NCBI GenBank assembly: GCA_023267855.1
Contig: JALNLN010000014.1
Coordinates: 1-48,196, forward strand
Direction of reading: 5' to 3'
DNA from: Candidatus Geocrenenecus dongiae
GTDB taxonomy: Archaea > Thermoproteota > Nitrososphaeria_A > Caldarchaeales > Wolframiiraptoraceae
Length of the DNA stretch: 48,196 nucleotides
The position numbers and the translations under genes were made by a program. Below, in pieces: positions 1-48,196 of the stretch (positions are counted from its first letter, which is position 1; each line of letters begins with the position of its first letter). The notes beneath the pieces are model-generated. The model saw nothing but the letters and a program-made list of their open reading frames with translations. It searched no databases and was not told where the DNA came from.

Positions 1-761
1 ATATCATGTTCATGAACGATAGGTCTACTTAAAAATTCTCTTACAACATCAACTAGATAATTCTGCATTCTATTCTGTTTGCTGAAGATTTTCTTTAAAT
101 CTATCTCGTAAGACAACTCTGAAAGATAAGGAATCTTAATAAACGGCAGATCAGTAACTTCTTTAAACTCTCTCTCAAATCTTCTCATACGTTCCTCCCT
201 AGAATCATAAAAGTTTACTATAGGTTTAATCAAACATGCAAAATTTGAAAATATGTTCTCTAATCTATCTTTAAAGATCTGTAATTCAAATATATTCGGC
301 TTAAGAACATACAAAACATAGTTGGAAATATAGCTTACGGAAGATATTAGGTAATTCATCCATGGAGGAGTATCAATAACCACGTAATCTACAGGCTTAC
401 CATCTAGAATCCAGTTCTCTCTTTCCAGAGTCTTAATAATTCTATCATCTCTTATAGCATCAAGAAGCTCTATCTTCTTTCTAGAATCTTCAGAAGCATC
501 AGCTGGTAGAACATAGAAGTTCCCACGAAGTAAACCCACTATCCCACTAACATCTACACAAACTTCTTCAAGAGAACTATCACCAATAATCCAATCATTA
601 CAACCTTTCAAACCAATAGATTCACCAATAACAGGATTCAGAAAATCTGCCTCAACATATAAAACCCTACCTCTAGATAATAAAAGATGGGTAAGCGTTA
701 AACCTACAGTAGTAGCACCTGCCCCACTCCTAGAATGCTGAACCGAAATTACAACAACCAT
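1..761 (-). CDS. CpaE/MinD-like P-loop ATPase with degenerate Walker A (C-terminus cut by window edge)
   Basis: The frame is open from an ATG at 761 to base 1, about 253 codons, so the C-terminus lies outside the window. The protein starts MVVVISVQHSRSGAGATT, then has an early LYVEAD strand and a later VDYVVIDTPPW switch segment. This is the layout of MinD/ParA (SIMIBI) ATPases. In the P-loop the two lysines of the deviant Walker A motif (KGGxGKT) are replaced: Arg11 at the first and Ala16 at the second, giving GAGATT. A similar GATT loop is known in CpaE/TadZ pilus-assembly proteins, which act as polar or membrane scaffolds. I infer a CpaE-like localisation or scaffold role, probably without normal ATPase turnover. 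No pilus gene is visible in the window to support this. The family fold is secure; the function is not. Confidence 0.72.
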   Translation of the reverse strand, partial: MVVVISVQHSRSGAGATTVGLTLTHLLLSRGRVLYVEADFLNPVIGESIGLKGCNDWIIGDSSLEEVCVDVSGIVGLLRGNFYVLPADASEDSRKKIELLDAIRDDRIIKTLERENWILDGKPVDYVVIDTPPWMNYLISSVSYISNYVLYVLKPNIFELQIFKDRLENIFSNFACLIKPIVNFYDSREERMRRFEREFKEVTDLPFIKIPYLSELSYEIDLKKIFSKQNRMQNYLVDVVREFLSRPIVHEHD

Positions 762-972
762 ATCTATCTAAAATCATAAAATAAAACGTAGTAGATAAAA
801 ATGAAACCAAAAAGCTCATCATAAATACAAGAAATATATAAAAATGAGGAAAAAATGAGAAATAAGATTTTTAAAAGGCTAATCTCTTAAACTCATTCTT
901 TTAAAAAATTTGCAATAAAGTATATATTATTTTTCAAAAAATGTTATATAATAGTGAATTATAGTTATATGT

Positions 973-1113
973 ATGCAGTTAGAGGAATTTGCATTAAAAA
1001 TAGGACTATCTAAAGAACTACTGATACTACTATTAATCCAAGCAGCAATAATAGCAGCTAGTGCAATTCTAGGAATAGGTATAGCAGAAAGAGCTGGAAA
1101 AATACCTGGCTAG
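973..1113 (+). CDS. Small hydrophobic single-span peptide, 46 aa, unknown
   Basis: ATG at 973 runs to TAG at 1111-1113. The peptide begins MQLEEFALKIGLSKELL, continues with one Ile/Leu/Ala-rich span of about 22 residues, and ends in the short basic tail ERAGKIPG. It looks like a single-pass membrane miniprotein with an amphipathic N-terminal helix. It sits convergent to the double-HTH regulator and divergent from the CpaE-like gene. An A/T-rich TATATAAT-like element lies about 25 bases upstream, which would suit a leaderless transcript. It could be a chance ORF; the regular amphipathic-plus-hydrophobic pattern and the clean promoter spacing argue for a real gene. I do not recognise a family. 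Confidence 0.45.
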   Translation: MQLEEFALKIGLSKELLILLLIQAAIIAASAILGIGIAERAGKIPG

Positions 1114-1128
1114 AACTTTTTGCAAAAT

Positions 1129-2163
1129 CTAAATTACCCGAATCTCCCTTAATATTTTTTGTAATACTTCTTCGAATACATTTATCCATCCTTTCTTATC
1201 TTTAAATAAATTATATGGTGGAAAGAACCCCATCGTATTTTCAAAATCTAAGAAATCTATCTGTTCTATCAATCTTTTTTCATTAAGATACTTTAAAACT
1301 TTATAGAATCCAATAGAAGGAGCGAATAATAGAGAATAGAATTGAGAATCTTCATCTCTCATCTCTAAATGTGTGAATGGGATGTTAAGTACTGTCTTAC
1401 GAGCATTTACACTCGAGTTTGTTTGAAGGAATATGGGTATACAAACATGTTCAGGAGTGTTTATTGGCATCCAGAAAAGCATGTACAAATATATCACTTG
1501 AAGAATTTTCTCGTAATGTCTTTTCACAGTCTGCCTTGTCACGTTTAACTTTTTAGCAATATCAGTATAATTTGCAAAAGAATTTCTGTATAGTTCTGCA
1601 AGTATCTTTAGATCTAAAGAAGTTAATCCACTGATTTGATTTGGTTCTTCGAAAACTTCTGGTATTTCTTCATCTCTTGGTTTCTTATCCCAGTCCTGCA
1701 TCCACACACCATTTTCAAAATCGAAACAATCAACTCTTAGTGGAACCACTCTTCTATAACTAAGTTTCTTACAATTATATTCTTTCAGAAGATTCAGCTT
1801 GACTAACTTATTGAAAAACGATATAAAATCATTTTCAAATTTTGGTGGTATTGAGAAGAATGTTAAAAATTTTTTACTATTTAGTAGATAAGTATAGTAT
1901 CTTAAGTACATGCTATTGCCGAAAAGTTCTAGTATTTCGAGGAAGTAGTTTGGAGGTAGAGTAGGCTTTAGTTCAACTAAATACCATTGTAATCCTAGTT
2001 TACTATAATCAATTGCAATACGTAATGTAAATCCAAGTTCTAATAGTTTTCTACGTATGATGTACCGCACAGTCGTTATTGGTACACCTGTCACCTTTGA
2101 GATTACAGTATATTTTGGACCATACCTCATCAATGCTTTAACAACATGTCTAACTTGATCCAT
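1129..2163 (-). CDS. Transcriptional regulator with two winged-helix DNA-binding domains
   Basis: A 344-residue protein with one helix-turn-helix at about residues 5-45 (YTVISKVTGVPITTVRYIIR, Lrp/MarR-like recognition helix) and a second at about 183-222 (YTDIAKKLNVTRQTVKRHYEKI). Each is followed by an alpha/beta segment without obvious enzyme motifs. Tandem wHTH proteins of this size are common in archaea and are usually assigned to Lrp/AsnC-like or generic HTH families. The ligand cannot be read from the sequence. It starts at ATG 2163 and ends 15 bases from the convergent 46-aa peptide gene. Its target may be local, since the 226-base gap at 2164-2389 holds only AT-rich sequence and T tracts. 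Confidence 0.7.
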   Translation of the reverse strand: MDQVRHVVKALMRYGPKYTVISKVTGVPITTVRYIIRRKLLELGFTLRIAIDYSKLGLQWYLVELKPTLPPNYFLEILELFGNSMYLRYYTYLLNSKKFLTFFSIPPKFENDFISFFNKLVKLNLLKEYNCKKLSYRRVVPLRVDCFDFENGVWMQDWDKKPRDEEIPEVFEEPNQISGLTSLDLKILAELYRNSFANYTDIAKKLNVTRQTVKRHYEKILQVIYLYMLFWMPINTPEHVCIPIFLQTNSSVNARKTVLNIPFTHLEMRDEDSQFYSLLFAPSIGFYKVLKYLNEKRLIEQIDFLDFENTMGFFPPYNLFKDKKGWINVFEEVLQKILREIRVI

Positions 2164-2389
2164 AACGCTCTACTCTACCTCTAAAAGTCTCTATTTTATT
2201 TAAACTTTTACTATATACTTTGATAACGACCCACTCAATTACGTGAAAAGTATACTGACCGCCTGTTTAAGAATCTTAATTTTCCATACTCCACGCTATA
2301 CAATCTTCTATGTAGGAACATCATTATTACTAATCTTTTTTTCAAGACAATGTTTTTTTCTTAGAATGTTTTATTATTTGTAGAGTTCG

Positions 2390-2839
2390 TTGAGTAGCAG
2401 AGCCTATGTATTGAGGATTGCGAGTCTGGAGAATGAGGAGCTGGTTTATGGTAAGAGATGTTACTATACTAATCTTAGGAGAAAATTTTCTCCAGGAGAT
2501 ATGGTGTTTTTCTTAATGAAGAAAGAGGTTGACTCATTTATAGGGTATGGTGTAATAGAAGTAGTGAAAGAATTAGCAGAGATAGATGATCCAGAGGAAA
2601 GAGAGTTTTGTATAAGAAACAAATGGTATACAAAGATAGAGTTTAGTGAAATACATAGATTTCAGCTTCCATTACCTCTCAGGCTAGTTTTTCCAGGACT
2701 CCACAGACTAGGAAGAGCTTTACATGGACTAGAACTAAACCCTATAGAAGTAAAAAGAATACTTGATTTAGAACAAATTTGTATAAAAGATAGAGAGCTC
2801 TGGGAAAAGTACATTGAGTTAAGTAAAAAACAACTATAA
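2390..2839 (+). CDS. PUA-like (EVE/ASCH-type) small protein, probable nucleic-acid binder
   Basis: A 149-residue protein starting at TTG 2390. It opens with a strand (SRAYVLRIASLENEELVYGK) and then has FSPGDMVFFLMKK and SFIGYGVIEVV, the succession of beta strands and a 'GDMVFF' turn typical of PUA-superfamily folds (EVE, ASCH, YTH-like), which bind modified bases or structured RNA. The C-terminal third is helical. No catalytic motif is visible. The upstream region 2164-2389 contains two oligo-T runs and no other feature. The PUA-like assignment rests on the fold pattern rather than strong sequence identity, and the ligand is unknown. Confidence 0.55.
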   Translation: MSSRAYVLRIASLENEELVYGKRCYYTNLRRKFSPGDMVFFLMKKEVDSFIGYGVIEVVKELAEIDDPEEREFCIRNKWYTKIEFSEIHRFQLPLPLRLVFPGLHRLGRALHGLELNPIEVKRILDLEQICIKDRELWEKYIELSKKQL

Positions 2840-2947
2840 TCATCTCTACTCTTAGAGAATGATAATTGTAGGAACATTATCCTATTATCTGAAGAAGAAT
2901 ATTTCTTAAGAGTTGTAAAACATGTAATTTGAGATTCAAGTTGAAAG

Positions 2948-4231
2948 CTAGATGATTTTTAGTAGATGGCCTAGTAGAGCATATGGTCTAACGTCTACTA
3001 TCTCTACTTCTATTTTTCTTCCTAGAAGTCTCCGCCCATCTTCTCCTAACAGAACTATTGGTTTATAGTATATGTTTCTAGCTATTGCTTCTCCTCTCTC
3101 TCCTACTTCATCTACAAGTGCTATACCTTTCCATCCCACCCATTTAAGATTCCTCTCCAAAGCTATTTTCCTCGTTATTTCTGTAAGTCTTCTACTTCTT
3201 TCTTTAACTATATTTGGATCTAGGGGTCTTAATTTTTCTGCAGGTGTCTTAGGTCTTGGAAAGAATCTAGATATGTTTACAAAATCTGGTTTGATTTCTT
3301 CAATTAGTTTTACAGTTTTTTCGAAATCCTCTTCTTCTTCACCTGGATAGCCGACGATTATATCCGTAGATAACGTTAAGTCTTTTATATTCTCCTTCAT
3401 GTACTCTACGATCTCTTTAAACATAGATACTGTGTAGCCTCTATCCATTAGTTTGAGTACTTTGTCTGAACCTGACTGGATAGGGATGTGGAGGAATTTG
3501 TAGATCTTTGGATGTTTGTATACTTCAGCCAATTCTGTAAGGATTGGTTTAAGATATATCGGATTCATCATTCCAACTCTTATCCAGAAATCTCCTGGAA
3601 TAGAAGCAATCGTTCTTAACAACTCTGGTAGCATATTTCTACCCATTTCTAAACCATAGCTCCCCATATCTTGGCTCGTTAGCCAGATTTCTTTTACATC
3701 TAGTGATAAGAGATTCTCAGCTTCTTTAACGATCTCATGAATAGGGTAACTTGTAAATCTGCCTCTAGTTGCTGGAACTATACAGAATGTACATCTCCTC
3801 CATCTACATCCTTCAGAAACAGGGATTATCCCGACGACAGGGTTCTTCAAGACTCTAGGATGACCAAGTTTCTTTAAATCGCGTTCTTCTAGAAACTCAA
3901 CATTCTTTTCAATAACTTCAGAAATCATCGGTATTGCTCTCGGATGTAGGAGTAATGCTTCAGGTGCGATACGTTTAATTTTGTCAGATTCACCTGAGGC
4001 CATACATCCAGCTACTACTATCTTCTTACCATAGTTCTTTAGACAGTTTATTCTGTGGAGCATTCTATCACTTGTAGGTTTCTTGACCGTGCACGTAACG
4101 AGGAGAATTACGTCAGCGTCTTCTGGATTATTTACGATAACCCATTCAGATCTTCTCAATATACCTAAAGCTATCTCTCCATCTGCAACATTAGCTGTAC
4201 ATCCATAGATTTCTGCATAAACTTTCCTCAT
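2948..4231 (-). CDS. tRNA methylthiotransferase, MiaB/e-MtaB family (radical SAM)
   Basis: A 427-residue protein with the family's three parts. The N-terminal UPF0004 domain carries Cys11, Cys47 and Cys76 for the auxiliary cluster (AEIYGCTANVADGE, VTCTVKKPT, VAGCMASGE). The radical-SAM core has GCRWRRCTFCIVPATRGR and a GYPGEEEEDF segment. The C-terminus is a TRAM-like strand-rich domain. Archaeal and eukaryal members (e-MtaB/CDKAL1) convert t6A37 to ms2t6A37 in tRNA. Unusually, the SAM-cluster cysteines are Cys142, Cys147 and Cys150, that is CX4CX2C, where the family normally has CX3CX2C. The DNA (TGT AGA TGG AGG AGA TGT) shows no frameshift. Its neighbour upstream is unrelated. Family is certain; substrate is inferred. 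Confidence 0.9.
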   Translation of the reverse strand: MRKVYAEIYGCTANVADGEIALGILRRSEWVIVNNPEDADVILLVTCTVKKPTSDRMLHRINCLKNYGKKIVVAGCMASGESDKIKRIAPEALLLHPRAIPMISEVIEKNVEFLEERDLKKLGHPRVLKNPVVGIIPVSEGCRWRRCTFCIVPATRGRFTSYPIHEIVKEAENLLSLDVKEIWLTSQDMGSYGLEMGRNMLPELLRTIASIPGDFWIRVGMMNPIYLKPILTELAEVYKHPKIYKFLHIPIQSGSDKVLKLMDRGYTVSMFKEIVEYMKENIKDLTLSTDIIVGYPGEEEEDFEKTVKLIEEIKPDFVNISRFFPRPKTPAEKLRPLDPNIVKERSRRLTEITRKIALERNLKWVGWKGIALVDEVGERGEAIARNIYYKPIVLLGEDGRRLLGRKIEVEIVDVRPYALLGHLLKII

Positions 4232-4320
4232 CTCTAAAACAATCTAATAGAGAACTTGTATAAGAGCTTACTGAAAAAATTGAAAATCTCTCGAGAGGAC
4301 AGATCCATGAGAATAAAGTA

Positions 4321-4935
4321 TTAACGTTTTAAGGATGGTTCTGTAGGTGTAAGTATTTCTTTAATTTTTTCTAGTTTTTTATCAACTAGTTCTGCGAGAT
4401 AGTTTATTCCTTCTTTTTCTCCTAGATGTTGTATAAAACGTGGACCTAGAAGTCTTATGATCTCAAACTTCTCCCAAGGATAAACAATCCAAGCATCTGT
4501 AACTTCAACATAGTAGTTTGGCTGGAATTTACTCCAAGGCTTGATGTGTAGAGTCGCAGTTCTACATTCTTTAGGATTCTTCGGTAGAACTTCATTCTCT
4601 AAGATTGTTTTTAAAGTATTACCGCTATCTGCTACATCATCCACCAATAGTACTCTCATGTTCTTTAAATCTTCTATTATGAGTGGGTGGTAGACCCGTG
4701 TGGTTGAACGTTTGTAGATGTCTACGTAGCTTGTACATCCGATAGGGTAGATTTCATCTACTCCAAGAATATCTGATATAAGGTGGGCCACAATCATCCC
4801 CCCTCTCAAAACACCTACGAGAACATCGAATTCGTAATCTCTCCTTATCTTATCTGCAAGTCTTTCTACAAGTTCTTCTAAACGCTCCCAAGAAATTTTA
4901 AGATATTTCGATCCTCCAACTACATAAATATCCAT
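4321..4935 (-). CDS. Purine-type phosphoribosyltransferase
   Basis: A 204-residue type I PRTase. The PRPP-binding signature is VLLVDDVADSGNTL, preceded by the DVLVGVLRGGMIVAHL loop near the N-terminus, and a C-terminal AWIVYPWEKFE closes the domain. Type I PRTases join a base to PRPP with release of pyrophosphate. The size and the YPWE segment resemble archaeal hypoxanthine/xanthine-guanine salvage enzymes. A role for a regulator such as GfcR is less likely, because no helix-turn-helix is present. It starts at ATG 4935, and 94 bases separate it from the prephenate dehydrogenase gene upstream of it in the transcription sense of that strand. Base specificity cannot be fixed from the sequence. 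Confidence 0.8.
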   Translation of the reverse strand: MDIYVVGGSKYLKISWERLEELVERLADKIRRDYEFDVLVGVLRGGMIVAHLISDILGVDEIYPIGCTSYVDIYKRSTTRVYHPLIIEDLKNMRVLLVDDVADSGNTLKTILENEVLPKNPKECRTATLHIKPWSKFQPNYYVEVTDAWIVYPWEKFEIIRLLGPRFIQHLGEKEGINYLAELVDKKLEKIKEILTPTEPSLKR

Positions 4936-5029
4936 ATCAATAATATCTCAAGCCGGGATAAATTCTTTATCACCACACTTTGTGAAGAGTATTCTCCTAA
5001 TAATACTTAAAATAAACAAAACAAATAAA

Positions 5030-5848
5030 CTATTGTGAATGAACTTCAGACTTCCATTTTAAGTATGTTTCTCTAATTTCCTTAACAAACCTACAAAGCT
5101 TATTGAAATCTCCCTCCTTTAGTAGGTTTTCTGCTTCTTCCAGTTTCTCGATAATCTCCTCATAGAGTTTGGCTGAACCTTCATTATAGAATATTATCGA
5201 CGTAAATGTCTCAGCACTTTCATTCATCGTTGCTTCAATCATGTTTATTAAATATCTAAAACTCGTACCTGACAATTTTAATAATTCTTTTCTTGAAGAC
5301 TCTCCCAATACACTTGATATTGTAAGTGATAAGATATGAGTTAGAGAGAGGATATAAGTCATTGCTTCATCATGTTCTTCCATAGACATCTTGATGAACT
5401 CTGCTCCAGGCATAAGCTTCATAGCGATATCCAGCTCTTCTAAGTAATCTCTTACAGGTATTATTGCAACTTTCTCTCCAGTAAAACTTTTTGATGAAGG
5501 ACCGAATAATGGATGAAGGCATACAGGTCTAAGTCTGCTAGGTAAGTTGAGTAGACATGTATAGACTGTTTTCTTGAGAGAAGATATATCTACAATAAAT
5601 CCTTCCCTCATCTTTTCTGAGATATTTAATATTGTTCTCGGTGCTTCATGAATTGGTACAGCAACTATAACTACATCTATATCTGCTACTGCATCCTCTA
5701 AACTCTTACACTTGACTATGTTATTTTTCACAGCTTTCTCCACTTTCTCTAAATCACGATCATAGATTTTTACTTGGAAGTTAAGAGAGATGTATTGTTC
5801 TGTAAGCCATGATCCAAATGCTCCGTAACCTATTACCGCTACCCTCAT
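5030..5848 (-). CDS. tyrA: Prephenate (or arogenate) dehydrogenase
   Basis: A 272-residue TyrA-family protein. The N-terminal Rossmann motif MRVAVIGYGAFGSWL is followed by YDRD (NAD-type acidic residue after the second strand), VVIVAVP and the family's HPLFGPSS segment. The rest is the helical dimerisation domain. It makes 4-hydroxyphenylpyruvate from prephenate in tyrosine synthesis. Its ATG overlaps the stop of the chorismate mutase-aminotransferase gene by four bases (ATGA type, 5845-5848), so the two are translationally coupled. Together they supply chorismate mutase, prephenate oxidation and transamination, the complete branch from chorismate to tyrosine. Whether it prefers prephenate or arogenate is not visible. 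Confidence 0.9.
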   Translation of the reverse strand: MRVAVIGYGAFGSWLTEQYISLNFQVKIYDRDLEKVEKAVKNNIVKCKSLEDAVADIDVVIVAVPIHEAPRTILNISEKMREGFIVDISSLKKTVYTCLLNLPSRLRPVCLHPLFGPSSKSFTGEKVAIIPVRDYLEELDIAMKLMPGAEFIKMSMEEHDEAMTYILSLTHILSLTISSVLGESSRKELLKLSGTSFRYLINMIEATMNESAETFTSIIFYNEGSAKLYEEIIEKLEEAENLLKEGDFNKLCRFVKEIRETYLKWKSEVHSQ

Positions 5849-7275
5849 CGTTCAGCATAATTTTCTTCTAGAGCTTGGATAAATGTTTCCACACCCACAT
5901 CTAATTCTCCTAGAGATTTAACAGCAGATATTCTTACATGATCTCTATATTCGCCAAAACTTGATCCAGGGGCAATGGAAACATTCTTTTCTTCTAGAAG
6001 TTTGAGAGCGAAGCTGGAGGAATCGAAATCTTTAATCTTTATCTTTGGAAATAGGTAGAATGCTCCATCGGGTGGAACAACCTCAACGTATCTACATCTA
6101 GATAGTTTTAGAAGTACGTGTTCAACTCTCTTCTTTACTTCTTCAACATTCTTCTTAACATACTCTTTCTCTTCTAAGGCTTTTAATGCTCCTCTCTGAA
6201 TGAATTCTGGTAGACATGTAACCATGTATCCTAGAATTTTTAATGCTTTTTCAATTATCTTTTCTTCCGCTATTATGTATCCTATTCTGAAACCTGTCAT
6301 GGCCCATGTCTTTGAAAATGATCCAACGACAACGTAGCCATCATCTAGTACATCCATTATGCTTGGAGCTTTACCTCCATTAAAGAAATATTCTGAATAG
6401 ACTTCATCACTAATTACTGTAATGTTACGTTCACGTGCTTCTAAAGCTATATCTTTAAGCTCACTTAATGTTAATGCTTTACCAGTAGGGTTATTCGGAT
6501 AATTTAGGATGAGTAGTCTTGAAGATTCTGTAAGATTTTCTATAAGTTGCTCTTTCCTGAGAATCCATTTATCTTCTATCTTTGTTCTTACTGGTATGTA
6601 TCGTCTACCTAAGTGTTCTGCTATCTGTTTGTAGAGAGGCCAGGCAGGTTCTGGAACAAGTACTTCATCTCCTAGATTTGAGAGGACCTGTATAGCTATG
6701 TATATAGCCATAACTCCTCCAGCTGTTATCAGGATATTGCTTGGTTTAAGATCTGTACCGTGAAGATCGTTTATATGTTTAGCTAAAGCTTCACGTAATT
6801 CTCTTATTCCAGCGAAATCTGTATATCTCGTCTTACCTTCTCTTAAAGCTCTACAAACTTCTTCTACAACGCTATCTGGTACAGGGAAGTCTGGCTCGCC
6901 AACCTCCATCCTAATAATCTTCTTACCAGATCTCTCCAACTCTATAGCCTTATAGAATATCTCTCTTAAACCAATCACTTCAGTTTTCAGGATTTTTTCT
7001 TCTTGTAATTTTACAGAATCTGAAATAATTATCGAGAGTAATCTTCTAGTGAATTCTCTCTCTAAGCCTAGAGATTCAGAGAAACTTGTAAGCTCACTTA
7101 GAATACGTGATTCTAAAAACCTATCAACTACACTTACGTTAAATTTCTTCTTAACATCAGCAATCTTAGAGACGAGCTGTCTTCTCTTCGCAATCAATTT
7201 TAAGATCTCTCTAGTGACTTCGCCAACCTCATACCTCAACTTCTCTAATTCCCTGAAACCTTCATCAGAACTCAT
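5845..7275 (-). CDS. Chorismate mutase-aromatic aminotransferase fusion
   Basis: I place the start at ATG 7275 (MSSDEGFRELEKL). A longer frame back to 7365 adds a hydrophobic, non-family stretch. From this start the protein is 476 residues. Residues about 5-85 form an AroQ-type chorismate mutase helix bundle (ELEKLRYEVGE, IAKRRQLVSKIADVKK). The remainder is a fold-type I PLP aminotransferase with RYTDFAGIRELREALA, ILNYPNNPTGKAL, and the PLP-lysine motif SFSKTWAMTGFRIGY. The enzyme would make prephenate and transaminate the aromatic keto acid or prephenate. It is coupled to tyrA by a four-base overlap. AroQ fusions to prephenate dehydratase or TyrA are common; fusion to an aminotransferase is less usual. 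Confidence 0.88.
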   Translation of the reverse strand: MSSDEGFRELEKLRYEVGEVTREILKLIAKRRQLVSKIADVKKKFNVSVVDRFLESRILSELTSFSESLGLEREFTRRLLSIIISDSVKLQEEKILKTEVIGLREIFYKAIELERSGKKIIRMEVGEPDFPVPDSVVEEVCRALREGKTRYTDFAGIRELREALAKHINDLHGTDLKPSNILITAGGVMAIYIAIQVLSNLGDEVLVPEPAWPLYKQIAEHLGRRYIPVRTKIEDKWILRKEQLIENLTESSRLLILNYPNNPTGKALTLSELKDIALEARERNITVISDEVYSEYFFNGGKAPSIMDVLDDGYVVVGSFSKTWAMTGFRIGYIIAEEKIIEKALKILGYMVTCLPEFIQRGALKALEEKEYVKKNVEEVKKRVEHVLLKLSRCRYVEVVPPDGAFYLFPKIKIKDFDSSSFALKLLEEKNVSIAPGSSFGEYRDHVRISAVKSLGELDVGVETFIQALEENYAER

Positions 7276-7369
7276 TAAAACTAAAATAGAGATACCTACG
7301 ATTAAAATATTATCTTTATTAAACTCTAAGAGAAAATAAAGTTTTTTAGGGTTATATTTAGGCATATTT

Positions 7370-7381
7370 ATGAATATTCAT
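7370..7381. promoter_or_regulatory. Perfect 12-base palindrome upstream of lysX
   Basis: ATGAATATTCAT is its own reverse complement. It lies in the intergenic space between the divergent aromatic gene (start 7275) and the lysX-like gene (start 7464), about 40 bases upstream of the lysX TATA element. Lrp-family regulators such as LysM of Sulfolobus act on lysine genes through palindromic AT-rich sites, so an operator is plausible. AT-rich DNA produces such palindromes by chance, so this is only a candidate. Confidence 0.35.
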
Positions 7382-7415
7382 TTTTCATTCTAATATTTTG
7401 AAGATTTTTAAGTAA

Positions 7416-7456
7416 AGTTTTTATATTCATGATAGTTCTTTAAGTGTTAGGTGTGG
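7416..7456 (+). promoter_or_regulatory. Promoter and ribosome binding site of the lysX-like gene
   Basis: A TTTTTATATTC TATA-like element at 7416-7426 is followed by GGTGTGG at 7450-7456, eight bases before the GTG start at 7464. The GGTG core matches archaeal anti-Shine-Dalgarno pairing and supports the GTG as start. Confidence 0.5.
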
Positions 7457-7463
7457 AGTAAGA

Positions 7464-8306
7464 GTGGCTATCGAGATCGTTGTTGATGTTGTTCGGTTAG
7501 AAGAGAAGTTGATTATAGAAGCTTTTAGAGAAGCTGGTCTAGATGTAACGATAGTAAATTTAAAGAATACGCCGATAACTTGGAGTGATCTTTCTCTAGA
7601 TGCATCTATTATTAGACCTATCTCTATGTATAAAGCTGTCTACACAGCATCTATAAGAGAATCTACAGGTATCTATACAGTAAATAATTCACGTTCTCTA
7701 CTAGTCTCTGGAGACAAGATACTAACACTCTCAGTATTAAAGAAAGTCGGCATACCTTTTCCAGAAACAATTATCGCATTTAGTGGTGAAGCAGTTCTTT
7801 CTGCTTCTAAGATTATTGATTTTCCATTTGTAGACAAGCCTCCGGTAGGTAGCTGGGGGAGGCTAGTAACGTTGGTTAGAGATATTGGTACATTAAAGAG
7901 TATTATAGAGCATAGAGAAATGATGTTAAGCCAATCTATGAAAACACATCTAATACAGAGATTCATAGAAAGTGATGGTAAGAAGGATATCAGAGTCTTA
8001 ACTATTGGAGATCATGTGGTGGGCGCTGTAGCGAGGATTCCGAATGATGGAGAGTGGAGAAGCAATGTAGCGTTAGGAGGCAAAACCGAACCTTACAAGC
8101 TTGATGAAGAGCTTGAAGAGATAGTATTAAAGACTGTGAAAGAGGTGGGAGGAGAATTCATGGCTATAGATCTTTTCGTAAGTGATGGTAGATATCTTGT
8201 GAATGAGGTTAACGGTGTTCCAGAATTCAAAGGATTCATGAAAGCTCTAAAAATAAACGTCCCTAAACTACTAGCCAAATACGTTAAAGATAAGTTGAAG
8301 AAGTAG
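7464..8306 (+). CDS. lysX: LysX/ArgX-type LysW ligase (ATP-grasp), first copy
   Basis: A 280-residue ATP-grasp ligase of the RimK/LysX family. It shows the substrate-side motif NNSRSLLVSGDK (about 74-85), the ATP loop PPVGSWGRLV (about 126-135), and the metal/ATP motif AIDLFVSDGRYLVNEVNGVPEF near the C-terminus. LysX joins alpha-aminoadipate to the C-terminal Glu of the carrier LysW; ArgX does the same with glutamate. This copy sits next to LysY (convergent, 20-base gap) and LysZ, so I call it lysX. A second divergent copy lies at 24967-25815, and which one uses which substrate cannot be decided from sequence alone. GTG start with GGTG ribosome binding site. Confidence 0.85.
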   Translation: MAIEIVVDVVRLEEKLIIEAFREAGLDVTIVNLKNTPITWSDLSLDASIIRPISMYKAVYTASIRESTGIYTVNNSRSLLVSGDKILTLSVLKKVGIPFPETIIAFSGEAVLSASKIIDFPFVDKPPVGSWGRLVTLVRDIGTLKSIIEHREMMLSQSMKTHLIQRFIESDGKKDIRVLTIGDHVVGAVARIPNDGEWRSNVALGGKTEPYKLDEELEEIVLKTVKEVGGEFMAIDLFVSDGRYLVNEVNGVPEFKGFMKALKINVPKLLAKYVKDKLKK

Positions 8307-8326
8307 TCCAGATCCATATGCTTTAC

Positions 8327-9382
8327 CTATATTGGTTTGAGTGGTGGGAAATCTAATCCACGTTTTTCATCAAAACCTAAAACAATATTCATACATTGAA
8401 CTGCTTGTCCAGCCGACCCCTTCATTAAGTTATCTATAGCACACATAGAAACTATGCTCTTAGATCTTTCCTGTACTACGGCTTTAACATCTGCATAATT
8501 TGATCCTAAGACATTTGATGGATCTGGATACTTGTACAATCCTTCTCCCATGATTCTTATGAAAGGTTCTTTGCCATATCTTTTTGCATAGATCTTTCTC
8601 AGCATATTGTCGTCTATACTATCTTCTATCGGGAAGGAGTAGCATGTTGCTAACGACCCTCTTATAGCTCCAACAGCATGTGGAACAAAAACTACTTTAA
8701 CATTTTTTCTCGAGATTAAGCTGAGTTCCTGTTCTACTTCCACTACATGTCTATGACCTTCTACATTGTACGGTCTCATAACGTTAGCTCTCTCAGGATG
8801 ATGGGAGCCTAAATTAGGTTTACGTCCAGCTTCACTACTTCCAACCTTTACATCAACAACTATCTTAAGAGTATCGATGATATCCTCTTCTACGAGAGGT
8901 ATTAAAGCTAGTATTGTTGAAGTAGCATTACATCCAGGACATGCAACTAGATCTGCATTTCTAATTTCCTCTCTATGTAATTCAGGTAAACCATAGACGG
9001 CTTTAGATACTAGGTCTGGAGATTCATGTTCAAAACCATACCAGAGCTTGAATTCTTCAAGATTCTTTAAACGGAAATCTGGACTTAAATCTATAACTTT
9101 TAAACCGTTCTCAAGAAGTTTCGGTGTAAGTTTATGTGAAACTCCGGGCGGTGTATTCATGAATACTATGTCAGATTTAGATAGTATTTCTTCAAGAGAA
9201 ACGTTAGAGAATTTAAGATTTGTGTAGTGTTTTCTTAGATTAACGTGTACGTATGAGATTGGTTTTCCAGAAAATTCTCTTGAAGTTGCTATAGTCACCT
9301 CTACGTCTGGATGTGTCGAAAGTATTCTAAGAAGTTCTCCACCAGTATATCCGCTTGCTCCCACTATGCCAACCCTAAACAT
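8327..9382 (-). CDS. lysY: LysW-aminoadipate/LysW-glutamate semialdehyde-forming reductase (LysY/ArgC family)
   Basis: ATG 9382 (MFRVGIVGASGYTGGELL) is chosen over an upstream start that adds five residues, because ArgC-family proteins begin at this Rossmann strand. The protein is 351 residues. The active-site cysteine is in VACPGCNATSTILALIPL, and the catalytic-histidine region is GHRHVVEVEQEL. The enzyme reduces the acyl phosphate made by LysZ to the semialdehyde with NADPH, still attached to LysW. Only one copy is in the window, so it probably serves both the lysine and arginine branches, as known for Sulfolobus. It is divergent from lysZ with a 120-base shared promoter region. Confidence 0.88.
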   Translation of the reverse strand: MFRVGIVGASGYTGGELLRILSTHPDVEVTIATSREFSGKPISYVHVNLRKHYTNLKFSNVSLEEILSKSDIVFMNTPPGVSHKLTPKLLENGLKVIDLSPDFRLKNLEEFKLWYGFEHESPDLVSKAVYGLPELHREEIRNADLVACPGCNATSTILALIPLVEEDIIDTLKIVVDVKVGSSEAGRKPNLGSHHPERANVMRPYNVEGHRHVVEVEQELSLISRKNVKVVFVPHAVGAIRGSLATCYSFPIEDSIDDNMLRKIYAKRYGKEPFIRIMGEGLYKYPDPSNVLGSNYADVKAVVQERSKSIVSMCAIDNLMKGSAGQAVQCMNIVLGFDEKRGLDFPPLKPI

Positions 9383-9502
9383 CGAGAAAAATAACACTCT
9401 GACTCATATATCAGCTTGTCCTAGAGTAGATCGTTTCTACATTTTTCTGATTTTCTAGAAGATGGGTTAATATTCTTGAATCGATAAAAATTTCTTTGAT
9501 AG

Positions 9503-10309
9503 ATGTCGTCTATAGTTGTTAAGGTTGGTGGTAGAGCTTTAGAGCAAAACTTAGAGAAGATTCTGGAGAGTGTGGTGGAGAGGGTTAAGAAGAACATGAA
9601 GATAATCTTCGTGCATGGAGGTGGAGACATAGTTACAAGATATGAAAAGCTTCTAGGTATTGAGCCTAAATTTGTTTTTTCACCACAGGGGGTTAGAAGT
9701 AGGTATACTGATGAGAAGGAGCTAGAAGTGTATGTAATGGTTATGGCTGGAAAGATAAATAAGGAGATAGTAGCGAGGTTTAACCATTTGGGTGTGAGAG
9801 CTGTTGGTCTAACAGGTGCAGATGGATCATTAATGAAGGCTGATAGAAAGAAGAAGATAGTAATAGTAGATGAGAATAATAGGAAGAGGGTCATAGAGGG
9901 AGGATATACGGGAATGATAAAAGAAGTAGATGCGAATATGTTATCTAACATGCTAGATCAAGGATATCTACCAGTAATAGCTCCAATAGCTATTGGAGAA
10001 GAAGGAGAACTACTAAACGTGGATGCAGATCAAGTGGCTGTAAAAATAGCTGAAAGCATTAAAGCAGAAAAACTATTAATCTTAACTGATGTTGAAGGAG
10101 TATTCATTGATGGTGTTCTGGTGAAGAAGTTGAGGTCTACGGAAGTTGGAGATTTGCAAGCGAAGATAGGTTATGGTATGAATAGAAAAGTAATGATGTG
10201 TGCTAGCATAGTATCGGAAGGAGTTAGAGAAGTTATAATATCATCTGGACTCATCTCTGACCCTCTAAGAGCATTAGAAGAAGATATAGGAACACGTATT
10301 ATACCATGA
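9503..10309 (+). CDS. lysZ: LysW-aminoadipate/LysW-glutamate kinase (LysZ, ArgB family)
   Basis: A 268-residue amino-acid kinase fold: VVKVGGRALEQ at the start, IFVHGGGDIVTRYEKLLG with the glycine-rich loop, AVGLTGADGSLM, and LLILTDVEGVFIDG for nucleotide binding. It phosphorylates the terminal carboxylate of the LysW-bound substrate; ArgB homologues do this on acetylglutamate. Its place beside LysX and LysY, with LysW and LysK elsewhere in the window, makes the LysW-dependent role more likely than a free acetylglutamate role. ATG 9503 follows a short AT-rich leader. Confidence 0.88.
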   Translation: MSSIVVKVGGRALEQNLEKILESVVERVKKNMKIIFVHGGGDIVTRYEKLLGIEPKFVFSPQGVRSRYTDEKELEVYVMVMAGKINKEIVARFNHLGVRAVGLTGADGSLMKADRKKKIVIVDENNRKRVIEGGYTGMIKEVDANMLSNMLDQGYLPVIAPIAIGEEGELLNVDADQVAVKIAESIKAEKLLILTDVEGVFIDGVLVKKLRSTEVGDLQAKIGYGMNRKVMMCASIVSEGVREVIISSGLISDPLRALEEDIGTRIIP

Positions 10310-10320
10310 ATAGAAGCACT

Positions 10321-11862
10321 TTAACGTACAGTCTGTATTAAAGAGATGTCTAGAGGTTTTAGTCCAAGCTTTTTCTCTACCGATCTCCCCTTCCACCTAA
10401 CATATCTGAGAAATAGTTTTAGGAGAATTCTGAGAGGAGCTGTGCTAGATTTCTTTAAGTAGAATCTATTAATTATATCCTCAGCCCAGTATACTGAGTG
10501 CCATAAACACTTTCTCATAACTTCTATATGTTCATCTTTGACTTTTACACTTGTAAACCAATCTTTATCTTTCAGTAAACCCATTGGGACGAAGAACATT
10601 GGTACTATTAAAGATCTGTAGGGTCTAAGTTTATCGAGGAGTTCTGCTGTCATCACTAAGTCTTCTTCACTTTCTTCAGGTAAACCAAGTATGAGTGTTG
10701 CTGCAGGCACTATGTTGTTTTCATGCATTATCATAAATGCGTCTTCAACTACTTGTGGCCACTTTTCAGGTGGGTATGGAGCAGACTTAGCAGGCATAAT
10801 CTTCTTAGCAAGCTTAGGTGAACCTGTCTCTAAACCTACCTCTACTCCTAGATAATCTTGATTATCTCCACTCTTCACAATCTCCATTATCTTTGAGATT
10901 AGCTTGTATTCTTCTTCAGCATTCTTTATTGCAGCTAAACTTGCATGACTCCACGCAATCTCTTTTAAATGCTTCCTAGCAAGTTCGTGAAGTTTCAGTA
11001 ATGCTTCTGGATTCGGTTTAATTCCTCTAGCCCCATATAGTAGAACATCTTCAGAATGCAGTATACCGTTATGTACACCATTCTCAATGTTTATAATCAT
11101 CTCTTTTTCTATTATATCTAATGGCATGTTCCGTAGAGATCTCAATGTAACAGAACAGAATTTACATCCTCTCGGGCATCCACGCATAATCTCTACGAGA
11201 CCATTCACGCTAGGATACTTTATAGTTGAGATCTCTTCTAGACGTGGGCTATCTCCAGGACCTACGAAAACATATCTTGGAAGAGGCTCGTTATCAAAGA
11301 CCTTCCTAACCAAGTCTAATACTATCCTCTCCCCCTCACCTTCCACAACTGTATCTACACCCCAATTAGCCCACAGATCAACCTTATACAACCACTGCCA
11401 AGCAGGTGGTCCACCAACAATTATCTTTAACCCCCTCTTCTTAGCTTCTCTAATAGAAGTTTTCTCCATAAATCTTCTAAAACTTCTAGCATTCACTGGC
11501 TCTTTTCTAGTTATCACCCACCATTCACTACTCGGTGGACAGAGAGCAAAGTAATCGTGGTGACTAATCATCATTATTTTAGCTTTATCTATGTATAGGT
11601 CTACGTAATCTGGATCTATAACCCATGCATTATATCCATGGTCTTGAAGTAATGCTTCAAGTTTTCTAAGAGCGTAGGGAGCTTGCCAAGGTCTTCCAAA
11701 ACGATCAGTCTTCATCTTGGGACATGCTATCCACATCCACAATGATTCAGGCATACCTATAGGCGGACCGGTGGCCATGAATCCTAGAAACTCTTTACCA
11801 TGATGGTTTGTCATCATAGATCTATCCGTTGTTAAGATTATGTCCACGTTTTTCAGCTCCAT
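10321..11862 (-). CDS. B12-binding-domain radical SAM protein
   Basis: A 513-residue enzyme. The first 200 residues resemble a B12-binding Rossmann domain (YALRKLEALLQDHGYNAWVI, KIIVGGPPAWQW, TVVEGEGERIV), without the classic DxHxxG cobalamin motif. The radical-SAM cluster is Cys229-X3-Cys233-X2-Cys236 (MRGCPRGCKFCSVTLR), followed by GVEVGLETGSPKLAK-like substrate strands and ILGLPEESEEDLV. This class includes methylases and ring-forming enzymes of many pathways, and the reaction cannot be told here. The 116-aa gene lies only 3 bases upstream in the same operon and may encode a partner. Convergent with lysZ. Confidence 0.82.
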   Translation of the reverse strand: MELKNVDIILTTDRSMMTNHHGKEFLGFMATGPPIGMPESLWMWIACPKMKTDRFGRPWQAPYALRKLEALLQDHGYNAWVIDPDYVDLYIDKAKIMMISHHDYFALCPPSSEWWVITRKEPVNARSFRRFMEKTSIREAKKRGLKIIVGGPPAWQWLYKVDLWANWGVDTVVEGEGERIVLDLVRKVFDNEPLPRYVFVGPGDSPRLEEISTIKYPSVNGLVEIMRGCPRGCKFCSVTLRSLRNMPLDIIEKEMIINIENGVHNGILHSEDVLLYGARGIKPNPEALLKLHELARKHLKEIAWSHASLAAIKNAEEEYKLISKIMEIVKSGDNQDYLGVEVGLETGSPKLAKKIMPAKSAPYPPEKWPQVVEDAFMIMHENNIVPAATLILGLPEESEEDLVMTAELLDKLRPYRSLIVPMFFVPMGLLKDKDWFTSVKVKDEHIEVMRKCLWHSVYWAEDIINRFYLKKSSTAPLRILLKLFLRYVRWKGRSVEKKLGLKPLDISLIQTVR

Positions 11863-11865
11863 CCT

Positions 11866-12216
11866 TCACACCACCTTAACTATCCTAACTTTATCTTCTC
11901 CTGGAAACTCTTTTTCAACTTTGTTCATAATGACTATTACATTGTTATTTAGCTTCTCAACATCTTTACCTAGTTCTTCTATAACTCTATCTTCTACAAC
12001 TATTGTTGCAAGAGTGTTGTTTAACAGAATTCTTCTAATGTATTGTATATACGATAAGTCTCCATAACTGTTCAAGTAGAATCTTAGCCTTATGCTCCTA
12101 GCTCCCTCTGAGATAGCTTTATTCATGTAATCAATTATTTTATCAATGCTTAAGTCATCCACTTCGCCTATGTGCCATATCTCATAGAATGTCTTATCCA
12201 GCACTGATTCTACCAA
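11866..12216 (-). CDS. Small conserved-looking protein, 116 aa, unknown, upstream partner of the radical SAM enzyme
   Basis: It starts at TTG 12216, preceded by a GGAGG-type ribosome binding site in the AAGGAGGGGGC stretch, and ends 3 bases before the radical-SAM start, so the two are almost certainly cotranscribed. The sequence alternates helices and strands: SIDKIIDYMNKAISEGARSI, RLRFYLNSYGD, ATIVVEDRVIEEL, NVIVIMNKVEKEF, RIVKVV. There are no cysteines and no membrane segment. It might be a small alpha/beta scaffold or a substrate/effector-binding partner. I do not recognise a family and assign no function. Confidence 0.6.
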   Translation of the reverse strand: MVESVLDKTFYEIWHIGEVDDLSIDKIIDYMNKAISEGARSIRLRFYLNSYGDLSYIQYIRRILLNNTLATIVVEDRVIEELGKDVEKLNNNVIVIMNKVEKEFPGEDKVRIVKVV

Positions 12217-12345
12217 GCCCCCTCCTTCTGACTAGAATAATCATTCTTCTATAAAATTTTTATACCTTTTCCCCACTAAATTATTAAGAATTGAAAATAT
12301 TGAAAATAATTATGTATAGAAATCTGGATCTCAGCTTGCTGAATA

Positions 12346-13116
12346 TTAGATGGTTCCACCTAGCTTCATGTAGTTTAGAATTTTATCAATAGCTTGATAC
12401 AATCTTTCTGGCTGGATTCTGTAGATTCTGTTATAAGCTATATCATATAGTTCAAGTTCTCTTATTAGTTTATCAATATCTCTAATCTCTAGATATTTTT
12501 TAAGGAGTGTTTTAAGAGTTTTCTTCTTCTGTGTAAACATGTTCTTCACTACTCTCAATACATTTTTATTCCAACTTAATTGTCCTTTTCTCTCCATTAC
12601 TATTATTACTGAATCTACTTTTGGAGCCGGCTTAAACATGTTTCTAGATATTACCCGCGCTATCTTTGTATTGTAGTACAGATTAGATATGAATGATGTG
12701 TAGACATATCTCTTAGATCCTGGAAGAGATGTAAGCTTTAATGCGAATTCTTTTTGTAATGTTAAAACAATCTTCTCTGGAAGATTTGAAATAACCCATT
12801 GTAGTAGTTTTGTAGATATGTAGTATGGTGGATTTGATACAACTTTATTAAAGCCGGAGGGTTTGATCTTTAATACATCTCCAACTATAAGCTCTACATT
12901 ATCATATCTCGATAAACGTTTTTCAGCTTCTCTAGCTAGTTTTTCGTCTATCTCGATAGCAATAACTCTACCAGCTTTCTCTGCAATCCTCCATGTTAGT
13001 TCTCCGCCTCCAGCCCCGATCTCCAACACTACGTCTTTCTTAGTTAGCTCACCATACTCTACAAGCTCATCTAGAACACTCTGATCTATTAGAAAATGTT
13101 GTCCAAGTCTAACCAT
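12346..13116 (-). CDS. ksgA: 16S rRNA adenine dimethyltransferase KsgA/Dim1
   Basis: A 256-residue class I methyltransferase that dimethylates two adjacent adenines at the 3' end of 16S rRNA. Motifs seen: GQHFLIDQSVLDELV at the N-terminus, the SAM loop VLEIGAGGGELTWRIA, AIEIDEKLAREA, and the catalytic NPPYYISTKLL. The C-terminal helical domain carries the FTQKKKTLKTLLKK basic segment. It closes a typical archaeal run of L21e, Rpo4, DUF655 and KsgA, all on this strand with short gaps, so coupled expression with translation and transcription machinery is likely. Confidence 0.95.
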   Translation of the reverse strand: MVRLGQHFLIDQSVLDELVEYGELTKKDVVLEIGAGGGELTWRIAEKAGRVIAIEIDEKLAREAEKRLSRYDNVELIVGDVLKIKPSGFNKVVSNPPYYISTKLLQWVISNLPEKIVLTLQKEFALKLTSLPGSKRYVYTSFISNLYYNTKIARVISRNMFKPAPKVDSVIIVMERKGQLSWNKNVLRVVKNMFTQKKKTLKTLLKKYLEIRDIDKLIRELELYDIAYNRIYRIQPERLYQAIDKILNYMKLGGTI

Positions 13117-13140
13117 ACCATTTCAAAAAGAACCATATAG

Positions 13141-13728
13141 CTATCTTGCAGGTATGTAGCGTTCTCTAACAAATAGGAAATATCTCTCATCGGGATTCGA
13201 TAGTTCTTGTATAATTCTATTGACTATAGCTTTCACAGGATCCTGTAATCCAACACGTTTCTTTAGATCTTCGTAACTTTTGAATGGTTGGATCTCTCTT
13301 TCCTCTATTATTTTCATAGCTATCTTTTTTCCTATTCCAGGCAGGAGTTCAAGTGCATGCATACGTGGAGTTACAGGTTGAGAATTATTAAAAAATTCTA
13401 TAAATCTTGCTTCACTCTCTTCAACTATCTTTCTTACAACTGTTTCCAGTTCGTTTTTCGCATTCTGCGTTAAATTTTCGTAGCCTATCCTTCTTATCAC
13501 TCTGAGAACACTCTTCGGTATATCTCTTCCAATATATATTTTTGTACCTATTAGGGGTTTATATTTCTGGGATACTGCTGCTTCAAGTAGGGTGAAGTAC
13601 TGTTCTCCAAGTAGCTGAACTATTAAATCATCTTTACCGAGAACTATGTTTTGATATTCAGAAAGATGTCTTGGAGAAAATATATCTAAAACGTATGCAA
13701 AATCTTCAAATCTCTTATGTTTATACAA
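13141..13728 (-). CDS. DUF655 family protein (helix-hairpin-helix, probable RNA binder)
   Basis: A 195-residue archaeal DUF655 protein. Its N-terminal part is OB-like (FAYVLDIFSPRH, DLIVQLLGEQYFTLLEAAV, IYIGRD). The C-terminal half has helix-hairpin-helix motifs (ALELLPGIGKKIAMKIIEER and FKSYEDLKKRVGLQDPVKAIV), typical of non-specific nucleic-acid contact. The family is consistently found between Rpo4 and KsgA genes in archaea, as here (gaps of 31 and 24 bases), which suggests a role near ribosome maturation or transcription. Its exact function is not established. Confidence 0.88.
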   Translation of the reverse strand: MYKHKRFEDFAYVLDIFSPRHLSEYQNIVLGKDDLIVQLLGEQYFTLLEAAVSQKYKPLIGTKIYIGRDIPKSVLRVIRRIGYENLTQNAKNELETVVRKIVEESEARFIEFFNNSQPVTPRMHALELLPGIGKKIAMKIIEEREIQPFKSYEDLKKRVGLQDPVKAIVNRIIQELSNPDERYFLFVRERYIPAR

Positions 13729-13759
13729 AAATCTTCACGCCTACCTTTTCTATGAAATT

Positions 13760-14119
13760 TTACTTAACTTTCTCCTGAAGTAGATATTTCTTCACTACTT
13801 CTACTATTTCATTTAACTTCTCTTCTGAAAAAAGTAGGAATGAAACTAGACGTTTATAACCGCTCAACACGCTTCTCAATTCTTCTATAGTTGTTGGACA
13901 GATGTTTACTATCTGGACTGCTTCTTCACGTGTAAGATTAAACTTATCCATCAGCTCGTTAATCATCTCTCTAGCTTTATCTGCAGATACTTTTGAAAAT
14001 TTTCTAGTGTACTCGAGAACTCTAAGCTGTATAGAGTCGAGTTTAGCTTCTCTTTCTTCAAGGATTTCTTTAACTTCTGGTAGCGATAATGGTGTTTGGG
14101 AAATTATCTTCCTAACCAT
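13760..14119 (-). CDS. rpo4: DNA-directed RNA polymerase subunit Rpo4 (RpoF, Rpb4 family)
   Basis: I choose ATG 14119 (MVRKIISQTPLSLPEV). A GTG at 14137 would overlap the L21e stop, and the GGTGG sequence about 10 bases upstream of the ATG is a good ribosome binding site. The 119-residue protein is all helical and ends in an HRDC-like domain (TREEAVQIVNICPTTIEELRSVL, the PTT-xEE segment being characteristic of Rpb4/RpoF). Rpo4 pairs with Rpo7 to form the RNA polymerase stalk, and Rpo7 is not in this window. It follows the L21e gene by 2 bases. Confidence 0.9.
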   Translation of the reverse strand: MVRKIISQTPLSLPEVKEILEEREAKLDSIQLRVLEYTRKFSKVSADKAREMINELMDKFNLTREEAVQIVNICPTTIEELRSVLSGYKRLVSFLLFSEEKLNEIVEVVKKYLLQEKVK

Positions 14120-14121
14120 CT

Positions 14122-14418
14122 CTATGATGCCACCCACCTAGAAAGATGGTCTGGAAGTAGTGTTAGATATTTCATCTTATCTCCAACTTTCACCGAGACG
14201 ACGTATGCTCTTCCACGTTTCTCAACTATCTCTCCAACTTTTCCATGATATCTTCTATGTGGAGCACCCTTATGGATGCTTGGATCTATCTTTATCACTA
14301 CTTTATCTCCAGGATTATACTCTGAAAGGTATACTTCTGGTCTAGGTCCACTTCTCGCTCCTCTAGGCTTACTCATTATCCTCCTCGACTTGTATCTATA
14401 ACCTTTAGATTTCGGCAT
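14122..14418 (-). CDS. rpl21e: Ribosomal protein L21e
   Basis: A 98-residue basic protein starting MPKSKGYRYKSRRIMSKP, followed by YNPGDKVVIKIDPSIHKGAPHRRYHGKVG, the SH3-like KOW-type core that is diagnostic of L21e. It is a large-subunit ribosomal protein specific to archaea and eukaryotes. It leads the run to rpo4, DUF655 and ksgA. It starts at ATG 14418, 96 bases from the JAMM protease gene on the same strand. Confidence 0.97.
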   Translation of the reverse strand: MPKSKGYRYKSRRIMSKPRGARSGPRPEVYLSEYNPGDKVVIKIDPSIHKGAPHRRYHGKVGEIVEKRGRAYVVSVKVGDKMKYLTLLPDHLSRWVAS

Positions 14419-14514
14419 AGATAGTCATCTCCTACTTGTACTAGCTTACTTAAAAGCATTTATCTTTTTAATCTAGAAGCTTTCAGAGAGCATAGTCAAC
14501 GGTTTTAGACAGTT

Positions 14515-15168
14515 TTATGGAGAGAGTCTTTTCTTCAGTTTCTTGAAGGTTTCAGTAAATGTAGATATGACTGTGAATCTGTATTCTCTATCTTCATTCT
14601 GATCTTGCTGATAAGATTGTTGTAGAGGTGGAGCTATGTAGTATAGATCTACTGTCTCCATACCTCTAATCGTACTTTCCATAACTTTTCTTCTATGTAT
14701 CCCGATGGTCGTTCTTAGGGGAACAACCTTACCCTGTTTATCAATATGGTAAACTCTAAATTTTAGATCTAAAAGCCTCCTGGTTTTAGCGTATTCTAAG
14801 GGGTCTACAACCATAGCTACAGCTTTAGGGAATAAGGTTTGATATCTTTTCTGGGTCTCGATATCTATTGTTGAGAGAAATAAGTCGAATCCTGGATGTG
14901 AATGATACCATCCAACAATGTATAATCCTGGTCTCTCACGTGCAAGCCACTCATAAGTTGCTGCCATAACCTCCTCGTCAAGAAGAACAAATGCTGAAGA
15001 AGACTTCTGATCGCCTGATATAGCATCCCATATTTCAAGAACGTCTTGCTTCTTTTCATATTTTCCTATCAAGAGACCTGCTACTTCTCTTTCAAGATCT
15101 AGCAAAGTATACTTAACAACCTTACCCAAAGCTAATGGATATATCCTGACCCTCAACTCTATCTCCAC
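14515..15168 (-). CDS. Rpn11/CSN5-like JAMM metalloprotease (deubiquitinase)
   Basis: A 217-residue MPN+ protein. The complete JAMM zinc site is present: a glutamate in LEREVAGLLIG (Glu28), His89 and His91 in YHSHPG, and Asp102 in HSHPGFDLFLSTID with Ser99 in the expected place. Related proteins remove ubiquitin in the proteasome lid (Rpn11), and in Caldiarchaeum the homologue trims the ubiquitin precursor. The gene is divergent from the ubiquitin gene across a 171-base gap, so it very likely processes that precursor and recycles conjugates. The last 65 residues form a polar tail with PPLQQSYQQDQNEDREY, longer than a bare JAB domain. The GTG start has no ribosome binding site; an AATAAATTTTA element about 22 bases upstream suggests a leaderless message. 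Confidence 0.93.
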   Translation of the reverse strand: MEIELRVRIYPLALGKVVKYTLLDLEREVAGLLIGKYEKKQDVLEIWDAISGDQKSSSAFVLLDEEVMAATYEWLARERPGLYIVGWYHSHPGFDLFLSTIDIETQKRYQTLFPKAVAMVVDPLEYAKTRRLLDLKFRVYHIDKQGKVVPLRTTIGIHRRKVMESTIRGMETVDLYYIAPPLQQSYQQDQNEDREYRFTVISTFTETFKKLKKRLSP

Positions 15169-15291
15169 AAAGATAGGTTTTACTAAAATTTATTCTTGAA
15201 CTTGAAAAATCTTTGTAACTTTCTTCTAGATTTCTACATTACTTCTACAGATATTATCTAAAGATTTCCTAGATTTCTCAAAGTGTAAACA

Positions 15292-15330
15292 CTTATATAT
15301 GGTTGTTTAATAGGATTCTACGATAGGAGA
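15292..15330 (+). promoter_or_regulatory. Promoter and ribosome binding site of the ubiquitin gene
   Basis: CTTATATAT at 15292-15300 is a strong archaeal TATA box. GGAGA at 15326-15330, ten bases before the ATG at 15340, is a ribosome binding site. Transcription would start near 15325, giving a very short leader. Confidence 0.6.
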
Positions 15331-15339
15331 GCGATTTCT

Positions 15340-15582
15340 ATGAAGATAAAAGTTGTTCCTGCAGTTGGTGGTGGTAGTCCTGTAGAATTAGAAGTTACAC
15401 CAACAACCACTATAGGCGCTATTAAAGCTAAGATATGTGCTATGAAGAAGCTTCCTCCAGATACTACTAGACTAACCTTTAGGGGTAGAGCTCTTAAAGA
15501 TACTGAAACTCTGCAGGATATAGGTGTACAAGATGGAGACAAGCTTGTACTTATCACTAGGACTGTCGGTGGAAATATCTAG
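15340..15582 (+). CDS. Ubiquitin-like modifier precursor
   Basis: An 80-residue beta-grasp protein. TPTTTIGAIKAKICAMKKLP matches the ubiquitin alpha-helix region, TTRLTFRGRALKDTETLQDIGVQDGD matches the '[20 protein letters not shown]' block of ubiquitin, and the end is ITRTVGG followed by Asn79-Ile80. The Gly77-Gly78 pair must be exposed by removal of two residues, so the gene encodes a pro-ubiquitin, and the neighbouring JAMM protease is the obvious processor. Several lysines (for example 29, 31, 36, 37, 53, 68) could accept chains; none is proven. It is followed by E2, E1 and RING genes on the same strand. Similarity is closer to true ubiquitin than to SAMP/Urm1. Confidence 0.95.
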   Translation: MKIKVVPAVGGGSPVELEVTPTTTIGAIKAKICAMKKLPPDTTRLTFRGRALKDTETLQDIGVQDGDKLVLITRTVGGNI

Positions 15583-15687
15583 AAAATATTAAAGCATTAC
15601 AACACTAAATAATCTCTAAGTACGTACTATAAACCTACCCAGTATTTTATGTAATGAGGAGAAAGATTTCTTAGATTGTAACGAAAC

Positions 15688-15697
15688 ATTTATAAAA
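15688..15697 (+). promoter_or_regulatory. TATA element of the E2 gene (leaderless)
   Basis: ACATTTATAAAAATT holds a TATA box centred about 22-25 bases before the GTG at 15713. No ribosome binding site precedes the GTG. The spacing predicts that transcription starts at or next to the start codon. Confidence 0.5.
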
Positions 15698-15712
15698 ATT
15701 TTAAAGAATTTT

Positions 15713-16207
15713 GTGTTCAGGGACTGGAAAGTGTATGCTGAACTTCCTGAATTACTTTGGTATAAGAGGTTGGCTTTAGAATACAAGTTAGTACATGAAC
15801 ATGAACCATTATTCGATATAGTTGATGGTGATTTAACTCATTATCGGGGAATAATAATAGGGGAGGGGTTGTATGAGGGTGGATATTTTAAGGTAGAGAT
15901 TCTAGTACCACGTACATTTCCCTATACACCCCCAGATGTAGTCTGGTGGACGAGGATATGGCATCCAAACTTTACAGATGAAGTTCCAGCAAGAGTATGT
16001 GAATCTGTATTGAAAGAAGACTGGTCACCGTCACTCCATATAATAACGTTAATTGAGACTTTAAGAAACCTGCTGAATAATCCTAACCCCGACGACCCGT
16101 TAAATACTATAGCTGCTATGGAGATGAAGTTTAGACCAGACATATTCCAAGCAAGAGTTAGACAGTATATTGAGCTATATGCTAGACCTGAGCAAGCTCT
16201 AAAATAA
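15713..16207 (+). CDS. Ubiquitin-conjugating enzyme E2 homologue
   Basis: A 164-residue UBC-fold protein. Canonical marks are all visible: YFKVEILVPRTFPYTPPDV (the PYxPP turn), His84-Pro85-Asn86, the catalytic Cys96 in VPARVCESVLKEDWSPS (Cys to Trp spacing as in eukaryotic E2s), and LLNNPNPDDPLN. E2 receives ubiquitin from E1 as a thioester on this Cys and passes it on with a RING protein. The HPN to Cys distance is two residues longer than in UbcH5-type enzymes. GTG start at 15713 with a leaderless-type promoter. It lies between the ubiquitin and E1 genes. Confidence 0.95.
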   Translation: MFRDWKVYAELPELLWYKRLALEYKLVHEHEPLFDIVDGDLTHYRGIIIGEGLYEGGYFKVEILVPRTFPYTPPDVVWWTRIWHPNFTDEVPARVCESVLKEDWSPSLHIITLIETLRNLLNNPNPDDPLNTIAAMEMKFRPDIFQARVRQYIELYARPEQALK

Positions 16208-16270
16208 GCTAAAACCTAAAAGATTAAGTATATTACAATCTCTAGATTAACTAAGAATGAGAATACTGTC

Positions 16271-17449
16271 ATGCCGAGTCTAGAGAGATATGATAGACAG
16301 ATGAGGGTTGAGGGATGGGATCAAGAGAATCTATTGAAAGCAGGAGTCTTGGTAGTAGGTGTTGGAGCTACAGGCTGTGAACTAGCAAAGAATCTTACAT
16401 TAATGGGTTTAGGAAACCTAATACTTGTAGATAACGATGTAGTAGAATTATCGAATCTAAGTAGGCAGATGCTTTTCACAGATGAAGACATTGGAAAACC
16501 TAAAGTTAGAGTAGCTAAAGAAAAACTACTCAAAATGAACCCTCTAGTGAAAATTGAAGATTACTATGAAGATGTTAGGAAGCTTGACCCAGAAATCTTT
16601 GAAAAAGTTGACGTTATCTGTTCATGTCTAGATAATTGGCCTGTTAGGAGATGGGTTAATTCTATAGCAGTAGAATTCAATAAACCATTAGTAGATATCT
16701 CGATGGAAGGATTGTATGCAAATCTACAAACAGTCATACCTGGAAAAACAGCTTGTCTAGAATGCTATGGTGAAGAACTTATTCCAAGAGAGATACAGTT
16801 AGCAGAATGTACTTTAAGAAGAAGGAGGCCGGAAGATTTAGTAAAAGATCTGGAAGAATTGAACATAAAAATAAATTTAGATTTGGCTGAAAAATTATTT
16901 GAAGCTGGGATAAAGACACTCTACGATCTAAAATATTCTCAAGCTCAAGTCTTAGAGAAAATTGATAATGATGTTAGAGAGAAAGTACGTGAGATACAAG
17001 AACTCTTAAAGCCTAAAACGCCGGCTCTTCAAAGCATCGCAGCCACGATATCAGGTATAGCTACAACAGAAGTAGTAAAGATTCTACACTCCGAGAATCT
17101 GGGAAAGATCTTTAGCGGACTCCTAGTCTACGATGGATATTTCTCAAGATTTACAATCATAAAATTGAAGAGAAAGGAAGAATGTTTTGTATGTGGAGAT
17201 TACGTGAAGACTGAGGGCACATATCTAGAGGTAGGTATAGATGAAACCATACTTGATTTAAAGAAGAAGATCGCTGAAACATTTGGGTTCCCAGATCCAG
17301 AGATACTTTACAAGAAGTGGAAGCCGGATGATTCTAAAACTCTTAGAGAGCTTTCAGTAGAGAATGGAGACGTGATATACGTTGAGACAAGTAGAAGATT
17401 TACACCATTACCAGTAAAGCTTCTCTTAACAGATAACATCAAAAAATAA
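16271..17449 (+). CDS. Ubiquitin-activating enzyme E1-like protein with C-terminal beta-grasp domain
   Basis: A 392-residue ThiF/MoeB/E1 protein. The adenylation domain has the ATP loop VVGVGATGCELAKNL (about 28-42), LVDNDVVELSNLSRQMLF with the arginine finger, and LDNWPVRRWVN. Structural zinc cysteines are Cys162/Cys165 (CLEC) and Cys305/Cys308 (CFVC). The likely thioester cysteine is Cys180 in AECTLRRRRPEDL. Between about 190 and 250 there is a helical insertion (LAEKLFEAGIKTLYDL). From about 316 a ubiquitin-fold domain follows (TYLEVGIDETILDLKKKIAE, SVENGDVIYVET), the position of the E2-binding UFD of eukaryotic E1. It would adenylate the processed ubiquitin and load the neighbouring E2. 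A TATA-like AAGTATATT near 16226-16234 may give it its own promoter. Confidence 0.93.
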   Translation: MPSLERYDRQMRVEGWDQENLLKAGVLVVGVGATGCELAKNLTLMGLGNLILVDNDVVELSNLSRQMLFTDEDIGKPKVRVAKEKLLKMNPLVKIEDYYEDVRKLDPEIFEKVDVICSCLDNWPVRRWVNSIAVEFNKPLVDISMEGLYANLQTVIPGKTACLECYGEELIPREIQLAECTLRRRRPEDLVKDLEELNIKINLDLAEKLFEAGIKTLYDLKYSQAQVLEKIDNDVREKVREIQELLKPKTPALQSIAATISGIATTEVVKILHSENLGKIFSGLLVYDGYFSRFTIIKLKRKEECFVCGDYVKTEGTYLEVGIDETILDLKKKIAETFGFPDPEILYKKWKPDDSKTLRELSVENGDVIYVETSRRFTPLPVKLLLTDNIKK

Positions 17450-17526
17450 GGATGGCCATTACAATTCTGATCAAAGTACATGAAAATACATATATCTTGA
17501 TGCGTTAATAGTGAGTTTGAAGAATT

Positions 17527-17796
17527 TTGAAGAGGATAAAAATTGGTAAGCCTATATGTAGAGGTTTCTGGAATCCTTGGAGTGTAGAAGAGATCAAAAA
17601 GACTCCCGTAATTCCTCCTAAACCTGAAGCTAGGCAGGTATGTGTTATCTGTTTATCAGAAATAGGTGAGGGTGCTTCAACTACAGAGTGCCCGTACTGT
17701 GGAGCAATAGGGCATAAAAATTGTTTCGATGAATGGATCGTTCTCAGAGGTAAATGCCCCCTCTGTAGAAAAATACTGACGCCAACATCTACGTAA
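17527..17796 (+). CDS. Small RING-finger protein (candidate E3)
   Basis: An 89-residue soluble protein. Zinc ligands are Cys39, Cys42, Cys55, Cys58, His63, Cys66, Cys77 and Cys80: C-X2-C-X12-C-X2-C-X4-H-X2-C-X10-C-X2-C, with a Trp at 70 (CFDEW) and CPLC at the end, as in RING domains. This corresponds to the 'srfp' gene of the Caldiarchaeum ubiquitin cluster. RINGs bring E2~ubiquitin to the target. A basic, Pro-rich N-terminus (residues 1-37) may bind targets. TTG start at 17527; a TACATATATC element at 17488-17497 can act as promoter. A membrane-bound paralogue follows at 19241. Confidence 0.88.
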   Translation: MKRIKIGKPICRGFWNPWSVEEIKKTPVIPPKPEARQVCVICLSEIGEGASTTECPYCGAIGHKNCFDEWIVLRGKCPLCRKILTPTST

Positions 17797-17889
17797 AAAG
17801 AAACAAAACTATGTATAGATGGAGTAAGCTGGTAAAGAGCAATAGTTATAAAGGTCTATCAAATCTAATAAATATAGTAGATTGTTCAG

Positions 17890-18285
17890 GTGAGAGATTT
17901 GCTTAGCTCTAAACCTACGAAGAAAGATGAAGAGAAAGTGGAGATAGAGATCATACCAGAATATCTTGATACTCCTACGGGGAAGAAAGTTGCAACTTTC
18001 GAGTTTGCGATGAGTTTAGCTAAAGCATTAGAAGTTCTTGATGAAGCTGAAGCATCTCTAGAAGAAAGGATTGAAAAAATTGAGAAAGGTGAACATTTAT
18101 CTAAGTTCTTTGAGAAGATGGAAGCTAGGATAAGTGTGATAGAGAAAGTTTTATCAGATTTAGAAAAGAATATTCAAACAGAGATCGGAGATCTCTCCGA
18201 CAAACTCTCAGCATTGATAGATGCATTCCACGAACTTGCAGAAAGGGTTCAGAGAATTGAAGAATTACTTCAAGGGCTGAGATAA
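17890..18285 (+). CDS. Small acidic coiled-coil protein downstream of the RING gene, unknown
   Basis: A 131-residue protein starting at GTG 17890. Residues 1-30 are polar (KPTKKDEEKVEIEIIPEYL). From about 40 to the end it is heptad-rich helix: LAKALEVLDEAEASLEERIE, ARISVIEKVLSDLEK, LSALIDAFHELAERVQRIEELL. It has no cysteine and no membrane segment. It lies between the soluble RING gene and the membrane RING gene and converges with a second coiled-coil gene with a 16-base 3' overlap. A scaffold or ubiquitination-target role is an inference from position only. Confidence 0.6.
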   Translation: MRDLLSSKPTKKDEEKVEIEIIPEYLDTPTGKKVATFEFAMSLAKALEVLDEAEASLEERIEKIEKGEHLSKFFEKMEARISVIEKVLSDLEKNIQTEIGDLSDKLSALIDAFHELAERVQRIEELLQGLR

Positions 18286-19121
18286 GCTCTCCTTAAATCA
18301 GCTAACAATTTCTCTAATCTAGCCCTTTTATCTTCTAATTCTCTAATCTCTGTCTCTAGTCTTCTCTTTCTCTCTGTTAGAGAGGTTACTTCAGCTTTAA
18401 GTTGAGTCAATTTCTTATCAAAGTCGGCTAGTGTTTCTTCTTTTTCTTTAAGTTTAGCTAGAGATTCTTTTAACTCAGCTTCCCTCCTAACAAGCCTTTC
18501 AAGCCTTATCTCTCTAAGCTTAAAATCTCTCATCATCTCCTTAACCATCTCTTCCAATTTGCTCCTAGCCTCTTCTATACCTCCAAGATATCTTTGAGAT
18601 AACTCTGAAACTCTTTGCTCGAGATCCCTCTTTCTCTCTTCAAGATCCTTCAATTCTTCTTCCCTCAAAATCAAATGTTTTTCTTTAGCTTCAAGTTCTT
18701 CACGCCATTTCTTCATTTCTTCTCTCATAGCTTCAAGCTCAGTCTTCTCTTTCATTAATTGCTGTACTTCTTGACGTATAAGCTCTCTTTCTTTATTCAA
18801 AACCTCAACAACATCTTTAATCCCCTCCTGGACAGAGAGCAACATGTTCTCATAGTATCTAACTATGGTTAATTCTTCAGAGATCTTCTCAAGCTTCTCT
18901 ATAAATGGGTTTATCTGATTTTCGAACTGTTTTGGAAGTGAAGCTGTAAGAGATAGAAGAGATGCAAGCTTATCTATCCCAAGCTTAATCTCATTAAGGA
19001 CTTGGAGATTGTTATTGATTTTCTCAATTAACTCTAATCTGAGATGGGAGATCTCAGAAGAAAACTTTTGTTCAAGTTCTTCCAGCCACTTCTCTTTCTT
19101 CGAAGAAGTAAATATACTCAT
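18270..19121 (-). CDS. Long coiled-coil protein, unknown
   Basis: I choose ATG 19121 (MSIFTSSKKEKWLEELEQKF). A longer frame to 19214 adds a hydrophobic stretch read out of AT-rich intergenic DNA. The protein is 283 residues, almost entirely charged helix with heptads (LMKEKTELEAMREEMKKWRE, EEELKDLEERKRDLEQRVSE, LTERKRRLETEIRELEDKRA). It resembles a short SMC/Rad50-like or tropomyosin-like rod without an ATPase head. No cysteines or membrane segments are visible. It overlaps the 131-aa coiled-coil gene tail to tail and is divergent from the membrane RING gene with a 119-base gap. General 'coiled coil' is all that can be claimed. Confidence 0.62.
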   Translation of the reverse strand: MSIFTSSKKEKWLEELEQKFSSEISHLRLELIEKINNNLQVLNEIKLGIDKLASLLSLTASLPKQFENQINPFIEKLEKISEELTIVRYYENMLLSVQEGIKDVVEVLNKERELIRQEVQQLMKEKTELEAMREEMKKWREELEAKEKHLILREEELKDLEERKRDLEQRVSELSQRYLGGIEEARSKLEEMVKEMMRDFKLREIRLERLVRREAELKESLAKLKEKEETLADFDKKLTQLKAEVTSLTERKRRLETEIRELEDKRARLEKLLADLRRAYLSP

Positions 19122-19240
19122 CTTGAAAATAACTGTATAAAAAGAAATATAAAAATCATTCTTTCTCGTTTCATCTAGAAATATTAAAGAGAAGTTTATA
19201 AAAGAGAGATTCAAAATATGTTTAAGAGGCGTATAGTGGG

Positions 19241-19948
19241 TTGATTGTTACTCAGGAAGAATATATGTCAAGATTGTTTAAGCTTGGAGCAGGTGCCGCT
19301 GTTGTTGGAGCAGTACATATTCTTACCTTATTACTTGGATGGTATGTAGAAGTAGATGAGGGAAGAGTACTAACTTTAACAGGATACAGTTTCTTTGAAT
19401 CTTTTCTCTTCTCTACTGTAGGTGGGCTTATCGCAGGTCTAGGTTTACTGATAGCATATACATTAAAGAAAGTATATCATGTAAAGAATGTTTTAGGTGG
19501 GTTAGCAACTGTTGGAGGATCGCTGGCCATAGCTTCACCACTCTACACGTATGTCTTCCGTATCAATGCTCTAGGATTGAAAGGATACCCAGATATAGGC
19601 ATGTTTATCGCAATCTTCACATCACTTATACAGTTTACAGTGGGCTTAATAATCCTACTCACACCCATAAAACAGGAAGTCGTACTACCAACAGAATTTG
19701 AACTACCTCCAACACTTCCAGAAACATATACAGTACCTCCAGCTACAACTAGGAGGAGAGAAGTCGCCCGCATAATTCAAGCAGAAGATGTAGAAGAAGG
19801 AATATGTACAATATGTTACTATCCATTAAGTAGGGAAGATGCAGTAAAGTGTAGTGCCTGCGGCGCCCTATTCCATAGAGATTGTATAGATGCATGGGTT
19901 AGCATAAACCACATATGTCCAGGGTGTAAAGCATATGTTTACGAATAG
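19241..19948 (+). CDS. Membrane-anchored RING-finger protein (candidate membrane E3)
   Basis: A 235-residue protein with about four transmembrane segments (near 16-34, 54-72, 84-103 and 120-141), then a cytoplasmic-looking Pro/Thr-rich linker (150-172), then a RING at the C-terminus. Ligands are Cys189, Cys192, Cys204, Cys207, His212, Cys215, Cys226 and Cys229: C-X2-C-X11-C-X2-C-X4-H-X2-C-X10-C-X2-C. This is almost the spacing of the soluble RING at 17527, with Trp219 in the same position. The domain order resembles eukaryotic membrane E3 ligases of ER quality control. TTG start at 19241; an in-frame ATG at 19265 is possible. The gene is the last of the ubiquitin district, just before glyS. 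E3 activity is inferred. Confidence 0.82.
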   Translation: MIVTQEEYMSRLFKLGAGAAVVGAVHILTLLLGWYVEVDEGRVLTLTGYSFFESFLFSTVGGLIAGLGLLIAYTLKKVYHVKNVLGGLATVGGSLAIASPLYTYVFRINALGLKGYPDIGMFIAIFTSLIQFTVGLIILLTPIKQEVVLPTEFELPPTLPETYTVPPATTRRREVARIIQAEDVEEGICTICYYPLSREDAVKCSACGALFHRDCIDAWVSINHICPGCKAYVYE

Positions 19949-20043
19949 ACCTAGAATAGGCTACGGAGACTGACGGCCACTTTCTAGTTAAGATATTTAG
20001 GGAAACACATATATGATCCATGAATTTTTTGAAATCCTGGAAT

Positions 20044-21513
20044 ATGAGCAAGACCAGTGAACAAAAACATGATATGGTTATGAGGTTAGCATTGGAAAGA
20101 GGTTTCTTCTTCCCAGCTTCAGAGATCTATAGTGATGCACCTGCAGGCTTCTGGGATTACGGTCCACTTGGAACATCTCTCAAGAAGAAGTTTATAGAAA
20201 TTTGGAGAAGAGAACTTGTAAAGAGAGACGATATGATAGAGATAGATGGAGCTCAGGTTCTCTCTAGAAATGTTTTCATAGCTTCAGGACACCTAGAAAG
20301 CTTCGTAGATCCAATAGCGAGATGCAGTAAATGTAAAGCCATACATAGAATCGATAAACTTATCGAAGAAGAGACCGGGATACATGTACCAGAACGTCTA
20401 AACTTAAATGAAATAATTGAAATAGTTAAAGAGAAAAATGTTAGGTGCCCTATTTGTAGAGGGGAACTCGTAGACTTCTCATACTTTAACATGATGTTTA
20501 AGTTAAGTATTGGGGCAGGTGGGCTGGAGGCGTATCTTCGCCCGGAAACTTGTCAAAGTATATTCGTAGACTTTCTGAGATTGTTCAGGGTGATGAGATG
20601 TAAGCTTCCTATAGGTTTCGCTCAGATAGGTAAGAGCTTCCGTAATGAAATCTCTCCAAGGCAGGGTCTACTTAGAATGAGAGAATTCTATCAAGCAGAA
20701 ATAGAAGTATTCTTTAACCCGAAGAAAGCTAACAATCATCCTAAAGCTGAACCTTTAATGGATTACAAACTTAGGCTGATGCCTTATGGCTCAAGAGGAA
20801 TACTAGACATATCTTGTAGAGATGCTTTAGAACAGAAGCTAATATCCAGCAAACTTGTAGCATACTATCTAGCATTGATACAACAATTCTACGAGAAGAT
20901 TGGGATACCTAGAGAGAAGATTAGACTTAGAGAGCTTGGTGAAGATGAAAGAGCATTCTACGCTATTGAAGCATGGGATCTAGAAGTAGAGACAAGTCTA
21001 GGATGGATAGAGCTTGTAGCATGCAATAATAGAGGTGGATACGATCTGGGAGGTCACCAGAGAGTTAGTGGACATGAAATGACAGTTGTAGATGATGGTG
21101 AAAAAGTTCTTCCACACATCTTCGAGCTATCTATGGGGATAGATAGAAGCCTATACTGTATAATAGAGCTTGGATTACAGAATGGAGGTAGAAACATATT
21201 GAAGATAAATCCAGAGCTATCACCAGTACAGGTTGCTGTCCTACCACTTATCTCCAAAGAACCTCTAGTAAGTAAAGCATTAGAGATATACGAAATGTTG
21301 AAGCAAGAGTATGACGTGGTTTATGATGAATCTGGAAGCATAGGTAGGAGATATATGAGACAAGATGAAATAGGTACACCATACTGCATTACAATAGATC
21401 ACCAAACCCTCGAAGATGGTACAGTAACAATTAGAGAAAGAGATACAACCCACCAAATAAGAATAAAGATCTCCGAGCTACAGGAATTCCTAAGATCAAG
21501 ATTCAAGAAATAG
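20044..21513 (+). CDS. glyS: Glycyl-tRNA synthetase (archaeal/eukaryal alpha2 type)
   Basis: A class II synthetase. I take ATG 20044 (MSKTSEQKHDMVMRLALERG) because a TATA element, ACATATATG, at 20005-20013 lies too close to the ATG at 20020. From 20044 it is 489 residues, somewhat short for archaeal GlyRS. Motifs: FFFPASEIYSDAPAGFWDYGPLG, zinc-type CSKC and CPIC pairs in the insertion, motif 2 IGKSFRNEISPRQGLLRMREF, YDLGGHQRVSGHEM, and a C-terminal anticodon-binding domain (VQVAVLPLISKEPLV, DEIGTPYCITID). It charges tRNA-Gly. Confidence 0.95.
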   Translation: MSKTSEQKHDMVMRLALERGFFFPASEIYSDAPAGFWDYGPLGTSLKKKFIEIWRRELVKRDDMIEIDGAQVLSRNVFIASGHLESFVDPIARCSKCKAIHRIDKLIEEETGIHVPERLNLNEIIEIVKEKNVRCPICRGELVDFSYFNMMFKLSIGAGGLEAYLRPETCQSIFVDFLRLFRVMRCKLPIGFAQIGKSFRNEISPRQGLLRMREFYQAEIEVFFNPKKANNHPKAEPLMDYKLRLMPYGSRGILDISCRDALEQKLISSKLVAYYLALIQQFYEKIGIPREKIRLRELGEDERAFYAIEAWDLEVETSLGWIELVACNNRGGYDLGGHQRVSGHEMTVVDDGEKVLPHIFELSMGIDRSLYCIIELGLQNGGRNILKINPELSPVQVAVLPLISKEPLVSKALEIYEMLKQEYDVVYDESGSIGRRYMRQDEIGTPYCITIDHQTLEDGTVTIRERDTTHQIRIKISELQEFLRSRFKK

Positions 21514-21600
21514 AAATTCTAAATAACTTTTACCCTAGCTTCTAGAAAAACTTATTAAAAGATTTCTAGAAAATATGATTAGAAGACTTGGTGGAAATAT

Positions 21601-22266
21601 ATGACTTTACCTCGTGATAGAGAAGAAGAATTTCGTTTAAGAATATTTACTCTCATTCAAGATCAGATTAGAAAGGTTATAGACATGTATAAGATGATCT
21701 TAGATATGCTGGAGAACTATATCTACGATGCAAATGTATCTAAACTTGAAGAACTCTACCAGAAGATTCTCAAAGCTGATGAATCAGCTAAAGAGACGAG
21801 TAGACTCGTGGAAGCAGAAATGACTAACGTTGGTGTTCTTCTAGCTAATAGAGAAGACTATGTTAGGCTGGTAACTGAGATAGACTCAATTGCAGATAAG
21901 ACTGAAGGTATAGCTTTTAGGATGGTCAGTCTAGCGAAGATGAAAGCAAAGCTAAGTAGAGAATTAAACAATAAGATACTTGAACTTGGGGAAGCTGTGC
22001 TCGCTACGCTTAACAGACTTAGAGAAGCCCTCTTAGCAATAACATTAAACGTGAATACATTCCATCAGAAAGTTAGAGAGACGGAAGAACATGAGAAAAA
22101 GGTTGATGAAATTTATAGAACTCTAGATATAGCGATACTTACAAGCGAATTGAAGATAGCTCCACTGCTACTCACGAGAGAGATAGTGGCGATGCTTGAA
22201 GAAATAGCGGACATGGCTGAGAGAATAGTAGATACTCTAAGAGCAATCTCTCTAACAGTCTTTTAA
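21601..22266 (+). CDS. PhoU-like / DUF47 family protein
   Basis: A 221-residue all-helical protein: MILDMLENYIYDANVSKLEELYQKI, DEIDSIAD-type segments (LVTEIDSIADKTEGIAFRM), ETEEHEKKVDEIYRTLD, and EIADMAERIVDTLRAI. These metal-binding E/DxxxD repeats are typical of PhoU/DUF47 phosphate-transport regulators, which dimerise and bind metal clusters. A GGTGG-type ribosome binding site precedes ATG 21601. It shares an operon with endA (8-base gap). No Pit or Pst transporter is near, so its partner is unknown. Confidence 0.75.
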   Translation: MTLPRDREEEFRLRIFTLIQDQIRKVIDMYKMILDMLENYIYDANVSKLEELYQKILKADESAKETSRLVEAEMTNVGVLLANREDYVRLVTEIDSIADKTEGIAFRMVSLAKMKAKLSRELNNKILELGEAVLATLNRLREALLAITLNVNTFHQKVRETEEHEKKVDEIYRTLDIAILTSELKIAPLLLTREIVAMLEEIADMAERIVDTLRAISLTVF

Positions 22267-22274
22267 AAATAAAA

Positions 22275-22817
22275 ATGATAAGAGCAGAACTTCTAGAAGA
22301 CTCTATAATAGTTTGGAATATAGAAGATGGGAGAAGACTTTATAGAGAAGGATTTTACGGTAAACCTCTAGGAATACCGAAACCTAAAACACCAGACTTC
22401 AACGCTCCACTCATACTCGACATCATAGAAGCAGTATACCTAGTTGAGAAAGAAGTAATCGAAGTATATTCAGCTGGGAGGAAAATTTCATTTGAAGAAT
22501 TGAGAGAGTATGCAAAGAATGTTTATGAAAGATTTGAAGAAAAGTATACTGTTTATAGAGATCTTAGAGAGAGGGGGTTTATAGTTGCTCCTGGAATAAA
22601 GTTTGGAAGTGATTTCGCTGTCTATAGGGTTGGACCGGGGTTGGAGCATGCGCCATTCATAGTTCAAGTAAAGAGGAAAGATGAAGAAATCTCTGCACTT
22701 GAGATTATTCGGTCTGGTAGGCTTGCAACGACAGTTAAGAAATACTTCACTACAGCTATACCAGATCTTAGAACTGGCAGAAACATATACATACTGTTTG
22801 AGTGGTGGAAGCCTTAG
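22275..22817 (+). CDS. endA: tRNA-splicing endonuclease
   Basis: A 180-residue EndA subunit. The C-terminal nuclease domain has the catalytic triad: Tyr117 in SDFAVYRVGPG, His125 in GLEHAPFIVQV and a lysine at 155/156 in RSGRLATTVKKYF. The N-terminal domain has the usual LEDSIIVWNIEDG start. It cuts pre-tRNA and pre-rRNA at bulge-helix-bulge sites. The length suits a homotetrameric or heterotetrameric form (a two-domain subunit of about 180 residues). It stops 12 bases short of the convergent speE gene. Confidence 0.93.
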   Translation: MIRAELLEDSIIVWNIEDGRRLYREGFYGKPLGIPKPKTPDFNAPLILDIIEAVYLVEKEVIEVYSAGRKISFEELREYAKNVYERFEEKYTVYRDLRERGFIVAPGIKFGSDFAVYRVGPGLEHAPFIVQVKRKDEEISALEIIRSGRLATTVKKYFTTAIPDLRTGRNIYILFEWWKP

Positions 22818-22829
22818 AAATAATGTAAG

Positions 22830-23741
22830 CTACCTACCAATCATTTCTAAGTCTCTGAGGATTCGAGCCTCACCTTTGTAAAACCTCAAGTATACTTCTA
22901 TCAACTTGAATAAGGAGACATGCACATCTCCACAATAAAATTTCAGATCCTCGACACCTCTTTCTCTTAATCTTAAATCAACTTCTTCCTTACCTAGATC
23001 TGGTGGGAGAGCTGATTTAGAGCCGACTACGTATCCCCACATAGATGAAAACGACTTTATGTAACAACCATAACAACAAGCTCTGGGAAATACATTCTCG
23101 ACAGTCTTCAATATAGATAAAAACATATTCGATGTATGAGAAATCGAAGAAGCTTGCGTAACCATCAACCCTTCATCTCTAAGTTTTCTGTAAACTGTTT
23201 GATAGAATTCTACTGTGTATAGACCTGCAGCATGCTCTCCTGGAACTGGATCTGTTAAATCTAAAATCACTATATCGAAGCTACCGTCAGACTGATTTTC
23301 CAAGAACTCTCTCCCCTCGCTTATGAAAAGATCCAATCTCTTATCTTCGAAAGAGTTTCTAGACCATGGAATATACTTCTTAACTATCTCTATGAGTTCC
23401 CCATCTATGTCTACCATAACTATTTTCTCGACCGTTCCATGTTTTTCCACTTCTCTGATTGTAGATCCTTCTCCACCACCTATGACTAAAACTTTCCTTG
23501 GATTTGGATGCGTTACCATGACTGGGTGGACCAGACATTCGTGGTATATTTCTTCATCTATTTCTGAAGATTGTAAGAGTCCGTCAAGGAGTAGTGTTAG
23601 ACCATAGTCTTCAGATTCAACTATATCTACTCTCTGATATCTAGTCTTCCCAGAATACAATACACGTTTTAAACGATACATTACTCGAAAACTGTTAGAA
23701 AGAGGTTCAACAATATACAATGTCGAATTTTCCTCAACCAT
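22830..23741 (-). CDS. speE: Polyamine aminopropyltransferase (spermidine synthase family)
   Basis: A 303-residue SpeE/SAM-methyltransferase-fold protein. Visible: the N-terminal beta domain (RVDIVESEDYGLTLLLDGLLQSSEIDE), then VLVIGGGEGSTIREVEKH for the decarboxylated-SAM site, VMVDIDGELIEIVKKYIP, and the gate motif VILDLTDPVPGEHAAGLYT. It transfers an aminopropyl group to putrescine or a longer polyamine; thermophilic archaea use branched and long polyamines, but substrate choice cannot be read. A cysteine-rich patch (RACCYGCYIK) is noticeable in the C-terminal half. The upstream neighbour is lysK. Confidence 0.93.
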   Translation of the reverse strand: MVEENSTLYIVEPLSNSFRVMYRLKRVLYSGKTRYQRVDIVESEDYGLTLLLDGLLQSSEIDEEIYHECLVHPVMVTHPNPRKVLVIGGGEGSTIREVEKHGTVEKIVMVDIDGELIEIVKKYIPWSRNSFEDKRLDLFISEGREFLENQSDGSFDIVILDLTDPVPGEHAAGLYTVEFYQTVYRKLRDEGLMVTQASSISHTSNMFLSILKTVENVFPRACCYGCYIKSFSSMWGYVVGSKSALPPDLGKEEVDLRLRERGVEDLKFYCGDVHVSLFKLIEVYLRFYKGEARILRDLEMIGR

Positions 23742-23826
23742 CTACCTTTTCACCACACTTCTATGTAACTAGAAAGATAGCCTAATATTTATTATTGAAG
23801 ATTATCCACACAATCTCAATCTTATG

Positions 23827-24876
23827 TTAAGATTTCTCTGAAAGTAATTCTATTAGAGATGATATAACTTTAGCTCCAGTAATCACGTCAGATATCCTTA
23901 TCTTCTCATATCTAGTATGTGCTAGTCTTGAATCTCCAGGTCCGAAGGCACATATATTTTTAGATATAGAGATTAGTGTATTCATATCGCTAGTCCCAGT
24001 CTTCCGCACTATTCTAGGTTTCAAACCATTCTTTATCAAGCTCTTCATGAGTAAGTGAACTATCTCTGTGTTCAAGCTGATCTGCACAGGCATCTCTATA
24101 CTTTCAAAATCTACATCGACACCTACATGCTCAGCTATCTCTCTAACAGTCTTCACTATTTCCTCAGCATTAATATTTGGAGGAAATCTAATGTTCATAG
24201 AAGCTTCACCGTATTCTGGTATCTTGCTAAACCAGTCTCCTGATTTCAGCATCGTTGTTACAGCAGTAATTTCTTCAAATCTACTACCATTAAATCTGGA
24301 TTCTACTAGTTCTATGAATTTTATGAGTTTTCTTAAAGCCGAGTCTGTTATGTATGGTGTTGAGCTGTGTCCTCCAACTGCTTGAGATCGGACCTGAAGA
24401 TAGATGCTCCCACGATAAGCTACTGCTATTGCTAAGTTTGTCGGCTCTCCTACAATTATATAGTCTGGCCTAATTTTACTGTGTAAAAGATTTCTAGCAC
24501 CTAGCCCATCAGATTCTTCATGTACCAGACATCCAACAACTACCTCAACATTCAATTTTTCTGCTAAAGCGCCTCCAAGTATAAATGATGTTAAAGAGCC
24601 TTTAGCATCTACAGCTCCCCTACCATAGACTTCATCATCGATAATCTTAACTTCAAGTTCTCCTGGAACTGTATCTAGATGACCTGCGAGAAGTATGGAT
24701 TTCCGACCACCTCCACGTTTCAAGAATATGTTTCCAACATCATCTACGTAGAACTTATCGTATCCAAGCTTCTCAGACCATTCTCTTATCTTATACTCTA
24801 ACCTATGCTCATATCCAGGAGGAGTATAAACACTGACCAAGTCTAGTAAAAGTTTTCGAGATATTTCTTCTATCAT
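23827..24876 (-). CDS. lysK: LysW-lysine/LysW-ornithine hydrolase (M20 family)
   Basis: A 349-residue M20 metallopeptidase. Zinc-site motifs: LLAGHLDTVPGELEV with the family His-X-Asp, GRGAVDAKGSLTSFILG, and CLVHEESDGLGARNL with the catalytic Glu pair. The dimerisation lobe carries VGGHSSTP. LysK cleaves the amide joining lysine or ornithine to the C-terminal Glu of LysW. It lies downstream of a LysX/ArgX gene and LysW (90 and 177 bases apart) on the same strand, which fixes the assignment over a generic ArgE/DapE. Confidence 0.9.
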   Translation of the reverse strand: MIEEISRKLLLDLVSVYTPPGYEHRLEYKIREWSEKLGYDKFYVDDVGNIFLKRGGGRKSILLAGHLDTVPGELEVKIIDDEVYGRGAVDAKGSLTSFILGGALAEKLNVEVVVGCLVHEESDGLGARNLLHSKIRPDYIIVGEPTNLAIAVAYRGSIYLQVRSQAVGGHSSTPYITDSALRKLIKFIELVESRFNGSRFEEITAVTTMLKSGDWFSKIPEYGEASMNIRFPPNINAEEIVKTVREIAEHVGVDVDFESIEMPVQISLNTEIVHLLMKSLIKNGLKPRIVRKTGTSDMNTLISISKNICAFGPGDSRLAHTRYEKIRISDVITGAKVISSLIELLSEKS

Positions 24877-24966
24877 ATGACCAGCCTCATTCTAGAAAGA
24901 ATTAGAGATAGAAATACTTTAACATAATTCTAGATCTTAAAGTATTTTCTCTAGAGTATTGTATGG

Positions 24967-25815
24967 TTATTTCTTGAAGTGTTGTACTGTTTTCTCGATC
25001 ATCATGGATGCAAGATCTTTCCCAGTCACTCTAACGGTATTCCTAAATTCGGGGATAGCGTTCACTTCGCTAACATAGTATTTACCATCTCTAGATTCAA
25101 GTATATCTATTCCTAGTAAACCTCCACCCATAACTTCACCTGCTTTCACAATAAGTTCTACTAATTCTTCATTCAAACGTGCTTCTTGAACAGATGCTCC
25201 AAGAGCCGTATTCGTCTTCCAGCTACTACTTATCCTATATATTGCTGCTGGAACTTCTCCCCAGAAATAGAATGCTCTAATATCTCTATTAGGTTTATCT
25301 ATGTATTCTTGAAGATAGTGGATTTTCAGGTAAGGGCTCTGCATATATTCTCTGAACTCTAGTATTTCTAGCATGCTATCTTTATCTAATGCTCTGGAAA
25401 TCATTCTCCCCCAACTTCCATATATAGGCTTAATGACCAGAGGGAACCCTATCTTCTCAGCAACTTCTAAACATGATTCTCTAGTAAATGAGATAGCTGT
25501 TCTAGGTACAGGAATATTATTCTTTACAAGTTTAAGGGTAGTGTATAGTTTATCTTCACAATCCCGTATAACATTATAATTGTTTACAACTAGTACACCA
25601 TGTTCTTCGAAGACAGCTGTTGAAGTTAATGCACGATAAAAACTTACACATCTCTGGAATACAATATCAAGCGTCTCGATACCATTAGGCTCAGTCAACC
25701 ATAAGGGTTTCTTTAAAATATGTATTAACACTAGATCGTACCCGAGCTTCTTTACAGCATTAATTAAAGCACGTTCTTCCCATCTAACAATATCGTAAAC
25801 AATTCCAATTCTCAT
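24967..25815 (-). CDS. argX: LysX/ArgX-type LysW ligase (ATP-grasp), second copy
   Basis: A 282-residue ATP-grasp ligase homologous to the gene at 7464 but clearly diverged: NNYNVIRDCEDKLYTTLKLV, KPIYGSWGRMIS (about 129-140), and YVSEVNAIPEFRNT at the C-terminal metal site. In archaea with two such genes one loads aminoadipate on LysW (LysX) and the other loads glutamate (ArgX, arginine branch). Here the gene is grouped with lysW and lysK, while the other copy sits with lysY and lysZ. I label it argX because a second copy is needed for arginine; the reverse assignment is possible. ATG 25815, with a GATATATG TATA element about 35-43 bases upstream. Confidence 0.75.
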   Translation of the reverse strand: MRIGIVYDIVRWEERALINAVKKLGYDLVLIHILKKPLWLTEPNGIETLDIVFQRCVSFYRALTSTAVFEEHGVLVVNNYNVIRDCEDKLYTTLKLVKNNIPVPRTAISFTRESCLEVAEKIGFPLVIKPIYGSWGRMISRALDKDSMLEILEFREYMQSPYLKIHYLQEYIDKPNRDIRAFYFWGEVPAAIYRISSSWKTNTALGASVQEARLNEELVELIVKAGEVMGGGLLGIDILESRDGKYYVSEVNAIPEFRNTVRVTGKDLASMMIEKTVQHFKK

Positions 25816-25874
25816 TTAACTTAACAATAATGAAAACTACGAATCTAATAAACATATATCTTGAAACATTTGAA

Positions 25875-25896
25875 AAACGTTCATTATTGTACGTTT
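25875..25896. promoter_or_regulatory. Inverted repeat upstream of argX-lysK
   Basis: AAACGT and ACGTTT flank a 10-base spacer. The site lies about 20 bases upstream of the TATA element of the argX-lysK pair and downstream of lysW. The position would suit an activator. AT-rich context makes chance possible. Confidence 0.35.
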
Positions 25897-25992
25897 AACG
25901 AATATGAATACAAGCTTTCCGTATATGATTTAACGAGAAACGTAATATAATAAATATAGATTCATGTAGTCTTGAATGCCTAATTCTTCTTT

Positions 25993-26169
25993 TTATTCTC
26001 CCCAATCTTCAGAGATTTCTTCTGCTTCTTTTAAACGGTATTTTCCATTATCGTCTACTTCTAATTCTAGTTGTGAACCACATTCTTCATGTTCAAACAA
26101 TTCTCCTGGCAATGCGTCATCTGGGATCTCTACTTCTCCTCCACAAATAGGGCATTCCAACTTCTTCAT
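25993..26169 (-). CDS. lysW: LysW amino-group carrier protein
   Basis: A 58-residue acidic protein that is easy to overlook: ATG 26169, TAA at 25993-25995. The start MKKLECPICGGEVEIPDD gives zinc ligands Cys6 and Cys9. HEECGSQLELEV gives His27 and Cys30, where most LysW proteins have a second Cys pair. The C-terminus is EDWGE, the diagnostic LysW tail whose final Glu carries aminoadipate or glutamate through LysX/ArgX, LysZ, LysY and LysK. It leads the argX-lysK group on the same strand with a 177-base gap that holds a promoter. This gene shows that the window's lysine/arginine enzymes use carrier-protein chemistry. Confidence 0.93.
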   Translation of the reverse strand: MKKLECPICGGEVEIPDDALPGELFEHEECGSQLELEVDDNGKYRLKEAEEISEDWGE

Positions 26170-26273
26170 ACTTCTTCAACCTCTCTAAGCTTAACTTAGA
26201 GGAATACGAAGAAACATATAAACTTACTACAGTTTTCTTAAAGAAAACCGTCTTTTTAGAAAAATTGTTTTAA

Positions 26274-27422
26274 TTATAGTTGGAAGAATCCGAAAGTTTT
26301 GTATGTGAATACTATGTTAGAGATTAAGAGTCCGGTACATGTGATTGTAAGCATGTTGTCTAATATCTTAAGTATTTTACTATTCTTTATCTTGGACTGG
26401 ATTAGAGACATGTAGAATAAATGTCCATCTAGTATTTTTATTGGAAGCATGTTAAAGATAGCTACACCGAAAGAAATTAACTGCACCCACCATAAACTTC
26501 TAAAGAAAGAATACTCTAATCCAGGATCACTTAATTTCAAGACGGTTGGCCTAAAGTAATCTATACGTATGATTCCAGCTTCTCTAAGTATGTGGGCCAA
26601 TTGTATAGTCACAGGTTTAGAAATATGGTATGTATAGTTGCCAGAACTAGTCTCTATTACGATCTTATCTCTTATCGTTATGTTCTGGAAAAGTGTTTCA
26701 GGATTTAACGGATATCCGTTTACAGAGTAAACTACATCGTAAGGTTTAATTAAACTATCTTCTGTTGTTTCTAATACTATTACACCACTTATACTTGGCG
26801 TGAAGAGTGTGAGGAACATTAAGACTACTAGTAATCCTACCAATAGATTTGCGAAACTTCCAGCTGCAGCAACTCTAAGCTTCGATAAAGTGCTAGCATT
26901 CTTGAAATCTTCTTCTTCTGGTTCAACGAAACCGCCTGGAAAAATGAATGCTAGAAAGAATCCAGTAGATTTTATCTTTATCTTTTCTAGTCTAGCTACT
27001 AAACCATGCATGCCTTCATGAGTTACGAGGACTATCATAAATGCGAGTAGAAGGTATGGTAGATGCTCAATTCTAATCGTAACACCTATAATTATAGGTA
27101 TAACTATATTTGCAACACCAACTTCTTGTGGAGTAAGTAGATACGTCTTCAGATTATCAGCAAGATAGAATACGGCAAACATAGATAAACCCAGAGCCAC
27201 GAGTATACCGATATTTGAAAGAATTTTCCAAAGACGTCTATTAAAAGAAACAAGTTTATCAAATACACGAACCATTTTCTCAGATTTTACAATTATGAAA
27301 AATGGATATATACCAAAATTCTTAGAATTTTCTATAGACTTCCTCCACCTCCACTTTACAATAAGATAAGCTATACTCCATGCAGCAGCAAAATAGATTA
27401 AGTAAAGTACCACAGCCTCCAT
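26274..27422 (-). CDS. Membrane-embedded M50/site-2-protease-family metalloprotease
   Basis: A 382-residue multi-span protein. The zinc motif is HEGMH at residues 135-139 within a membrane helix (FMIVLVTHEGMHGLVARLE). The third ligand lies in FNMLPIKILDGHLFYM (the N-x2-P-x4-DG motif of the family). A PDZ-like segment sits between them (LIKPYDVVYSVNGYPLNPETL). Such proteases cut transmembrane helices of regulators or process membrane proteins. It starts 157 bases from the divergent importer genes. The substrate is unknown. Confidence 0.88.
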   Translation of the reverse strand: MEAVVLYLIYFAAAWSIAYLIVKWRWRKSIENSKNFGIYPFFIIVKSEKMVRVFDKLVSFNRRLWKILSNIGILVALGLSMFAVFYLADNLKTYLLTPQEVGVANIVIPIIIGVTIRIEHLPYLLLAFMIVLVTHEGMHGLVARLEKIKIKSTGFFLAFIFPGGFVEPEEEDFKNASTLSKLRVAAAGSFANLLVGLLVVLMFLTLFTPSISGVIVLETTEDSLIKPYDVVYSVNGYPLNPETLFQNITIRDKIVIETSSGNYTYHISKPVTIQLAHILREAGIIRIDYFRPTVLKLSDPGLEYSFFRSLWWVQLISFGVAIFNMLPIKILDGHLFYMSLIQSKIKNSKILKILDNMLTITCTGLLISNIVFTYKTFGFFQL

Positions 27423-27549
27423 CTAAACAAAGATTCTTAAATCCCCCTCAATAATATCTTTTTCTTAGATCAAATGTAAAAATTTTATATCTATATATCT
27501 ATTCTATAAGGTAGAAATCTATTTGGAAGATAAAAATCTATATTAAATC

Positions 27550-27557
27550 TTTATATA
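27550..27557 (+). promoter_or_regulatory. TATA element of the Liv-type importer (leaderless)
   Basis: CTTTATATAAGG is centred about 26 bases before ATG 27580, the expected distance for a leaderless start. Upstream, repeated AATCTAT units between about 27495 and 27548 could be regulator sites. Confidence 0.5.
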
Positions 27558-27579
27558 AGGCTATAAATCAAGTGTTTAT

Positions 27580-28989
27580 ATGAGTGGTAAAACTGGGAGA
27601 AGAGATTTTCTTAAAGGTTTAGTAGGGGGTCTTGTTGCTGGAGCTGTTGTTGGAGTAGCTGGAACAGAACTTTATAGAGGTATAGCTGCTCCACCTCCAC
27701 CAGCTGTTAAAGAGCCGGTGCCTACAACTCCGATTAAAGCTGGAATTCAAGCATATCTTACTGGTGGTGGAGCTATATGGGGTAAACCTATGATGCAGGG
27801 AGCAGTATTAGCTATTGAAGAAATAAATGAACGTGGAGGAATACTGGGGAGAAAGATAGAGTATGTTGTTAAACCAGAAACATCACCTGAAGAAACTGTT
27901 AGAGAATATAGAACTCTAGTACTAGATGAGAAGATAGATTTCTACGTAGGTCTAATATCTTCTTCAAATACGCCTGCTGTAGGTCCAGTAGCTGAAGAAC
28001 TACAGAAGCTGTCATTCTTTGTAGATGGGTGTACAGACTTCCTCTTTGAATCCGTAGTACCAGATCCGCGTTTCTGTTTTAGAATTACGAATATTCAATC
28101 TGCAGACGGTATTTCGGCGGCGTTAGGTGCAATAAAATTACTGAACTTAATGGAGAAGGATAAAGTAAGAATAGCCCACATACATCCAGACTATGCTTAT
28201 GGTAGAAATGCTCATGCACATATGCAGATAACTTTCGAGAAAGTGTTGGGGAAAGACAGAGTTGAAGTAGTTTATGAAGCATTTCCAGGTCTCTTCAAAG
28301 TCACAGACTTCACACCATACATAACTGAGATAATTGCTAGTAAACCTGATATTCTAGCTTCTTCTCTATGGGGTGCCGATGTTGTAAACTTCTATAAACA
28401 AGCTTTAGGTTACGGTCTATTTGATAAGATGAAGTTCGTGTCCTGTATAGCTCATGCTGCAAGTCCAGCTGAAGCTGTAAAAGACTTCCCCGATGGACAT
28501 ATTGCAGGGGTACATGCTAACTACTTCTTCCTATATCCAGAATGGGACAAGTATCCAATAAACAAAGCATTCGTAGAGAACTATTACAAAAGATGGGGAA
28601 CATATCCAGACAGCCCAGCTGAAGGAGCATACGTTGCTGTATACATGTATAAGACCGCTGTAGAGAAAGCATACGAAGTCCTAGGTAAATGGCCTGAAGT
28701 AGATGATATAATAAAGATGCTGGAAGGCATGACTATCTACGGTCCAGCAGGACCAATACATATAAGAGCTAGAAAACCGAATAAACATCAATGTTATAAA
28801 GATGGTATTGTCGGACTATCGAAATACGATCCAAGGTATGGTTTCAGTGTCTTGACAAATCCAGTAGTGATACCGATATCGAGGATAACTGTTCCGGAAG
28901 GATGGGAGGGCACACCTGATCCCAAGGCTGGAACACTTGCCTATAGTTGGATTAGAGAAACGTGGAAGGAAGGTGTACTACCAGTATAA
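27580..28989 (+). CDS. livK: Branched-chain-amino-acid-type ABC substrate-binding protein with Tat signal
   Basis: A 469-residue periplasmic-binding-fold protein (type I, Peripla_BP_6). The N-terminus is a twin-arginine signal: GRRDFLKGLVGG followed by an Ala/Val/Gly hydrophobic core and no lipobox Cys. The mature part has IKAGIQAYLTGGGAIWGKPM, INERGGILGRKIEYVV, YVGLISSSNTPAVGP and PDYAYGRNAHAHM, the LivK/amide-binding layout. The permeases and ATPases follow directly. Ligand could be amino acids, amides or aromatic acids; it cannot be read. Export folded by Tat fits the TatA and TatC genes 4-5 kb downstream. Confidence 0.88.
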   Translation: MSGKTGRRDFLKGLVGGLVAGAVVGVAGTELYRGIAAPPPPAVKEPVPTTPIKAGIQAYLTGGGAIWGKPMMQGAVLAIEEINERGGILGRKIEYVVKPETSPEETVREYRTLVLDEKIDFYVGLISSSNTPAVGPVAEELQKLSFFVDGCTDFLFESVVPDPRFCFRITNIQSADGISAALGAIKLLNLMEKDKVRIAHIHPDYAYGRNAHAHMQITFEKVLGKDRVEVVYEAFPGLFKVTDFTPYITEIIASKPDILASSLWGADVVNFYKQALGYGLFDKMKFVSCIAHAASPAEAVKDFPDGHIAGVHANYFFLYPEWDKYPINKAFVENYYKRWGTYPDSPAEGAYVAVYMYKTAVEKAYEVLGKWPEVDDIIKMLEGMTIYGPAGPIHIRARKPNKHQCYKDGIVGLSKYDPRYGFSVLTNPVVIPISRITVPEGWEGTPDPKAGTLAYSWIRETWKEGVLPV

Positions 28990-29050
28990 ACTTACAAGTA
29001 TATCTATCCCTTATTTTAATTTTTAAACTCGGAGAGAGGAATCGAGCGAT

Positions 29051-29950
29051 ATGATAGAATTAGGAGAGGTAGTTGTAAGAATATACAACATCTTCTTCGG
29101 AACCTCTGTACTGTTCTTGATAGCGGTAGGACTAAACTTGATATACGGTGTAATGAGGATTGTGAATCTTACTCATCCAGCATTCTTCACACTTGGATGT
29201 TATACGGTTGCAGGGCTAGGCGTAGGAATAGTAATAAGTCTACTTGGAACTTCTCTCACACCACTCCTAATAATACCACCATTGATAGCTGCATTGATAG
29301 TAGTGATTGCCTCTTTGATTGTATTTCCACTCTTCATTTATATGAGTGGTAAAGGGGATGAAGTACAGCTTCTCGTAACCTATGGTCTACTCTTAATCTT
29401 TGAAGATGTTTTTAGATTGATATGGGGGGTTGAGCCTCTCAGAGCTTCCCAAGCTTACGAGATGGCAGGTTCGCTAATAGTAGGAGAATACCTCATTCCA
29501 GTATACAATATCTACGTAATCTTATCAGCATTAATACTCGTTCTACTTTTATGGCTACTTCTATTCAAGACAAAGATAGGAATACTCATAAGAGCTTCTT
29601 CAATGGATATAGAGATGACGGCAGCATTAGGAGCAGATGTTAAGAAAGTGTTACTGGTAACAGTGTTGCTTGCAGGTTTCTTGGCGGGGCTGGGGGGAGG
29701 ATTGTACCTACCTTCCGCTTCCGTAATGTTGGGGATGTCTGTAGAACTTCTAGTTCTAGCATTCGTCGTCGTGGTGATAGGTGGTTTGGGTAGTTTTCTA
29801 GGTTCATTCGTAGGCTCATTCATTGTCAGCGTTTTAAGAACTATAACATTGATGCTATTTCCAGAATTAGAACTCGCATTAATCTACATAGTTGCTATAC
29901 TCATACTTACGTTTAAACCCGAGGGGTTGGGAGGTGGAAGAAAATGGTAG
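29051..29950 (+). CDS. livH: Branched-chain-amino-acid-type ABC permease LivH
   Basis: A 299-residue membrane protein with about eight hydrophobic segments and the LivH marks FLIAVGLNLIYGVMRIVNLTH and AAALG-type coupling loop (SMDIEMTAALGADVKKVLL), then GGLGSFLGSFVGS near the end. It forms half of the channel with LivM, overlapping it by 7 bases. ATG 29051 follows a GGAGAGAGG purine stretch. Confidence 0.93.
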   Translation: MIELGEVVVRIYNIFFGTSVLFLIAVGLNLIYGVMRIVNLTHPAFFTLGCYTVAGLGVGIVISLLGTSLTPLLIIPPLIAALIVVIASLIVFPLFIYMSGKGDEVQLLVTYGLLLIFEDVFRLIWGVEPLRASQAYEMAGSLIVGEYLIPVYNIYVILSALILVLLLWLLLFKTKIGILIRASSMDIEMTAALGADVKKVLLVTVLLAGFLAGLGGGLYLPSASVMLGMSVELLVLAFVVVVIGGLGSFLGSFVGSFIVSVLRTITLMLFPELELALIYIVAILILTFKPEGLGGGRKW

Positions 29951-30942
29951 AAAGATTGAAGAAAGCTTTTGGAGATGACTTGAGATCAAACTTTATCTTA
30001 CTGGCAATCATCGCAGTAATTTATCCGGCAATCTACGCTATATCTCCTGGATGGGGCATCGTTCTAGGTCATGGAATCACGTGGATAATAGCTCTACTAG
30101 GCTTCAATCTACTTTTCGGATATACAGGTTTACTTAGCTTCGGTCACGCATTATTCTTAGGAATAGGCGCATATACTGCAGGCTTCATGTACAAGTATCT
30201 AGGCATCAACAGTATCGAGCTACACATATTAGGTAGCATTTTATCTTCAGCTGTAGTTGCTCTAGCCATAGGTCTCGTAGTAGTTAGATATACGAGAATA
30301 TTCTTCGCAATCTTTATGCTCGCTATAGCGCAAGTCTTCTGGAGCCTCTATTACAAATTCTACTGGATTACTGGTGGAACAGATGGAATAAAGATGGCGA
30401 GATTCTCAATACTTGGAATCAGTCTAGAACACTTAGACTTCACAACATACCACCACATATACTTCTACTTCACCACTTTCCTGACCACGATCTTAATCTA
30501 CTTGATGTGGAGGATAGTGAATTCTCCATTTGGGCTTACACTTAAAGCTATTAGAGATAATGAGGTGAGAGCAAAATTCATAGGAATAGACATATACAAG
30601 ATGAGGCTCTACGCTTTCATAATCTCAGCTATATATGCAGGCATTACAGGCGCATTAGTCGCAAACCACCATAGATTAGTCACTCCAGATATTGCATACT
30701 GGACTACTTCTGGAAAAGTAGTATTTGCAACACTATTAGGAGGAACACGTATATTCATCGGCCCGCTAATAGGTTCTTTCATATTCCATGTTATAGAAAG
30801 TTTTGCTATGAGATTCATCTACTGGCAGCTGATAATGGGGGCCTTCATAATCGCCATAGTCATATTGATGCCTGGAGGAATAGCTCAAATACTGAGAACA
30901 TTTGTAGAGAGTATTAGACATTCAGGTAGGATAGGTGGATAG
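29944..30942 (+). CDS. livM: Branched-chain-amino-acid-type ABC permease LivM
   Basis: A 332-residue membrane protein. LLGFNLLFGYTGLLSFGHALFLGIGAY is the LivM hallmark, and FGLTLKAIRDNEVRAKFIGID is the ATPase-coupling loop. About eight to ten hydrophobic segments are present. It starts inside the last codons of livH and ends 2 bases before livG, so the importer genes are tightly coupled. Confidence 0.93.
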   Translation: MVERLKKAFGDDLRSNFILLAIIAVIYPAIYAISPGWGIVLGHGITWIIALLGFNLLFGYTGLLSFGHALFLGIGAYTAGFMYKYLGINSIELHILGSILSSAVVALAIGLVVVRYTRIFFAIFMLAIAQVFWSLYYKFYWITGGTDGIKMARFSILGISLEHLDFTTYHHIYFYFTTFLTTILIYLMWRIVNSPFGLTLKAIRDNEVRAKFIGIDIYKMRLYAFIISAIYAGITGALVANHHRLVTPDIAYWTTSGKVVFATLLGGTRIFIGPLIGSFIFHVIESFAMRFIYWQLIMGAFIIAIVILMPGGIAQILRTFVESIRHSGRIGG

Positions 30943-30944
30943 TT

Positions 30945-31697
30945 ATGGAGATATTGAAATTGGTAAACTTGAAAAAATATTTCGGAGGTGTTAGAGCTTT
31001 AGACGGCATCTCCACCACTCTCCATGAAGGAGAAGTAGTAACTATAATTGGACCTAACGGCGCTGGAAAAACTACGCTCATAAATACGATAAGCGGTTAC
31101 GTATTCCCAGACAGCGGTAGAATCATATACATGAATGAAGATATCACAAAATCTACACCAATAGAGAGGGTCAATAAAGGAATTGTAAGAAGCTTCCAGC
31201 TCGTAAACACATTCGACAAACTAACAGTATACGAAAACATACTGGTATCTCTAATCTCAAGCAGAAAGTATCAAAATAAGATGACTAAAACATTAGATAG
31301 CTATACAGACATCTTAGAAGAAGCTGAGAGTATATTGAAGCTTTTTGAATTAGGAGATAAAGCTGACAACCTTATTACGAGCATCTCGTATGGTGATAGG
31401 AAGCTGGTGGATGTTGCTATATCTTTTGCATTAAACCCTAAGTTAATAATGTTGGATGAGCCGACAAGTGGTGTAGCAACGAAAGATAAAGATGACATAA
31501 TGAAGAAAATACTAGAAGCAATAATGAAAACAGGTGTAACAGCTATGATAATCGAACACGACATGGATATAGTCTTCAGATATGGGAAAAGAGTAATGGT
31601 CATGCATCAGGGAAAGATAATAGCTGATGGAGGAGTTGAAGAGATTAGGAAAGATGAAGAAATTAAAAAGATACTTCTAGGTGGTGTATATGCTTAA
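30945..31697 (+). CDS. livG: ABC importer ATPase LivG
   Basis: A 250-residue ATPase: Walker A GPNGAGKTTLINTI, ITSISYGDRKLVDVAIS in place of the LSGGQ signature (LivG proteins use LSYGxQR-like variants), and Walker B KLIMLDEPTSGV, then the switch histidine in IEHDM. It overlaps livF by 8 bases. Confidence 0.93.
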   Translation: MEILKLVNLKKYFGGVRALDGISTTLHEGEVVTIIGPNGAGKTTLINTISGYVFPDSGRIIYMNEDITKSTPIERVNKGIVRSFQLVNTFDKLTVYENILVSLISSRKYQNKMTKTLDSYTDILEEAESILKLFELGDKADNLITSISYGDRKLVDVAISFALNPKLIMLDEPTSGVATKDKDDIMKKILEAIMKTGVTAMIIEHDMDIVFRYGKRVMVMHQGKIIADGGVEEIRKDEEIKKILLGGVYA

Positions 31698-32394
31698 AGT
31701 AGAAAACTTGTATCTAAGAATATCAAATACCGACATCCTGAGAAATTTATCCATTAAAGTTGAGAAAGGTGAAATTGTAGCAATCGTAGGTAGGAACGGT
31801 GCAGGAAAATCAAGCACATTCAAATCTATTGTAGGAATCTACAAACCAGCAGGAGGAAAGATAATTATGGACGATCAAGATATAACAGGTCTTCCAACTC
31901 ATTTAAGAGTAAGGAATGGGATTGGATATGTTCCTGAAGATATGAGAATCTTTCCATGGCTAACTGCTAGAGAGAATATACATTTAGCAGCGTATCTTTC
32001 TAGAAATCTAGATAGATATGAAGAAATAATGGAGATCATATTAACGATCTTCCCAGAGATAAAACAGTTTCTAGATAGAGAAGGTTTCTATCTAAGTGGA
32101 GGGGAGAAGAAAATGCTCGCTATAGCGAGAAGCTTAGCAACACTACCGAAATATCTACTGATAGATGAAGCACTAGAAGGATTGGCACCTATAGTTGTAG
32201 AAAGATTTAGAGATGCCATCAAAATGATAAAAGAACGAGGTATAGGAATAGTAATCGCCGAATCTAACGTTCTACTAGCAACAAAAACTGCGGAAAGACT
32301 ATACGTACTAGAGAGAGGTGAGATCATATTTGAAGGAAGCTCAGAACAATTACTAAGTAATCCTGAAGTCATGAAAATCTTAAGAGGAACATAA
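31690..32394 (+). CDS. livF: ABC importer ATPase LivF
   Basis: The start is ATG 31690 (MLKVENLYLRISN), preceded by GGTGGTG inside the livG end; a GTG at 31681 would be less natural. It is 234 residues with Walker A GRNGAGKSST, signature YLSGGEKKMLAIARSL, and Walker B KYLLIDEALEGL (Ala in place of the usual Pro after the catalytic Glu). It completes a five-gene importer: binding protein, two permeases and two ATPases. Confidence 0.92.
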   Translation: MLKVENLYLRISNTDILRNLSIKVEKGEIVAIVGRNGAGKSSTFKSIVGIYKPAGGKIIMDDQDITGLPTHLRVRNGIGYVPEDMRIFPWLTARENIHLAAYLSRNLDRYEEIMEIILTIFPEIKQFLDREGFYLSGGEKKMLAIARSLATLPKYLLIDEALEGLAPIVVERFRDAIKMIKERGIGIVIAESNVLLATKTAERLYVLERGEIIFEGSSEQLLSNPEVMKILRGT

Positions 32395-32455
32395 ACAATT
32401 TTATATAGTGGCTGGCTGAGGGAAGCATAGAATACTTTCCTCTCGGGTGGTTTAC

Positions 32456-32749
32456 ATGTCTCAGGAAGAGAGTTGGGAAGTTAAGAGAGATAATGTAGTC
32501 CAGATACTTGAAAGTATAGCAAACGATACAAATACTCCTAGAAATATTAGACGTGTAGCGAAAGCGGCTTCAGACATACTTTTCGATGAAAAATATCCTC
32601 CAGCTATAAGAGCTGCTAACGCAATAGAAATGATAGAAGAAATAATAAATGATCCAAATATGCCCGTATTCGTTCGGACACAATTCTGGATGGCCATATC
32701 AATACTAGAAGTCATAAGATCAATGGGGAAAGAGCCGGCTCAAAAATAA
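32456..32749 (+). CDS. UPF0147 family protein
   Basis: ATG 32456 (MSQEESWEVKRDNVVQIL) has GGTGGT as ribosome binding site; the frame starts earlier at a GTG that overlaps this site. The protein is 97 residues, all helical, with DTNTPRNIRRVAKAASDILF and NDPNMPVFVRTQFWMAISIL, the archaeal UPF0147 pattern of HEAT-like repeats. Function is not established. A CTTTCCTCTCGGGTGG leader and the next gene, tatA, are separate. Confidence 0.85.
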   Translation: MSQEESWEVKRDNVVQILESIANDTNTPRNIRRVAKAASDILFDEKYPPAIRAANAIEMIEEIINDPNMPVFVRTQFWMAISILEVIRSMGKEPAQK

Positions 32750-32885
32750 AATAAATCAAGAGAACATTAAACAACAATATTGTAGAGAAGACTAGAAAAG
32801 AAGTTTAGAGAAACATTTTCAAAATTTTAACCAAGTTAAAGACAATACTTATATATGAATTTAGAAATACTTCTTTTGAAGTGAG

Positions 32886-33203
32886 ATGGCTGTAACTGGT
32901 CTCGAGTGGGTTATAATAGCAATTATCATAATAGTATTGTTAATCTGGGGTCCTTCACAATTACCGAAGATTGCTAGATCTCTAGGACAAGCCAAGAAAG
33001 AATTTCAGAAAGCTATGAAAGAAACTGAAGAAGCTACGAAAGAAGTATCAGAACCTTTCAAAGAATCTATTGAAACCTTTTCTCGTGAAGTACGTGAAAT
33101 AGATTCTGAACTTATAAAACTTGCAAAAATGCTTAACATAGAGACTGAAGGTAAGACAGCAAGCCAGATAGCAGAAGAAATAGCCAAAAAGATGAAGAAG
33201 TAA
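32886..33203 (+). CDS. tatA: Twin-arginine translocase subunit TatA
   Basis: A 105-residue protein: MAVTGLEWVIIAIIIIVLLI is the single membrane helix, then WGPSQLPKIARSLGQAKKEF is the FGxxKLP-type hinge and amphipathic helix, then a charged coiled tail. TatA polymerises to form the passage for folded Tat substrates. TATA box CTTATATAT at 32848-32856 and an AAGTGAG purine stretch before ATG 32886. tatC follows after 110 bases. Confidence 0.95.
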   Translation: MAVTGLEWVIIAIIIIVLLIWGPSQLPKIARSLGQAKKEFQKAMKETEEATKEVSEPFKESIETFSREVREIDSELIKLAKMLNIETEGKTASQIAEEIAKKMKK

Positions 33204-33313
33204 GAATAATACTTCACAGTATTTCATAGACCACCACTAAACCAACTTAAAACAATATACAAATTATACAGCTCACCCAAAGATTGTAGTATAGATTTGT
33301 GGAGGAGTATTGA

Positions 33314-34198
33314 TTGAGTTCTAAGAAAGATAAGGTTAAAGTTAGAGATATGAAAGAGATGACTCTACTTGAACATCTCGCTGAGCTTAGAGATAGATTA
33401 AAAGTTTGTATGATCAGTATAGGTATCGCAACATTAATAATGCTAGCTTTTCCAGCTCAGATATTGAATCCTATGGAGCTGCTTTCAGGAATCTATAAAC
33501 CTGTTGTTTCACTTATACTCGGAATCCTTGTAGATATTGTTAAACCTCCGCAGATGGAGATTATTGGTGGAGAGATTACAGCCCCCCTTGAAATCTATTT
33601 TATAGCTTCTCTCGTCTTTGGATTAATGTTTAGTAGCCCGATAGTCGGGTACGAGATATACAAATACATAGATCCAGCTCTCTACCCTCATGAAAGAAGG
33701 CTTGTATATCCATTCCTCTCAGCATTCATAGGATTATTCGTAGCGGGCACTATTTTCGGATTATACATAATAACACCATTTACTTTTAGAGCTATGTTAA
33801 TCTTCTTTGAGCTTGTTGGAGCTCTACCGATAATAACTGTCAAAGACTTTTACATGACCATACTAGTAGTAACCATAGCGACTGGAGCCGTCTTTACGTC
33901 ACCTGTAATCCTCGTACTTCTCGTGAGAGTTGGATTAATATCTACAAAATCAATAGAAAGAAACAGGAAATGGATATATGGAATAGGATACATAGTTGCA
34001 GCAATCATAACACCTGACGGCGGTGTCTTCGCAAACCTAATACTACTAGCAGTCTTCATAGCACTAGTAGAAGGAGGAATACTAGTAGCAAAAAGATATG
34101 AAAAGAAGAAGATCTTAGAAGAAAAACTATGCCCCTTCTGCCACGAATACGTAGGAGATGCAATCTTCTGCCCTAACTGCGGAAAATCGAGAATCTAA
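33314..34198 (+). CDS. tatC: Twin-arginine translocase subunit TatC with C-terminal zinc ribbon
   Basis: A 294-residue protein with the TatC start MTLLEHLAELRDRLKV, KPPQMEIIGG and FVAGTIFGLYIITPFTF segments and about six membrane helices. Unusually, the cytoplasmic C-terminus carries a zinc ribbon, Cys273-X2-Cys276 and Cys286-X2-Cys289 (LCPFCHEYVGDAIFCPNCGK). TTG start at 33314, with GGAGGAG seven bases upstream. TatC recognises the twin-arginine signal, and the importer binding protein at 27580 is a clear candidate substrate. Confidence 0.93.
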   Translation: MSSKKDKVKVRDMKEMTLLEHLAELRDRLKVCMISIGIATLIMLAFPAQILNPMELLSGIYKPVVSLILGILVDIVKPPQMEIIGGEITAPLEIYFIASLVFGLMFSSPIVGYEIYKYIDPALYPHERRLVYPFLSAFIGLFVAGTIFGLYIITPFTFRAMLIFFELVGALPIITVKDFYMTILVVTIATGAVFTSPVILVLLVRVGLISTKSIERNRKWIYGIGYIVAAIITPDGGVFANLILLAVFIALVEGGILVAKRYEKKKILEEKLCPFCHEYVGDAIFCPNCGKSRI

Positions 34199-34222
34199 AC
34201 AAAAACGAAGACTATAAAAGTA
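34199..34222 (-). terminator. T-rich terminator of the 5S rRNA gene
   Basis: In the minus-strand sense the 5S gene is followed by CTTTTATAGTCTTCGTTTTTG, a T-run pattern typical of archaeal intrinsic termination. It lies directly against the convergent tatC stop. Confidence 0.5.
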
Positions 34223-34223
34223 C

Positions 34224-34349
34224 GGGGAGCACCAGTACCCAGCCTTCGCAGGGGCTCCCGCACCCCACTAAAAGCTGGGCGGAAGGAGGCTTAACTTCCG
34301 CGTTCGGCATGAGAGCGGGTGTTTCCCCCCTTCCTATGACCGGTGCCCC
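34224..34349 (-). rRNA. rrf: 5S ribosomal RNA
   Basis: Read on the minus strand, the segment contains CATGCCGAACGCGGAAGTTAAGC, shortened here to its key run GCCGAACGCGGAAGTTAAGC, the near-universal 5S loop B/helix III block. Terminal pairing is GGGGCACC with GGTGCTCC (one G-U pair). It is far more GC-rich than its surroundings, as expected for rRNA of a thermophile. It stands alone: no 16S or 23S gene is near, a frequent state in archaea of this kind. Ends are uncertain by a few bases. Confidence 0.93.
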
Positions 34350-34368
34350 AAAAAATTATACTTAGAGG

Positions 34369-34374
34369 TTATAT
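34369..34374 (-). promoter_or_regulatory. TATA element of the 5S rRNA gene
   Basis: On the minus strand GTTGAAATATAACC places ATATAA about 22-25 bases before the 5S 5' end, so 5S has its own promoter. It shares the gap with the divergent S3Ae gene. Confidence 0.5.
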
Positions 34375-34457
34375 TTCAACTTAAGTTTTCCCAGTATTAT
34401 AATAGGATGTTTTGTGGATGTTAATACTCTTATTGAGGTCTTTTTGTTTTTGTTTTG

Positions 34458-35120
34458 ATGTCGAAGAGAGAAGGTTCTGAGAAGAAGCCGCCTAAACAGA
34501 TTATTACGATATATTCTCCAGATTATTTTGGTTATAAAGAGATTGGCACGACCTTGAGTTATGATCCGAAGCAAGCTATAGGGAGGACTCTATGGGTTAG
34601 CCTTTACACTTTAACTGGAGATTTCTCCAAACAATACTTACTGATAAGGTTTAAGATTGTCCGAGTTAAAGAAGATCTAACCGCTGAGACAATATTCTAT
34701 GGACATGAGTATGGTAGAGAGTTTCTTAGAAGTCTTGTTAGGAGAGGCACATCAAGAATAGACGGCATCTTTAACTTAGTTACTAGAGATGGGTTTCACA
34801 TACGTGTACACGCTATAGCTTTCACTGTGAAGAGGCTCACTCCACATTCTCTCAAGGTAAAGAAGATAAGAAAGATAATGCAGAAAGTATTGGAAGACGC
34901 TGCAAAGAATCTTACATTATCTCAGCTCGCACAAGAAATGGTTCTAGGAAAAACAGCTTCAGATATTTACCAAGAAGCTAAAAAGATAACACTTCTAAGA
35001 CATGTAGGAATCGTGAAATCGAAGGTTCTAAAAGTACCTGAATGGGTATATACAGGAGAAAAACCTGTAGAAGAGGCGGTCCAACCTGCAGCCTCAGCAT
35101 CTAGTGAAGAAGGAGCTTAG
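34458..35120 (+). CDS. rps3ae: Ribosomal protein S3Ae (S1e)
   Basis: ATG 34458, the codon after a possible TTG, gives 220 residues. Recognised by IYSPDYFGYKEIGTTLSYDP, IGRTLWVSLYTLTGDFSKQY and GRFLRSLVRRGTSRIDG-like text (here GREFLRSLVRRGTSRIDG). It is a small-subunit protein found only in archaea and eukaryotes. The C-terminus is Ala/Glu-rich and overlaps the start of the next gene by 17 bases. Confidence 0.96.
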   Translation: MSKREGSEKKPPKQIITIYSPDYFGYKEIGTTLSYDPKQAIGRTLWVSLYTLTGDFSKQYLLIRFKIVRVKEDLTAETIFYGHEYGREFLRSLVRRGTSRIDGIFNLVTRDGFHIRVHAIAFTVKRLTPHSLKVKKIRKIMQKVLEDAAKNLTLSQLAQEMVLGKTASDIYQEAKKITLLRHVGIVKSKVLKVPEWVYTGEKPVEEAVQPAASASSEEGA

Positions 35121-35709
35121 AGAAAAAGTAGCTGAGGAAGCTGCAAAACTTCTCTACCATAATGTTGTTGAAGAATATATAGATGCTAAGAAGCTGGCGG
35201 CAGAACAACTAGGCACTAAGATTCTTCCAAGAAATATAGATGTTGCTTTGAAAATGTTGAAGATAGCTCTAGAAACAGAAGGTGAAGATTACTGGAAGAG
35301 ACTCGTATCTTTAAGAAGAATTGCATATAATGTTATGGAGAAGTTTTCAGAATTTAATCCTAGATTGATTGGAAGTGTTTGGAGAGGGATAATAAAGCCG
35401 AAAAGCGATATAGACATAGAACTAGATTGTGAAGACTTAGAGAAAGTTTTAAACAAGGTAGTAGAGAGCGGTTTGAAAATAGAAAATGTAGAAAGGATAG
35501 ATCTTCCCGAACCTTTAAGAGAGGGAAGCATAGCTAGAATAAGAGTTAAGGTTGAAGATGTGTACGTAGAGATAATACTGAAAGAACATCAGGCTTACCT
35601 AAACCCTGCTAAATGTGATATATATGAAGATAGAAAGAAAGGCTTAACACTAACTGAGTTAAAGAAAATATTGATGGAAGATCCTGTAAAATTGTTTATA
35701 CCAAGGTGA
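35104..35709 (+). CDS. Nucleotidyltransferase-domain protein
   Basis: A 201-residue protein. The signature GSVWRGIIKPKSDIDIEL (about 82-99) gives the G-S and D-X-D of the pol-beta nucleotidyltransferase superfamily, as in archaeal proteins related to MJ0435/MNT and CCA-type enzymes. A second acidic residue (DVYVEIIL, about 152) could be the third catalytic carboxylate. Helices precede it. The GTG start lies inside the S3Ae gene, and the DUF2095 gene follows with a start after its stop. No HEPN toxin partner is next to it, so a toxin-antitoxin role is not supported. Confidence 0.7.
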   Translation: MKKELREKVAEEAAKLLYHNVVEEYIDAKKLAAEQLGTKILPRNIDVALKMLKIALETEGEDYWKRLVSLRRIAYNVMEKFSEFNPRLIGSVWRGIIKPKSDIDIELDCEDLEKVLNKVVESGLKIENVERIDLPEPLREGSIARIRVKVEDVYVEIILKEHQAYLNPAKCDIYEDRKKGLTLTELKKILMEDPVKLFIPR

Positions 35710-35714
35710 AGCGA

Positions 35715-36077
35715 ATGGAGATAGATGAAGAAACATTTAAGAAACTTTTCCCAAATCTCTACAGAGAGATAATATTGAAGAAAGCTTCATTAAAGATTGA
35801 TGCTGTAAGAACTTCTATAGAGGAAGGAGAAAGAGAGGCCTTGAAAAATAGTCATGAACCATCTATGCCTGGACCAGTAGACTATTTGAGAAGATGTGAG
35901 GATGATCAGGAAGCTTTCAAAGTCATAGATTATCTTGAGAAGAAGGGAGAGATAACGGAGGATGAAGCAGAGAGACTTAGAAAACAAGTTGAAGAATATG
36001 GTGTGAGAAGTTTCGGACCTAAGAAAGAATGGGGCTACTACTCCAAGAAATACCTCTCTGATACTGAGACTCCTTAA
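35715..36077 (+). CDS. DUF2095 family protein
   Basis: The start is ATG 35715 (MEIDEETFKKLFPNLYREI). The upstream GTG codon at 35706 belongs to the GGTGA ribosome binding site at 35705-35709. The protein is 120 residues, helical and acidic, with PGPVDYLRRCEDDQEAFKVI and ITEDEAERLRKQVEEYGVRSFGPKKEWGYY, the pattern of archaeal DUF2095. Function is unknown. Third gene of the S3Ae run. Confidence 0.8.
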   Translation: MEIDEETFKKLFPNLYREIILKKASLKIDAVRTSIEEGEREALKNSHEPSMPGPVDYLRRCEDDQEAFKVIDYLEKKGEITEDEAERLRKQVEEYGVRSFGPKKEWGYYSKKYLSDTETP

Positions 36078-36173
36078 ATTAAGAAATATTTCTCATTAAT
36101 AAATGAGTATATTGTTCTCTAGAGATTTCATCTATATGATTGTAGTAACGTGTCAGAATGCTTGATCTATGTA

Positions 36174-37382
36174 TCATCCTCTTCTTGCAGTTGAAATTAT
36201 TGAGATAACGTCACCCCATTTTAAGATATATTCTTCACCGACTCTAGTCTTCTTCTTAGCATCTATTGCATATAAAAATGTTTTACCTAGTTCTGAATGT
36301 ATCTTGTAGGCTAGGTCTCTAGGAGTTGATCCTTGAGGCATTAAGTAGACATCTGGAAGAACATTTCCATCGTGGTCTGTAAATCTATCTGGATCTTCTA
36401 CAGGATAGACTGGGACGTATTTTAACAACTTGAAGTATGCGGTATTGATGAGTTCTTGGACTCCTGTTGAACCCCACTTCTTGAAGACATTCTCCACTAT
36501 CTTCTCTAAAGCTTTCTTTTGTGGTTGAGTAAGCTTAGATTCATCTATAATCTTGAATGAATTGTCTCCCGGCAGATACTTTATTAATCCTTTCTCTGCT
36601 GCTAGTCTGAGTATTCTTTCAGCTTCTGCAGATACTGGTATGGTATGGTATCCTGCATTCTTCAATCTCTCTACACCTTTCTCAGCTTCTTTTATATCTA
36701 TCTTATTTGCAGCAACTATGACGGGCTTCTCCATCTCGAGTAACCTACGAGTAAAGTTATGTATCTGTTCTCTACTCCAAGAACTAGGTTTATTCGGGTT
36801 TAATCCTTCTTCACGTATAACTTCACGTATTGCTCCGATCTTGATTCCTAGACCTGAAAGCTTCTTCTCCAGTTCTTCATCTAGTTCTCCAAATCTATTC
36901 TCTACTATTCTACATATACGTTGCCAGTCAGATAAGATTATTTCTTCGACCCAGTATGTCATTTCTTCTTCTACAAGTTTTACATCTTCTATTGGGTCGT
37001 TTGTGCCTGGTTCTACAGGGTTTCCATCTTGATCAGTTGATCCAGCTGCATCTACTACAACTATTAATGCTGATGCTTGCCTGATCTCATCTAGAAACTG
37101 GAGACCTAGACCTCTACCCTTATGCGCACCTTTAATTATTCCGGGACAATCTATTAATTCTATTGGAATAAACCTCACTCCATCTATACACTTACTATTC
37201 TTAGGATTGTCTTTTACTCCGAGTTCTCTACACACACAATCTACTCTGAGGTAAGTTACGCCTCTATTTGGTTTTGTTGTCGTAAATGGATAGTTAGCTA
37301 TCTCTACTGGAGCTAGAGTCATGGCTGAGAAAAGAGTACTCTTACCAACATTCGCTTTCCCAACAATACCAGCTAACTCCAA
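36174..37382 (-). CDS. YchF/Obg-like GTPase with TGS domain
   Basis: A 402-residue translational-type GTPase. G1 GKANVGKSTLFSAMT, G3 IDCPGIIKGAHKGRGLG, G4 AANKIDIKEAE; a helical insertion of about 130-220 follows G3, and the end is a TGS domain (PRDLAYKIHSELGKTFLYAI, KWGDVISIIS). Archaeal members of the YchF/DRG group bind ribosomes. The cysteine pair CVCREL near residue 50 is in the place where YchF relatives vary. It stands alone on this strand. Confidence 0.9.
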   Translation of the reverse strand: MELAGIVGKANVGKSTLFSAMTLAPVEIANYPFTTTKPNRGVTYLRVDCVCRELGVKDNPKNSKCIDGVRFIPIELIDCPGIIKGAHKGRGLGLQFLDEIRQASALIVVVDAAGSTDQDGNPVEPGTNDPIEDVKLVEEEMTYWVEEIILSDWQRICRIVENRFGELDEELEKKLSGLGIKIGAIREVIREEGLNPNKPSSWSREQIHNFTRRLLEMEKPVIVAANKIDIKEAEKGVERLKNAGYHTIPVSAEAERILRLAAEKGLIKYLPGDNSFKIIDESKLTQPQKKALEKIVENVFKKWGSTGVQELINTAYFKLLKYVPVYPVEDPDRFTDHDGNVLPDVYLMPQGSTPRDLAYKIHSELGKTFLYAIDAKKKTRVGEEYILKWGDVISIISTARRG

Positions 37383-37516
37383 CTTCCCCCAGCAACAGAG
37401 TAGTTAGAGGTAGAGATAAGTCTTACAATGCTAGATCAATAGACAGAGATTGCTATCGTTACTATCGTGAAGACCATAGAGGTTACTAATACACATACAC
37501 GTAACTTCTCCTACTA

Positions 37517-37621
37517 ATGAAGTATACTCTTCGCCTAAAACTTGTAGAAGCATTAATGAAACCAGAAAGAATAGAGATAAGTAAAAGCGTTAAGAGGGTT
37601 ATTCTAGAAGGAACTCTCTGA
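37517..37621 (+). other. 34-aa ORF in a 286-base gap; possible remnant
   Basis: The gap 37383-37668 has no full gene. One open stretch, ATG 37517 to TGA 37619-37621, reads MKYTLRLKLVEALMKPERIE and then ISKSVKRVILEGTL. An out-of-frame KLKALLEA follows directly at 37621-37648. The look is that of a decayed small antitoxin-like gene, but this is weak. No recognised motif is present. Confidence 0.2.
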
Positions 37622-37668
37622 AGTTGAAAGCTTTATTAGAAGCTTAGACCATCACAAAGTGATAATAC

Positions 37669-38379
37669 ATGACTTCTAAAGAAGACATGCTTGAGGTTCT
37701 TAATAATAGACGTTTAATCTACTGGTTCTTCTCTAGAGTATGTGAAAGAGAGATTAAAGATGATTTCCTGAAACAACTAGTAAGCATGGATAACCCCCTA
37801 CTAAAAATGAGTTTTTCTCTAGATTTAGGAGATGAAGAGATTAGAGAAGGATTAGAAGATATGAAGAAGTATATTGAGGAAGCTTTGAAGCGTGATCTTA
37901 AAGAAGTAGAATTAGAATTGGCTGTAGACTATGCAAATATATTTTTAGGTGTGAAACATGCTAGAGAGAAAAAAGGAGCACCACATCCATCAGAATCAGT
38001 GTATAAGACAGGTCTACTAATGCAAGAACCTTACGACGAAGTTCTCCAAGCATACTGGGATGCGGGAGTAGATGTTGTAAAAGATTTCAAAGAACCTGCA
38101 GACCATGTAGCAATAGAATTACAGTTTATGTCATACCTATGTAGGAAAGCTTCTGAATCATTACAGAAAGGAGACAAGGAGAGCTTAATCAAGTTTCTCA
38201 AAGCACAGAAAGACTTCTTAGAAAAACACATTCTCCAATGGATTCCAAGATTAGCAAAAGATATTTTGGAATCTGCTGATACAGACTTCTATAAAGGATT
38301 TGGAAAAGTTCTCGGAAGATACGTTCAATATGATAAAGAGATAGTAGACATGTTACTAGAAGATGCAGCTACCTTATAA
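37669..38379 (+). CDS. TorD/DmsD-family redox-enzyme maturation chaperone
   Basis: A 236-residue all-helical protein with the family features PHPSESVYKTGLLMQEP, FKEPADHVAIELQFMSYL (the ExPDHxxxELxFM block) and EKHILQWIPRLAKDI. TorD-like chaperones hold molybdenum/tungsten enzyme subunits until the pterin cofactor is loaded and, for Tat-exported enzymes, guard the signal. It fits the Mo-cofactor genes downstream and the Tat genes upstream, but no molybdoenzyme subunit is in the window. ATG 37669. Confidence 0.85.
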   Translation: MTSKEDMLEVLNNRRLIYWFFSRVCEREIKDDFLKQLVSMDNPLLKMSFSLDLGDEEIREGLEDMKKYIEEALKRDLKEVELELAVDYANIFLGVKHAREKKGAPHPSESVYKTGLLMQEPYDEVLQAYWDAGVDVVKDFKEPADHVAIELQFMSYLCRKASESLQKGDKESLIKFLKAQKDFLEKHILQWIPRLAKDILESADTDFYKGFGKVLGRYVQYDKEIVDMLLEDAATL

Positions 38380-38484
38380 CATACGAAATACAATAGATAG
38401 TTACGAAAAAATATTAATAACAAGACTGATTGATAAGGAGTAGTTACATACGTTTAAGAATGCTGATTCCAAGTTCTAGAAGGT

Positions 38485-39492
38485 ATGAAGAGAAGTATCA
38501 TATTACTAGTAACGATTTTAGTGATTACGGCTTTAATAGTATCGTTCCTGATTGTTGGAAGATCTAATGTAAAAGAATATGAGAATGTAAGAATTGCTGT
38601 AGAATTCAATAATCATGCAGCGCCAGCATATATTGCAAAACATTTTGATTGGTTTAGAGAAGCTGGACTAAATACAACAACTTTCAATTCATATGTTACA
38701 GGAGTTGCTTTAGCAAATGCTTTAGCTAGAGGTGATGTAGACGCTGCTTATATTTGTCTTGGACCTGCACTTCTCGCATACGCTAGAGGCGTAGATGTAG
38801 TGATAGTATCTGGGACCCATCTACACGGATACGCTATTATTTCTAGACAAGATATAGCATCTCCTAAAGATCTTGAAGGTAGAAAGGTGGGTGTGGTTGA
38901 AGCTGGATCTAATGCAGACATAGTATTCCAGCTTACTGTTGAGAAATACGGTTTAGATATTGGGAAGATAGATGTTAGAAGAGGAAATCCACCAATCTTA
39001 ACAACATTACTATGGACAGGTCAAGTTGATGCAATAGTAGTTCCAGAACACTGGGCAACGATAGCTTCATCTAAAAAAGAATTTCACGTACTCTTGAAGA
39101 GTCAGGATGTTTGGGATAATATGCAGGGCAGTGTGCTCATAGTTAAACGTGAGCTCTTAGAGAAGAAACCTGAAGTCGTAGAGAAACTAGTGAAGATTAC
39201 CGAAAAAGGTGTTAAGTTTATTCGAGAGAATAGAGATGAAGCTGCAAAGATAATGTTAGAAGAACTTAGCAAAGCCTCTCCACTGGGTGTTGAGCCGAAG
39301 CTAGTTGAGGAGGTATCAGACGTGCTTTCACCGAGTATAATGTTAGACTCGATGGGGAAACTTGATTACTCCACAAGAGTTGATTTAAACGCTGTTAAAC
39401 AGTATGTAGAGATACTTTATAGAGTAGGATATATAGAGAGTAAGATCGATGTTGATAAGATAGTTGATCTAAGATTTGTTTCTGGAGGTTAA
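38485..39492 (+). CDS. ABC substrate-binding protein, SsuA/TauA/NMT1-like
   Basis: A 335-residue type II binding protein. The N-terminal hydrophobic segment (MKRSIILLVTILVITALIV) is an export signal or anchor without a lipobox Cys. Domain text: VRIAVEFNNHAAPAYIAKHF, TGVALANALARGDVDAAYIC, DLEGRKVGVVEAGSNADIVF, GQVDAIVVPEHW. This family binds nitrate, sulfonates, taurine or pyrimidine precursors; ligand contacts cannot be read. It leads a three-gene importer, and the ATPase's C-terminal domain suggests an oxyanion. Confidence 0.85.
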   Translation: MKRSIILLVTILVITALIVSFLIVGRSNVKEYENVRIAVEFNNHAAPAYIAKHFDWFREAGLNTTTFNSYVTGVALANALARGDVDAAYICLGPALLAYARGVDVVIVSGTHLHGYAIISRQDIASPKDLEGRKVGVVEAGSNADIVFQLTVEKYGLDIGKIDVRRGNPPILTTLLWTGQVDAIVVPEHWATIASSKKEFHVLLKSQDVWDNMQGSVLIVKRELLEKKPEVVEKLVKITEKGVKFIRENRDEAAKIMLEELSKASPLGVEPKLVEEVSDVLSPSIMLDSMGKLDYSTRVDLNAVKQYVEILYRVGYIESKIDVDKIVDLRFVSGG

Positions 39493-39496
39493 TGTA

Positions 39497-40252
39497 TTGA
39501 AGTCTGTAATCAGTGATGAAAGGTTTGGTTGGCTGATACCGATACTGATCTTGATATTTTCTTGGGAAGCCATAGCTAGAGCAAACATTTTCCCAGAATA
39601 TCTCTTCCCACCATTCTCAAAAGTTATCTCTACAGGATATTTCCTAGCTGAGAATGGGGTACTGTTAAGTAACCTTGAAGCAAGCTTGCTAAGAGTTTTA
39701 GCTGGATTAGTATTAGGTTCAGTAACCGGCGTAGGGTTGGGAATGTTGATGGGTTATAAGGATAGAGTTTACAGAATGCTACACCCGATCTTTAGCTTAT
39801 TGATGCCTATACCTGTCTTAGGCTGGCTACCTTTATTCATACTCTGGATTGGGATAAATGAAGCACTACCAATACTCCTAGTATTCATATGCTCATTCTT
39901 TCCTGTACTCTACAATACAATCTCTGGAATTAAGAGTGTTGATAGAGGGTATGTAGAGATTGCTAGAAGCTTAGGGGCTTCTGGGAGAAGAGCTTTCTTA
40001 GACATAGTTTTCCCACTAGCTTTACAGAACATATTTACAGGTATGAGGCTTGAATCTGGAATGGCTTGGAGAACGATAGTAGCTGCAGAGATGATAGCTA
40101 TACCCATCGGGATAGGAGCGCTTCTGATCAATTCACAGTATTTAATACGTGTAGACGTGATAATGGTCTGTCTAGGAGTGCTTGCAGTAATGACCCTACT
40201 ATTCGAGAAGATTCTACTATGGTTGGAGAGAAAGATCGTGAAATGGAGGTAA
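39497..40252 (+). CDS. ABC permease, SsuC/TauC-like
   Basis: I place the start at TTG 39497 (after GGAGGT at 39483-39488) rather than the TTG at 39476 inside the binding-protein gene. The protein is 251 residues with about six membrane segments, LRVLAGLVLGSVTGVGLGMLMG and the EAA loop YVEIARSLGASGRRAFLDIVFP. The family fold is BPD_transp_1, SsuC/TauC group. The ATPase start follows 4 bases later with its own GGAGGT site. Confidence 0.88.
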   Translation: MKSVISDERFGWLIPILILIFSWEAIARANIFPEYLFPPFSKVISTGYFLAENGVLLSNLEASLLRVLAGLVLGSVTGVGLGMLMGYKDRVYRMLHPIFSLLMPIPVLGWLPLFILWIGINEALPILLVFICSFFPVLYNTISGIKSVDRGYVEIARSLGASGRRAFLDIVFPLALQNIFTGMRLESGMAWRTIVAAEMIAIPIGIGALLINSQYLIRVDVIMVCLGVLAVMTLLFEKILLWLERKIVKWR

Positions 40253-40256
40253 AAAA

Positions 40257-41306
40257 TTGACGAAGATACAGTTACATAATGTGAGCAACAAGTACATACT
40301 AAAGAGTGTGAATCTAACGATAGCTAGTAAAGAATTATTTATGTTGATTGGTCCATCGGGTGCTGGAAAAACAACTCTCCTTAAAGCTATCGCAGGTTTA
40401 GTAAGCTATACTGGTAACATATTCTTCGATGACGAATCTATAGATAACACGCCACCTGAAGATAGAGAGGTAGGATATGTGCCGCAGGATTTCATGCTCT
40501 TCCCACATATGACTGTAGAAGAGAATGTAGCGTATGGATTAAAGGTTAGGAGAATACCTCGTTTAGAGATAGATCGCAGAGTAAGAGAACTACTCGAAGT
40601 TATGGAGATATATGAACTACGTAAACGTTATCCGAAAGATCTGAGTGGTGGGGAGAAACAACGTGTAGCAATTGCACGTGCGTTAGCAATAAACCCCAGA
40701 GTATTACTACTAGATGAACCGTTAAGTAATCTAGATCCGAGAACAAGTAAGTATGTTAAAGAGTGGCTTAGATATATTGTTAGAAAACTTGGTGTAACTA
40801 CAATTTGGGTAACACATGATATTAACGAGGTCGAGGAAGCGAATTGTAAGGTCGGCGTAATAATTGAGGGAATGCTTGAACAGACCGGACACTACCATGA
40901 AATACTATCTTTCCCAAAAAACAATAAAATATCAGAATTCTTAGGTTTATCTAATACGTTTAAATGTAATATTATTGATGTTAAGGGTCCGTTCGCTGAA
41001 GTGGATGTAAACGGTTTAAGAATGGTTGTGCCGTATGATGGCGGAAAGATAGGTAAGATAATAATCCACCCACATGATATACAGATCTCTAGAGAAAAAC
41101 CATTAACTTTCACCGTAAACACTTATGAAGGTATTCTCGAAGAAGCTGTAAACAAGAAATACTCTACATGTCTGAAGGTTAAAGTAAATGAGAATATTGT
41201 TTTCAATGTTGAGCTCCCAGAAGATGTGTACAGGCTTATGAATCTAAAAATAAGTGAAAAACTCTACTTAACGATTAGACCTAGATCAATAAAGACTCTT
41301 CCTTAA
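40257..41306 (+). CDS. ABC importer ATPase with Mop/TOBE-like C-terminal domain
   Basis: TTG 40257 with GGAGGT six bases upstream. Residues 1-230 form the ATPase: Walker A GPSGAGKTTLLKAIAG, signature DLSGGEKQRVAIARALA, Walker B VLLLDEPLSNLD, switch WVTHD. Residues about 235-349 are a strand-rich extension with NTYEGILEEAVNKKYSTCLK and ISEKLYLTIRPRSIKTL, the pattern of the Mop/TOBE domains in molybdate (ModC) and tungstate (WtpC/TupC) ATPases, where the domain senses the oxyanion. SsuB/TauB-type ATPases normally lack this. Combined with SsuA/SsuC-like partners the system may import molybdate or tungstate, or be regulated by it. Confidence 0.85.
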   Translation: MTKIQLHNVSNKYILKSVNLTIASKELFMLIGPSGAGKTTLLKAIAGLVSYTGNIFFDDESIDNTPPEDREVGYVPQDFMLFPHMTVEENVAYGLKVRRIPRLEIDRRVRELLEVMEIYELRKRYPKDLSGGEKQRVAIARALAINPRVLLLDEPLSNLDPRTSKYVKEWLRYIVRKLGVTTIWVTHDINEVEEANCKVGVIIEGMLEQTGHYHEILSFPKNNKISEFLGLSNTFKCNIIDVKGPFAEVDVNGLRMVVPYDGGKIGKIIIHPHDIQISREKPLTFTVNTYEGILEEAVNKKYSTCLKVKVNENIVFNVELPEDVYRLMNLKISEKLYLTIRPRSIKTLP

Positions 41307-41357
41307 TTCTCCTAAAAAATTAGGGGAAATCGTTAATCTTTACAAGCTATCTGAATA

Positions 41358-41984
41358 CTAGCCTACCCTATCTTGTTGTGGATATTGAATGGTTTCCTCA
41401 ATCTTTCCTGCTATTCTCTCTAGATACTCACATATCTTCCTATACTTTCTCTCATCATAGTCTTCTCTAAGACTATACTTCTTCTCTTCGATAAGCCACT
41501 TCAAGATCTTGTATGTATCCAATGCCTCCAAGAGCTTCATTCTATCTTTCTCCCATCCTTCTTCCCACTCCCAAAATACTTCATCTATATGCGTTATTCT
41601 ATTCTTCACTACATCTATTTCTATAGAATCTTCTCTCATATTCTCCGTAGATATGCTGTACACAAGTTTATGGAGTTTTACATCTTTAATTGTTGGTAGA
41701 GTTGTACCAACATCTATCATTATACTATATCTTGCTTTCAAAGGACTCCAGGGCATTAATTGATACTCCACTCCCTCCAAATTTATCTCTCCCAATACTC
41801 TTGCTAAATGATCTACGTACTCCATACTCCATCCTCTAACTCTAGCTTCTTCTCTAAGTACTTCAAGCTTCTCCATATATTCTGGATGCATCTGGAGTAA
41901 CGTGTTAAGATCGATCTTTTCAAAACACTCTAATGAAAGTTTTCCTTCAGCTCTCCCCTTCTCAAGCGGACTTAACATAGACAA
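41358..41984 (-). CDS. Unknown protein, member of a local paralogue pair (first)
   Basis: The frame opens at GTG 41996, but GGTGA at 41993-41997 is better read as the ribosome binding site for TTG 41984 (an ATG at 41978 is another option); the protein is about 208 residues. It is acidic, without cysteine clusters except one Cys near the start, and without membrane helices. The stretch NRITHIDEVFWEWEEGWEKD and YKILKWLIEEKKYSL is shared almost position by position with the gene at 47708-48196 (DVFWNWEEEWIKD, YKMLKWFIEEKGFQL), as is VEYQLMPWSPLKARYSIMID. I do not recognise the family. The pair brackets the cofactor genes. Confidence 0.7.
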   Translation of the reverse strand: MSMLSPLEKGRAEGKLSLECFEKIDLNTLLQMHPEYMEKLEVLREEARVRGWSMEYVDHLARVLGEINLEGVEYQLMPWSPLKARYSIMIDVGTTLPTIKDVKLHKLVYSISTENMREDSIEIDVVKNRITHIDEVFWEWEEGWEKDRMKLLEALDTYKILKWLIEEKKYSLREDYDERKYRKICEYLERIAGKIEETIQYPQQDRVG

Positions 41985-42071
41985 GGGGAGAGTCACCTCT
42001 AACCCTTCTATCTACCTAACTAATAGAACTAAAGCCCTCTCATATTTAACTCTAATACATCTCAGACTTTT

Positions 42072-42809
42072 CTAGAGAGAATTAAAACATAGTCTATTAA
42101 GATTGAATTCGCATGCTAATGCAGCGATAGTTACTCCGTAGAAGTATGTTGGTTTTCCATTAGACCATCTCAATATATCTTGTATTGTATTGTTTACTAT
42201 AGTTGAACCTGTAGCTAAGATTAGTTCACTCCAAGAGATCACTTCTTGGTTCTTCTGATAAGGTTCTATCATGATGCCGTAATAGCTTCTCCCAATATTT
42301 TCTTCATCCATATCCGTTACCCTAATATTACTAAACCTTCTGAGGAGATGGGAAAGTATAGCTGGCTGGAAACCTATAAGAGAGATCTTCACATCTCCAT
42401 ATAGATTAAATAATGTTTCAGAAATCTTAGCGGCACATAACTCTGGACCATCATCTCTACAATGTCTAGTTCCTTCTATAAGCCTTAGGAGTCTGTATGT
42501 AGCATTTATCCCAGCTATAAGTAATGCTCTACCAGAATTTCTGGTAATGTCTAGATCGTATAAATCTTTCAATGTACCTTGGAAGCTTGCTGGCTCATCT
42601 GTAAATGCTTGACCTACGGCCTCGCCTATCTCTGCCTGCACCATGACTTCTTTTCCTCTTAGTAATGGGTAATCTCTCCTAAGAGGTCTACCAATAGCTT
42701 CCTCAGGTTCCAGAGTCCTTGCTTTCACAGTAATCTCTCTACTTTTTAAACCATTCTCAGTAACCCTTCTCCACCATCTTCTACGAAGTTCTAAAAGATA
42801 ATCCATCAT
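42072..42809 (-). CDS. DUF364 putative heavy-metal-chelation-domain protein
   Basis: ATG 42809 (or 42806) starts a protein of about 245 residues. The C-terminal Rossmann-like domain has ISLIGFQPAILSHLLRR, RVTDMDEENIG and ILATGSTIVNNTIQDIL, which match the DUF364/PF04016 family. The N-terminal half carries a DUF4213-like segment (EEAIGRPLRRDYPLLRGKEVMV). These proteins occur beside molybdenum/tungsten and other metal-uptake genes and are thought to bind or sequester metal. Here it sits between the importer and the Mo-cofactor genes, which fits. Confidence 0.75.
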   Translation of the reverse strand: MMDYLLELRRRWWRRVTENGLKSREITVKARTLEPEEAIGRPLRRDYPLLRGKEVMVQAEIGEAVGQAFTDEPASFQGTLKDLYDLDITRNSGRALLIAGINATYRLLRLIEGTRHCRDDGPELCAAKISETLFNLYGDVKISLIGFQPAILSHLLRRFSNIRVTDMDEENIGRSYYGIMIEPYQKNQEVISWSELILATGSTIVNNTIQDILRWSNGKPTYFYGVTIAALACEFNLNRLCFNSL

Positions 42810-42833
42810 AACCACTATCAATAAACTTATTCT

Positions 42834-42852
42834 ACATGATAAACATTCATGT
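42834..42852. promoter_or_regulatory. Inverted repeat upstream of the DUF364 gene
   Basis: ACATGA and TCATGT flank a 7-base spacer, 25-43 bases upstream of the ATG of the DUF364 gene. It could be an operator over its promoter. The arms are short and AT-rich context makes chance possible. Confidence 0.3.
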
Positions 42853-42956
42853 GAAGAGAATTCTCATAAAGATAACTAGAAGTAGCTTTATCGAATATTG
42901 GTCAAGAAGCTAATACAATCCAAATCTTAGTACCTATAATGATATGGAAAGATAAA

Positions 42957-44621
42957 TTAACGATAAATAAACCATTTATCGTATTCTGCTGGAACGATTT
43001 TTGATCTCCTACACTCTGGGCAGAGCTTCAGAGATTGTAACTTACTAGTATCCTCAACCCCTAACCCGCTATAAATCTTTTCAAGTTTCCTCAGTTTTCC
43101 CTTCGTGATAAATGGTTTACTGCATCTAGAACATTTTACGAGTTCTTGCGAGATAAGTATGCTGGGGTTATCGTCCAGTAGCCTGGATACTGAGAAGTAC
43201 CTCTTCAAAGTTATAGCTTTCTCGGGACATATTGATGCACATAAATTGCAGCCCAAACACTTCTGATAAATGAAAGCTAGGTGTAGCATATCTACATCCT
43301 TAGTTAATGTGAAAGATTTGGTTGGACACTTCTCATAACAGAGTCCACAGAGAGTACATAGCTCTCTATCTATAATCACTTCTGCAAATGGACAGGGCTC
43401 TCCATAATCTAGTACATCTACAACTATCTTACCATCCTTTACAAAATCTTTAACAATAGATATAAGTTTAGTTCTCCTATCTCCAGAATAACTCTTACAC
43501 ATGTTCTTAATTGTGAACTGATTCTTTAAACACTCATTCCTCAAATTTTCTAAACTTCTTATGAAAGATTCCAATTCTCTAAACTCTAATAGATATATTG
43601 GGGGGTTACTGTATCCTAAGGACTCTAGTATTTTTCTAGCTATAACTGTCTTTCGACGTAACACGTCCAGATATTCTGATACATCCTCCCCTAATACAAA
43701 AGGTACAATAACACCACGTGCACCGTAAGCAATTGTAGATAAGAGCAAGTTTTCAGAAATTAGGCCTAGTGTCGGCAATTCTATTGGAAATAATTCAAGA
43801 AGTAGGCTAGCCTTCATCTTAATTAATTCTTCGAGAATTTCTCGGTATAAAGTAGGGTCAATAAACATTACTATCTTATTTGGGATTTCTCCTGTAAAGT
43901 TTTGTAGAATGCTTTTCACCTGCGCATCTATCTGTTCATCTGTGGCATTTGGTATCTGGATAGCTCCAGTAGGACATATTGATGCACATACACCACATAT
44001 ACTACATTTATCTACATCTACCAATACTCTACCATCTTCTGAACCACTTAAAGCTCTTCTAGGACAGACAGTCATACAGAAACTACATGCAGTTGTCCCA
44101 ATACATTTATCTCGTTCTACTACTGGTGTAGGCTCATACACCATGAGGAACTGCGGTAAAGATCTAAACAAACTTCTCCTAGAAATCTTTAAGCTAGCCC
44201 TAGCTCTTCGGGGCTCAACACGTCTCGCAAGCTCTATGAACTTTAACTTCTCAACACTAGAATATATCATGACCGTCAGCTTCCCTGTAGCCTGTAATTT
44301 AGAATCTCTTGGAAATTCTGAGAACAGCTCTTTATGAGGTATAAATTCTATTAATAGAGGATTCAGCCCAATACTTTCAATCTCATTTATGAGAACGTCT
44401 CTATACTCCATACAGCCGACAACAAGCATAGATTGAGGTTTAAACAATCTTAATCGCTCTCTTATAATAGATGGATCCTTACAAAGATCTTCCAAGAAAA
44501 ATACTGAAACGATTGTTCCCAGATTCTTTAAGTACTCATTCAGCAAATTATAATCTACCGACTTAACGTCTCTGCTACATCTACAAATAAGTAAACCTAT
44601 CACGTTTGTAGAAGCAGACAT
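42957..44621 (-). CDS. Polyferredoxin with MvhD/HdrA-like domains
   Basis: ATG 44621 (MSASTNVIGLLICRCSRD) is chosen over a longer frame; the protein is 554 residues. Order: an N-terminal region like HdrA/MvhD (ICRC, MLVVGCMEYRDV); two 4Fe-4S motifs (CIGTTACSFCMTVCPRRAL and CSICGVCASICPTGAI); an MvhD-like segment (LGLISENLLLSTIAYGARGVIVP); two more 4Fe-4S motifs (CTLCGLCYEKCPTKSF and CLGCNLCASICPEKAI); and a C-terminal Cys4 knuckle (CSRCSKPF, CPECRRSK). The protein would carry electrons between a redox enzyme and a partner. It probably serves a molybdenum/tungsten oxidoreductase, given the neighbours. No flavin site was seen. Confidence 0.75.
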   Translation of the reverse strand: MSASTNVIGLLICRCSRDVKSVDYNLLNEYLKNLGTIVSVFFLEDLCKDPSIIRERLRLFKPQSMLVVGCMEYRDVLINEIESIGLNPLLIEFIPHKELFSEFPRDSKLQATGKLTVMIYSSVEKLKFIELARRVEPRRARASLKISRRSLFRSLPQFLMVYEPTPVVERDKCIGTTACSFCMTVCPRRALSGSEDGRVLVDVDKCSICGVCASICPTGAIQIPNATDEQIDAQVKSILQNFTGEIPNKIVMFIDPTLYREILEELIKMKASLLLELFPIELPTLGLISENLLLSTIAYGARGVIVPFVLGEDVSEYLDVLRRKTVIARKILESLGYSNPPIYLLEFRELESFIRSLENLRNECLKNQFTIKNMCKSYSGDRRTKLISIVKDFVKDGKIVVDVLDYGEPCPFAEVIIDRELCTLCGLCYEKCPTKSFTLTKDVDMLHLAFIYQKCLGCNLCASICPEKAITLKRYFSVSRLLDDNPSILISQELVKCSRCSKPFITKGKLRKLEKIYSGLGVEDTSKLQSLKLCPECRRSKIVPAEYDKWFIYR

Positions 44622-44743
44622 ATTTCTAAGTATTTTATTATATGAAAGGATCAATATAGATATTAACTAAATTAATATTAACACTAGATCCAAATCTATG
44701 CTGAGACTGCCTTACAGTTTCGAAAATTAAGAACACTGTTGAT

Positions 44744-45223
44744 CTATCTTTCAACAATAATCTTTAATAATTGTGGGAATTGTTCTGGAAGCTTAATAAC
44801 GTCCGGGTCGTTTATTTCTTCAAATGATGCTACGATAATATTTTCTAGATTGACAGCATCTTCTCTATTCTTCACTAGAACTATTTTTACCGCTTCTCTG
44901 TAACGTTTAACTAGACTGTAAAATCCTTCTAGAATCAAGAAGTCTACATTTCCTACAAAGTTTTTCAGTTCTTCTATTGAGTTAATTGTTCTCTTTCTCC
45001 ATATTACTGCTATCTCGGTAGGTGAGATTATTATGTTTGGATTTGCTCCAGCTTCTCCATGTTTCCAGCTATCCTTACCAACTTGGTCTACACTGAAATC
45101 TGCATGATGTACATGTTTAGCGCTTGCAACACTATACCCCATCTCACTTAAACTACGTATCAACATTGTACTTAACCTAGTCTTACCAGATTTTTTATGA
45201 CCTAGAACAGCGACAACTTTCAA
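44744..45223 (-). CDS. mobB: Molybdopterin-guanine dinucleotide biosynthesis adaptor MobB
   Basis: I prefer TTG 45223 (start KVVAVLGHKKSGKTRL) because AGGTG at 45233-45237 is at ribosome-binding distance; a GTG at 45235 is the alternative. The protein is 159 residues with P-loop GHKKSGKTRL, AKHVHHADFSVDQVGKDSW (the MobB histidine-rich motif) and VDFLILEGFY. It is a GTP-binding helper of MobA in attaching the nucleotide to the pterin. It lies between mobA and the polyferredoxin gene on the same strand. Confidence 0.92.
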   Translation of the reverse strand: MKVVAVLGHKKSGKTRLSTMLIRSLSEMGYSVASAKHVHHADFSVDQVGKDSWKHGEAGANPNIIISPTEIAVIWRKRTINSIEELKNFVGNVDFLILEGFYSLVKRYREAVKIVLVKNREDAVNLENIIVASFEEINDPDVIKLPEQFPQLLKIIVER

Positions 45224-45349
45224 AATAAGATACACCTAGAATTCTAGATACTTTCAAGAAAATAAATATCTTTCTATATATTATTTTGACGTAGAGATAC
45301 ATCAATAGTCAGGATCTGTTCTAGAGAGTATGGAGCGTTACGGTTAAGA

Positions 45350-46237
45350 TTATTTAGGAATGTGTCTTTTAACTTTATTCCATCCTAATCTACTTACACA
45401 TTCTATTATTTGTTGATCTATTTCTTTTTCTTCCATACTTGAACATCTCTTTGCATCTATTAATGCATGTAGAGCTAGATGGTATATGTTTAGGTCTAAA
45501 TATTCTTCTACTTCAGATACGTACATCTTTAATGCGTTCTCGAGATCTCCCATACTTTCAAGTTTAACAGCTGTTAGGAAATTAAGAGAACTACGTTTAA
45601 TGTAGATATCGTTGTTGATGAACCCATAGATCGGTGGAATCTGTGGACTAATGATATCTTTCTGGAAGTTTACGCCAACTAGCTTCTTTGGCTCATCTGT
45701 TATACTACTTACATGGGTTAAGAGCACCCTCCTACAACTTCTAAAAGTATCTGTAGCTCTACCATATATGCCGCGAAGTTTAGCAATCTCAGACAGATAC
45801 TGTCTAGCATCACTATTAAAGTACTGTATTGTTGAGGAGAGTGAACCATCGCCCCAAACTATACTCCCACACTCAGCCCTACTCTCCCTACACCTCTCTA
45901 CAAAACGCTTAAGACTTAAACCATCTATCCACGGCAGGTCTCCAGGAATTATGAGGTATTCTTCAGAATCGACTTTAAGAAGTGCTGTAAGTAATCCTCT
46001 AAGAGGTCCTCCACAATTAATATTCACATCATCTAGAATGTAGTTCTCTACACCTGTTATTTCTGATAATTGTGCTGCACGTGTTTTATCTCTTGTTAAA
46101 AGATAGATTCTATCAGAGATTTCACGTAAGGCAAATGCAACAATAGAGATTATGGGTTTATCATTAACATTCCATAGATACTTGTCACAGCCAAATCTTT
46201 CTGATAATCCGCCAGCAAGAATCACGCCACAAAGCAT
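45350..46237 (-). CDS. mobA: MobA-type molybdopterin guanylyl/cytidylyltransferase with helical C-terminal extension
   Basis: A 295-residue protein. Residues 1-195 are the MobA nucleotidyltransferase: CGVILAGGLSERFGCDKYLW, VDSEEYLIIPGDLPWIDGLS with the DxPW/D metal motif, and GGPLRGLLTALL. The rest, about 100 residues, is helical (LNFLTAVKLESMGDLENALKMYVSEVEEYL, YHLALHALIDAKRCSSMEEKEI), resembling a TPR-like tail absent from standard MobA (about 190-210 residues). It makes the dinucleotide form of the Mo/W pterin cofactor. Divergent from moeA with a 130-base gap. Confidence 0.88.
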   Translation of the reverse strand: MLCGVILAGGLSERFGCDKYLWNVNDKPIISIVAFALREISDRIYLLTRDKTRAAQLSEITGVENYILDDVNINCGGPLRGLLTALLKVDSEEYLIIPGDLPWIDGLSLKRFVERCRESRAECGSIVWGDGSLSSTIQYFNSDARQYLSEIAKLRGIYGRATDTFRSCRRVLLTHVSSITDEPKKLVGVNFQKDIISPQIPPIYGFINNDIYIKRSSLNFLTAVKLESMGDLENALKMYVSEVEEYLDLNIYHLALHALIDAKRCSSMEEKEIDQQIIECVSRLGWNKVKRHIPK

Positions 46238-46338
46238 AGAATCACAACTATAATTCTTAGCATATGATGAAAAAAACTTTTCTTCAATAATCCTCAGAAG
46301 CTGGCTTTGTATGTTTTTTAGAAAACCATTACAAACAT

Positions 46339-46348
46339 TTATTTTTAA
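46339..46348 (+). promoter_or_regulatory. TATA element of moeA (leaderless)
   Basis: CATTTATTTTTAAG is centred 24-26 bases before ATG 46368, with no ribosome binding site between, so the transcript probably begins at the ATG. Confidence 0.5.
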
Positions 46349-46367
46349 GAATCTATGAATAATTTAT

Positions 46368-47624
46368 ATGCCTTTAGAATACAAGCTTAGAGCTAAGCCT
46401 TATGAAGAAGCCTTGAGAACTTCTTTTGAAGCATTTGAATCTTCACCTTCATGTGAATTGGTTCCTGTTACTGAAGCTCTAGGGAGAAGGTTAGCTGTAG
46501 ATATTACTGCGCCTTACGATATGCCTTCTAAGAATATAGCTTTTTATGATGGATACGCTGTGAGACATGAGGATACGAAAAATGCTTCTGCATCGAATCC
46601 TGTGAAGCTAAGACTAATAGGATCTGTATTGAAAGATGGTGAAGAAATTGGGTTAAGAGTAGAGAGGGGGACAGCTGTCTACGTATCTGCAAACTCACCT
46701 TTACCAGAAGGTGCGGATGCTGTTGTAAGAGAAGAATTTACTTCAAGGGAAGGTGACATGGTATTCGTGAAAAAAGAGGTTGAGATTTATGAAGATACTG
46801 TTCTTAGAGGCGAAGATGCGAAGAGAGGTGAAGTACTATTACATAGAGGATCTATTATAAGACCTCAGGATCAAGTCCTCTTGTTAGAGATCGGTCTCAC
46901 AAGGGTAAATGTTTACAGAGAGCCAACGATAGCTATCGCCTCAACGGGGGATGAACTTGTTGAAAGATTTGAGAAAGGTCTACCATACCCAGATAACTAC
47001 TCTCTACTACCAATCTCAATCTTTAAACTCGTAGGTATTAGACCATTCTATCTTGGAATTCTTAGAGATGATCCAGAAGTAATAGCAGATACAGTATCCA
47101 GAAACATTAAACACTATGATGCTATAGCATTGATAGGAGGGGCATCAAGAGGTGTAAAAGATTATTCAGGTACAGCTATAGAGAAGATTGGAGAGATAGT
47201 ATTCCATGGAACAACACTAAGTCCTGGAAAAGTTTCAGGAGTATGTAAAGTAGATGGAAAACCAGTATTCCTAGTCCCAGGACACATAGGCTCAGCAACA
47301 TGCTGTATATGTAATATAATCCTACCAGTAATCTCTAGAATCTATTATGATGGTGTTGAGATGCTTCCAAAAGTTTCTGCAAAACTAACAATGCCTGTAG
47401 AAGCGAGACCAGGAATGTACACGTTTAGAACAGTTAGTTTAGAGTGGTGTGAAGGCGTACTCATGGCGACACCGCACCTAAAGAGGTTGGGGGGATCAAC
47501 ACTACTAACAGTACTCTCAAAAGCAGGAGGATACATCTTGATATCACCGAGTGCAAAATTGTCAAAAGGAGATACAGTAAAAGTAACCCTCCTAAATCCA
47601 CTGGAAATCTTTAGCTGGAGATAG
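46368..47624 (+). CDS. moeA: Molybdopterin molybdenumtransferase MoeA
   Basis: A 418-residue MoeA/gephyrin-E protein: MPSKNIAFYDGYAVRHEDT, VSANSPLPEGADAVVREE, IASTGDELVE, LIGGASRGVKDYSG and TLSPGKVSGVCKVDGKPVFLVPGHIGS. The enzyme inserts molybdate or tungstate into adenylylated molybdopterin. One MoeA is seen here; some archaea carry two, one for tungsten. With MobA and MobB this gives the end of cofactor assembly; MoaA-E and MoaD/E are not in the window. Confidence 0.95.
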   Translation: MPLEYKLRAKPYEEALRTSFEAFESSPSCELVPVTEALGRRLAVDITAPYDMPSKNIAFYDGYAVRHEDTKNASASNPVKLRLIGSVLKDGEEIGLRVERGTAVYVSANSPLPEGADAVVREEFTSREGDMVFVKKEVEIYEDTVLRGEDAKRGEVLLHRGSIIRPQDQVLLLEIGLTRVNVYREPTIAIASTGDELVERFEKGLPYPDNYSLLPISIFKLVGIRPFYLGILRDDPEVIADTVSRNIKHYDAIALIGGASRGVKDYSGTAIEKIGEIVFHGTTLSPGKVSGVCKVDGKPVFLVPGHIGSATCCICNIILPVISRIYYDGVEMLPKVSAKLTMPVEARPGMYTFRTVSLEWCEGVLMATPHLKRLGGSTLLTVLSKAGGYILISPSAKLSKGDTVKVTLLNPLEIFSWR

Positions 47625-47707
47625 GTGGAGAAGATAATTAAAGATCTAGATGCATGGTAACCCTATCTCATATAACAATCTTATTTTTACGTCATAGTGT
47701 TATCCTA

Positions 47708-48196
47708 TTAGGTTTTTCCAGGTTCTATACTCTCCGATAATATTTTCTCAAATACTTGAGATAGCTGTTTGTATCTTTCTATACTGTATTCTTGTGAGAG
47801 TTGAAATCCTTTTTCTTCTATAAACCACTTTAACATTTTGTATATCTCAACTGCTTTAACCTTCTTCGCTTCATCTTTAATCCACTCTTCTTCCCAATTC
47901 CAGAAAACATCACCCACATATGTGATAATCTTCTTCTGGACATCTACAGTAATAGCTCTCGGGAAAGTATTCTTACCGAATATGTTGTAGATAAGCTTTT
48001 CAAGATCAACTCCCGTAATCTTAGGGAAATTCCACATAATATCTATAACCATACCATAGGGGCCTCTAAGAATACTCCATGGAACAATCTGGTATTCTGC
48101 GCCATCAAACTCGATCTCGCCTATAAGACTAGCTTCATGATCAACATAGAAGTGTCTCCAATCCTTCGACTCGATATCCGCTAGAAGAGACTCAAT
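47708..48196 (-). CDS. Unknown protein, second member of the local paralogue pair (N-terminus cut by window edge)
   Basis: The stop is at 47708-47710 and the frame stays open to the last base of the window, so at least 162 residues are present and the start lies outside. The visible N-terminal part reads IESLLADIESKDWRHFYVDH, then SLIGEIEFDGAEYQIVPW, which aligns with MEYVDHLARVLGEINLEGVEYQLMPW of the gene at 41358; the alignment continues to the C-terminus. An in-frame ATG at 48052 would give a shorter protein lacking this conserved N-terminal half, so I do not accept it. Family not recognised. Confidence 0.75.
   Translation of the reverse strand: MESLLADIESKDWRHFYVDHEASLIGEIEFDGAEYQIVPWSILRGPYGMVIDIMWNFPKITGVDLEKLIYNIFGKNTFPRAITVDVQKKIITYVGDVFWNWEEEWIKDEAKKVKAVEIYKMLKWFIEEKGFQLSQEYSIERYKQLSQVFEKILSESIEPGKT

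Follow-up and report, generated by a model that had tools for sequence, protein, structure and literature searches.

A predicted membrane-anchored RING-H2 protein beside the ubiquitin operon of Caldarchaeales is a probable E3 ligase

Introduction

The ubiquitin neighbourhood of Candidatus Geocrenenecus dongiae encodes, in addition to a small soluble RING protein, a second RING-H2 protein that is predicted to be held in the membrane by four helices and that is probably a membrane-anchored E3 ligase of the archaeal ubiquitin cascade. For this protein, here called mRING, we infer E2 binding, E3 activity and substrates. Ubiquitination at membranes is usually linked to organelles and trafficking, and the archaeal cascade has so far been studied with a single small soluble E3. 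If mRING is a ligase, membrane ubiquitination can exist in a prokaryote, which suggests that microbes lacking internal membranes may have tagged proteins with ubiquitin at their cell membrane. It would also provide a natural substrate class for the reconstituted, thermostable cascade of C. subterraneum, and the claim is open to direct test with proteins of the kind already expressed.

Results

mRING joins a four-helix membrane module to a RING-H2 domain

The window, by which we mean the whole stretch of 48,196 nucleotides that was analysed, represents a single contig; the genome it comes from measures 1.44 Mb (98% complete) and belongs to the Caldarchaeales, an order of heat-loving hot-spring archaea with a eukaryote-like ubiquitin system, formerly called Aigarchaeota. 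Its ubiquitin genes and their neighbours follow one another in the order JAMM (minus strand), Ub, E2, E1, sRING, cc131, cc314 (minus strand), mRING, GlyRS (Table 1). The mRING product is 235 amino acids long and begins with a TTG codon, in an alignment column where its orthologues also start, with either ATG or TTG. A scan for promoters and terminators returned nothing above chance. That mRING is an artefact is ruled out by its 41 orthologues.

Table 1. Features of the ubiquitin neighbourhood in the window (positions counted from its first base)
Feature	Position	Strand	Remarks
JAMM/Rpn11-like deubiquitinase	14515..15168	-	
Pro-ubiquitin	15340..15582	+	Ends in GG-NI
E2 (UQ_con)	15713..16207	+	HPN, catalytic Cys, loop 4 PYTPP, loop 7 WSPS
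E1-like ubiquitin-activating enzyme	16271..17449	+	ThiF domain
sRING	17527..17796	+	Small, soluble RING-H2 protein; orthologous to srfp of C. subterraneum
cc131	17890..18285	+	Coiled-coil protein adjoining sRING, kept across the order
cc314	18270..19121	-	Coiled-coil protein, divergent from mRING, kept across the order
TTTATAAA	19195..19202	+	TATA-box-like, 39-46 bases upstream of the mRING start; count not above chance
mRING	19241..19948	+	Four-helix membrane protein with C-terminal RING-H2 domain
mRING membrane module	19253..19660	+	Residues 5-140; AlphaFold2; Foldseek claudin/TARP fold
mRING linker	19661..19795	+	Largely disordered in the model, differs among species
mRING RING-H2 domain	19805..19930	+	C189-K230; I191, W219, P227; Lys at linchpin position
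GlyRS	20020..21513	+	Constant neighbour downstream of mRING

The RING of mRING has the ligand spacing C-x2-C-x11-C-x2-C-x4-H-x2-C-x10-C-x2-C, with x11 where the soluble RING at 17527 (sRING) has x12, and a C-x-D-x-W segment is common to the two (CIDAW and CFDEW). It matched Pfam zf-RING_2 at 39.4 bits (E=7e-10; Pfam cut-off, 27.3 bits). The best PDB sequence match of mRING was the Arkadia RING (2e-8), and RING-H2 E3s made up all the nearest PDB relatives of the domain, among them Arkadia, RNF38, gp78 and Hrd1.

An AlphaFold2 model of full mRING, built with 20 orthologues (mean pLDDT 85.9), predicts helices at residues 5-31, 52-73, 78-111 and 119-140, a beta hairpin (33-47) joining helices 1 and 2, and a disordered linker (149-172) that precedes the RING; modelled alone, the membrane module reached a pLDDT of 95.2 and a pTM of 0.87. 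Lysine and arginine cluster at the N-terminus and in the loop between helices 2 and 3, and the first outer loop has few of them; by the positive-inside rule this bias places the RING in the cytoplasm. On these predictions mRING would be an integral membrane protein with a cytoplasmic RING. The preliminary description of this DNA had read about four membrane helices, a linker and a RING in one protein, and the model, the zf-RING_2 match and the 41 orthologues agree with it. Its one-residue difference in ligand spacing and its common C-x-D-x-W segment are evident in the sequence pattern, and its central proposal, that the second RING is membrane-anchored, is borne out by the four predicted helices and their conservation across the order.

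The membrane module resembles claudins in topology

For the membrane module, searches of Pfam, NCBIfam and PDB yielded no meaningful relatives by sequence. In a Foldseek comparison against PDB, claudins, TARPs and Cav-gamma subunits filled the best 50 places, with probabilities of 0.98-1.0, TM scores by query of up to 0.64 and a best E of 2e-3. In these proteins, as in mRING, a beta element lies between the first two of four helices. In contrast, no sequence homology links mRING to the claudin superfamily (Pfam, PDB), and of the W-GLW-C-C signature of that superfamily it lacks the C-C pair, although a W and a G at mRING residues 34 and 48 are invariant. The modelled likeness to the claudin fold is a resemblance of topology. 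A membrane domain of Hrd1/Doa10 type was likewise not recovered, as the module's best Foldseek matches were all of claudin/TARP type.

mRING is conserved across Caldarchaeales

Relatives at 57-61% identity belong to Candidatus Geocrenenecus and to Aigarchaeota/Nitrososphaerales MAGs, which places the window in Caldarchaeales. A profile search recovered full-length mRING from 41 of 44 Caldarchaeales genomes, spanning four families. The remaining 354 genomes of the phylum sample contained no full-length copy, and their four profile matches were RING-only. The E2 was found in all 44 Caldarchaeales genomes. Within this sample mRING was confined to genomes with E1, E2 and Ub (41/44 vs 0/354), a co-occurrence that, judged from sequence, would make mRING part of the Caldarchaeales ubiquitin system; since mRING is restricted to a single clade, its co-occurrence with the E2 is not independent evidence. 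No viral copies of mRING were found in the search.

The membrane modules of the orthologues are 28-62% identical to that of the window. A profile of the module alone recovered the same 41 proteins and nothing further in the 398 genomes of the phylum, with no relatives free of a RING among them, so that in this phylum the module is known only fused to a RING. In most Caldarchaeales genomes the zf-RING_2 genes number exactly two, for a soluble and a membrane-bound protein, and none were found in 14 control genomes. In a RING tree, which rests on only 48 columns, 41 mRINGs and 35 sRINGs fell on opposite sides of one branch (98/90), a split indicating that both paralogue groups predate Caldarchaeales.

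Three Caldarchaeales genomes yielded no mRING. One (G037) has no assembled GlyRS locus, and the assembly of another (G020) is broken into short contigs. The third (G005; 95% complete) has E1, E2, Ub and sRING. Homology between this genome and a 91% identical sister breaks off shortly after cc314 and returns about 10 bases beyond the expected end of mRING, and unrelated DNA and an assembly gap take the place of the gene (L075 1-740; L124 1-158). Here mRING was likely genuinely lost and the cascade kept, and this probable loss would make mRING dispensable for keeping the cascade.

mRING adjoins the ubiquitin operon and pairs with GlyRS

Wolframiiraptoraceae, Caldarchaeaceae and family f3 keep all of these genes together as one block. 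Calditenuaceae (family f2) have JAMM-Ub-E2-E1 at another site, with sRING-cc131-cc314-mRING-GlyRS still together, and in Calditenuis mRING-GlyRS is also split from sRING-cc131-cc314. GlyRS is the immediate same-strand neighbour of mRING in 38 of the 40 loci retrieved, often within 60 bases, and the two may be co-transcribed. Given this pairing, and the opposite-strand gene that separates mRING from Ub-E2-E1-sRING, mRING neighbours the Ub operon without being a member of it. Its proposed membership of the locus therefore stands in part: it shares the Ub neighbourhood, but forms a unit separate from the Ub operon, divergent from the coiled-coil gene and adjoining GlyRS.

Several further features of these loci were observed. 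The two coiled-coil genes between the RINGs, cc131 and cc314, stay with sRING even when Ub, E2 and E1 are elsewhere (L021-L040, L075-L112); no family name fits either, and they may be adaptors of the ligases. The GlyRS beside mRING is far more divergent in family f3 and in Calditenuaceae genus g6 (L029, L030, L035, L036, L039; E about 1e-106 to 1e-140, vs 1e-190 or better elsewhere), and may be another type of GlyRS occupying the same site. Some genomes of genus g4 (Terraquivivens; L090, L092, L093) have a gap of about 0.8-2 kb between E2 and E1, so that the core operon is interrupted there. Other genomes of the phylum, from families f20 and f48 (L113, L114), have JAMM-Ub-E2-E1 clusters with a long JAMM gene of about 530 codons and no RING pattern near them.

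E2-contact residues are retained in mRING and diverge in the sRING of Calditenuaceae

Three RING positions, an Ile after the first Cys, a Trp and a Pro, touch the E2 in known complexes. In mRING these are Ile or Leu in 41/41 sequences, Trp in 38/41 (Tyr in the other 3) and Pro in 41/41, as would be expected of a RING that has kept its E2 contacts, and the E2 of the window keeps its RING-facing loops. The eight zinc ligands of a RING-H2 domain (C3H2C3) are present by strict pattern in 40 of the 41, and the 41st carries a 2-residue insertion. Neither of the observations that would have spoken jointly against a ligase, a RING devoid of an E2-binding surface and homologues occurring freely in archaea without E1, E2 and Ub, was made in the phylum sample.

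The residue after the last Cys (the linchpin, where an Arg or Lys, or else an Asn, is expected of a RING-H2 ligase) is K, R or N in 24 sequences, G in 15 and Q in 2, with Lys in the window. Gly occupies this position in all 12 Calditenuaceae mRINGs and in all 3 from the genus Caldiarchaeum, where the Trp is also replaced by Tyr (3/3). In Calditenuaceae, mRING retains Ile, Trp and Pro, and sRING keeps R or K at the linchpin and has Ala or Val for Ile (9/9; Ala in 8/9) and Leu for Trp (9/9; L034-L037, L039, L095-L097, L112). Loop 7 of the E2 has changed in this family from WSPS to WYPN or similar. The RING contrast, which rests on one or two evolutionary events, suggests that in Calditenuaceae mRING may be the better E2 partner, or that the two RINGs may act as a pair.

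Discussion

As a membrane-anchored ligase, mRING would act at the end of a short cascade. The JAMM protease would mature ubiquitin, and E1 would activate it and then load the single E2. E2~Ub would dock on the cytoplasmic RING of mRING through I191, W219 and P227, and ubiquitin would be transferred to lysine residues on membrane proteins or on proteins close to the membrane, with the four-helix module or the flexible linker holding substrates. Proteins so tagged might then be deubiquitinated, or be handed to Cdc48 and the proteasome or to ESCRT-III. The Gly linchpin in Calditenuaceae and Caldiarchaeum (in the latter with Tyr for Trp), the position outside the Ub operon with GlyRS as the constant partner, the probable loss in G005 and the restriction to a single clade are points against this reading. 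It is conceivable, though we lean against it, that the Caldarchaeales ancestor ran a soluble and a membrane ligase, the latter with a claudin-like substrate receptor, and that in Calditenuaceae the two form a complementary pair in which the membrane branch is the main or only E2-competent one.

mRING could also be read as a non-catalytic or partial RING that anchors sRING or the E2 at the membrane in a mixed pair, each partner supplying the other's deficit. The Calditenuaceae sRING lacks the Ile and Trp but has its linchpin, and mRING is the opposite (Gly 12/12); E2 loop 7 is altered in the same family (SPS to YPN), and mRING and sRING mostly remain together there though Ub, E2 and E1 are elsewhere. 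We nevertheless consider a mixed pair unlikely, as it draws on no more than one or two evolutionary events, Wolframiiraptoraceae have two seemingly complete RINGs, and the two genes are apart in Calditenuis. There is also a slim chance that the RING has no ubiquitin function and serves instead as a zinc-binding module for interactions, in a membrane or translation-linked role with GlyRS, as RING-like folds are able to serve other roles and the same-strand GlyRS is adjacent in 38/40 loci, including those where the Ub genes are elsewhere. This is difficult to reconcile with an E2-contact triad kept across 41 sequences and with the confinement of mRING to a clade with E2; moreover, GlyRS is universal and mRING is not.

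The preliminary description had raised an ERAD-like function, which in its full form would make mRING a prokaryotic Hrd1/Doa10-type ligase, pulling misfolded membrane proteins out so that they can be degraded. The genomes do combine a membrane RING-H2 protein with Cdc48-N proteins (45/45), proteasome subunits and ESCRT-III (Snf7 family) genes (42/45). However, Cdc48 and proteasome genes are general archaeal genes that also occur in control archaea without this ubiquitin system, and the four-helix module matches only claudin/TARP types among the best 50. As the module is unlike Hrd1, an ERAD-like role finds no support beyond the presence of the Cdc48-N, proteasome and ESCRT-III genes, and we regard it as very improbable.

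Relation to described systems

The ubiquitin of genome G024 matches two solved 'ubiquitin-like protein' chains (2mqj and 6fnn), which we take to be CsUb, and this genome can be assigned with near certainty to C. subterraneum itself or to a very near relative. It has exactly two zf-RING_2 genes, and its mRING is 1.3 kb from sRING, which puts mRING beside the operon from which the C. subterraneum cascade was reconstituted in vitro with one small RING, srfp, as E3 (Hennell James 2017; PMC5654768). As reported in that study, this soluble RING, the sRING orthologue, works with such E1, E2 and Ub in vitro, and mRING is not among the five genes studied. The two proteins are both RING-H2, share a neighbourhood and would share the same E2; srfp differs in being small and soluble and in belonging to a separate paralogue group (98/90), whereas mRING has a four-helix module, x11 in place of x12 spacing in the window species, and its own unit adjoining GlyRS.

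A count of two RINGs in C. subterraneum is mentioned by Fuchs 2018 (PMC6043591), and since G024 has exactly two zf-RING_2 genes, this count very probably includes the mRING orthologue (G024:C1:1440439-1441119); in the available text we found nothing on how it is anchored in the membrane, how far it is conserved or what it does. Grau-Bove 2015, whose available text does not mention architecture, gives as many as nine zf-RING_2 genes for a single aigarchaeote genome; our zf-RING_2 count did not reproduce this figure. Two RING genes in C. subterraneum were thus already known. Within the portions of the literature covered by our search we found neither the membrane architecture nor the order-wide conservation nor the divergence pattern described, nor anything on membrane RINGs in the Ub loci of Asgard archaea. 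Eukaryotic membrane RING-H2 E3s (Hrd1, gp78, ATL, ZNRF3) share with mRING the placement of membrane segments before a cytoplasmic RING-H2 domain, and the RING itself is similar in sequence to those of gp78, ZNRF3 and Hrd1. In contrast, the membrane module of mRING is unrelated in sequence to those of the eukaryotic E3s, being claudin-like and unlike the multi-helix domain of Hrd1.
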